From an uncultured Lachnospiraceae bacterium (GTDB taxonomy: Bacteria; Bacillota; Clostridia; Lachnospirales; Lachnospiraceae): a stretch of DNA of 39,639 nucleotides. The notes beneath the pieces were generated by a model that saw only the letters and a program-made list of their open reading frames with translations, did not search any database and was not told the origin of the DNA. Shown piece by piece: positions 1 to 39,639 of this stretch; the first letter of the stretch is position 1; each line of letters starts with the position of its first letter. The stretch is taken from positions 1 to 39,639 of the forward strand of contig CATLEQ010000005.1 of NCBI GenBank assembly GCA_949915905.1. The letters are read 5' to 3'. Made by a program: the position numbers and the translations under genes.

Positions 1-1056
1 TTCCTGACTCGCCTGCGAGCCGGCCGCCATCCAAATTCGTCCAAAATTCAATATCGAGTCCGTATTGGCCGTGTCCACTCCCGCCAAAACCGCGTCCACC
101 GCGAAAAATACAATGGTTCCACCAAGCAAGGACAGAAGTGCCGCATGTTTCCGTTTCAATATCCGGAGCAAAATATAGAGAAGCATTGCCACGATTGCCC
201 CGATGAATCCATAAACCACCAGCTTCCTTCCGCTGGAAAATGCCGTAAATCCGTTAATCAGCGTAACGTACTGCGACTTTCCCGCACCCACCGCGACCTC
301 CGTGGTGGACACGATTCCGCTCATTTTCAATGCCGTGTAGGCGAAAATCAATCCCACCGCCACCGGCAACCCTTTTCTGACCGCTTGCGGCATCGCCTTG
401 TAAAAAAACGCCCGAGCGTCCGGAACCGCGGCAGCCACCGTGTAAATCACCGCGGCGATAAAATTGACGAACAACAAATTTTCATAAGTAAGCCCCGCCC
501 CGGTTCCCACCAGACAGAGCAGTGAGCTACAAAGACCCATCAGCGAAAGCTGGGTGAACGGCAATTTTGCCACCAGCCCAATCAAAAGGCTGCCGACAAT
601 CGCCACCAGTATCGAACCCGCATAAATTTGCGCGTAAGTGAGGGACACCGCGATGTTGGTCGCATTCGCCGGGGAGGAAACCAACGTTACCTCGCCGTTT
701 ATCGCGTTCGCCACCACCTGCATGTTCATAAAAATCACGCAGATGGACAAGAAAAACATGATGATTCCCGCCGTGATTTCCCCTCCCAGCGTGCCGCCCC
801 GATCCAAATGATGGAAATAACGGTTCAACGCCAGCGAAATCCCGCTTGGTCCCCTCTCTTCAAACTCCTCGTCTTCCTCTTCCTCATCCATGTCTTCCTC
901 GTCATGCCCGCCGTCCACGTCTTCCTTCTCCTCGGCTTCATCCAAATCCCGCCGCTCCTTTGCCGCCGTTGCACGCGCTTTGCCACTCTCCGTCCCAACT
1001 TCGACTTGTTCCCAGACCTCGTCCATTTCCTCTCTCTTCATTACATTCTCATCCAT
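1..1056 (-). CDS. AzgA/NCS2-like nucleobase permease with acidic N-terminal extension (3' end beyond left edge)
   Basis: Read from the reverse complement: MDENVMKREEMDEVWEQVEVGTESGK...DEEDMDEEEEDEEFEERGPSGISLALNRYFHHLDRGGTLGGEITAGIIMFFLSICVIFMN...; open to the left edge, so absent from the complete-ORF track. NRYF..L..RG.....EI.AGI..FF resembles AzgA-type permeases. Confidence 0.7.
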   Translation of the reverse strand, partial: MDENVMKREEMDEVWEQVEVGTESGKARATAAKERRDLDEAEEKEDVDGGHDEEDMDEEEEDEEFEERGPSGISLALNRYFHHLDRGGTLGGEITAGIIMFFLSICVIFMNMQVVANAINGEVTLVSSPANATNIAVSLTYAQIYAGSILVAIVGSLLIGLVAKLPFTQLSLMGLCSSLLCLVGTGAGLTYENLLFVNFIAAVIYTVAAAVPDARAFFYKAMPQAVRKGLPVAVGLIFAYTALKMSGIVSTTEVAVGAGKSQYVTLINGFTAFSSGRKLVVYGFIGAIVAMLLYILLRILKRKHAALLSLLGGTIVFFAVDAVLAGVDTANTDSILNFGRIWMAAGSQASQE

Positions 1057-1104
1057 AAAACGTCATCTCCCATTATTTGATATAAGAGCATCCATTAAGA
1101 AACA

Positions 1105-1135
1105 ATAGGGGTCAAAATTATCTTTGACCCCCTAT
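1105..1135 (-). terminator. Hairpin downstream of the 1212-2534 lipoprotein gene
   Basis: ATAGGGGTCAAA / TTTGACCCCCTAT inverted repeat. Confidence 0.5.
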
Positions 1136-1211
1136 CGCCTACTAACCTTTACGCACTTCGTGCTCCTTCTTTCCACGCCAGTTTCAGGTTGACCTCCTCA
1201 GTCTGGTTCCA

Positions 1212-2534
1212 TCAGCCCGGTCCCATCGGACCGCCCGGGAATCCTCCCATGCCGGATGAAGCCGCCAGGTCAAACACCTCGCCATTCAAGGAAAGCCCTT
1301 CCGCAATCAGATTATAATTCGGCGTTGACGAACCACCGCCTGGTTCCATTGGACCGCCCGGGAATCCTCCCATGCCGCCTTCGGACTTCTCCACCTTCGC
1401 GGTCACGCCGTCCAGCACCGCCGCGTCCGCGTCCGACTCGGCCGTGGTAAACGTAATCGTCGTCCCGTCCGGATACGTATTGACTTCATCTTCCATAGCG
1501 GCTTGCGCGCTCGCCCCGTAGGTGCCGCTCTCTCTCAATACGACTACGCTGTTTATCGTACCCGTCAATTCATAAATGTCTTCTCCATCCGCATTCTTTC
1601 CCAGCGTGACGGCAACCGTCATGTCACCTGCCGTTGCCGAACCCTTGGTATCATACGTCGTGGCAAATGACTGCTCCGCCGTCTTTGTCGCCATATAAGC
1701 TTCCGCGGACGCGTCTTGAATCGTATCGCCGTCGCCAACCGCGGTCACCGTCACGGTATAATCCTTGGCAGAGTCCAGCTTGGCCGTTCCCGCATAAGTA
1801 TTGTGATTGAAAGAAAACGACTTGTTCGGTCCATTTACGGAATTGGTGTAAGAGAAGTCCTCCAATTCAAACGTGTCCACGACATTTCCGCCTTCCTTCA
1901 CCTCGAACTTCATCTTGGTCGGCATACCGGTCGCCGTCAGGCAGTTCAAATAATAACTGGATGGCGCCGTCACCTCCATGCATCCCGCGTCATTGATTTC
2001 CGCCGTGAATCCGGTAGGCTCCGCCAACGTGCCGCCAATCACGAATTCATAATACGCCGTCTGCGGATCCGTCAGCTCCGTGTTGGAGTTTGCCATCGCC
2101 TGCAAAACATAATGTCCCGGAGCCAGATCTTCCATCTTCATCACCGCGCCAACCGTAGTCGCCGAAGAGGAATATTCACGAAACGTAATTGAACCGTCCA
2201 CCTTGCCGTCGCTGTCCGTATCCGCCACGCCGGAGGCCGAACCGGACTGCTCCGACCACAGATAATACGATTTCCCGTCCGCGATTTCCGTCAACGTCGC
2301 CCCGTTGATGCTAAGCAACGCCTCGCCCGTCGTGTCATTTAAAACCTTGCAAACGCCCACCGTATAAGTATCCGCATCCTTCACCGCTTCAAACGCGAAC
2401 GTACCGTCCGTCGTGTCAAATGTCAACCCTTTCGGGGCGGTGGAAGAACCACCGCACCCGGTCAGGGACGTCATCATTGCACCGCTCAAAGTAAGCGCCA
2501 TTGCCAATGCAATTGCCTTATTCCTTTTTTTCAT
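1212..2534 (-). CDS. Secreted lipoprotein with Fn3-like segments and duplicated GMGGFPGGPM tail motif
   Basis: Lipobox signal peptide (ALTLSGAMMTSLTGCGGSS); two Fn3-like stretches; GMGGFPGGPMEPGGG and GMGGFPGGPMGPG at the C-terminus. Confidence 0.7.
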   Translation of the reverse strand: MKKRNKAIALAMALTLSGAMMTSLTGCGGSSTAPKGLTFDTTDGTFAFEAVKDADTYTVGVCKVLNDTTGEALLSINGATLTEIADGKSYYLWSEQSGSASGVADTDSDGKVDGSITFREYSSSATTVGAVMKMEDLAPGHYVLQAMANSNTELTDPQTAYYEFVIGGTLAEPTGFTAEINDAGCMEVTAPSSYYLNCLTATGMPTKMKFEVKEGGNVVDTFELEDFSYTNSVNGPNKSFSFNHNTYAGTAKLDSAKDYTVTVTAVGDGDTIQDASAEAYMATKTAEQSFATTYDTKGSATAGDMTVAVTLGKNADGEDIYELTGTINSVVVLRESGTYGASAQAAMEDEVNTYPDGTTITFTTAESDADAAVLDGVTAKVEKSEGGMGGFPGGPMEPGGGSSTPNYNLIAEGLSLNGEVFDLAASSGMGGFPGGPMGPG

Positions 2535-2550
2535 TTTCCATTTCCCCCTT

Positions 2551-5500
2551 TCATGCTTTCGGTTTCGATTGCTTTTTTCCTGGCCTCAACATCACAACCG
2601 CCACAATCACCGCCACCAGCAACAGAATCACGTCAACCACCACGATAATGAGAATCGGAACCGTCGTGTTGGTCGTAGTCGTTGTCACCGCGTTCAGCTT
2701 GTCAATATTGTGGCTGTACTGGTACAGCGCGTTACGTCCGATATTGTGAATCATGAACTTCGCATAATTCGTCGCGCCCGAGCCGTCCGTGCCAATCGTC
2801 GTGTAAACCGAGTTCGCCGACAAGTCGCCACTGCCGAGGATGCCGCCCTCCGTACCAATCGTCCAGAAGGAATAGTTATTGTACACGTCGCTGGCAGAAC
2901 CATCACCGTCCGTAATCAACATGCCGTGCCATCCCCATTCGTCGCGGGTCATCGTCTGATAAAATCCGGAATGCGCCCATGCCATGCCCATGCTGTTCAA
3001 GGAGCCCATGATGCCGTCCGCATCGAAGAACTTACAGCAAATCTCATATGGCTTCGCGTAAATCGCACGGATGGACATCTCGTCCGCCCAGGTATTGACG
3101 CCGCCACGGTTCGTATCCGAATCATTCAACGCATAATGCTTGATAAATACGTGCATTCCGGTGGACTGCAAGCCTTGTACCACATGTCCGCCAATCATGC
3201 CGGAAATGAATCCGTCCTCCGAATAATACTCGAAATCACGTCCGCCGAACGGAGTCCTGTGAATATTCATGGCCGGTGCGTAGCAGTACGGCGTATTGTT
3301 CAACAAATCCTGATGTCCGTAGGCGATGCCTTCCTGCTCCGCCAGATCCACGTTCCAGGTCGCGGCGATGATGACCGCGCACGGCCACCACGTACAGTCG
3401 GCGTTCTGTGCGTTTCCCGCCTCGCCGGGGCCGTCCACCGCCAGGGCAAATTCCTTGCCGACGGATTCTGCCGCATAGCAGTGCCATCCATTTTCACCCA
3501 TCAAGTCGTCCGCCTCTTTGAAGCTTAACATGTTGGCCAATTTATCCCAGCGAACATCGTCTGACGGAACGTTTGCCATGTGCTCGCACTGCAAAAGCGT
3601 CGCCGCTCCGTCCGCTCCCGCCTCGGACTCGCTGTCATAAATCTTTACATACCCGTCAGAATCCTTGACCGTCTCGCCCTCGGAATCCAGTGCCACATAA
3701 TAGGTTGCACTCCACTCGATTGTCAGTCCGCTGTCCGCCGTCAAATAGCTTTCATCCGATGTCAATAAACCGTCTCTCGTATATTTCTCATTGATATAGG
3801 TGTCATTTCCATAACCGTATAACGTCTTGGTCGTCCCGCCGTCACCAAAGGAAACGCCATTCGCCAAAATGCTGCCATAATCATACTCCATGCCTTCGGA
3901 AATGCCGTCCGAGCCTTCCAGACTCTGCGGCGTCATCTCAATCGCCGTCGCCACGTTTTCCGCGGCCGCCCTCTGTCCGGCCGTCATTCCCGTCACCACC
4001 GGGGTCGTTCCCGTGCCGTCCGCCGACCACACGTAACCGTTTCCACTATATTTGCCCACGCAGTCATCCGACTGGTACGACATGATTTCTACCATGCCCG
4101 CGGCAAAATCACTTCTCGACAGATAACCAAGCTCGTACGTCCCCGACGCTCCGCCGTTAACCAGCATCGTGCCGTCGCCCGCCGTAATGTCGTTCATGGC
4201 GTTCGTCGCGACAATGCCCTCGGTATTGGTCACGCCGTTTTCCGTCATCACGCGCGCGCCCTCGCCATCCTCGCTATAAATCAGGGAAGAGGCAAGCGTC
4301 GCTGAAACGGAATCATAATCCACGCCATATTCCTCCTCGTCCGCCCATCCATGCGCATTCGGAGAGACGTGGAAAATGTATTCGCCGCTCTCCAATACGT
4401 AGCATCCCTGGCCAAACTCGTCAAACGTCGCCAACGCGTCGGTGGAAAATGCAATCGTCACTTCCTCGGACTCACCGGGCGCAAGTTCTCCCGTCTTTCC
4501 AAAGCCCATCAGTTCCACCTGAGGCTTCTCCAGGCCGATGCCGGAAAGTCCCAGGGAAGAATCCTGGTTGTACGGGGCTTCCATGTAAAGCTGTACCACG
4601 CTCTTGCCCGCCACGTCGCCGGTATTCGTCACCTTCACGGTCACGGAGTTTTCCCCGTGCGATGCAAGCTTCACGTCAGAGGCGGTAATTTCCTGCGAAA
4701 ACGTCGTGTAGGACAAACCATAGCCGAACGGGAATTGCACCACCTCGTTATATCCCGAATATGTAGCCTGCGGTCCTGCCGCCTTTTGCTCCTCATAGCT
4801 TCCATTTATGTCCACGTCCGAATAATATTTTCCTTCAGAAATGTTGCCCTTGAACTTCGTACTCGTAAACTCCGCGCTGTCAAAATACCCGGCTTTATCC
4901 GCCGTCTCATAATAACGGTATCCCACGTAAATGCCCTCGTTGTACTGGTAGTACTTATTCTTCGACTGCAGGCTGACGTTCGAATACGTCTGGTCGTTCG
5001 CCGAATAGAACGTCGGGTTCGTGCTCATGTCATACGTCCAGGTATCCACCACGTGTCCGGACGGATTGACCGCGCCGCTCAAAATATTGGCCACGCCATA
5101 CATTCCCGCCTCGCCCGGATGCCCGATCCAAAGCACCGCGCTCACGTTGTAGGCCGAATTATTGACGAAGCCGCACTCCATCGGCACCGCCGAATTGACC
5201 AGGACGACCGTCTTTTCAAACTTCTGCGCGCAGAATTCGAGCAAGTCCTTCTCGTCGTCCGTCAATTCCAGATAGCATCTACCGGTCGTCGTGTCCATGT
5301 TGCCATCGTAATCAAGGGACGGGGACGCGCCCTCCGCGCCGGAACGGCCAAACGTCACGATTGCCACGTCCTTATATTCACCAATCACGTCATCCGTCAC
5401 GAACTCCTCATATGTGTCAATCGTAAACTCGTGTACCTGCGAATAATCCGTCCAGCTAAACTCCGTCGCCGGGTCACCGCTCGCCAGGTACTCGGCGTTG

Positions 5501-5985
5501 ACGGATCCGTTGTGCGTGTCAATCCCGTCACCCAGCGCGTTGTCCAGCCACGTCCACGCCTCTTTGTTATAATCGATTCCGGCATTGTCAAACGCCTTGT
5601 CCATCATGGCCGTATTGCTGTCGTCACGGCCTCCGGCGGAACCCGTTCCGCCCTGCACGTAATTGTGGGAGCAGGCACCCAATATCGTCACCTTGCTTCC
5701 CGACAACGGAAGGGTGTTGTCTTCATTGTAAAGAAGCGTCGCGCCTTCCTCCTCCAACTGGGTCGCCACCTGCGTGCCCTCGGCCAACGTGTAGGCCCTG
5801 TCCACGTTCTTCATCGTCGTCGTACTGAATTTCTTCGCGATGTCGTTGAAGAACACGCCCATGCAGGCATTAAACACCACCGCCACCAAGGCGATGACCG
5901 CAATCACGATTTTCCCGGTCTTGGCCAGGTTCGCCGCTTTTGCCGCTTTCTGGGACTTGCCCTTCTGGTTCTTTTTTGCTTCCAT
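2551..5985 (-). CDS. Glycoside hydrolase family 3, permuted (GH3_C-Fn3-GH3_N order), TM segment at both ends
   Basis: N-terminal TM (IVIAVIALVAVVFNACMGVFF); GH3_C-like part first (TQLEEEGATLLYNEDNTLPL; GHPGEAGMYGVANILSGAVNPSGHVVDTW); Fn3-like part; then GH3_N-like part (PYCYAPAMNIHRTPFGGRDFEYYSEDGFISG; KHYALNDSDTNRGGVNTWADEMSIRAIYAKPYE; LITDGDG); C-terminal TM plus basic tail. Confidence 0.85.
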   Translation of the reverse strand: MEAKKNQKGKSQKAAKAANLAKTGKIVIAVIALVAVVFNACMGVFFNDIAKKFSTTTMKNVDRAYTLAEGTQVATQLEEEGATLLYNEDNTLPLSGSKVTILGACSHNYVQGGTGSAGGRDDSNTAMMDKAFDNAGIDYNKEAWTWLDNALGDGIDTHNGSVNAEYLASGDPATEFSWTDYSQVHEFTIDTYEEFVTDDVIGEYKDVAIVTFGRSGAEGASPSLDYDGNMDTTTGRCYLELTDDEKDLLEFCAQKFEKTVVLVNSAVPMECGFVNNSAYNVSAVLWIGHPGEAGMYGVANILSGAVNPSGHVVDTWTYDMSTNPTFYSANDQTYSNVSLQSKNKYYQYNEGIYVGYRYYETADKAGYFDSAEFTSTKFKGNISEGKYYSDVDINGSYEEQKAAGPQATYSGYNEVVQFPFGYGLSYTTFSQEITASDVKLASHGENSVTVKVTNTGDVAGKSVVQLYMEAPYNQDSSLGLSGIGLEKPQVELMGFGKTGELAPGESEEVTIAFSTDALATFDEFGQGCYVLESGEYIFHVSPNAHGWADEEEYGVDYDSVSATLASSLIYSEDGEGARVMTENGVTNTEGIVATNAMNDITAGDGTMLVNGGASGTYELGYLSRSDFAAGMVEIMSYQSDDCVGKYSGNGYVWSADGTGTTPVVTGMTAGQRAAAENVATAIEMTPQSLEGSDGISEGMEYDYGSILANGVSFGDGGTTKTLYGYGNDTYINEKYTRDGLLTSDESYLTADSGLTIEWSATYYVALDSEGETVKDSDGYVKIYDSESEAGADGAATLLQCEHMANVPSDDVRWDKLANMLSFKEADDLMGENGWHCYAAESVGKEFALAVDGPGEAGNAQNADCTWWPCAVIIAATWNVDLAEQEGIAYGHQDLLNNTPYCYAPAMNIHRTPFGGRDFEYYSEDGFISGMIGGHVVQGLQSTGMHVFIKHYALNDSDTNRGGVNTWADEMSIRAIYAKPYEICCKFFDADGIMGSLNSMGMAWAHSGFYQTMTRDEWGWHGMLITDGDGSASDVYNNYSFWTIGTEGGILGSGDLSANSVYTTIGTDGSGATNYAKFMIHNIGRNALYQYSHNIDKLNAVTTTTTNTTVPILIIVVVDVILLLVAVIVAVVMLRPGKKQSKPKA

Positions 5986-6117
5986 TCATTTTTCCTCCTT
6001 TTGGAATTTTTTACCGCGCAAGACGGCGGCTTCCATTTGCCATGCAAGCTTTTCCTGCCGCCCTGCCCGAGTCCATGCCCCTAATTTAGCACAAAAAAAT
6101 ACCAAGCCTGCCCTTTT

Positions 6118-6150
6118 GACAAGTTTGGTATCTTTTTCGACAAGATTGGT
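6118..6150 (-). promoter_or_regulatory. Candidate LytTR-type direct repeat upstream of the GH3 gene
   Basis: gacaagtttggt (6118-6129) and gacaagattggt (6139-6150), 11/12 identical, 21-bp start-to-start spacing. Confidence 0.4.
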
Positions 6151-6151
6151 T

Positions 6152-6233
6152 ATCCCACCGGCAACATGATTTGCAGTTCGAACGCCTCGTTCATCCCGCC
6201 GGCAACATGATTTGCAGCTCGAACGCCCCTTTC
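6152..6233. repeat. 41-bp imperfect tandem duplication at the 3' end of the histidine kinase gene
   Basis: atcccaccggcaacatgatttgcagttcgaacgcctcgttc followed directly by atcccgccggcaacatgatttgcagctcgaacgcccctttc. Confidence 0.9.
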
Positions 6234-7540
6234 GCGCGCTGGCAATGCATCTGCCCGCCATATTTTTCCACCGTGTAGCGTATGCTCTTCAGTCCGAACC
6301 CGTGGTATCCCTTTCCGCCCGCCCCGTCCTTGGTCGTCTGCGGCAGTCCGTCCACGAACGTCATGTCGTCCTCGCACGGATTTTTGACACGGATGACGAC
6401 GAATTCCTTCTCGCGGAATACCGTGACCTTGATGATGCGCTTGTCCGTCTCCTTTAGTTTCATCAGGTACTCCATCGCATTGTCGAGCGCGTTGCCAAAA
6501 ATCGTGTACAAATCCACGTTTCCCATAAATTCCAATGCCGCCGCGTCCGCCATGCACACCAGCTTAATCTGGTTCGCCTCGCAATGCAGGCTCTTCTCCG
6601 TGAGCACCGTGTCCAATGCCGCGTTGCCCGTGCGGATGGCCGAATCGTAAATCATCACGGCCTCCTCAAGCTCCTTTAACTGCGCGTCCCGCTCCTTCCC
6701 GTCCTCCAGCGTGCGAAGTACCGCCATCTGATATTTGAGGTCGTGGCACTTGCGGTTAATCAGGCTGATATTTTCCTGCGAGACGCGATACTGCTCCTGC
6801 TGCCATTCCCACAGCCCCTGAATCATGTCTCGCTCCTGCTCCGCCCACTGCTGCTTTTCAATACTATTCTGCATATATAAAAAGAAAAGGCATCCCACAC
6901 CAGCCACGAGCCGAAATCCCGTCACGATATTTGAACTTCCCTGGGAGTTATTACCCACCATCCAGAACACGAACTGATAATTCGCCAAAACCGTATAGAC
7001 ACAAACAATCATCGCCGACATCAAAATCTTCTGCCGCCCCACGTGGTAATGGTCGCCCCGAAGCAATTGCGGCCCCAGATGGTAACAAATCAGGTAAACC
7101 ACCAAGCAAACGGCCGCCATATAAAGCAACGGAGTCAACGGAAACCGCCGCACCCCCTCGAAACGCTCCATTATCATGTTGGACAAGGGCATCACGGTCT
7201 GCGTTACGACTTCGGTGATGATGTAAGACCATAGTGAGCAATACAACGCCTCCCTGCGGCTCATTTCCAATATCAGGTGGGCGAACCCTCCCGCCGCCAA
7301 AAAGCAGACCGGTGCCTCGAGAGCCGTGGACGGCGTGTCAAAATCCACGAACAGAAAATCAAACACTTGGATTAATGCCACCACGAGGATCGCCGCCAGA
7401 ATATTTCGCAACGGGCGCCCCCGCCACTCGCTTCCCTTCACCGCGGCAAACGCCACCACGCAGGCCAGCTCGCAAATACTCATAAAAAGAATCGGACCAT
7501 CGAATATCTCCCTTATCATCACACCGCCTCCTCTCCACAT
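6191..7540 (-). CDS. GHKL-family sensor histidine kinase (AgrC/NatK-like)
   Basis: N-terminal multi-TM region, NRKCHDLKYQMAVLR H-box-like segment, NALDNAMEYL N-box, KGYHGFGLKSIRYTVEKYGG G-box. Confidence 0.85.
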   Translation of the reverse strand: MWRGGGVMIREIFDGPILFMSICELACVVAFAAVKGSEWRGRPLRNILAAILVVALIQVFDFLFVDFDTPSTALEAPVCFLAAGGFAHLILEMSRREALYCSLWSYIITEVVTQTVMPLSNMIMERFEGVRRFPLTPLLYMAAVCLVVYLICYHLGPQLLRGDHYHVGRQKILMSAMIVCVYTVLANYQFVFWMVGNNSQGSSNIVTGFRLVAGVGCLFFLYMQNSIEKQQWAEQERDMIQGLWEWQQEQYRVSQENISLINRKCHDLKYQMAVLRTLEDGKERDAQLKELEEAVMIYDSAIRTGNAALDTVLTEKSLHCEANQIKLVCMADAAALEFMGNVDLYTIFGNALDNAMEYLMKLKETDKRIIKVTVFREKEFVVIRVKNPCEDDMTFVDGLPQTTKDGAGGKGYHGFGLKSIRYTVEKYGGQMHCQRAKGAFELQIMLPAG

Positions 7541-7555
7541 CTCTCATCGCCACCG

Positions 7556-8290
7556 TCACGCCGCACCTCCTCCCAGGTAACTCGTCAGCGCGAGCATGAA
7601 CGCCTTGCGCTTCTGGCGGCTGACCGGCACCCGTTCGCCGCCTACCACCACCGTCTCCTGCTCCATGGACGAAACCTGCGACAAATTGATCAGGAAGCTC
7701 ACGTGGCACCGCTCAAAAAAATACCCCCGCAGCTTTTGCTCCATGTTCTTCATACTTTCCCGCATGACGAATACGCCCGCCCTGGTATGGACGTGCAAAA
7801 TGTGCGCCTGGCTCTCCACAAAGTAAATTTCGTTCACATGCACCTTCCGCAACCCGTCTTCCGCCGGCAAAAGCACCGCGTCGTCCACCCGCTTCGCCAA
7901 TTCCTCCACCGCGTCATCCAATTCAAAGGCAAACGCATGATAACTAAGCGGCTTCAAAATATAGGATCGCGCGCGCACGCGGTATCCCTTGATGGCATAC
8001 TGCGCCATGCTGGTGATGAAAATAATCATCACGTCCTTGTCCACGCGCCGCACCTGCTCTGCCGCCGTCATCCCGTCCATCCCCGGCATCTCGATATCCA
8101 TCAGCAGAATGTCGTAAACCGGCTGGTAATCAAACATCAACTCGTTTCCATTCCGAAACACGTCCAACGAAAACGACACCGACCGCTCCCTGCCAAACCG
8201 CTCCAGATGCGACTTGACGCATCGGATGTCGTCGTCACGGTCCTCCACGATTGCAACCTTAATCATACCCTTTTTCCTCATAACGAACAC
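7556..8290 (-). CDS. LytTR-family response regulator
   Basis: Receiver (MIKVAIVEDRDDD...ILLMDIEMPGMDG...ILKPL) plus C-terminal LytTR-like domain (RKVHVNEIYFVESQAHILHVHTRAGVFVMRESMKNMEQKL...CHVSFLINLSQV); probable start at MIKVAIV (~8266). Confidence 0.9.
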   Translation of the reverse strand: MFVMRKKGMIKVAIVEDRDDDIRCVKSHLERFGRERSVSFSLDVFRNGNELMFDYQPVYDILLMDIEMPGMDGMTAAEQVRRVDKDVMIIFITSMAQYAIKGYRVRARSYILKPLSYHAFAFELDDAVEELAKRVDDAVLLPAEDGLRKVHVNEIYFVESQAHILHVHTRAGVFVMRESMKNMEQKLRGYFFERCHVSFLINLSQVSSMEQETVVVGGERVPVSRQKRKAFMLALTSYLGGGAA

Positions 8291-8353
8291 TTGCTTTTCT
8301 GTCCCGCCCTCCCATTTAACTCGAGAGAGGGGGCATTTTCTCCCAATTCCTTT

Positions 8354-9256
8354 TTAATGTGTAACCGTGGCAAAATAAGCATCCAGATATTCCTGCGCTT
8401 TCGTCTCGCTCACTTCAAAATTCTTCTGCAATTTGAGCCTAATCTTATCAACGGGAGTTCCGGATTCCATATTATCGGCAATTAGAATTCGGATACCCCT
8501 CTCAATGCCACATTTAAACCCATCTTCGCTACCAGTATGATATCCGTCTTCACGCCCATCTTCGTATATCATTTTCTCTCGTTCAAATATCTTCATATAC
8601 TCTATCGACACCTCCTTGTTATGTTTTACCTTCGTCACCATTTTGTGAATGTCCTTTAGCGTGTCGTTGCAGGCATTTTCCTCCTTGGAATCTTCCATAT
8701 AATGTAAAAGCTCACGGAGTTGCCTGGAGGGATTGCCCTTTTTACCCTTAGTATACAAAAACAGCGTTTCGGCACCATCGTCATAGGGCATGTCGGGTAA
8801 TTCCTCGCACCGATTCCGAATCGTATACACCATGTGGTCGTATCCAAACGGATCATACGGCATCATGAGGATGACCACCACCCGTTTCAGATTCTCATAC
8901 TCTTCCCCCGATTTAAGACATTCCTGATCCAATACCGCGTGGTAAAATCTCGCCCTTTGCGGGAGAAATTTTCTCTGTTCGGTCTTGACGCTCTTATCCG
9001 GTTCAAAATCAAACAACGTACCCCTTAGTTCCTTTTCCTCTTCTTCGATGTAAACATCAAGGCGCGCCCCGTGCATGTCCACGTCCGCCCCATAATACAC
9101 CTTCTGCGGGACGATTTTCACCCGTTTCAGTTCCACGCCGAGGATGACGCTAATCAATTGCCTGCAAAATTGTTCGCCCATTCCCGGATAGGTGACCAGT
9201 TTTCCAAACAAAAAGTCATCCAATAGATTCAATTCCTGCAATTTTCGCCTCATCAT
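8354..9256 (-). CDS. Rpn-family PD-(D/E)XK nuclease/transposase-like protein
   Basis: MMRRKLQELNLLDDFLFGKLV...GARLDVYIEEEEKELRGTLFDFEPDKS...; C-terminal EDGREDGYHTGSEDGFKCGIERGI and YLDAYF tail typical of this family. Confidence 0.8.
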   Translation of the reverse strand: MMRRKLQELNLLDDFLFGKLVTYPGMGEQFCRQLISVILGVELKRVKIVPQKVYYGADVDMHGARLDVYIEEEEKELRGTLFDFEPDKSVKTEQRKFLPQRARFYHAVLDQECLKSGEEYENLKRVVVILMMPYDPFGYDHMVYTIRNRCEELPDMPYDDGAETLFLYTKGKKGNPSRQLRELLHYMEDSKEENACNDTLKDIHKMVTKVKHNKEVSIEYMKIFEREKMIYEDGREDGYHTGSEDGFKCGIERGIRILIADNMESGTPVDKIRLKLQKNFEVSETKAQEYLDAYFATVTH

Positions 9257-9759
9257 AAGCAGCCTCTCCTTTCATTGTAGGGCATCGCCAGAAAATTTCA
9301 AGTGGCTTTCACAAGAAAATGAAAATATTTTCGACTCATCCCTACTTTGTTTTGATTCATAGTAATGGTTCATACTGGGATTTTTTTGAAAATCTGGAAA
9401 CCGACCTCCCGTCAGAAGGGAAACGCGATTCAGAGTCTTTTTTGCGAAGCCTGAAAGGCCTCGCCTCCCGGATATGTAACTGCATTCTAGCACGGAGACA
9501 GAGACATGTCAATCGAGAACTTTTGTTTGTTCCCCTGCTTCATCACTTCTATCATTCCAATTGTCCCATTTCTTCAATCATTATTGAAGCAACTGCAACA
9601 CGCCCTGCAGCACCTGATTGGCCTAGATAGCCTGAACACTGGTTGAAAATTAATTTCTATCCGTTCTAATCAATCCGCACAATCTAACTGATTTGCTTCT
9701 TGTTTCCTCATTATTTATGGATAATTTTCAGATTTTTTATATTTTTTCAGATTTTTCTA

Positions 9760-9788
9760 TTGACATTTCTTTTATTATGAGTTATTAT
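9760..9788 (+). promoter_or_regulatory. Sigma70-type promoter
   Basis: TTGACA (9760-9765), 17 nt, TATTAT (9783-9788). Confidence 0.6.
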
Positions 9789-9839
9789 GTCTTCAACAAA
9801 TAAAACAGACGAGACAATATCTCATCTATTAAACAAAAT

Positions 9840-9985
9840 TCAAAGAAATGAGGTACAGTCCGATGGGAACGAAACATTCGTAGACAAAGGCGAAATTCGA
9901 AGAAGCGAGGTACAGTCCGATGGGAGCGAAACATTCGTAGACAAAGGCGAAATTCGAAGAAACGAGGTACAGTCCGATGGGAGCT
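9840..9985. repeat. 57-bp tandem direct repeat, ~2.5 copies
   Basis: gaggtacagtccgatggga at 9850, 9907 and 9964; unit continues (a/g)cgaaacattcgtagacaaaggcgaaattcgaagaa. Confidence 0.95.
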
Positions 9986-10125
9986 TAAATACTTTATAGG
10001 ATAAAAAACATCAAAGACATGATTATGATGCCCCTGACAGCGAACACTATTCCCAAACATCCACGGAGTAGTTTTACATAGATGAAAACAGAATAAGGAG
10101 AATAGACCAATGGACGCAAAATCAT

Positions 10126-10166
10126 AAAATCCACTGTATGGGAAAACCGATACAGTGGATTTTTTC
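10126..10166 (+). terminator. Intrinsic terminator
   Basis: AAAATCCACTGTAT-gggaaaaccg-ATACAGTGGATTTTTT, 14-bp stem and T-run. Confidence 0.85.
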
Positions 10167-10180
10167 AAGTGCACTTTTTA

Positions 10181-10337
10181 AGGAACTGCCACATAATAAA
10201 TTAGCCATCCAGCTTGTTTAAATGCTCATCCGCTGCATCATAAAATCTTGACGTAGCCCGCTACGCCTACGATTTTACTCTTTGCGGATGAGCATTTATC
10301 CTGCGCGGTCTGGCTAATTCATTATGTGACAGTTCCT
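10181..10337. repeat. 157-bp long imperfect inverted-repeat element
   Basis: Arms aggaactgccacataataaattagcca...taaatgctcatccgc / gcggatgagcattta...tggctaattcattatgtgacagttcct, with inner hairpin cgtagc-cc-gctacg. Confidence 0.85.
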
Positions 10338-10341
10338 AACT

Positions 10342-11634
10342 TTACAGATTCCCCAGCAGCTTGTCGATGCTGACCAATTTCACGCTCAGGACGAAAATTT
10401 CCGCCGCCGTCTTAATCTCTTCCAGCGTCGGGTAAGACGGGGCGATACGGATATTGCTATCCTTCGGATCCTTTCCATACGGGTATGTCGCACCGGCTCC
10501 CGTCATCACCAGTCCGGCCTCCTTCGCCTTGGCCACGATGGCTTTCGCACATCCTTCCATCGCGTCAAAGGAAATGAAATACCCGCCCCGCGGCGCAATC
10601 CAGGAACCAATCTCCAATCCGCCAAGCTCCCGTTCCAACGTCTCCAACACGGCATCAAACTTTGGACGCATGATGTCGGCATGCTTCTTCATATGGTTCA
10701 CCATGCCGCCGATATCCTTGAAAAATCTTGCATGCCGCAACTGGTTTACCTTGTCATGGCCAATCGTCTGTATCTTAAGCTGATTGCGGATTTCTTTTAA
10801 ATTGGCATCCGACGCTCCTATCGCCGCGATACCCGAACCCGGAAAGCTAATCTTTGAAGTGGAAGAAAACTTATACACCAGGTCGGGATTTCCCATTTTC
10901 TTGCATTCCATAAAAATCTCTAACAAATAGTCCTGCTTATCCTCATATAAATGATGGATTCCATACGCATTGTCCCAATAAATACGAAAATCCTTCGCCG
11001 CCGGTTTCAAGCAGGCAAAACGATGCACCGTCTCGTCCGAATACGTGGTTCCCTGCGGATTGGAATACTTCGGCACGCACCAGATCCCCTTGATTGCCTC
11101 GTCCTCCGACACCAATTTCTCCACGATATCCATATCCGGCCCGTCCGGTGTCATCGGCACGTTAATCATCTCAATGCCAAAATGCTCGGTGATGGCGAAA
11201 TGCCTGTCATAACCCGGCACCGGACATAAAAACTTCACCTTGTCAAGCTTCGCCCACGGCGTACTGCCCATGACGCCATGTGTCATCGAACGGGCAATTT
11301 GGTCATACATCACGTTCAAACTAGAATTTCCATATATAATAATATTATCCTTCGGAATCTCCATCATGTCGGCCAAAAGCTGCTTCGCCTCGGTAATTCC
11401 GTCAAGTACGCCATAGTTACGACAGTCCACGCCCTCCGTACATACCAGCTCGGACTCGCTTCTTAAAACGTCCATCAGTCCCATTGACAAATCCAACTGC
11501 TCCTTGGACGGTTTTCCCCTGGACATGTCCAGATTCAATCCCTTGTCCTTGATTTCTTCAAATTCCTTCTCCAGCTCGATTTTCAACTCCGTCAGTTCTT
11601 CCGCGCTCAACTCTTTGTACGCCGCCATTTTCAT
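10342..11634 (-). CDS. PLP-dependent aminotransferase class I/II (aspartate aminotransferase-like)
   Basis: NLDMSRGKPSKEQLDLS, NYGVLDGITEAKQLLADMM, YGNSSLNVMYD, PKYSNPQGTTYSD, YKFSSTSKISFPGSGIAAIGAS. Confidence 0.9.
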   Translation of the reverse strand: MKMAAYKELSAEELTELKIELEKEFEEIKDKGLNLDMSRGKPSKEQLDLSMGLMDVLRSESELVCTEGVDCRNYGVLDGITEAKQLLADMMEIPKDNIIIYGNSSLNVMYDQIARSMTHGVMGSTPWAKLDKVKFLCPVPGYDRHFAITEHFGIEMINVPMTPDGPDMDIVEKLVSEDEAIKGIWCVPKYSNPQGTTYSDETVHRFACLKPAAKDFRIYWDNAYGIHHLYEDKQDYLLEIFMECKKMGNPDLVYKFSSTSKISFPGSGIAAIGASDANLKEIRNQLKIQTIGHDKVNQLRHARFFKDIGGMVNHMKKHADIMRPKFDAVLETLERELGGLEIGSWIAPRGGYFISFDAMEGCAKAIVAKAKEAGLVMTGAGATYPYGKDPKDSNIRIAPSYPTLEEIKTAAEIFVLSVKLVSIDKLLGNL

Positions 11635-11698
11635 TCCTCCGTTTCATGTCGCACGCCCACTTCATTCCCCGAAGAGGCCAACGAACCGCCATCAACTA

Positions 11699-11730
11699 TT
11701 ACTATTCACGGCCTACGGCCGCGATAGTAA
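11699..11730. repeat. Dispersed palindromic element, copy 1
   Basis: ttactattcacggcctacggccgcgatagtaa; near-identical to 21401-21432. Confidence 0.8.
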
Positions 11731-12014
11731 CCTCAACTTCCTACCTTGACAAATGATACTCACGACAGATTTTATCTGCTGCCTACGTTTAAATGCCGCC
11801 ATTTGATATCCTACCTGATTTTTGACTTTTCGTCAACCCTTTCTTGCAAAATATTAGGGATTTAAAGACATTTCTCTTTATTTCATGCTCAAACATGAAA
11901 CATCTAAATTCTAATTATTCATTTCTGCCATCCTATTTGCTATTGTACTTTTTTGAATTTCTTGCTTTCTTTGATTTCTTCTTTTCCGATTCAAAAAAGA
12001 AGAGTCCCATAAGA

Positions 12015-12037
12015 GCCAAGGTCATCAACACCTTGGC
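12015..12037. terminator. Hairpin GCCAAGGT-catcaac-ACCTTGGC
   Basis: Perfect 8-bp stem in an AT-rich intergenic region. Confidence 0.35.
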
Positions 12038-12145
12038 ATCTTTCTGAAATTCTTCTTTTTCCTCCACTTTGGATCAGGTCAATTCAACGCCACACCAACG
12101 CGGACTAAACGGCAATCCTCTTTTTATATTCTTTTTGCCAATCCG

Positions 12146-12457
12146 TCACTTTATGTTCACCGCGGTTCCGTATACGATGACTTCCGCCGCTCCCTGCATC
12201 ACCGAGGACGATCCATAACGGATATTGATTACGGCATCCGCTCCCAGGCTTTCCGCCTCGTCCACCATCCGTTTCGTGGCAATCTGCCTGGCCTCGTTCA
12301 GCATTTCCGTATAACCGGTCAGTTCACCGCCCACCAGCGTCTTCATCCCCGCCATGAAGTCCTTCCCTATGTTCTTTGACATTACGACGGTTCCCTTCAC
12401 GATATCCAACACTTCAATTTCTTTTCCCGGTACATAATTAATACTTAGAAGCTTCAT
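12146..12457 (-). CDS. YbjQ/UPF0145 family protein
   Basis: GTVVMSKNIGKDFMAGMKTLVGGELTGYTEMLNEAR..A..RM..EA..LGADAVINIRYGSS. Confidence 0.9.
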   Translation of the reverse strand: MKLLSINYVPGKEIEVLDIVKGTVVMSKNIGKDFMAGMKTLVGGELTGYTEMLNEARQIATKRMVDEAESLGADAVINIRYGSSSVMQGAAEVIVYGTAVNIK

Positions 12458-13088
12458 AAATTTCTCCTCCCTCGATTTCTTTCATTCTTTCCCTCATCAC
12501 CATAATGGTCGCCACGATAATCGCCGCCAGCGGTAAGCTGAATATCAAAAACATGAACACCGGCATCGGATCCTCGGAAATCCCCCACGTGCAATACGCG
12601 AACAAGGCAATCATCAGCCCCATGAATACGATCATGACGCTTCCCGCTATGATGGAATGCCTTTTTCTTGATTTTTTGTCCGTTCTTTTCGCATCCACGA
12701 ACATCACGCCTCCTTTCTCCATCTGCTCCATTTTTTGCAGATACACGTCCGCGTCCATGGTTGGAAATTGTTCACCTGCCTCCATCATCACGCCGCAGAA
12801 TTCTTTCATCTTGGCGAGATTTTTCTCCTCCCGCTCCAACGTGATGACGTGCCGGCCAAGACAGTCCTCCAAGGGGAGCTGGCCGTTTTGCATCCGGCGG
12901 ATTTCACTGATGGGAACGTTCAGCTTTCGCAACAGCTTGATTTTCTGCAAGACCCTAACGTCCTCGTCCGAATATTCCCGGTAACGGTTCGACTCGTTGC
13001 GGGCGGGGTTTAAAAGCCCCTGCTCCTCGTAAAAGCGAATATTCTTCTTCGTGATGTCCACCAACCGCTCCACTTCATTGATACGCAT
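12438..13088 (-). CDS. MerR-family regulator with C-terminal transmembrane segments
   Basis: MRINEVERLVDITKKNIRFYEEQGLLNPARNESNRYREYSDEDVRVL, then two hydrophobic helices; overlaps the downstream ybjQ-like gene. Confidence 0.9.
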   Translation of the reverse strand: MRINEVERLVDITKKNIRFYEEQGLLNPARNESNRYREYSDEDVRVLQKIKLLRKLNVPISEIRRMQNGQLPLEDCLGRHVITLEREEKNLAKMKEFCGVMMEAGEQFPTMDADVYLQKMEQMEKGGVMFVDAKRTDKKSRKRHSIIAGSVMIVFMGLMIALFAYCTWGISEDPMPVFMFLIFSLPLAAIIVATIMVMRERMKEIEGGEIYEASKY

Positions 13089-13312
13089 AGTCTAACCTCC
13101 CGCTTGCCGCCATGCCGTTGCCTGGCAAGGTTCGCCGGCCATGAATGGCGGCTCCCACTTCCTACTTTGCGTGTATCTTTCCTATTTTATACACGTTCCA
13201 CAAGGGGGAAAGTCAACTGTTTTTGAGAAATTTAATGAAAAAAATGTTTCTTTTCATCCGACTGGAATCAGTCACTTCACACATACTTTGAAAGAATGAA
13301 TGAGCCTTCGTC

Positions 13313-14947
13313 CTATTCCCCGACCTTGGTTCGTTGTTCGGAGATCCGTTTTCCATTCTCATCGTACTCGTACACGGTATACTCCCGCAATTCTCCATTT
13401 CCCCGATAACTGTCATCCCTGATACGCCGTCCATTCGCATCGTTTTCATATGTATGATAAGAATTCAAGGTTCCATCGGCAAGGTAACGGCTTTGTCTTA
13501 TCCGATATCCATTTTCATCATATTCATAGACGTAATAAGCGTCCAAGTTCCCGTCCGCGTCATAGTGGTTGCTCCGCGTAACATGTCCTGCCGCATCATA
13601 CTCGTATATCCTGGAGTCATAAATCTCCCCGTTTTCTTTATAAGAAACACCGCTTACCTGATATCCATTTTCATCATATTCCCATGTGTTTCTGCTGAGT
13701 TTGCCCGTATCCGTAGCCCACCCCCAGGTCTGGGTTTGCTTGCCCGCTTCATTATAAAGTATTTCTCCCTCACCGGTCTGTACCCCGGAAGCATCATACG
13801 CCACGATTCGCACTCTTCGCCCTTGTTCATCATAGAAATAATCATGATACCACGCCAGACTGCCATCCCGATAGGAGCTGTACCGTCTCGTCCGATGTTG
13901 GGAATCCGTAATCTCCCCGCTCTCCATTTCCGCGATTTTATCCTTTATCTCCGCATTGTCCGAGGCCTTTTCAAGCCCGTCTTCCAAAATATCCATCGCC
14001 GCGTCATACTCGCCCCGGCGAATCTCCAAGTCGGCCAGCCCGAGGTACACCCCCGCCTCCGTATCGTCCAGTTCCATCGCCTTCTCATAATCCGCCTGCG
14101 ACAACGCAAAATTTTCCTCCGTCTCCCCGTCGATAATGTGGGCGTTTCCACGCAAGACGTGAGCCTGGGCTGTACCATCCTTTGGGATTTGTAAATCGGA
14201 CGCTTCATTTGTCTTCTTGCCAAGATCCTCGTCCGCCAGCAGTTCCTCCAGAATATAGAACGGAATCTCATTTAGCTCTAACTCGTCCTTAATAATGTCG
14301 CACTTCTCCCCTTCGGAAGATTCTCCTGCTGAATAAAGATGAAGTTCCGCCTTTTCCCCGCCTGAAACCTGCTCCGTCCTGCTCTCTCCTGACTTGGAAT
14401 CGGTCACGGTACATTCCACGGTTCCTTCCAGAATATAAACATTCATGTGGTTCTCGTCAAACACCTTCACCCAGCCGCAGGTTCCCCGGATGCCGACCGT
14501 CATCGTGGAGGTACGGATTTCAAATGTCTCATCTGCTTTTAAAGGTTCCGTAACGTTAAAAAACACGCCGCCGGAATTGACAACGACCTCCAACTTCTTC
14601 CCGTCTTTTTGAATCTCAATTTCGCTCTCCTCGTCCATCTTCGCCAGCTTTACGTCGTCCAGGGCAATCCAGGCATGGCTCTTTTCCTCCGTCCCCATCT
14701 GGTAGCCGCCGTAGAGGTTCATGTTTTCCGCCAGAGAAACATTTTCCCCCTTTTCGTCCGAAACGCCGACCGTCCCTTCCGTCTTCGTAAGCCGCATGAC
14801 GGATGCCGAGCCTTCGCCGCCCCCGCAACCAACACAACTCGCACAAAGCAGGACAATCACCGTCAAAACCGCTACCGCTTTTCTACTTTTCATCAATCCT
14901 TTTTTCCTCCTAATTAATTCACATACATCCTCCAAGCCAGTCAACAC
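13313..14947 (-). CDS. FecR-like/TPR/YD-repeat lipoprotein, paralog 1 (likely starts near 14893)
   Basis: MKSRKAVAVLTVIVLLCASCVGCGGG lipobox; FecR-like middle; TPR-like segment; C-terminal EYDENG repeats. Confidence 0.75.
   Translation of the reverse strand: MLTGLEDVCELIRRKKGLMKSRKAVAVLTVIVLLCASCVGCGGGEGSASVMRLTKTEGTVGVSDEKGENVSLAENMNLYGGYQMGTEEKSHAWIALDDVKLAKMDEESEIEIQKDGKKLEVVVNSGGVFFNVTEPLKADETFEIRTSTMTVGIRGTCGWVKVFDENHMNVYILEGTVECTVTDSKSGESRTEQVSGGEKAELHLYSAGESSEGEKCDIIKDELELNEIPFYILEELLADEDLGKKTNEASDLQIPKDGTAQAHVLRGNAHIIDGETEENFALSQADYEKAMELDDTEAGVYLGLADLEIRRGEYDAAMDILEDGLEKASDNAEIKDKIAEMESGEITDSQHRTRRYSSYRDGSLAWYHDYFYDEQGRRVRIVAYDASGVQTGEGEILYNEAGKQTQTWGWATDTGKLSRNTWEYDENGYQVSGVSYKENGEIYDSRIYEYDAAGHVTRSNHYDADGNLDAYYVYEYDENGYRIRQSRYLADGTLNSYHTYENDANGRRIRDDSYRGNGELREYTVYEYDENGKRISEQRTKVGE
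13894..14909. repeat. ~1,016-bp near-identical block, copy 1 (partner 17008-18023)
   Basis: Constant offset of 3,114 bp to copy 2 with about six mismatches seen by eye, mostly in the signal-peptide region. Confidence 0.9.
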
Positions 14948-14983
14948 AGCGACCGGCTGGAGGATGTGTCATAACGCATTATC

Positions 14984-16027
14984 CTATTCTACAATCGTAT
15001 CCAAATATCCTTGTGCCTCCTTTGCGGTAAGATGATATTTTTCCTGAACCTTGGCAAGAATTGTTTGTGACGGGATATTCAATTCCATCAAGGTCGAAAC
15101 CATATTTCGAATTCCTTCCTGTCGCTCTTCTTGCCGGCCTTTGCGCCAACCTTCCTGCCGGCCTTTGCTCCACCCTTCTTGTTGACCCTTACGCCATCCT
15201 TCCTGCTGGCCTTGCCGAATGCCTTTACAAAGTATTCTGTGCGCCTCAGTTTCGACAACTCCTCCTACCATAACCGAATTCACTCCTTTCCGCACGGATG
15301 TGTATTTTTCCGCGATGTGCTTCACCACCTTGCCTGATAATTCAATAATCATACGATAGGTGTATTCGCTGATTTCTCCTCGAACCGTCAAATTTTCAAG
15401 CCGCCTTTTTATCTGCGCATATTCTTGTTTCAATAGCTCCAACTTCTTCTCGTCCTGCTCATATTCCTCGAACCGGCTCTCGTGGGAGAAAACATAAAAC
15501 GGGAGCAAAAACAGAAGCTTTTTCTCAAATATCTCATCCAGTGAGTACTGTTGCGTTTTCATTACCGGAACGTCATACGCGACCTCCCCGCCCGGCGTGG
15601 ACATCTTGATTTTCATGCTGTCCGGCGTGGCGGAATTGCTCCGCAAAAATAATACCGCCGAATGAGGAAACGTTACCGTGAGGGTGTTTCCCCGAATCTC
15701 CCCGTCATCTAACGCAATTTGTGTGTCATACTCAAATATCCTCACCACCATGCTGTTATCGGGTCCGCTCTGACACTCCAAATGGTACTTCCGCGCCTCT
15801 CTTCCTAATATTTTAAAACAAGTGTCCGTGATTCGCTTCTCCATGTTTCCGTCCTGCCGGTTCATAAAGTGCTCATTCACTGAAAAGACAATTTCCTCCG
15901 CTCCCGAATAATCCTCTTCAAACAGTTCGTTAATCAGCGGAACAATCAGTCCCCGGCAATCATTCAACAACGTACGGAACACGTCATCATACGTCGTGTG
16001 TGATGTTTGCATCTCTCCCATTGACAT
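14984..16027 (-). CDS. Rpn-family PD-(D/E)XK nuclease/transposase-like protein with Q/G/W/K-rich repeats
   Basis: TTYDDVFRTLLNDC...YHLECQSGPDNSM (ExQ motif)...GQQEGWRKGQQEGWSKGRQEGWRKGRQEERQEG...AQGYLDTIVE. Confidence 0.8.
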   Translation of the reverse strand: MSMGEMQTSHTTYDDVFRTLLNDCRGLIVPLINELFEEDYSGAEEIVFSVNEHFMNRQDGNMEKRITDTCFKILGREARKYHLECQSGPDNSMVVRIFEYDTQIALDDGEIRGNTLTVTFPHSAVLFLRSNSATPDSMKIKMSTPGGEVAYDVPVMKTQQYSLDEIFEKKLLFLLPFYVFSHESRFEEYEQDEKKLELLKQEYAQIKRRLENLTVRGEISEYTYRMIIELSGKVVKHIAEKYTSVRKGVNSVMVGGVVETEAHRILCKGIRQGQQEGWRKGQQEGWSKGRQEGWRKGRQEERQEGIRNMVSTLMELNIPSQTILAKVQEKYHLTAKEAQGYLDTIVE

Positions 16028-16374
16028 CCCTCTCTTTCTCTGTTGTTTGAGAGGTCACTGGCCAATGGCCGGATGGAGTTCAAACCGACACGGCATCCTC
16101 AAAGTGTAAATCTCCACGCACCCCGTATTCTTACACCCGTCAACCATGGCTTTTTATGAAACCTCTCTGCTATTTTCTTAATGGGTTACAAGCATTGAGA
16201 TTTCCGTATGTGCACCATATGGTCGAAATGATTCAGAACCGTAAATCATTTGGAAGTTGGAAACAGTCTTGATGTAACGCATCAAAAATGTTTCCCGAGA
16301 AATTTTAATGCTCTACAAAAAATATAACATAGACAGATGAAATACGCAAGCCAGAATTTGTAGAAAAAGGGCAA

Positions 16375-16393
16375 CGTGCGCTAAAAGCGCACG
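16375..16393 (-). terminator. Hairpin downstream of lipoprotein paralog 2
   Basis: CGTGCGC-loop-GCGCACG followed on the minus strand by TTGCCCTTTTT. Confidence 0.55.
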
Positions 16394-16423
16394 ATTTTGC
16401 AGCTGTTTGGGTAACCTCCAATC

Positions 16424-18010
16424 CTATTCTCCAACCGTGATTCTCTGCTCCGATATTCGGTTGCCATCTTCATCATACTCATATAGTGTATACCATTTCA
16501 GTTCTCCATCTTCGCCATACTGACTGCTTTTAACATTCTTTCCATTTTCATCATATTCGTATAAACGGTACGAATCCAATTTTCCATCGGCCGTATAGCG
16601 GCTTTGCTTTGTCTGTTTTCCATTTTCATCATATTCAAAGCTGTCATAGTTTTGTAGACTTCCTTCCGGGCTATACCGGCTGAGTTTTATCCGATGTCCT
16701 TCCCCATCGTATTCTCTTATGGTATAGCTTCTGAGTTCCCCGTCTTTCCCGTACGAATCGGTTCGTATCTGGTTCCCATTTTCATCATATTCATGTATGT
16801 TTTTAGAAAGTCGGCCATCCTCATCATACCAACTCCATGTTTGAAGCTGTCTGCCAGCCTCATCATAAAGTTCTTCGCCTGCACTTGTCTGCGTTCCGGC
16901 CGCGTCATATGAAACGGCTCGTGTCTTTCGCCCCTGGGCATCATAAAAATACTCGTGATACCATCTCAAACTACCGTCCTCTTCCAAAAATGAGTACCTT
17001 CTCGTTCGATGTTGGGAATCCGTAATCTCCCCGCTCTCCATTTCCGCGATTTTATCCTTTATCTCCGCATTGTCCGAGGCCTTTTCAAGCCCGTCTTCCA
17101 AAATATCCATCGCCGCGTCATACTCGCCCCGGCGAATCTCCAAGTCGGCCAGCCCGAGGTACACCCCCGCCTCCGTATCGTCCAGTTCCATCGCCTTCTC
17201 ATAATCCGCCTGCGACAACGCAAAATTTTCCTCCGTCTCCCCGTCGATAATGTGGGCGTTTCCACGCAAGACGTGAGCCTGGGCTGTACCATCCTTTGGG
17301 ATTTGTAAATCGGACGCTTCATTTGTCTTCTTGCCAAGATCCTCGTCCGCCAGCAGTTCCTCCAGAATATAGAACGGAATCTCATTTAGCTCTAACTCGT
17401 CCTTAATAATGTCGCACTTCTCCCCTTCGGAAGATTCTCCTGCTGAATAAAGATGAAGTTCCGCCTTTTCCCCGCCTGAAACCTGCTCCGTCCTGCTCTC
17501 TCCTGACTTGGAATCGGTCACGGTACATTCCACGGTTCCTTCCAGAATATAAACATTCATGTGGTTCTCGTCAAACACCTTCACCCAGCCGCAGGTTCCC
17601 CGGATGCCGACCGTCATCGTGGAGGTACGGATTTCAAATGTCTCATCTGCTTTTAAAGGTTCCGTAACGTTAAAAAACACGCCGCCGGAATTGACAACGA
17701 CCTCCAACTTCTTCCCGTCTTTTTGAATCTCAATTTCGCTCTCCTCGTCCATCTTCGCCAGCTTTACGTCGTCCAGGGCAATCCAGGCATGGCTCTTTTC
17801 CTCCGTCCCCATCTGGTAGCCGCCGTAGAGGTTCATGTTTTCCGCCAGAGAAACATTTTCCCCCTTTTCGTCCGAAACGCCGACCGTCCCTTCCGTCTTC
17901 ATAAGCCGCATGACGGATGCCGAGCCTTCGCCGCCCCCGCAACCGACACAACCCACACAAAGCAAGGCAATCACCGTCAAAACCGCTACCGCTTTTCTAC
18001 TTTTCATCAA
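16424..18010 (-). CDS. FecR-like/TPR/YD-repeat lipoprotein, paralog 2
   Basis: N-terminal ~340 aa almost identical to paralog 1; divergent C-terminal EYDENG repeats. Confidence 0.75.
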   Translation of the reverse strand: MMKSRKAVAVLTVIALLCVGCVGCGGGEGSASVMRLMKTEGTVGVSDEKGENVSLAENMNLYGGYQMGTEEKSHAWIALDDVKLAKMDEESEIEIQKDGKKLEVVVNSGGVFFNVTEPLKADETFEIRTSTMTVGIRGTCGWVKVFDENHMNVYILEGTVECTVTDSKSGESRTEQVSGGEKAELHLYSAGESSEGEKCDIIKDELELNEIPFYILEELLADEDLGKKTNEASDLQIPKDGTAQAHVLRGNAHIIDGETEENFALSQADYEKAMELDDTEAGVYLGLADLEIRRGEYDAAMDILEDGLEKASDNAEIKDKIAEMESGEITDSQHRTRRYSFLEEDGSLRWYHEYFYDAQGRKTRAVSYDAAGTQTSAGEELYDEAGRQLQTWSWYDEDGRLSKNIHEYDENGNQIRTDSYGKDGELRSYTIREYDGEGHRIKLSRYSPEGSLQNYDSFEYDENGKQTKQSRYTADGKLDSYRLYEYDENGKNVKSSQYGEDGELKWYTLYEYDEDGNRISEQRITVGE

Positions 18011-18023
18011 TCCTTTTTTCCTC
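17008..18023. repeat. ~1,016-bp near-identical block, copy 2
   Basis: See 13894-14909. Confidence 0.9.
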
Positions 18024-18027
18024 TCAT

Positions 18028-19584
18028 TTATTCCTCACCCATAACCCGCTGCTCGGATACCAGTTCCCCCTCCTCGTCATACTCGTACGTGATGTCCCAT
18101 CTCAATTCTCCGGTTCCACGATAGCTTCTATCCCTAACGCAGTATCCTTTCTCATCATACTCGTATAAATGATAAGAAATCAGCGTCCCATCCTCCGAGT
18201 AATGATTTTTCCTTATCTGGTTTCCGTTTTTATCATATTCATAAGTATAATATACGTCCAGATATCCTCCCACTTCGTATTGACTGCTTTTTACTAAAAG
18301 CCCTTCTTCATCGTACTCATTTTCACAATAATAAATAAACAGCCCCTCGGTATCATATACTTTTTTTCTCACTCGATTTCCATTTTCATCAAACTCGTAA
18401 GTTTCTTTCATAAGCTTTCCGGTTTGGGTTTCCCATCCATATGCCTGGATTTTCCTTCCCTCCTCATCATACTTCTCTTCTCCCGTCCCGAGCTGCTTTC
18501 CCGAAGCGTCATACGCCATGATTTTTATCCTGCGCCCTTGCTCATCATAAAAATAGTCATGATACCAGGCCAACTCACCATCCCTATAAAGGGAATACCT
18601 TCTCATACGCTGCTGGGAGTCTTTTATTTCCCCACTCTCCATCTCCGCAATTTTTTCCTTGATTTCCGTACTGTCCCCCGTTTCCTCTAACGCATTTTCC
18701 AGGATTTCCATCGCCGCATCATACTCGCCCTGGCGAATCTCCAAGTCGGCCAGTCCCAGATAGCCTCCTGCATTCGTCGCATCCAATTCTAACGCCTTCT
18801 CGTAATCCGCCCGCGCCAGCTCTATGTTTTCCTTTGTCTCTCCGTCAGAAATACGAGCCGTTCCGCGCAGTGCATAAGCCTGCGATGAACCCTCCTTGGG
18901 AATTTGTATGTCCAAGGCGGCGTTTATCTTTCTTCTAAGGCCATTATCCGCCCACACTTCCTCCAAAACGTAAGAGGGAACCTCGTATAATTCCAGCTTA
19001 TCCTTGGTCATGTCGTACTTTCCGGACTCTTTTCTTGAATAAAAGTTCAGTTCCGCCTTTTCCCTGCTTGAAATCTGCTCCGTCCTCATCTCCCCGTTTT
19101 TCGGATTCGTCATGCCACATTCCACGCTTCCCGTCAAAACAAAAACGTTCTCATGCGTATCATCAAGCACTTCCACCCAACCGCAACCTTCCTGGATATC
19201 AACCGTCATCGTGGAAGTTCGGATTACAAATGTTTCCTCATCCTTTACCGGTTTCGTGACGTAAAAAAACACGCCGCCGGAACTAACGATGACTTCCGTC
19301 TTCTCTCCGTCTTTTTGAACCTCAACCTCGCTCTCCTTATCCAACTTTACCGTCTTCACGCCATCCAGGGCAATCCATGCATGGCTTTCCTCTCCCGTTT
19401 CCATGCGGCAGCCCTCGGAAAGCTCCACATTTTCCGCCTGGGAAACCGTCTCCCCGTTTCCGTTTAAGATTTCGACCGTCCCTTCCGTCTTCGTAAGGCG
19501 CATGGCGGAGTTCGAACCCCCACAACCCGCGCAAAACAAGGTTACTATCATTAAAAGTGCCACCGTTCTCCTACATTTCATCAT
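18028..19584 (-). CDS. FecR-like/TPR/YD-repeat lipoprotein, paralog 3
   Basis: MMKCRRTVALLMIVTLFCAGCGGSNSAMRLTKTEGTVEI...; same architecture, divergent N-terminal half; C-terminal YEYDEKG repeats. Confidence 0.75.
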   Translation of the reverse strand: MMKCRRTVALLMIVTLFCAGCGGSNSAMRLTKTEGTVEILNGNGETVSQAENVELSEGCRMETGEESHAWIALDGVKTVKLDKESEVEVQKDGEKTEVIVSSGGVFFYVTKPVKDEETFVIRTSTMTVDIQEGCGWVEVLDDTHENVFVLTGSVECGMTNPKNGEMRTEQISSREKAELNFYSRKESGKYDMTKDKLELYEVPSYVLEEVWADNGLRRKINAALDIQIPKEGSSQAYALRGTARISDGETKENIELARADYEKALELDATNAGGYLGLADLEIRQGEYDAAMEILENALEETGDSTEIKEKIAEMESGEIKDSQQRMRRYSLYRDGELAWYHDYFYDEQGRRIKIMAYDASGKQLGTGEEKYDEEGRKIQAYGWETQTGKLMKETYEFDENGNRVRKKVYDTEGLFIYYCENEYDEEGLLVKSSQYEVGGYLDVYYTYEYDKNGNQIRKNHYSEDGTLISYHLYEYDEKGYCVRDRSYRGTGELRWDITYEYDEEGELVSEQRVMGEE

Positions 19585-19735
19585 TTACTTTTTCCTCCCG
19601 CTCGTGCCGTATCTTGCCCATTATGGTTCCATGTATTGACATGCAAGCATACCATGCATGACTTTTTGACCCTGATATCATCATTATATCAATTTTCACG
19701 ACGATTTCAATCCGAAATCGCATAAAAAATCAATT

Positions 19736-21064
19736 CTAAAACTCTAGACTGTCCGCATTTAAAAGAAAGTACTTCATCCCCATGATCACAAATCCTTCTT
19801 CATTTCTCCATGGTCGCATCGTTTTGTCCACTATGACAATCTTCTTAAAGGAATCCGGAATATTCCGAAAGGAATGAAACTCCTGCGCTTGTTTTTTCTC
19901 TGAAGCCATATCATACGCCACCTGAACATAATATCTTTGACTACCTTGATTTACCACAAAATCAACCTCCAGCTGTTTATGAACTCTTTTGCCATCACTA
20001 TTTTTTTCACATACATCCACAATACCGACATCTACATTGTAACCACGTACCAGCAACTCATTATATACGATATTCTCCATGATATGGGTAGGTTCTTGCT
20101 GCCTAAAATTCAGTCTCGCATTTCTAAGTCCCACATCCGTAAAATAATATTTCAAATTTGTACCCACGTACTTTCTGCCCTTGATGTCATACTTGTTCGC
20201 TTTCGAAATCAAAAATGCTTCCGCCAGATAGTCGATATGGGCAGATATGGTTTTATGGTTGTAACTGCTTTTCAGCTCACTTTTAAACGTGTTCGCTATT
20301 CTGGTCGGGTTCGTGGGTGTCCCTATGGCAGAGGCGAGAATATCCACCAGCGTTCCAATCTCGTCCACACTTTGAATTTTATTTCTCTCCACCACGTCCT
20401 TAATGTAAACATTTGTAAAAATATTTTTTAAATATTCCGTTTTCTGGCGTTCCGTGGAAAATTGTACCACTTGCGGAAGTCCGCCATAAATCATGTATTC
20501 ATTCCAGGCTTCATCATAGTCCCCGCCATAAACAGAAAAAAACTCCGCAAAGGACAACGGATACATTCTGACCTCGTCCCCTCTGCCCCGAAATTCCGTC
20601 ACGATGTCACTTGATAGAAATTTAGAATTACTGCCCGTCACATACACGTCAATATTATTTATGCGAATCAAACTATTCAACACCTCTTCAAAACGCGGCA
20701 TAAACTGCACTTCGTCCAAAAGTAAATAATAGTTCTTTTCATCCTTCATCTCGCCTTTGATATACTGATAGCACTTATTCGGATCCCTTAGTTCCTCATT
20801 TTCAATACCATCCAGAGCAATCTCAATAATATGTTCGTCATCTACCCCGTTTTCCAATAAATATTTTTTAAAAAGTTCAAATAGCAAAAAGGATTTCCCA
20901 CATCTCCTGATTCCCGTAATTACTTTTATCATGCCGTTATCTTTTCTTATTTTTAACTGCTCCATGTATGCATCTCTTTTAATCTCCATAGTTTCTCTCC
21001 CTATTTGCGTGCAATGCACGAATTTTGGTAATATGATTTTATCACAAAAGTTCCTTTTATTCAA
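19736..21064 (-). CDS. AAA ATPase with DUF4143-like C-terminus (likely start at MEIKRDAY, ~20989)
   Basis: KVITGIRRCGKSFLLFELFKKYL Walker A; YYLLLDEVQFMPRFEEVLNSL Walker B; VYVTGSNSKFLSSDI; QLEVDFVVNQG near the C-terminus. Confidence 0.85.
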   Translation of the reverse strand: MNKRNFCDKIILPKFVHCTQIGRETMEIKRDAYMEQLKIRKDNGMIKVITGIRRCGKSFLLFELFKKYLLENGVDDEHIIEIALDGIENEELRDPNKCYQYIKGEMKDEKNYYLLLDEVQFMPRFEEVLNSLIRINNIDVYVTGSNSKFLSSDIVTEFRGRGDEVRMYPLSFAEFFSVYGGDYDEAWNEYMIYGGLPQVVQFSTERQKTEYLKNIFTNVYIKDVVERNKIQSVDEIGTLVDILASAIGTPTNPTRIANTFKSELKSSYNHKTISAHIDYLAEAFLISKANKYDIKGRKYVGTNLKYYFTDVGLRNARLNFRQQEPTHIMENIVYNELLVRGYNVDVGIVDVCEKNSDGKRVHKQLEVDFVVNQGSQRYYVQVAYDMASEKKQAQEFHSFRNIPDSFKKIVIVDKTMRPWRNEEGFVIMGMKYFLLNADSLEF

Positions 21065-21307
21065 TATGCATTACCAAAACTCGCACCCCTTGTATCTGGT
21101 TTTTATAACTACTTTTCGAAATATCTGCATGTAAAATGGTTGCGTTTTCCGCAGAAACGTAGTATCCTATATAGTAATATGAAGTACTTTGTACGTCCAT
21201 TCTTTTTTAAGCGTAAAAAAGAGTTTCGCTTGCGAAACTCTCGCGCCGGAGCGCGGCTGCGCCAGCAGCCATTTTCCTTAGGCGCGAAGTGCGCATCCCC
21301 TGGAGGA

Positions 21308-21346
21308 TTTTGTGTTGTAGGAAGCTTCGTTTCCTACAACACAAAA
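21308..21346. terminator. Perfect 16-bp hairpin TTTTGTGTTGTAGGAA-gcttcgt-TTCCTACAACACAAAA
   Basis: Inverted repeat in the leader region of degV. Confidence 0.6.
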
Positions 21347-21400
21347 ATGTATCGGCTACAAAGTTCAGACCGATTCTCATTCACGGGAATCAAACCACAG

Positions 21401-21432
21401 TTACTATTCACGGCCTGCGGCCGCGATAGCAA
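21401..21432. repeat. Dispersed palindromic element, copy 2
   Basis: ttactattcacggcctgcggccgcgatagcaa, 30/32 identical to 11699-11730. Confidence 0.8.
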
Positions 21433-21467
21433 CGAACCACAACATATGACACAGAGAGGTTTTTAAC

Positions 21468-22373
21468 ATGAACGAAGCATTTCACATTATCAGTGACGGT
21501 TCTTGTGACCTGCCCACGAAACTGGCAGAAGAAAAGAACATTACGGTCGTGCCCTTTTATGTATCGTTTGACGGGGAGCACTACCAGAAAGAAAACGTAG
21601 AAATCGGCATCCGGGACTTTTATCAGCAAATGGTGGACAACAAGGGCGTGTACCCCAAGTCTTCCATGCCTTCCATCCACGATTACCAGGAGGCGTTTTT
21701 GCCCTTCGCCCAGGACGGGATGCCCGTAATCTGCATTTGCATCACCACCAAGTTCAGCGGTTCCATGCAGTCCGCGCTAGGTGCGCGCTCACTCATCCTG
21801 GAGGAATACCCGCAGGCGGAAATCACGGTCATTGACGCCACGATCAATACGGGTTTGCAAGGCCTCTACGTCCTTGAAGCGGTAAACCTGCGTGACAGCG
21901 GTGCCAGTTATCAGGACACGGTCGCACGATTGGAACAGATAAAGAGTACCGGGAGAATTTTCTTCACGGTCGGAGATATGGAATATTTGCAGCACGGGGG
22001 AAGAATCGGGAAAGTAGCAGCGGTTGCCGGGAGCGTTTTAAACATCCGCCCCGTCATCACGCTGAAACAAGGAGAGATTTTCCCTTCCGGCATCGGCAGG
22101 GGGCGCAGGCGCAGCACCCAGAAGGCGATAGACCTTCTTTTAGGATACCTGCGGGAGAGCAGTTTGGGGATTGAAAATTATAGTCTCGCAATAGGATATG
22201 GTTATGACTATGAGGAAGCCGTTGCTTTCCGCGACCACGCACTGGCCACGTTGGGTGAAAACGGATATGACATAGCAGATATCCCCCTTTATCAAATCGG
22301 AGCCACGATTGGCGTGCACACCGGGCCGTACCCGTTGGGATTTGGAATCATCGAGAAAGGGATTTTACCGTAA
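21468..22373 (+). CDS. DegV family protein
   Basis: FHIISDGSCDLPTKLAEEKNITVVPFYVSFDGEHY; SSMPSIHDY; ITTKFSGSMQSA; GGRIGKVAAVAGSVLNIRPVI; IGVHTGPYPLGFG. Confidence 0.95.
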   Translation: MNEAFHIISDGSCDLPTKLAEEKNITVVPFYVSFDGEHYQKENVEIGIRDFYQQMVDNKGVYPKSSMPSIHDYQEAFLPFAQDGMPVICICITTKFSGSMQSALGARSLILEEYPQAEITVIDATINTGLQGLYVLEAVNLRDSGASYQDTVARLEQIKSTGRIFFTVGDMEYLQHGGRIGKVAAVAGSVLNIRPVITLKQGEIFPSGIGRGRRRSTQKAIDLLLGYLRESSLGIENYSLAIGYGYDYEEAVAFRDHALATLGENGYDIADIPLYQIGATIGVHTGPYPLGFGIIEKGILP

Positions 22374-22434
22374 ATTACCACACTTTTTACTCTTTTCCAC
22401 ACAAAAAAGGCAATATGTCATCACCTCAACGACC

Positions 22435-22464
22435 GATGGCCGTGCAACCAAGCGCACGGCCATC
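22435..22464. terminator. Hairpin GATGGCCGTGC-aaccaagc-GCACGGCCATC between convergent genes
   Basis: Perfect 11-bp stem. Confidence 0.5.
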
Positions 22465-22476
22465 ATGAATAAAAAT

Positions 22477-23056
22477 TCATCTTTTCGCGAAAATCTGCTT
22501 TAACGCCTCCACCAGCGCGTCCACGCATTCCCTCTGATACTCCGGCGGGTTGGAAAGTGCCAGCCGCAAATGGTTTTTCCCTTTCTCCGGCCCCCAACTG
22601 CTTCCCGCCGTATTGTTGATTCCCAGTTCATACAAGGCCGCCGACATTTCCTTGTCATCCATGCCGCTTCCCGACACGTCCGCGAAGCAGAATGACCCGC
22701 CCATCGGCCTGGAACACTCAAACCGCCCCTCAAAAACGGCCAGACTCTCACATGTATAGGCAATATTTTCCCGATAAATCTTTCTGGCCTCCGCAATATA
22801 TTCCTGACGTAACGGCATCGTCAGAGCCGCTTCCGCCCCGTACTGCGTAATCGTCGGAGCCATGGAAAAGCTGCTCCACATCTGCACGATGGCAAGCATC
22901 TTGACAATCTCGGGATTGGCCACGACCCAGCCGATTCGGTAACCGGACAAATGATATCCCTTGCTCAGCCCTTGAACAAGGATTCCATAATCCTTCATTC
23001 CGTCCATGGACAAAATGGAAGTAAACTTTGTCTCTTCCCCCGCCTCAATGCTTTCG
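22477..23056 (-). pseudogene. Truncated class I aminotransferase (C-terminal portion only)
   Basis: [53 protein letters not shown]... keeps the PLP-lysine motif SKGYHLSGYRIGW but lacks the N-terminal portion; homology-like reading starts right after the glnN stop. Confidence 0.75.
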
Positions 23057-23060
23057 TGGA

Positions 23061-25184
23061 CTATACTTCAAAAATCAAATCTCCGTAGGACGGCATCGGC
23101 CATGCCTCTTTATCCACGATCATTTCCAGCGCGTCAACCGGGGCACGCAGTGCCGCCATCGCCGGAACGACGGTGTCATGATAATAATTTGCCGCCACGC
23201 CGCCTTCCTCTTTACTTGCCGCCTCTTCGGTCACGGCCTGCAAATTGACAAGTGCCGCCTTCGTCTCCTTCAAAAGCGCGGACACCTCCGTGAGGATGCC
23301 GGACTGTACCTCCGTGTCGGCTCCGGCCGCCTTCACCGCCAGAATCGTGTCGGCCAGCGTCTTCGTATAGCCCATGACCGCCGGGATAATCTGCTTGCTC
23401 GCCATGTCAATCATGGTGCGGGCCTCGATATTGATGGCCTTAGAATATGCCTCGTACTGGATTTCCGCACGGGACTCCAGCTCCGCCTTGGTAAACACGT
23501 TGAAGCGTTCAAACAGTGCTACGGCCTTATCCGTCGTGATGGCCGGAATCGCCTCCACCATCGACTTGATGTTCGGCAGACCTCTCCTCTCGGCCTCGGC
23601 CACCCACTCATCGGAATACCCGTTTCCGTTAAACACGATTCTTCTATTTTCCGTCATGTACTCCTTGATCAGGTCATGTACCGCCAGTTCAAAATCGTCG
23701 GCCTTTTCCAATATGTCGCAGGCATCGGCAAACGCCTCGGCCACGATCGTGTTCAGCACGATGTTCGGATTGGCGATGGAATCCCTTGAGCCCACCATGC
23801 GGAATTCGAATTTATTTCCGGTAAATGCAAACGGCGAGGTTCTGTTTCTGTCCGTCGCGTCCTTATCCAAATCCGGCAAGGAGGAAACGCCCGTGTGCAG
23901 CTTCGTGCCTTCCAAACTATGCGTCGCGGTTCCGGTGCTGATCAACTGATCCATCACGTCCTGCAGCTGGTCGCCGAGGAAGATGGAAATAATCGCCGGC
24001 GGTGCCTCGTTGGCTCCAAGTCTATGGTCATTGCCCGGATCCGCCGCTGATTCTCTGAGCAAATCCGCGTGCTTGTTGATCGCCTTCAAAATGCAAGACA
24101 ATACCAAAAGGAACTGCTTGTTTTCATGCGGTGTCTTGCCCGGGTCAAGCAAATTGATTCCGTCGTCGGTGATAATGGACCAGTTATTGTGCTTACCGGA
24201 ACCATTTACCCCGGCAAACGGCTTCTCATGAAGCAGGCACTTCATGCCGTGCTGGCAGGCGACACGCTTCAACGTCTGCATTACAATCTGGTTATGGTCC
24301 ACGGCCACGTTGGCCTCGGCATAAATCGGGGCGAGCTCGTGCTGTGCCGGTGCCACTTCGTTATGCTGCGTCTTGGCCGAAACTCCGACTTTCCACAGCT
24401 GGATATTGACATCGCGCATAAATGCCGCGATTCTCTGGCGAATGGTTCCGAAATAGTGGTCGTCAAGCTCCTGGCCTTTCGGCGGCATCGCGCCAAACAA
24501 CGTGCGTCCCGTGTAAATCAAGTCTTTTCTCTGTTCGAACTTCTCGGCATCCACAAGGAAATACTCCTGCTCCGGTCCGACGGACGGCGTTACCTTCTTG
24601 GACGTCACATTGCCAAAAAGACGAATCAACCGCAATGACTGTGCATTAATCGCCTCCATGGAGCGAAGGAGCGGTGTCTTCTGATCCAGCGACTCGCCCG
24701 TATAGGAGCAAAATGCGGTCGGAATGCAAAGCGTCGCGCCTGCCGCGTCTTCCCTCACAAACGCCGGAGACGTACAATCCCACGCGGTGTAGCCCCTGGC
24801 CTCAAATGTCGCGCGCAAGCCGCCCGACGGGAAGGAGGAAGCATCCGGCTCACCCTTAATCAATTCTTTTCCCGAAAAACTCATCAATACCTTTCCGCTC
24901 GGCAGCGGCGCGGAAATAAACGAGTCATGCTTCTCCGCGGTAACGCCCGTCAATGGCAAAAACCAGTGGGTATAGTGCGTCGCGCCTTTCTCGATTGCCC
25001 ATTCCTTCATCTCGTGCGCAATCACGTCTGCAGTCTCAAGGTCCAGTTCCTTTCCCTCTTCAATCGTCTTTTTCAGGTTTTTGTACACCTTCTTCGGCAG
25101 ACGTGCCTGCATGACGGTATCATTAAACACGTTCTCCCCAAAAATATCTGCGACATTAAATTTTTCCGTGACCATAACATCCAT
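23061..25184 (-). CDS. glnN: Glutamine synthetase type III
   Basis: [79 protein letters not shown]; ~700 aa. Confidence 0.95.
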
Positions 25185-25240
25185 CCTCTCTTCTCTGATT
25201 CTTGCGCGGGCAACAAAGCTACATTGACCTCACAAAGAAA

Positions 25241-25268
25241 GGGCACTCCAAGCTGTCTTGGAACGCCC
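25241..25268 (-). terminator. Attenuator-like hairpin in the glnN leader
   Basis: Minus strand GGGCGUUCCAAG-ACAG-CUUGGAGUGCCC (12 bp incl. two G-U) followed by UUUCUUU; 57 nt upstream of glnN ATG. Confidence 0.5.
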
Positions 25269-25289
25269 TTGTTCTTAACTACGTCAGTT

Positions 25290-25318
25290 AGTATAACTCA
25301 TATTCCGCAAAAAGGCAA
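25290..25318 (-). promoter_or_regulatory. Putative glnN promoter
   Basis: Minus strand TTGCCT-N17-TATACT. Confidence 0.5.
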
Positions 25319-25403
25319 GTATAAAATTGATAAAAATATATCGCACGTTTTAGCAGAATTTTGGCAGTCTTGCCTATAACAAAGAATTTCGTTTGCAAAA
25401 CTC

Positions 25404-26282
25404 TCACGCCTTGCCAACGGAACCAAATAATTCCATCTTGGTCTTGACGGTTTCCTTGATTGCCTCGTAACCCGGCTTCAAAAGCTTTCTCGGGTCATAT
25501 CCTTTTCCTTCATTGTCCTTGCCGGCCTCGATATATTCACGGGTAGCCGCCGCAAAGGAAAGCTGGCACTCCGTATTTACATTAATCTTGGCAACACCAA
25601 GGTCAATCGCCTTCTTGATCATGTCATCCGGAATACCCGTGCCGCCATGCAAAACGAGCGGCATGTCGCCGGTCAGCTGCTGGATGGCATCCAGCGTCTC
25701 GAAGCTTAATCCTTCCCAGTTGGCCGGATATTTTCCGTGAATGTTACCGATACCTGCCGCCAGGAAATCAATGCCAAGGTCCGCAATCATCTTGCACTCC
25801 TGCGGATCCGCGCACTCGCCCTTGCCAATCACGCCGTCTTCCTCGCCGCCGATGGCACCAACCTCTGCCTCAAGAGACATGTTGTTCTCTGCCACGATCT
25901 TTACCAATTCTTTCGTCTTGGCCACGTTCTCCTCGATCGGATAATGGGAACCGTCGAACATGATGGATGAAAATCCCGCCTCTACGCACTTCAAGCAGCC
26001 GTCATACGTGCCGTGGTCAAGGTGAAGGGCCACCGGAACCGTGATGTTTAACTCCTCCAGCATGCCGTTTACCATGCCGACTACCGTCTTATAACCCGTC
26101 ATATACTTTCCCGCGCCCTCGGAAACTCCAAGGATAACCGGAGAATTGCACTCCTGGGCGGTCGTCAAAATGGCCTTCGTCCACTCAAGGTTGTTGATAT
26201 TGAACTGTCCTACCGCATAATGTCCGGCTGTTGCTTTTTGAAGCATTTCTTTTGCTGATACTAACATGTTATGTTCCTCCAC
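25404..26282 (-). CDS. fba: Class II fructose-bisphosphate aldolase (start probably at MLVSAKEML, ~26267)
   Basis: GHYAVGQFNINNLEWTKAIL; VALHLDHGTYDGCLKCVEAGFSSIMFDGSHYP; VLHGGTGIPDDMIKKAIDLGVAKINVNTE. Confidence 0.95.
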   Translation of the reverse strand: MEEHNMLVSAKEMLQKATAGHYAVGQFNINNLEWTKAILTTAQECNSPVILGVSEGAGKYMTGYKTVVGMVNGMLEELNITVPVALHLDHGTYDGCLKCVEAGFSSIMFDGSHYPIEENVAKTKELVKIVAENNMSLEAEVGAIGGEEDGVIGKGECADPQECKMIADLGIDFLAAGIGNIHGKYPANWEGLSFETLDAIQQLTGDMPLVLHGGTGIPDDMIKKAIDLGVAKINVNTECQLSFAAATREYIEAGKDNEGKGYDPRKLLKPGYEAIKETVKTKMELFGSVGKA

Positions 26283-26393
26283 TTCTATTTATCCGCTTCT
26301 TTTGTTTGCGGAAATTATCAATCTTGTTCCATTATAGACCATTCCCGTTAAAAATACAACAAAAAGTTTGCTATAAAAGCTTTTATGATAATA

Positions 26394-27326
26394 TCATCTC
26401 ACCCGCAGCACCTGCCCCGAATAAATCAGGTTAGGGTTGCTCAAATTATTCAAACTCGCAATTGCCTGCCACGTTGTACCATATTCCGCGGCAATGCCCG
26501 ACAGCGTGTCGCCCCTCCTCACCGTATAATATACGGCTTGTGACGGTATGATTCCCAGCTTTCGGTTAACTAAATCCTGCACCTCGTCATAATTATATCC
26601 GGCCGCCGTCAGCCTTTCCTCACGCTCCTTCCCGTTCCCCCACTGCCCGGCAATGACCTCGTCGGCAATGACGCAAAGGTTCCTATTTGCCCTGGCATAT
26701 TTATCCCATGCCGCCGCGTCCATGTAAGCGACGTCCAAGTCCAGGTTCCCCTCCCAGCCGGGAAGCCTCCCCGTCGAGGTATACTGGTAAATCGCCGCCA
26801 TTTTCCACGCGCCGATCCCGCCAATCAGCGGCGCGTCCGGATTATACCCCATCGGGGTGTCGCCCGCATAATATCCCGCGTTCCACAAGCCATACTCCGC
26901 CGCGACGGGGTTCCAGTTATACTGGTGAATCGTCCGGTTGCTCATATATATGAGCGGGCGCACGCCGGTTTTTGTGTAAACCCGGTCAAGCCACGCCTTC
27001 GCCCACGGTACTCCCAGCCCCAGCTCCTGCTCCCAGTCCAGGGCAAGAATCGCGCGCCCCAGATAATATTGCGCCCGCGAAATGAAATAATCCGCCTCCG
27101 ATTCCGGCGAACCGGCATAGCCAACCTCCCTCGCATAATGGTACAGTCCGATTTTCTTGCGATTGGCCAAGGCATTTTCCACCGCCCTGGCATAATCCGG
27201 GTTCGTGTACCCGGTGCCGCCGGTCGCCTTTATAATCACAAATTCACAAGGCACCACGCCAAGGTCGATTCCGTTTTGCCAGCTGCTGACGTCAATTCCG
27301 TTCATGCTCATGTCTGTCTGCTCCAA
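26394..27326 (-). CDS. GH25 lysozyme with C-terminal LysM domain
   Basis: [17 protein letters not shown]...[24 protein letters not shown]...ILALDWEQ...; [43 protein letters not shown]. Confidence 0.92.
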
Positions 27327-27502
27327 CTTCCTAATCGTCTCATTTTATTTTATTCCAAAAGGCGGCATGCGTGCAAATGTTTATTCAGCATTTCCACATT
27401 TCCAAACTTATTATAAATTATCAAGTAGAGGAGATTTTTCCCCTACTCGTCGCGCCGGAACAGGCTGCGTAAGCAGCATATATCTTTCTGTCCCGTCATA
27501 CC

Positions 27503-27536
27503 AAAAAGACATCTTCTCAACAAATGAGAAGATGTC
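27503..27536 (-). terminator. Intrinsic terminator of the tRNA-Glu gene
   Basis: Minus strand GACATCTTCTCA-tttgt-TGAGAAGATGTC-TTTTT, 12-bp perfect stem. Confidence 0.85.
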
Positions 27537-27541
27537 CCGGA

Positions 27542-27613
27542 TGACTCCCAGGGGAATCGAACCCCTGATTCCAGCGTGAGAGGCTAGCGTCTTAACCGCT
27601 TGACCAGGGAGCC
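27542..27613 (-). tRNA. tRNA-Glu (CTC anticodon)
   Basis: GGCTCCCTGGTCAAGCGGTTAAGACGCTAGCCTCTCACGCTGGAATCAGGGGTTCGATTCCCCTGGGAGTCA; cloverleaf folds by eye, anticodon loop CTCTCAC. Confidence 0.93.
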
Positions 27614-27783
27614 ATATTTACTTGTCACTTACGAACCATTTCCCGCAAGCAAGGTTTACTATAACACATAACGTTCCATAATGCAAGCATTTTTTTCTGT
27701 TTTTCGATTTTTTTCAACGCGTCCCCTCATTCCAGCATGAGGGAACGCATTCTATATTCCATTATTTTGTCATCCCGCAATCA

Positions 27784-30762
27784 TCAGCACGTCGCCCCGC
27801 CGACCACGGTCTTCTTCAAAATCTCGCCCTTGTCAATTTTGCTATTCAGCAGCTTATCCTGCGCATACTCAAACCCGAGCCGGGCTATCGTGTCCGCGAA
27901 GCGTTCACCTGACTTGCCCTCGTCACGGAAGAAAAGAATTGCACGCTCCACAAGCTCGATTACTTCCTCCTCCGAGGTAAATACCTTGTCAAGCGGACGG
28001 CCTTCTGCCGTCTTCTTTCCCCATCTTCCGCCAATGTATACCTTGTAGCCCACGGCCGACTCACCTACCGCGCCAAACGGGCATTTCCCGATACAGCGTC
28101 CGCAATGGTTACAGCTTCCCTCCGGTATCTCGATCTTCCCGTCCGCCAAACGTGCGACATGAATCGGGCAGGCGTTTTCCACCTGGCAGACCTTGCAGCC
28201 CCGGCATCTTGACAAATCAATCTCCGGCACGCGCTGGCCAATCACACCCAGGTCGTTGAGATCCGGCTTCACGCAGTTGTTCGGACAGCCGCCCACGGCG
28301 ATTTTGAATTTATGCGGCAATGCCACGTCATGATATCCCTTATAATATAAATCATGCAATTTTTCCGACAGAGAGAACGTGTCAATCAATCCGTACTGGC
28401 AGGTCGTTCCCTTACAAGACACCACCGGGCGCACCTTCGAGCCGGTACCGCCGGTCTCAAGCCCCGCCTCACCGAGGAATTCCCGGATTGCGTCAATCTT
28501 GTCATATGGCACTCCCTGAATCTCCAATGTAAGCCTCGTGGTCATCGTGACTTCCCCGGATCCAAACCGCTCCGCCGCCTCGGCAATCTTTTTCTGCTCT
28601 TCCGCCGTCACCTTGCCATTCCTGGTAATGACACGCACGTTGAACACGTCGTCATACCGCTTATCCTGCAGGCAGCCAAGCCCCTTCACACGTTTGATTT
28701 CCTCAGCGGAAAGCTTTCCGCCGTCGCGGGGAACCTTCACCTCGTTAAAGAACGCCCCGCCTTCCAACACAAGCGTGTTCGTATATCCCAAAGCTTTCAG
28801 GCGATTGTGTAAAAAGTACCCTCTTTTGCCTTTCGCGCACACGAGAAGGAGCTTTGCATCCTTCTTAAGACCCTCCAACGGCTCTTTCACCGTGGAAAGG
28901 TCAATCCACCTTGCATTCGGCAACGCCGGTGCCGGTTGCACGTCAAGCACCGTGTAACCCTTCGCCGCCCCTTTTGCATATTCCGCCGGACTCATGCTTT
29001 CCATAACGCCGTCCAGTTTATTTTCCAATATGTAACATGCCGTCACGAATGGATGGATCGCCGTGGAAAATGGCGGCGCATAGGCAAAATCCATCGTGTC
29101 AAAGTCATCCAGCCTCATCCCCTGGGAAATTCCCGTCACGGCGATGTCAACCATCTTATCCACCGCGCCCGCTCCCAACACCTGGATGCCGAGAAGCTTC
29201 CTGCTCTCCCTCTCCGCCGTCAGTTTCACGACGAATGTAGATGCTCCAGGATAATAATGCGCCTTGTCATCTAACACGCAGACGGCCGACACCGCGTCAT
29301 ATCCCGCCGCTTTCGCCTGTGTCTCGGTAAGTCCCGTCCTTCCGCCGTTTAACGTGGGCAAAATACGTACGACTCCCGTCCCGAGACAACCGCCATACCC
29401 ATTGCCCTGCCCATGTATGCCTTTCGCCAAAGCCCTTGCCGCCAGATTGGCGGTCGAACCCATCGCGGACCATTGCGGTGCCTTTGTGACCGCATTTTTC
29501 ACCATCGCACAATCGCCTGCCGCGTAAATGTCCAAGACATTTGTCCGAAGCTCCTCGTCCACCACGATGGCACCTTTCACCATCTCGATTCCCGAATCCG
29601 CCAAGAACTCCGTGCATGGCCGCACGCCGATTGCCATGATGACCACGTCCGCCGCAAGACTGCCTTTGTCGGTCTCCACGCTCTCCACATGCGAACTTCC
29701 CGCAATTCCCGTCACGCTGGTGGACGTGAGCACGCGCATCCCAGCCGCCTTGATTTGCCGCTTCGCATAGTACGCCATCTCCTCGTCAAATGCATTCGGC
29801 ATGATTTGCCCCATCGCGTCAATCACCGTCACTTCAAGCCCTTGCGCCTTCAAATTTTCCGCGACCTCAAGACCGATAAAGCCCGCCCCGCAGACGACCG
29901 CCTTGCGGCAATTTCCTTTTTCTATATAGTCGCGAACCGCCACGGCATCGTCCGGCGTACGCACGCAGAACACGCCGGACAAATCCGTCCCTTCGATTGG
30001 CGGCACGAACGGTACGGCTCCCGTCGCGATAATCAATTTGTCATACCTTTCCAAAAATGTTTCGCCGGACGACGTTTTAAACGTCACCCGTTTATTCGCA
30101 CTGTCGACCTTGATTGCCTCACAGCCCGTCGTCACTCTGACCCCCGTAAGATTCGCATATTTTTCCGGCGAATTCACGATCAATTCCTCACGCGTTTCAA
30201 TCTCCCCGCCAATGTAATACGGCAGTCCGCACCCGGCGTAAGAAATATCCTCGCTTTTGGTGAACACCTTCACCTTTGCACTTCTGTCGCACCGCTTTAA
30301 TTTTGCCGCCGCCTTCGTCCCCGCCGCGACACCGCCCAAAATCACATACTTCATCCGATTGCTCTTTCTTCTTGTTTCCGTGGGCGGCGAAAGTTGCGCC
30401 ACTCCATCCAGCACGGCCAGCACCCGCTCCCGTTCCAATGGCTTATAAATAAAGCCCTTCGTCCCGACAACTTTCGCCTCCTCAATCGTATCGTCATAAG
30501 CCAAAGAAGAAACCATGATAATTTTCGCCTCGGGATGTGCCTCCAAAATCTCCCGTGCGGCTTCCAACCCGTCCATGCCCGGCATGACAATGTCCATGGT
30601 CACCAAATCCGGCAAAATCTCTTCATACTTCTCGACGGCCTCAACCCCGCTCCGGCAAAAAGCCGCGATCTCATAATCCGTATCCTCCAAAAATTCCTGC
30701 ATCTGCAATTGAATCGCCCGCAAATCATCTACCACCATGACTCGCTTTCCCATTGCTATCAT
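27784..30762 (-). CDS. Receiver + CoA-disulfide reductase-like flavoprotein + rhodanese + siroheme sulfite reductase-like + 2x[4Fe-4S] fusion
   Basis: REC: VMVVDD...TMDIVMPGMDG...IMVSSLAY...GFIYKP; flavoprotein from 30354: MKYVILGGVAAGTKAAAKL, ISYAGCGLPYYIGG, VVCGAGFIGLEVAENL, DIYAAGDCA; rhodanese: VLDVQP...LLLVCAKGKRGYFLHNRLKALGYTNTLVLEGG; siroheme/FeS: CKGTTCQYGLIDT and GGCPNNC; ferredoxin: CRGCKVCQVENACPI and CNHCGRCIGKCPFGA. Confidence 0.9.
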   Translation of the reverse strand: MIAMGKRVMVVDDLRAIQLQMQEFLEDTDYEIAAFCRSGVEAVEKYEEILPDLVTMDIVMPGMDGLEAAREILEAHPEAKIIMVSSLAYDDTIEEAKVVGTKGFIYKPLERERVLAVLDGVAQLSPPTETRRKSNRMKYVILGGVAAGTKAAAKLKRCDRSAKVKVFTKSEDISYAGCGLPYYIGGEIETREELIVNSPEKYANLTGVRVTTGCEAIKVDSANKRVTFKTSSGETFLERYDKLIIATGAVPFVPPIEGTDLSGVFCVRTPDDAVAVRDYIEKGNCRKAVVCGAGFIGLEVAENLKAQGLEVTVIDAMGQIMPNAFDEEMAYYAKRQIKAAGMRVLTSTSVTGIAGSSHVESVETDKGSLAADVVIMAIGVRPCTEFLADSGIEMVKGAIVVDEELRTNVLDIYAAGDCAMVKNAVTKAPQWSAMGSTANLAARALAKGIHGQGNGYGGCLGTGVVRILPTLNGGRTGLTETQAKAAGYDAVSAVCVLDDKAHYYPGASTFVVKLTAERESRKLLGIQVLGAGAVDKMVDIAVTGISQGMRLDDFDTMDFAYAPPFSTAIHPFVTACYILENKLDGVMESMSPAEYAKGAAKGYTVLDVQPAPALPNARWIDLSTVKEPLEGLKKDAKLLLVCAKGKRGYFLHNRLKALGYTNTLVLEGGAFFNEVKVPRDGGKLSAEEIKRVKGLGCLQDKRYDDVFNVRVITRNGKVTAEEQKKIAEAAERFGSGEVTMTTRLTLEIQGVPYDKIDAIREFLGEAGLETGGTGSKVRPVVSCKGTTCQYGLIDTFSLSEKLHDLYYKGYHDVALPHKFKIAVGGCPNNCVKPDLNDLGVIGQRVPEIDLSRCRGCKVCQVENACPIHVARLADGKIEIPEGSCNHCGRCIGKCPFGAVGESAVGYKVYIGGRWGKKTAEGRPLDKVFTSEEEVIELVERAILFFRDEGKSGERFADTIARLGFEYAQDKLLNSKIDKGEILKKTVVGGATC

Positions 30763-30774
30763 CTCCTTTACGTG

Positions 30775-32616
30775 TCACAATAAACGTATCTCGCCCTTTA
30801 ACCACACCGCCGTACACGGCTCGACTTCGTACTTCAGCAAATGACGGGCACTGCCGATGATGATTTCCGTCCCCGCATAAGCCGTCACGCATGTCAGCCT
30901 CTGGCCCTTATGCTCTCTGTCGCTCTCCTCGCTCTTGCGAATTTCATTTTCAAACTGCTCAAGACGCTTTTTGTCCACCGAGAGCTTCATCCGCGTCATC
31001 GGCAGGTTTTTGCGCTTTTCGGGACTGTCCGGCTGTTTCTCCAACCTTTCAAGCTCCCTCTCCATTTCTTCAATTCCGCGCCGCAGGCTCTCGCACTCGA
31101 ACTCGTCGCTCGGCCTTCCGCCCAAGGACACCGTCGTCACGCCCTCGGCCCTGGATCCCACGACGTTCGCCCGAACCTCCCGACCCGCACGGATTTTGCC
31201 GCCGATGACGATGCCGCGCCCGGAACATGCATTTACCGCCCCGTCACAATATGCATTACAATTCACGATATAATCCGTCAGCAGGTTTTCTCTCGCGCAG
31301 AGGACACTGTTTTCAATATACCTCGCGTAAATGCTGCGTCCCGTACGAATCACGGCCTGATTATCACCCTTGATTCCTTTCACCACGACCAGGTCACCCC
31401 CGGCTTCAATCACGCAGCCCTCCACGACACCGTCCACGGTAATGTTCCCCGATGCCTTGACTTCGAAACCGCCGCGAATGTCGCCGCGGATATGCACGTC
31501 TCCCAGGAAATTGATGTTTCCGGTGGAATAATCCACGTTCTCACCGATTTCCAATGCCGTCTTGATTTCAAAACTATGCCCGTTAAATTCGATACGGCCG
31601 GTCTTGGCCGCTTTCAGCGTCGTTCCATCCTCGGACAGTTCGGTATTCCGTCCCTTAGGCACCGTTGCTTTCTTTCCCGCCTTAGGTGGAAGCTCCCTGC
31701 CCGCCACCGTGGTGCCGGGTACCCCGGGAACCGGCTCGATAATCTCGCAAATCACATCCCCCTCTTCTATATTGCGGACATTGTTCAGCTGCATATAATC
31801 AATCTGCCCGCTCTCATTCATGGCGAGCTCTTTACGTCCGATACGGGGAATCTTATCCACGACATAACCGTCTTTCCCATTCTCCGGAAGTTTCCCTTCC
31901 GCCACCAGATACAGCCGAAAATACCGTTCCTCATTCTGAGGCAAGCTGTCAAGCAGCGTCTCGTCCACGCCAAATTTCACACCGTTCTCACTCAAGGCCG
32001 CTTCCAGCATGCCACGCTCTAATTCCTTGCCGCCGCCTGCCGGAGGATACACAATCACCCATACCGTCATCTGGTCTTGCGTAAGGAACGTCACCACCTG
32101 GGCATCCAATCGGGGAACCACCTCGATTTGCTTCTCCCGCAGTTCCTCGTCTGCTTGAGCCTCCTCGTCCGCTTGAATCTTCCGCGGCTCCTCATCCGTT
32201 TGCGCCTCTTGCCCGTCCTCCATCGTGTCTGTCTCTGCAACCGTCTCCCACCTGGGCTTTGCCTTTGCAAGACGTGCCTCCGCAGTAGTGTCAACCTTCT
32301 GTCCCAAACGAATCAGTTCAAATTCCAGCTTTTCTTCCGCCAATAACTCCGGCTGCTTCAACGCCCCCGCCAGACGTATCACGGGTCTTGCCGCGGATTC
32401 CGCTCCTCCTTTCTGCCCTAGCCATAACTCCCACAGTTGGTTCAGGGCATGTTCCGGAGCCTATTCCATCTGTGTCGGGTCAGTCTCGGTCACCGGCAGT
32501 GCCCCCCCCTCTTCCTGGCCTTCTGCTGCCTGTGCCTCCAAGTTTTGCTCCTCTTCCTTGTTTTCCTCGGTTTTTGAGCCGAACAACCGGGAAAATATGG
32601 AATCCTTCAAACCCAT
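30775..32616 (-). CDS. FapA/DUF342-type protein; reading frame interrupted by TAG at 32461-32463 (ORF track starts it at GTG 32382)
   Basis: Right-handed repeat region FLGDVHIRGDIRGGFEVKASGNITVDGVVEGCVIEAGGDLVVVKGIKGDNQAVIRTGRSIYARYIENS; upstream in-frame MGLKDSIFSRLFGSKTEENKEEEQNLEAQAAEGQEEGGALPVTETDPTQME*APEHALNQLWELWLGQKGG with GGAGGTG RBS at 32616. Confidence 0.8.
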
Positions 32617-32757
32617 TCTTTTTCACCTCCTAAAGCCCGCACACGAGCTTCTCATAAGAAATAATGCGTATAGTTTTTCTAACTACATCTTATCAATTCC
32701 ATACACGCCTTGTCAAGTGACGATTGGCCAAAGTCCAAATAATGACCGCGCGTACCA

Positions 32758-34788
32758 TTACTTTTCATGGGCGGACGCCCAAACAGCTGCGTACCCGTCT
32801 ACATAGATCGTGGAATTTGTCGTCTCGTCCCGAATCTCGATTTTCATTTCCCGGGAGTAATCCAACGGAAACAGAAGCGGCTGCAGGTCAAATTCCTTTA
32901 AAACCGCGTCTTCTATCCATGCTTCTATCTCGTCCGGTTTTTCATAGTGCTTGGAATCCTTGCGTCCCACACCCTTTCCTTCCACGCTGACCACGCTTAT
33001 GGAGCGCACGGAATAATCCGGCAGTCCTTTCCCCGGCTCCGCCCCGTATTCCTTCAACAGTCCGCAGGTCTTCGCAAAGAACGGGTACACCACCATCTGA
33101 TTGGAATAATACGGTACTTCCGAGGTCACCTCCACAAAACCAATCGGCGGAGACGTTCGAAGTTCCTCCATCCCCATGCTTTCCACGTCCTTTTCGTAGG
33201 CATCCAAAAGGGCTTCCTTTTCCTCGTCCGTCAGTTTCAGAGCCGTATCCGTGACACCGTCCGACCAGGTGAAACGGGCATCGGACACACGTCTGCTCCG
33301 CCCGGCAAGATAAGCAATGTTTTTATACTCTGCCGTATCATATACGAAAGCGAAGCTCTGCAAGTCTTCCTCGTCTATCGAATACTGCCGGTAAACCTCC
33401 CTTCCGTCTTTCATACGATAACGAACCGTCACCCGGGTTATCCTGCTTGCTCCTTCGTCCGCTCCCCCTTCTATCGCGCCGTTCTCCGAAACCACGGACA
33501 GAATCCACGCAAATGCGGCATCCTTCCCTTCTTCCTTCAAGACATACTTATCAAGCTGCCGTTCCGTCTCATACTGCTCCCCTTTTCCCAACGCACGCAT
33601 ATAGCCCGCATAATTCATGTCCAGTCCGGCGATACTGACCCCGATTTCTTCCACTTCTCCCACTTCAGGCAAGAAAGCATCAAATGAAGAAGCACCCACG
33701 AAAAACACCAAACCCGTCAAGACGACCGCCGCACATTCCAAGGCAAGCTGCCATTTCCGTCGCAGGATTTTCCCCCACGATTTCCCTCCGGCATTTCCCG
33801 CGCCCCATTCCAGCAGGCAATGCACCGTTACCGCCGCCATCACGCCGACCAATGCACTGGCCGCGCCTTCTGCCATGGGATTTTGGGAAAATCCTGACAA
33901 CTCCGTAAACAGACTTCCGCTCCACACTCCGGCGAGAAAGGAAAGTAACCCAAACGCCGCCCGCTCCGCCAGGGGAACGGCAAACATCCGCCCGACCCGC
34001 TCGGTCTTTCGTTTCTTCTGCACCATGGAAAAGAGCAAAAAAGGGAACAGAATCCAGATTAAGGCAGATATGGCATACAAGGCCGACGGCACATGCTCAA
34101 ACACCGCCAGCTTGTCAAACAGATTCTGCCCCGTCAAATGCTCCGCCAAAAAAAGAGGGGACAAGACGATGTCTAACGTTTCAAGCAAAGGGATTCTATA
34201 ATAGGTATGATAATTTGTTTCCGCCCATGTGACAAATACGTTCTCAATCAAAATATGCCCATAGTTCAAACAGAGTGCGTATCCTAAGATTGCCGGAAGA
34301 ACATTTCCGCAAACGGAAAGAAAAAGAATCCCCATATGGTAAAACACAAGAAATACCGCGGTAAATATCAAAATACTATGCCCCGTATAACTGGACGAAT
34401 ATGGCAGAAAGTCCACGTCCAGATTCGCCTCAAACAACCCGCAGGCCGTCATCACCAGCACGAGGGGTGCCACAAAATGCAAAAGTCCATGTACGTACCG
34501 TCCCCAGAATATCGTGCCCTTCCTAACCGGCAAACCATAGTAAAAATCCAGCTTTTTCGGCTGCATCAAATAAAAAAACTCCAAAAAGGAGAGCGCCGCA
34601 CCAAGTCCCGCGAAAATCCACAACTGTTCCTGACTGCCGATGCAAAAAAAACACGACTCCGTACTAAGGCCAAGCCGCACCATCGTCATCAGGGCATATC
34701 CCGCCAGCGTTCCCCAGGACAAAAACGCTACGATATGACCTCTCCCCGCTTCCTTTACCCATTTAAGAAAGTACTTTTCTGATGTCAT
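32758..34788 (-). CDS. ABC-2-type transporter permease-like membrane protein with large extracytoplasmic region
   Basis: Multiple TM segments; adjacent and overlapping the ABC ATPase gene. Confidence 0.8.
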   Translation of the reverse strand: MTSEKYFLKWVKEAGRGHIVAFLSWGTLAGYALMTMVRLGLSTESCFFCIGSQEQLWIFAGLGAALSFLEFFYLMQPKKLDFYYGLPVRKGTIFWGRYVHGLLHFVAPLVLVMTACGLFEANLDVDFLPYSSSYTGHSILIFTAVFLVFYHMGILFLSVCGNVLPAILGYALCLNYGHILIENVFVTWAETNYHTYYRIPLLETLDIVLSPLFLAEHLTGQNLFDKLAVFEHVPSALYAISALIWILFPFLLFSMVQKKRKTERVGRMFAVPLAERAAFGLLSFLAGVWSGSLFTELSGFSQNPMAEGAASALVGVMAAVTVHCLLEWGAGNAGGKSWGKILRRKWQLALECAAVVLTGLVFFVGASSFDAFLPEVGEVEEIGVSIAGLDMNYAGYMRALGKGEQYETERQLDKYVLKEEGKDAAFAWILSVVSENGAIEGGADEGASRITRVTVRYRMKDGREVYRQYSIDEEDLQSFAFVYDTAEYKNIAYLAGRSRRVSDARFTWSDGVTDTALKLTDEEKEALLDAYEKDVESMGMEELRTSPPIGFVEVTSEVPYYSNQMVVYPFFAKTCGLLKEYGAEPGKGLPDYSVRSISVVSVEGKGVGRKDSKHYEKPDEIEAWIEDAVLKEFDLQPLLFPLDYSREMKIEIRDETTNSTIYVDGYAAVWASAHEK

Positions 34789-35665
34789 ATCCCGCGCCCT
34801 CCATTTCCGTGATAAACATTTCTTCCAGATTCAGGGGAACCTCGCCTACAAAAATCGGATTTTGCTCCTCTATAAGCGTCTGAATTTCCCCGGTGTCACC
34901 TCTTGTAATCAACGTGACAAACCGCGCGTCCTCATGAAACCGCACAATCTGCGGGCATTCCTTAAGCGCGTCCAGCTTTGCCTCAAGTGGAAACACGCAC
35001 TGGAATTTTCTGGCATTTCCCGCCTGCTTTCGAAAATCCCCCGCCGTGACCACGCCGCCCTTGTGGAGGATGGCGATATTTCCGCAAATATCCTCCAAGT
35101 CCCCCAGCTTGTGCGATGCCACGATTATGGTAAAATCCCGCGCCTTCATCTCCTGCCGGAACAAATTTTTCATAATCTCCGTGGCAATCGGATCCAAACC
35201 GTCAAACACCTCGTCGCAAAAAAGATATTTCGTGCGGGAACACAGTGCCAATATAAGGAACGCCTGCCGTTTCATTCCTTTTGAAAATGTCCGAATCGGC
35301 TGCAGCATGTCCAGATTGAGGGACTCCGCCATATAGGAAACGGATTCCGCGTCCATGTCCGGATACTGCTTCGCAAAAAAATCCGCCATCACCTGGATGG
35401 ACGCATTTGGAAAATAATACGGGTCGTCCGGCAAGTAAAAAACCTTTTCCTTACAAGACGGGGAGAGGAAATCCCCCTCCCCGTCCAACCGTATCTCTCC
35501 AAAATCCGCCTCGATGATGCCGCAAAGCATCCTGAGCAATGTCGTTTTTCCCGCGCCGTTCGTACCCAGCAGTCCAAACATGATGCCGTCCTCTATTTCC
35601 AATGAGACGTGGTTTACCGCACAAACGTCGTCAAAGGATTTTGTCAAATCATGAATCCGGATCAT
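34763..35665 (-). CDS. ABC transporter ATP-binding protein
   Basis: GLLGTNGAGKTTLLRMLCG Walker A; FSKGMKRQAFLILAL signature; KYLFCDEVFDGLDP Walker B. Confidence 0.95.
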   Translation of the reverse strand: MIRIHDLTKSFDDVCAVNHVSLEIEDGIMFGLLGTNGAGKTTLLRMLCGIIEADFGEIRLDGEGDFLSPSCKEKVFYLPDDPYYFPNASIQVMADFFAKQYPDMDAESVSYMAESLNLDMLQPIRTFSKGMKRQAFLILALCSRTKYLFCDEVFDGLDPIATEIMKNLFRQEMKARDFTIIVASHKLGDLEDICGNIAILHKGGVVTAGDFRKQAGNARKFQCVFPLEAKLDALKECPQIVRFHEDARFVTLITRGDTGEIQTLIEEQNPIFVGEVPLNLEEMFITEMEGAGYDIRKVLS

Positions 35666-35677
35666 AAGTCTCTCTCC

Positions 35678-36895
35678 TTAAAGTCCCCCGCCAAGCCGTT
35701 CCTCAATCCCTTCCTTGACTTCCTCCTTGAATTCTTCTTTCAGTTCTTCTTTTACTTCCACTTTCGAATTCCGCTTCAAGTCAATTTCCAGACCGCTTTT
35801 CAAGCCGCTCTCCATCTTTTCCTTGGCTTCTTCCTTCAATTCCTCTTTCAACTCGTCCAGTTCGATTTCCAGCTCGATGTCCAGATTTTCATCCAACTCC
35901 GCCACGACCTCTTCGGCCAACTCCGCGGCGGCCGCCTCCACGGTCAGCATCTTCTCTTCCTCGCGCACTTCCTGTTTTTTCCGGTGCAAGTCCGGGATTA
36001 CGTCCTCTTTCACCATGATTTCCAAGGCCTTTCTCCGATTTTCTATCAAGACCTCGCCATGGTTCCCGCCAAATTCCCCGTCCAGCGTCCACGGAATCTC
36101 CTCCTCACATTCAAATCGAATGCTGCCCGTACGGAAACAATACATATGCGTAGAATCAATCTGCTTTCCTAAAAGGGCAGTCACGATTTCATTTACGTCC
36201 AACGGCGTCTTCGGCGTCTTAATCAACGTCACCTCGAACACTCCGTCGTCAAAGGCCACGTTCTGCCCGACGATGCCCTTGAAGCCGCCGACCGAATGCG
36301 AATTCGTCACCATCCCGAACATGAACTCATCTTCGATTGTCTCCCCGTCATGCGTCACTTTGACACGGTAAGACGGCACGTTAAAAATCTTTTTCGTCCC
36401 CTCCAACACGTATGCCAAATGTCCCAAAATATTTTTCATCTTTTGATCCGTCTCATAGGACACGTCCGTAAACAGTCCAAACGCGGCAATATAGACGAAA
36501 TAATTGTTGTTAAACGCACCCACGTCGCAAGCGAACGGTTTCCCGTTCACGGCCACGTCCGCCGCCTCAATCATGTCCTTGGGAATATGCAGGCTACTGG
36601 CGAAATCATTGGTCGTGCCCGCCGGAATATAACCGATTGGCACCTTACCCTCACGCATGGACATGCCTGTCACGACCTCGTCAAGCGTGCCGTCCCCACC
36701 GCTGCATACCACCAGGTCATAGCCCTCCGTATAGGATTTCGTTTTCTCCATGGCATCCTGACGCTGCTGGGTCGGATACACCGTCACCTCGTATCCGCCC
36801 TTCACGAAAGTGTCCAGTACGTCTGAGAGTTGTGGCTTCAAAAGTCCCATTCCTGCATTCGGATTGTAAATAAACAACATCTTTTTCATAAACAT
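35678..36895 (-). CDS. Diacylglycerol kinase-family lipid kinase (YegS/BmrU-like) with charged C-terminal tail
   Basis: LFIYNPNAGMGLLKPQL; LVVCSGGDGTLDEVVTGM; GYIPAGTTNDFASSL; then E/K-rich tail ELDELKEELKEEAKEKMESGLKSGLEIDLKRNSKVEVKEELKEEFKEEVKEGIEERLGGGL. Confidence 0.92.
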   Translation of the reverse strand: MFMKKMLFIYNPNAGMGLLKPQLSDVLDTFVKGGYEVTVYPTQQRQDAMEKTKSYTEGYDLVVCSGGDGTLDEVVTGMSMREGKVPIGYIPAGTTNDFASSLHIPKDMIEAADVAVNGKPFACDVGAFNNNYFVYIAAFGLFTDVSYETDQKMKNILGHLAYVLEGTKKIFNVPSYRVKVTHDGETIEDEFMFGMVTNSHSVGGFKGIVGQNVAFDDGVFEVTLIKTPKTPLDVNEIVTALLGKQIDSTHMYCFRTGSIRFECEEEIPWTLDGEFGGNHGEVLIENRRKALEIMVKEDVIPDLHRKKQEVREEEKMLTVEAAAAELAEEVVAELDENLDIELEIELDELKEELKEEAKEKMESGLKSGLEIDLKRNSKVEVKEELKEEFKEEVKEGIEERLGGGL

Positions 36896-37039
36896 ATACC
36901 TCCCTGGCGCTTAGGAACTGTAAAGGGGCATATCATCTCTGACAGCCCCCTTTCACTCATAACCTATTTTTTGGGGTCAAATGTTTTTCCAACTGTGCGT
37001 TTGGATATTTTATTCCCCGCCCCTGGTTCCTATTACAAC

Positions 37040-37294
37040 TCAATTATGCAGAAAAAAAGTTTTAATTCCTTCCGCCGCTTTCTCCTCATCCTCGCCGTCC
37101 GTGAGCACCGTGACATGCTCTCCTTCCGTCAGGCTTAAGCTCATCATGCCCATGATGCTCTTGGCATTGATCTTTTTGTTATCCGCCAAAATAAAAATCT
37201 TGCTCACATACTGGCTCGCCTCCTGTACCAGCAATGCAATCGGCCTTCCATCCAGGCCATTTTCGTGTCTCACGACTACCGGTGTCTCAATCAT
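37040..37294 (-). CDS. HPr/Crh-like protein lacking the canonical phosphorylatable His
   Basis: ENGLDGRPIALLVQEAS in place of GLHARPA; Ser46-like NAKSIMGMMSL retained; adjacent to whiA. Confidence 0.85.
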   Translation of the reverse strand: MIETPVVVRHENGLDGRPIALLVQEASQYVSKIFILADNKKINAKSIMGMMSLSLTEGEHVTVLTDGEDEEKAAEGIKTFFLHN

Positions 37295-38250
37295 AGTAAC
37301 CCTCCTTGACTTTTCCTAATCTTATCGGCCATCTCACCAATCTTTCGCAGTCTGTGGTTTACCCCCGACTTGCCGACCGGCGGCGACACAAGTTCCCCCA
37401 ACTCCTTTAATGTCGCGTCCGGATGGGAGAGACGGGCAAGCGCCATGTCCTCCAATCCCTCCGGTAGTTTCTCCAAACCGATGGTGTCCCGCAGATATGT
37501 AATGTCCTCCACCTGCTTCACCGCCGCAGAAACCGTCTTGTTGATATTGGCCGTTTCACAGTTCACCTTGCGGTTTACCGTATTGCGCATCTCTTTTATA
37601 ATCCTTACATTCTCCAGCTCCATAAGAGAAATGTGCGCTTCCATGATATTTAACATATCTACGATTTGCTCGCCTTCTTTCAAGTACACGACATACGTCT
37701 TTTTTCTCTTCACTATCTTGGCATCCATCGAAAAGCCGCACATCAGCTCCTGAACCCGTGCCGCCATCTCACTTGCACCGCACACGATTTCAAAATGATA
37801 GGACTTGTTCGGGTCGCTCATCGAGCCCGCGGCGAGGAACGCGCCACGCAAAAAAGCCCGCCGGCAGCATGGCTGCCGGGTCACGATGGGATTCATCGCC
37901 CTGACCCTCTCAAATCCGTTTTGATACTCGTCTATCATTTTGACCGCCTGCAGGATGCGAAGTGCCTCCTCATGCCGACTCACTATGACAGAATATGAGG
38001 TACTATGCTTTTCCATGTTTCTGCGAATCGAGATATTACCTTCTATATTAAATGTTTTTTTGAGTAATGTAAAGACTTTTCTTGCAACAGCTTTATTTTC
38101 TGTATGAAATTTTATCCCGTAACAACCTCGCCCGTCAATCGTAATGCAGCCGCAAAAGCCGGTAAGTGCAGCCAATTCCGCGATTTGGCAGTGCCTGGCC
38201 TGGCTCCAATGTCTGGAAATTTCCTCCTTTACATTCGCCGAAAATGACAT
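37291..38250 (-). CDS. whiA: DNA-binding protein WhiA
   Basis: MSFSANVKEEISRHWSQARHCQIAELAALTGFCG...; C-terminal HPDATLKELGELVSPPVGKSGVNHRLRKI HTH. Confidence 0.95.
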   Translation of the reverse strand: MSFSANVKEEISRHWSQARHCQIAELAALTGFCGCITIDGRGCYGIKFHTENKAVARKVFTLLKKTFNIEGNISIRRNMEKHSTSYSVIVSRHEEALRILQAVKMIDEYQNGFERVRAMNPIVTRQPCCRRAFLRGAFLAAGSMSDPNKSYHFEIVCGASEMAARVQELMCGFSMDAKIVKRKKTYVVYLKEGEQIVDMLNIMEAHISLMELENVRIIKEMRNTVNRKVNCETANINKTVSAAVKQVEDITYLRDTIGLEKLPEGLEDMALARLSHPDATLKELGELVSPPVGKSGVNHRLRKIGEMADKIRKSQGGLL

Positions 38251-38260
38251 CTTTTTCCAC

Positions 38261-39121
38261 CTATCTTTTCTCAATATCCCGGTGTTCAATGCGTACGCCG
38301 TAATCCTCGTTTTGCTTCACGAACCGGTAAAGTTCGTTCGCCATCGTAACCGAACGGTGCTTCCCACCGGTGCAGCCCACCGCGATTACGAGCTGGTTCT
38401 TCCCCTCCAGAATATAATTCGGCAGCAAAAAACCAATCATGTCTTTGAATTTTTCCAAAAATTCCACCGCCCGATCGCTGTTTAAGACATAATTTTGTAC
38501 CTCCTCGTCATTCCCCGTCTTCTCTTTCAACCCCTCCACATAGTATGGGTTCGGCAGGAAACGCACGTCGAACACGAGATCCGCGTCCTGTGGAAGCCCG
38601 TACTTGAAGCCAAACGACATGACCGTGACGTACAAATTTTTAAAGTCTTTTCCTTCCACGAAAATCTTATCCAGTTCCGCCTTCAATTCCCTCGTCAGCA
38701 TCTTGCTGGTATCCAATATATAGGTCGCTTTCTGCTTTAGGAACGTGATTCGCTCCCGCTCCCTGGCAATGCCCGTCCCGACATGCCCTTCCCCGCCCAA
38801 CGGGTGCTGCCTTCTGGTCTCCTTGTAACGCTTCACCAGTACGTCGTCCTGCGCGTCCAGGAAAAGGATTTCACAGACCGTCCCCTGGCCATCCAGCCAG
38901 GTCGGATGCCCCGCCAGCTCATCCAATGCCTGCCCGTTGCGGATGTCAATCCCAAGTGCCGCCCTCTTGATATGCGCGTCCGGCCCCGACAGCATCTCGA
39001 CAAACCTCGGGATCAAAGGAATCGGCAGATTATCCACACAAAAATATCCCACGTCCTCCAATATTTTCAAAGCGGTGGATTTTCCCGCGCCGGACATCCC
39101 CGTCACAATCACAAGTCTCAT
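38261..39121 (-). CDS. rapZ: RNase adapter/nucleotide-binding protein RapZ (YvcJ)
   Basis: MRLVIVTGMSGAGKSTALKILEDVGYFCVDNLP; GFKYGLPQDADLVFDVRFLPNPYY; VAVGCTGGKHRSV. Confidence 0.96.
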   Translation of the reverse strand: MRLVIVTGMSGAGKSTALKILEDVGYFCVDNLPIPLIPRFVEMLSGPDAHIKRAALGIDIRNGQALDELAGHPTWLDGQGTVCEILFLDAQDDVLVKRYKETRRQHPLGGEGHVGTGIARERERITFLKQKATYILDTSKMLTRELKAELDKIFVEGKDFKNLYVTVMSFGFKYGLPQDADLVFDVRFLPNPYYVEGLKEKTGNDEEVQNYVLNSDRAVEFLEKFKDMIGFLLPNYILEGKNQLVIAVGCTGGKHRSVTMANELYRFVKQNEDYGVRIEHRDIEKR

Positions 39122-39162
39122 ATCTTAACACGCTCCTATTCATAAACCACCACAAATTCCGG

Positions 39163-39639
39163 TCAAAACTCTCCGATTCGCCTTACTTCCGGCTCAAGGC
39201 GCACTCCCGATGCGCTCTCCACCTTTTCCGCCACCTGCTCCATCAGAGAAACAATGTCCGCCGCCGTCGCACCGCCCTTGTTAATCACAAAGCCACAGTG
39301 TTTCTCGGACACCTGCGCGCCGCCGACCGAAAATCCCCTAAGTCCTGCGTCCTCTATCAGCTTCCCGGCAAAATGTCCTTCCGGCCGTTTGAAGGTACTG
39401 CCCGCGCTCGGATACTCCAACGGCTGTTTCTCCATCCTGCGCCGCTTCAACTCATCCATATTTTTTTGAATCTGGTTTACGTCGCCCTTTTTCAATTTCA
39501 AGGCAGCTCCCAATATGACGTCCTCGTTTTGGGCGAATATGCTGGTTCGATAACCCAGTTCCAGTTTTTCCACGGGAATTTCCCGAATTTCCCCGCTCGG
39601 CGCAAGTGCGCGTGCGCCAACGACCACCTGCTTCATTTC
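39163..39639 (-). CDS. murB: UDP-N-acetylenolpyruvoylglucosamine reductase, C-terminal part (5' end beyond right edge)
   Basis: PLEYPSAGSTFKRPEGHFAGKLIEDAGLRGFSVGGAQVSEKHCGFVINKGGATAADIVSL. Confidence 0.93.
   Translation of the reverse strand, partial: EMKQVVVGARALAPSGEIREIPVEKLELGYRTSIFAQNEDVILGAALKLKKGDVNQIQKNMDELKRRRMEKQPLEYPSAGSTFKRPEGHFAGKLIEDAGLRGFSVGGAQVSEKHCGFVINKGGATAADIVSLMEQVAEKVESASGVRLEPEVRRIGEF

Follow-up and report, generated by a model that had tools for sequence, protein, structure and literature searches.

This study concerns a 39,639-nt stretch of DNA (the window) from a metagenome-assembled genome of a gut-type Lachnospiraceae bacterium (74.8% complete, 497 contigs), the one genome from which the fusion gene described here is known. 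On the minus strand of the window, 992 codons lie open from 30762 to 27784 with no internal stop, in agreement with an earlier sequence-only reading that had claimed a single uninterrupted frame without giving its strand. The frame joins a CheY-like receiver (REC), a CoA-disulfide reductase-like flavoprotein, a rhodanese, a siroheme sulfite reductase and two [4Fe-4S] motifs. The motifs named in that reading are all present in the translated frame, and the domain search it proposed for the full protein recovered receiver, flavoprotein, rhodanese, siroheme and Fer4 modules with Pfam, every call being above the curated cut-off. Since each module aligns with its own family along the greater part of the module, the frame is not a chance one.

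All features of the locus given below lie on the minus strand. Directly upstream is a gene for FapA (flagellar assembly protein A, DUF342; 30775..32382; Pfam FapA 3.6e-55, FapA_N 1.2e-35), and the REC start codon is placed 21 nt past its stop; downstream is a tRNA-Glu (CTC) gene (27539..27614). The first in-frame ATG (30762) directly touches a Shine-Dalgarno sequence, AAAGGAG, while a second, at 30753, has a spacing of 9 nt from it and a duplex energy of -12.6 kcal/mol (Shine-Dalgarno and spacer, 30754..30769; ATG, 30751-30753). Because of this spacing and energy, and because the sequence from 30753 (MGKRVMVVDD) aligns with the start of a stand-alone orthologue (MGKRIMVVDD), translation more likely begins at 30753 than at 30762, giving a predicted protein of 989 aa. 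The REC gene of the congener G006 has a Shine-Dalgarno layout that matches that of the window.

Architecture of the fused protein

The receiver (30409..30741, residues 8-118; Pfam Response_reg 7.5e-24) keeps the acidic Asp-Asp pair, the phospho-acceptor Asp, and the Ser and Lys when aligned with its orthologues. It is followed by a linker, LSPPTETRRKSNR (30355..30393, residues 124-136), which contains Pro and no stops, and then by M137 at 30354, the start-codon position of unfused relatives of the reductase. Here begins a CoA-disulfide/CoA-persulfide reductase-like FAD/NAD(P)H module (29056..30354, residues 137-569) with a redox Cys178 and Pfam matches to Pyr_redox_2 (137-424, 3e-62) and Pyr_redox_dim (474-569), followed by a rhodanese (28756..28980, residues 595-669; Pfam Rhodanese 7.9e-6) carrying Cys642 and Arg647. 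The closest known counterpart is the CoA-persulfide reductase (CoAPR) of Enterococcus faecalis (8a56), which shares both modules over residues 137-668 (E 6e-96), and whose catalytic C42, Cys508 and Arg513, the latter two in its rhodanese (PMC9405070), correspond to C178, C642 and R647. CoADR (3icr) and NoxA-3/Npsr (6pfz) are of the same kind. The redox Cys in a PNDOR module and the C-terminal rhodanese Cys/Arg that mark CoA-persulfide reductase/CoADR-RHD enzymes are thus all present, and scores fall below the curated NCBIfam cut-offs for CoA-disulfide reductase (389 vs 458 bits, and 376 vs 579 bits). This half of the protein is a candidate NAD(P)H-dependent reductase of the persulfide or the disulfide of CoA. 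Known CoADR-RHD enzymes terminate after the rhodanese, whereas the window protein adds a siroheme reductase after it and a receiver before.

The remainder consists of an NIR_SIR ferredoxin-like half domain (28468..28650, residues 705-765; Pfam NIR_SIR_ferr) with Arg710, and a siroheme-[4Fe-4S] sulfite reductase domain (27853..28443, residues 774-970; Pfam NIR_SIR 1.8e-31) with C783-X4-C788, C826-X3-C830, Arg778, Lys818 and Lys820. Within the latter is an inserted ferredoxin domain (28069..28230, residues 845-898; Fer4-type matches) with two [4Fe-4S] motifs, formed by C853/856/859/865 and C884/887/890/894. Of solved structures, Fsr (7npa, E 1.5e-36, and 7np8) matches residues 701-965 best, through its C-terminal half, which likewise contains the inserted ferredoxin domain. 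The four sulfite-binding residues of Fsr (Arg, Arg, Lys and Lys; PMC10229431) are shared, being R710, R778, K818 and K820 when counted along the printed alignment. The two differ in their donor modules, which is FrhB-like and uses F420 in Fsr but is CoADR-like and NAD(P)H-dependent in the fusion, and in the first cluster pair (C-X5-C in Fsr, C-X4-C here). AsrC (TIGR02912) and DsrAB have related siroheme/[4Fe-4S] modules, but the fusion falls far short of their cut-offs (103 vs 324 bits for AsrC, 95 vs 341 bits for DsrB), and they are separate subunits, unlike the single chain of the fusion. Among 71 reductase sequences, 14 functional Cys are invariant in all, including the four ligands of the siroheme-bridged [4Fe-4S] cluster (C783, C788, C826 and C830, 71/71), and a siroheme-pathway methyltransferase is encoded in the same genome. 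The domain is a candidate for siroheme binding and sulfite reduction. The proposal of a self-contained NAD(P)H-to-sulfur reductase finds support in the conserved C178, C642 and R647 of the first half, and R710, R778, K818 and K820 of the second.

Relatives of the two parts

From M137 onwards, the protein is an intact member of a family of about 856 aa that is widespread in Clostridia. Strong matches occur in 43/396 sampled genomes of the family Lachnospiraceae and in 21/388 of the class (the source genome being counted in both), and the genome scan gave 198 relatives, the best 80 of which were retained as loci. A receiver fused to the reductase was found in none of these best 80 of 198 loci, nor in the 42 other family genomes, the 20 other class genomes or the copies of congeners, so that a search of other genomes for the full architecture, as had been suggested, located it nowhere beyond its own genome. 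The sequence-only reading had also singled out the receiver as the least expected part, and its fusion is indeed unexpected. Two candidate fusions were dismissed: L002, where the match begins at residue 19, has an upstream stop and no receiver, and in L067 (match from residue 5) the receiver match lies in another, distant gene. At 323 highly conserved columns the window reductase deviates at 2 and its relatives at 0-2, indicating that it is not decaying.

Around the reductase gene, relatives carry among others a divergent LysR regulator, genes for IscS and NifU-like proteins, and genes for an iron-type ABC transporter, and in the congener G010 a siroheme-pathway methyltransferase gene is found about 4.5 kb away; such neighbours fit a siroheme/Fe-S sulfur reductase. 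In the gene tree, L001, L002 and L046 form a cluster with the window reductase (support 99), from which the congener copies (L089-L091, from genomes G002, G007 and G011) stand apart. As L001, L002 and L046 come from outside the genus, the gene was probably acquired from another lineage, the direction being read from this one gene tree. Some genomes of the class (e.g., G667, G757 and G567) carry a flavoprotein-rhodanese-only form of about 550 aa without the siroheme part, 50-55% identical to residues 130-680 of the fusion, which could be an evolutionary precursor or a split form. No description of a CoADR-rhodanese-siroheme fusion was found in the open literature searched, itself limited.

Orthologues of the receiver are separate genes in two congeners (G006 and G010) and in 14/395 other family genomes, always in frames of 121-155 residues, with identities to the window receiver of 76% (G006), 65% (G010) and 41-62% (the other 14). 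In a CheY-like single-domain protein the receiver makes up the entire protein, as is the case for these orthologues, but in the window the frame continues into the reductase. The stand-alone CheY-like proteins encoded beside FapA/CheX in Lachnospiraceae have a receiver 53-76% identical to that of the window, with the phosphorylation residues all kept; they stop after about 121 residues, while in the window protein a linker of 13 residues follows and leads on to the reductase. In G006 the orthologue stands directly after FapA, in the order DAGK-ABC-orf-FapA-REC, with a stop after REC. A CheX-like gene lies between FapA and the receiver in G010 and L115 (Pfam CheX above cut-off), and the CheX match is slightly under cut-off in L118 and L125; none was found at the receiver locus of G006 or of the window. 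A role as the canonical chemotaxis CheY was rejected, since G006 has this receiver as well as a separate CheY-like gene on a contig with CheW. Comparison of REC between the window and G006 gave dN 0.14 and dS 1.52, figures that span the time both before and after the fusion and that indicate purifying selection, though not necessarily selection still acting on the fused receiver. Lineage-specific changes number 9 in the window receiver, three of them at the junction, and 7 in that of G006.

In L118, L121 and L116, the genes lined up with relatives of the receiver include a second response regulator and one resembling CheX, joined in L118 by a weak Hpt match, and these rows may represent an uncharacterised phosphorelay.

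Origin of the fusion and competing explanations

The congener G009 has the same gene order as the window, GlnA-FBA-GH25-tRNA-Glu-FapA-DAGK-WhiA-RapZ-MurB, at 64-98% protein identity, but between its tRNA flank and FapA there is neither a receiver nor a reductase, only a gap of <100 bp; on its far side, the segment missing there is bounded by the tRNA-Glu. Elsewhere in the window, three related genes for FecR-domain and TPR proteins stand near each other at 13313-19584 (13316-14947, 16427-18010 and 18031-19584), and one copy is present at the matching place in the stretch fetched from G006. The AAA_14/DUF4143 gene at 19736-21064 is full length in the window, and at the corresponding position in G006 only its two ends (residues 16-65 and 404-442) remain, side by side, an internal deletion. 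A DUF6449 gene and an adjacent ABC ATPase gene (32758-35665) are common to the window and G006, and neither has a match between FapA and DAGK in G009. A dispersed intergenic repeat of about 130 bp (21212-21350; predicted structure -65.6 kcal/mol, z -6.3) is matched 40 times or more in G000, in G006 and in G009, once and weakly in G001 and not at all in G003, and has no Rfam match; one G009 copy lies between GH25 and tRNA-Glu, near where the window has its REC-reductase segment.

DNA similarity to G006 ends at 30407, a few codons short of the G006 REC stop, and the two REC genes align in frame to about 43 nt before the reductase ATG. Most of a 13/14-nt inverted repeat of sequence internal to REC falls within the linker, but 7/400 shuffles and 2/69 control stretches show as much, making a templated inverted insertion a weak candidate. 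The purine-rich AAGAAGAAAGAG upstream of ATG 30354 aligns with the Shine-Dalgarno region of the L001 reductase (6/500 shuffles), which is suggestive of an ancestral, now decayed ribosome-binding site; L001 is, however, one of 68 sequences tried, and this candidate was also set aside.

The fusion looks real and, among the genomes searched, is restricted to one metagenome-assembled genome, and is probably recent. We regard as the likely explanation that a reductase gene of 856 aa, gained by horizontal transfer or else retained differentially, ended up between FapA-REC and tRNA-Glu, that the REC stop codon was lost during the insertion, placing both in one frame, and that a polypeptide of about 989 aa, an NADH sulfur reductase with a receiver appendage, is now translated from the Shine-Dalgarno sequence of REC. 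An artefact, with either the contig being chimeric or an indel error masking a REC stop ahead of the reductase, is highly improbable. The draft genome is incomplete and the contig a single, short one, and a +1 frame across the junction would finish in an ATGA overlap with the reductase start, but the collinearity of both flanks in G009 would require two misjoins and so disfavours a chimera, the FapA-REC linkage is seen independently in G006, and REC stays in frame until close to the reductase ATG. The sequence-only reading had named two things that together would speak against the fusion; receivers are indeed separate in relatives, while a stop or frameshift, or a protein starting only at MKYVILGG, was not seen. 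That the frame yields two proteins, a full-length one with REC and a separate reductase begun at ATG 30354, is decidedly unlikely. This ATG is exactly at the ancestral start and is preceded by the purine-rich stretch that aligns with L001, but its anti-SD pairing (-6.7) is at the chance level of shuffles (-6.5) and below that of every relative measured (-7.2 to -19.8), favouring translation as one polypeptide. Several other listed starts in the window have weak Shine-Dalgarno sequences as well, so some internal initiation at 30354 may still occur.

It had been suggested that receiver phosphorylation controls the reductase. In such a scheme the receiver would take phosphate from acetyl phosphate or from a cognate kinase and so tune sulfur reduction by altering dimerisation or the access of NADH or ferredoxin. 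The receiver catalytic residues are intact, the domain is evolving about as fast as the free-standing G006 orthologue, the reductase is intact, and the linker has a Pro and no stops. Regulation of this type is nonetheless unlikely, given that the architecture occurs in a single genome, that the reductase relatives work without a receiver, that the orthologues of the receiver are free-standing and FapA/CheX-associated, and that the locus in the window has no adjoining kinase and lacks the CheX-like partner that some relatives encode next to REC. A low-confidence AlphaFold model (mean pLDDT 57, pTM 0.39) gave no placement of the receiver, whose pLDDT is below 50 throughout. The specific version, in which stop loss newly placed a siroheme sulfite/persulfide reductase under the direct phospho-control of a CheY-like receiver, is quite unlikely.

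Under the favoured explanation of a reductase with a receiver appendage, the fused protein most likely works as a siroheme sulfite/persulfide reductase that depends on NADH. NADH would reduce FAD, and the two ferredoxin clusters would relay the electrons to the siroheme-[4Fe-4S] centre, where sulfite (or sulfane-sulfur species) would be turned into sulfide, with Cys178 and rhodanese Cys642 handling CoA- or protein-bound persulfide. The receiver may still be phosphorylatable, but being new to the lineage it is probably a co-translated passenger, mainly a co-expressed N-terminal appendage that would couple synthesis of the reductase to FapA-REC expression. The locus appears to capture a fusion at an early stage, since a single genus offers the fusion, a receiver that stands alone (G006) and a site with neither part (G009). 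If the receiver is functional, it would provide a direct phospho-switch on sulfur reduction. The 856-aa reductase itself, widespread in gut Clostridia, may plausibly make sulfide from sulfite or persulfides, a source so far unrecognised.
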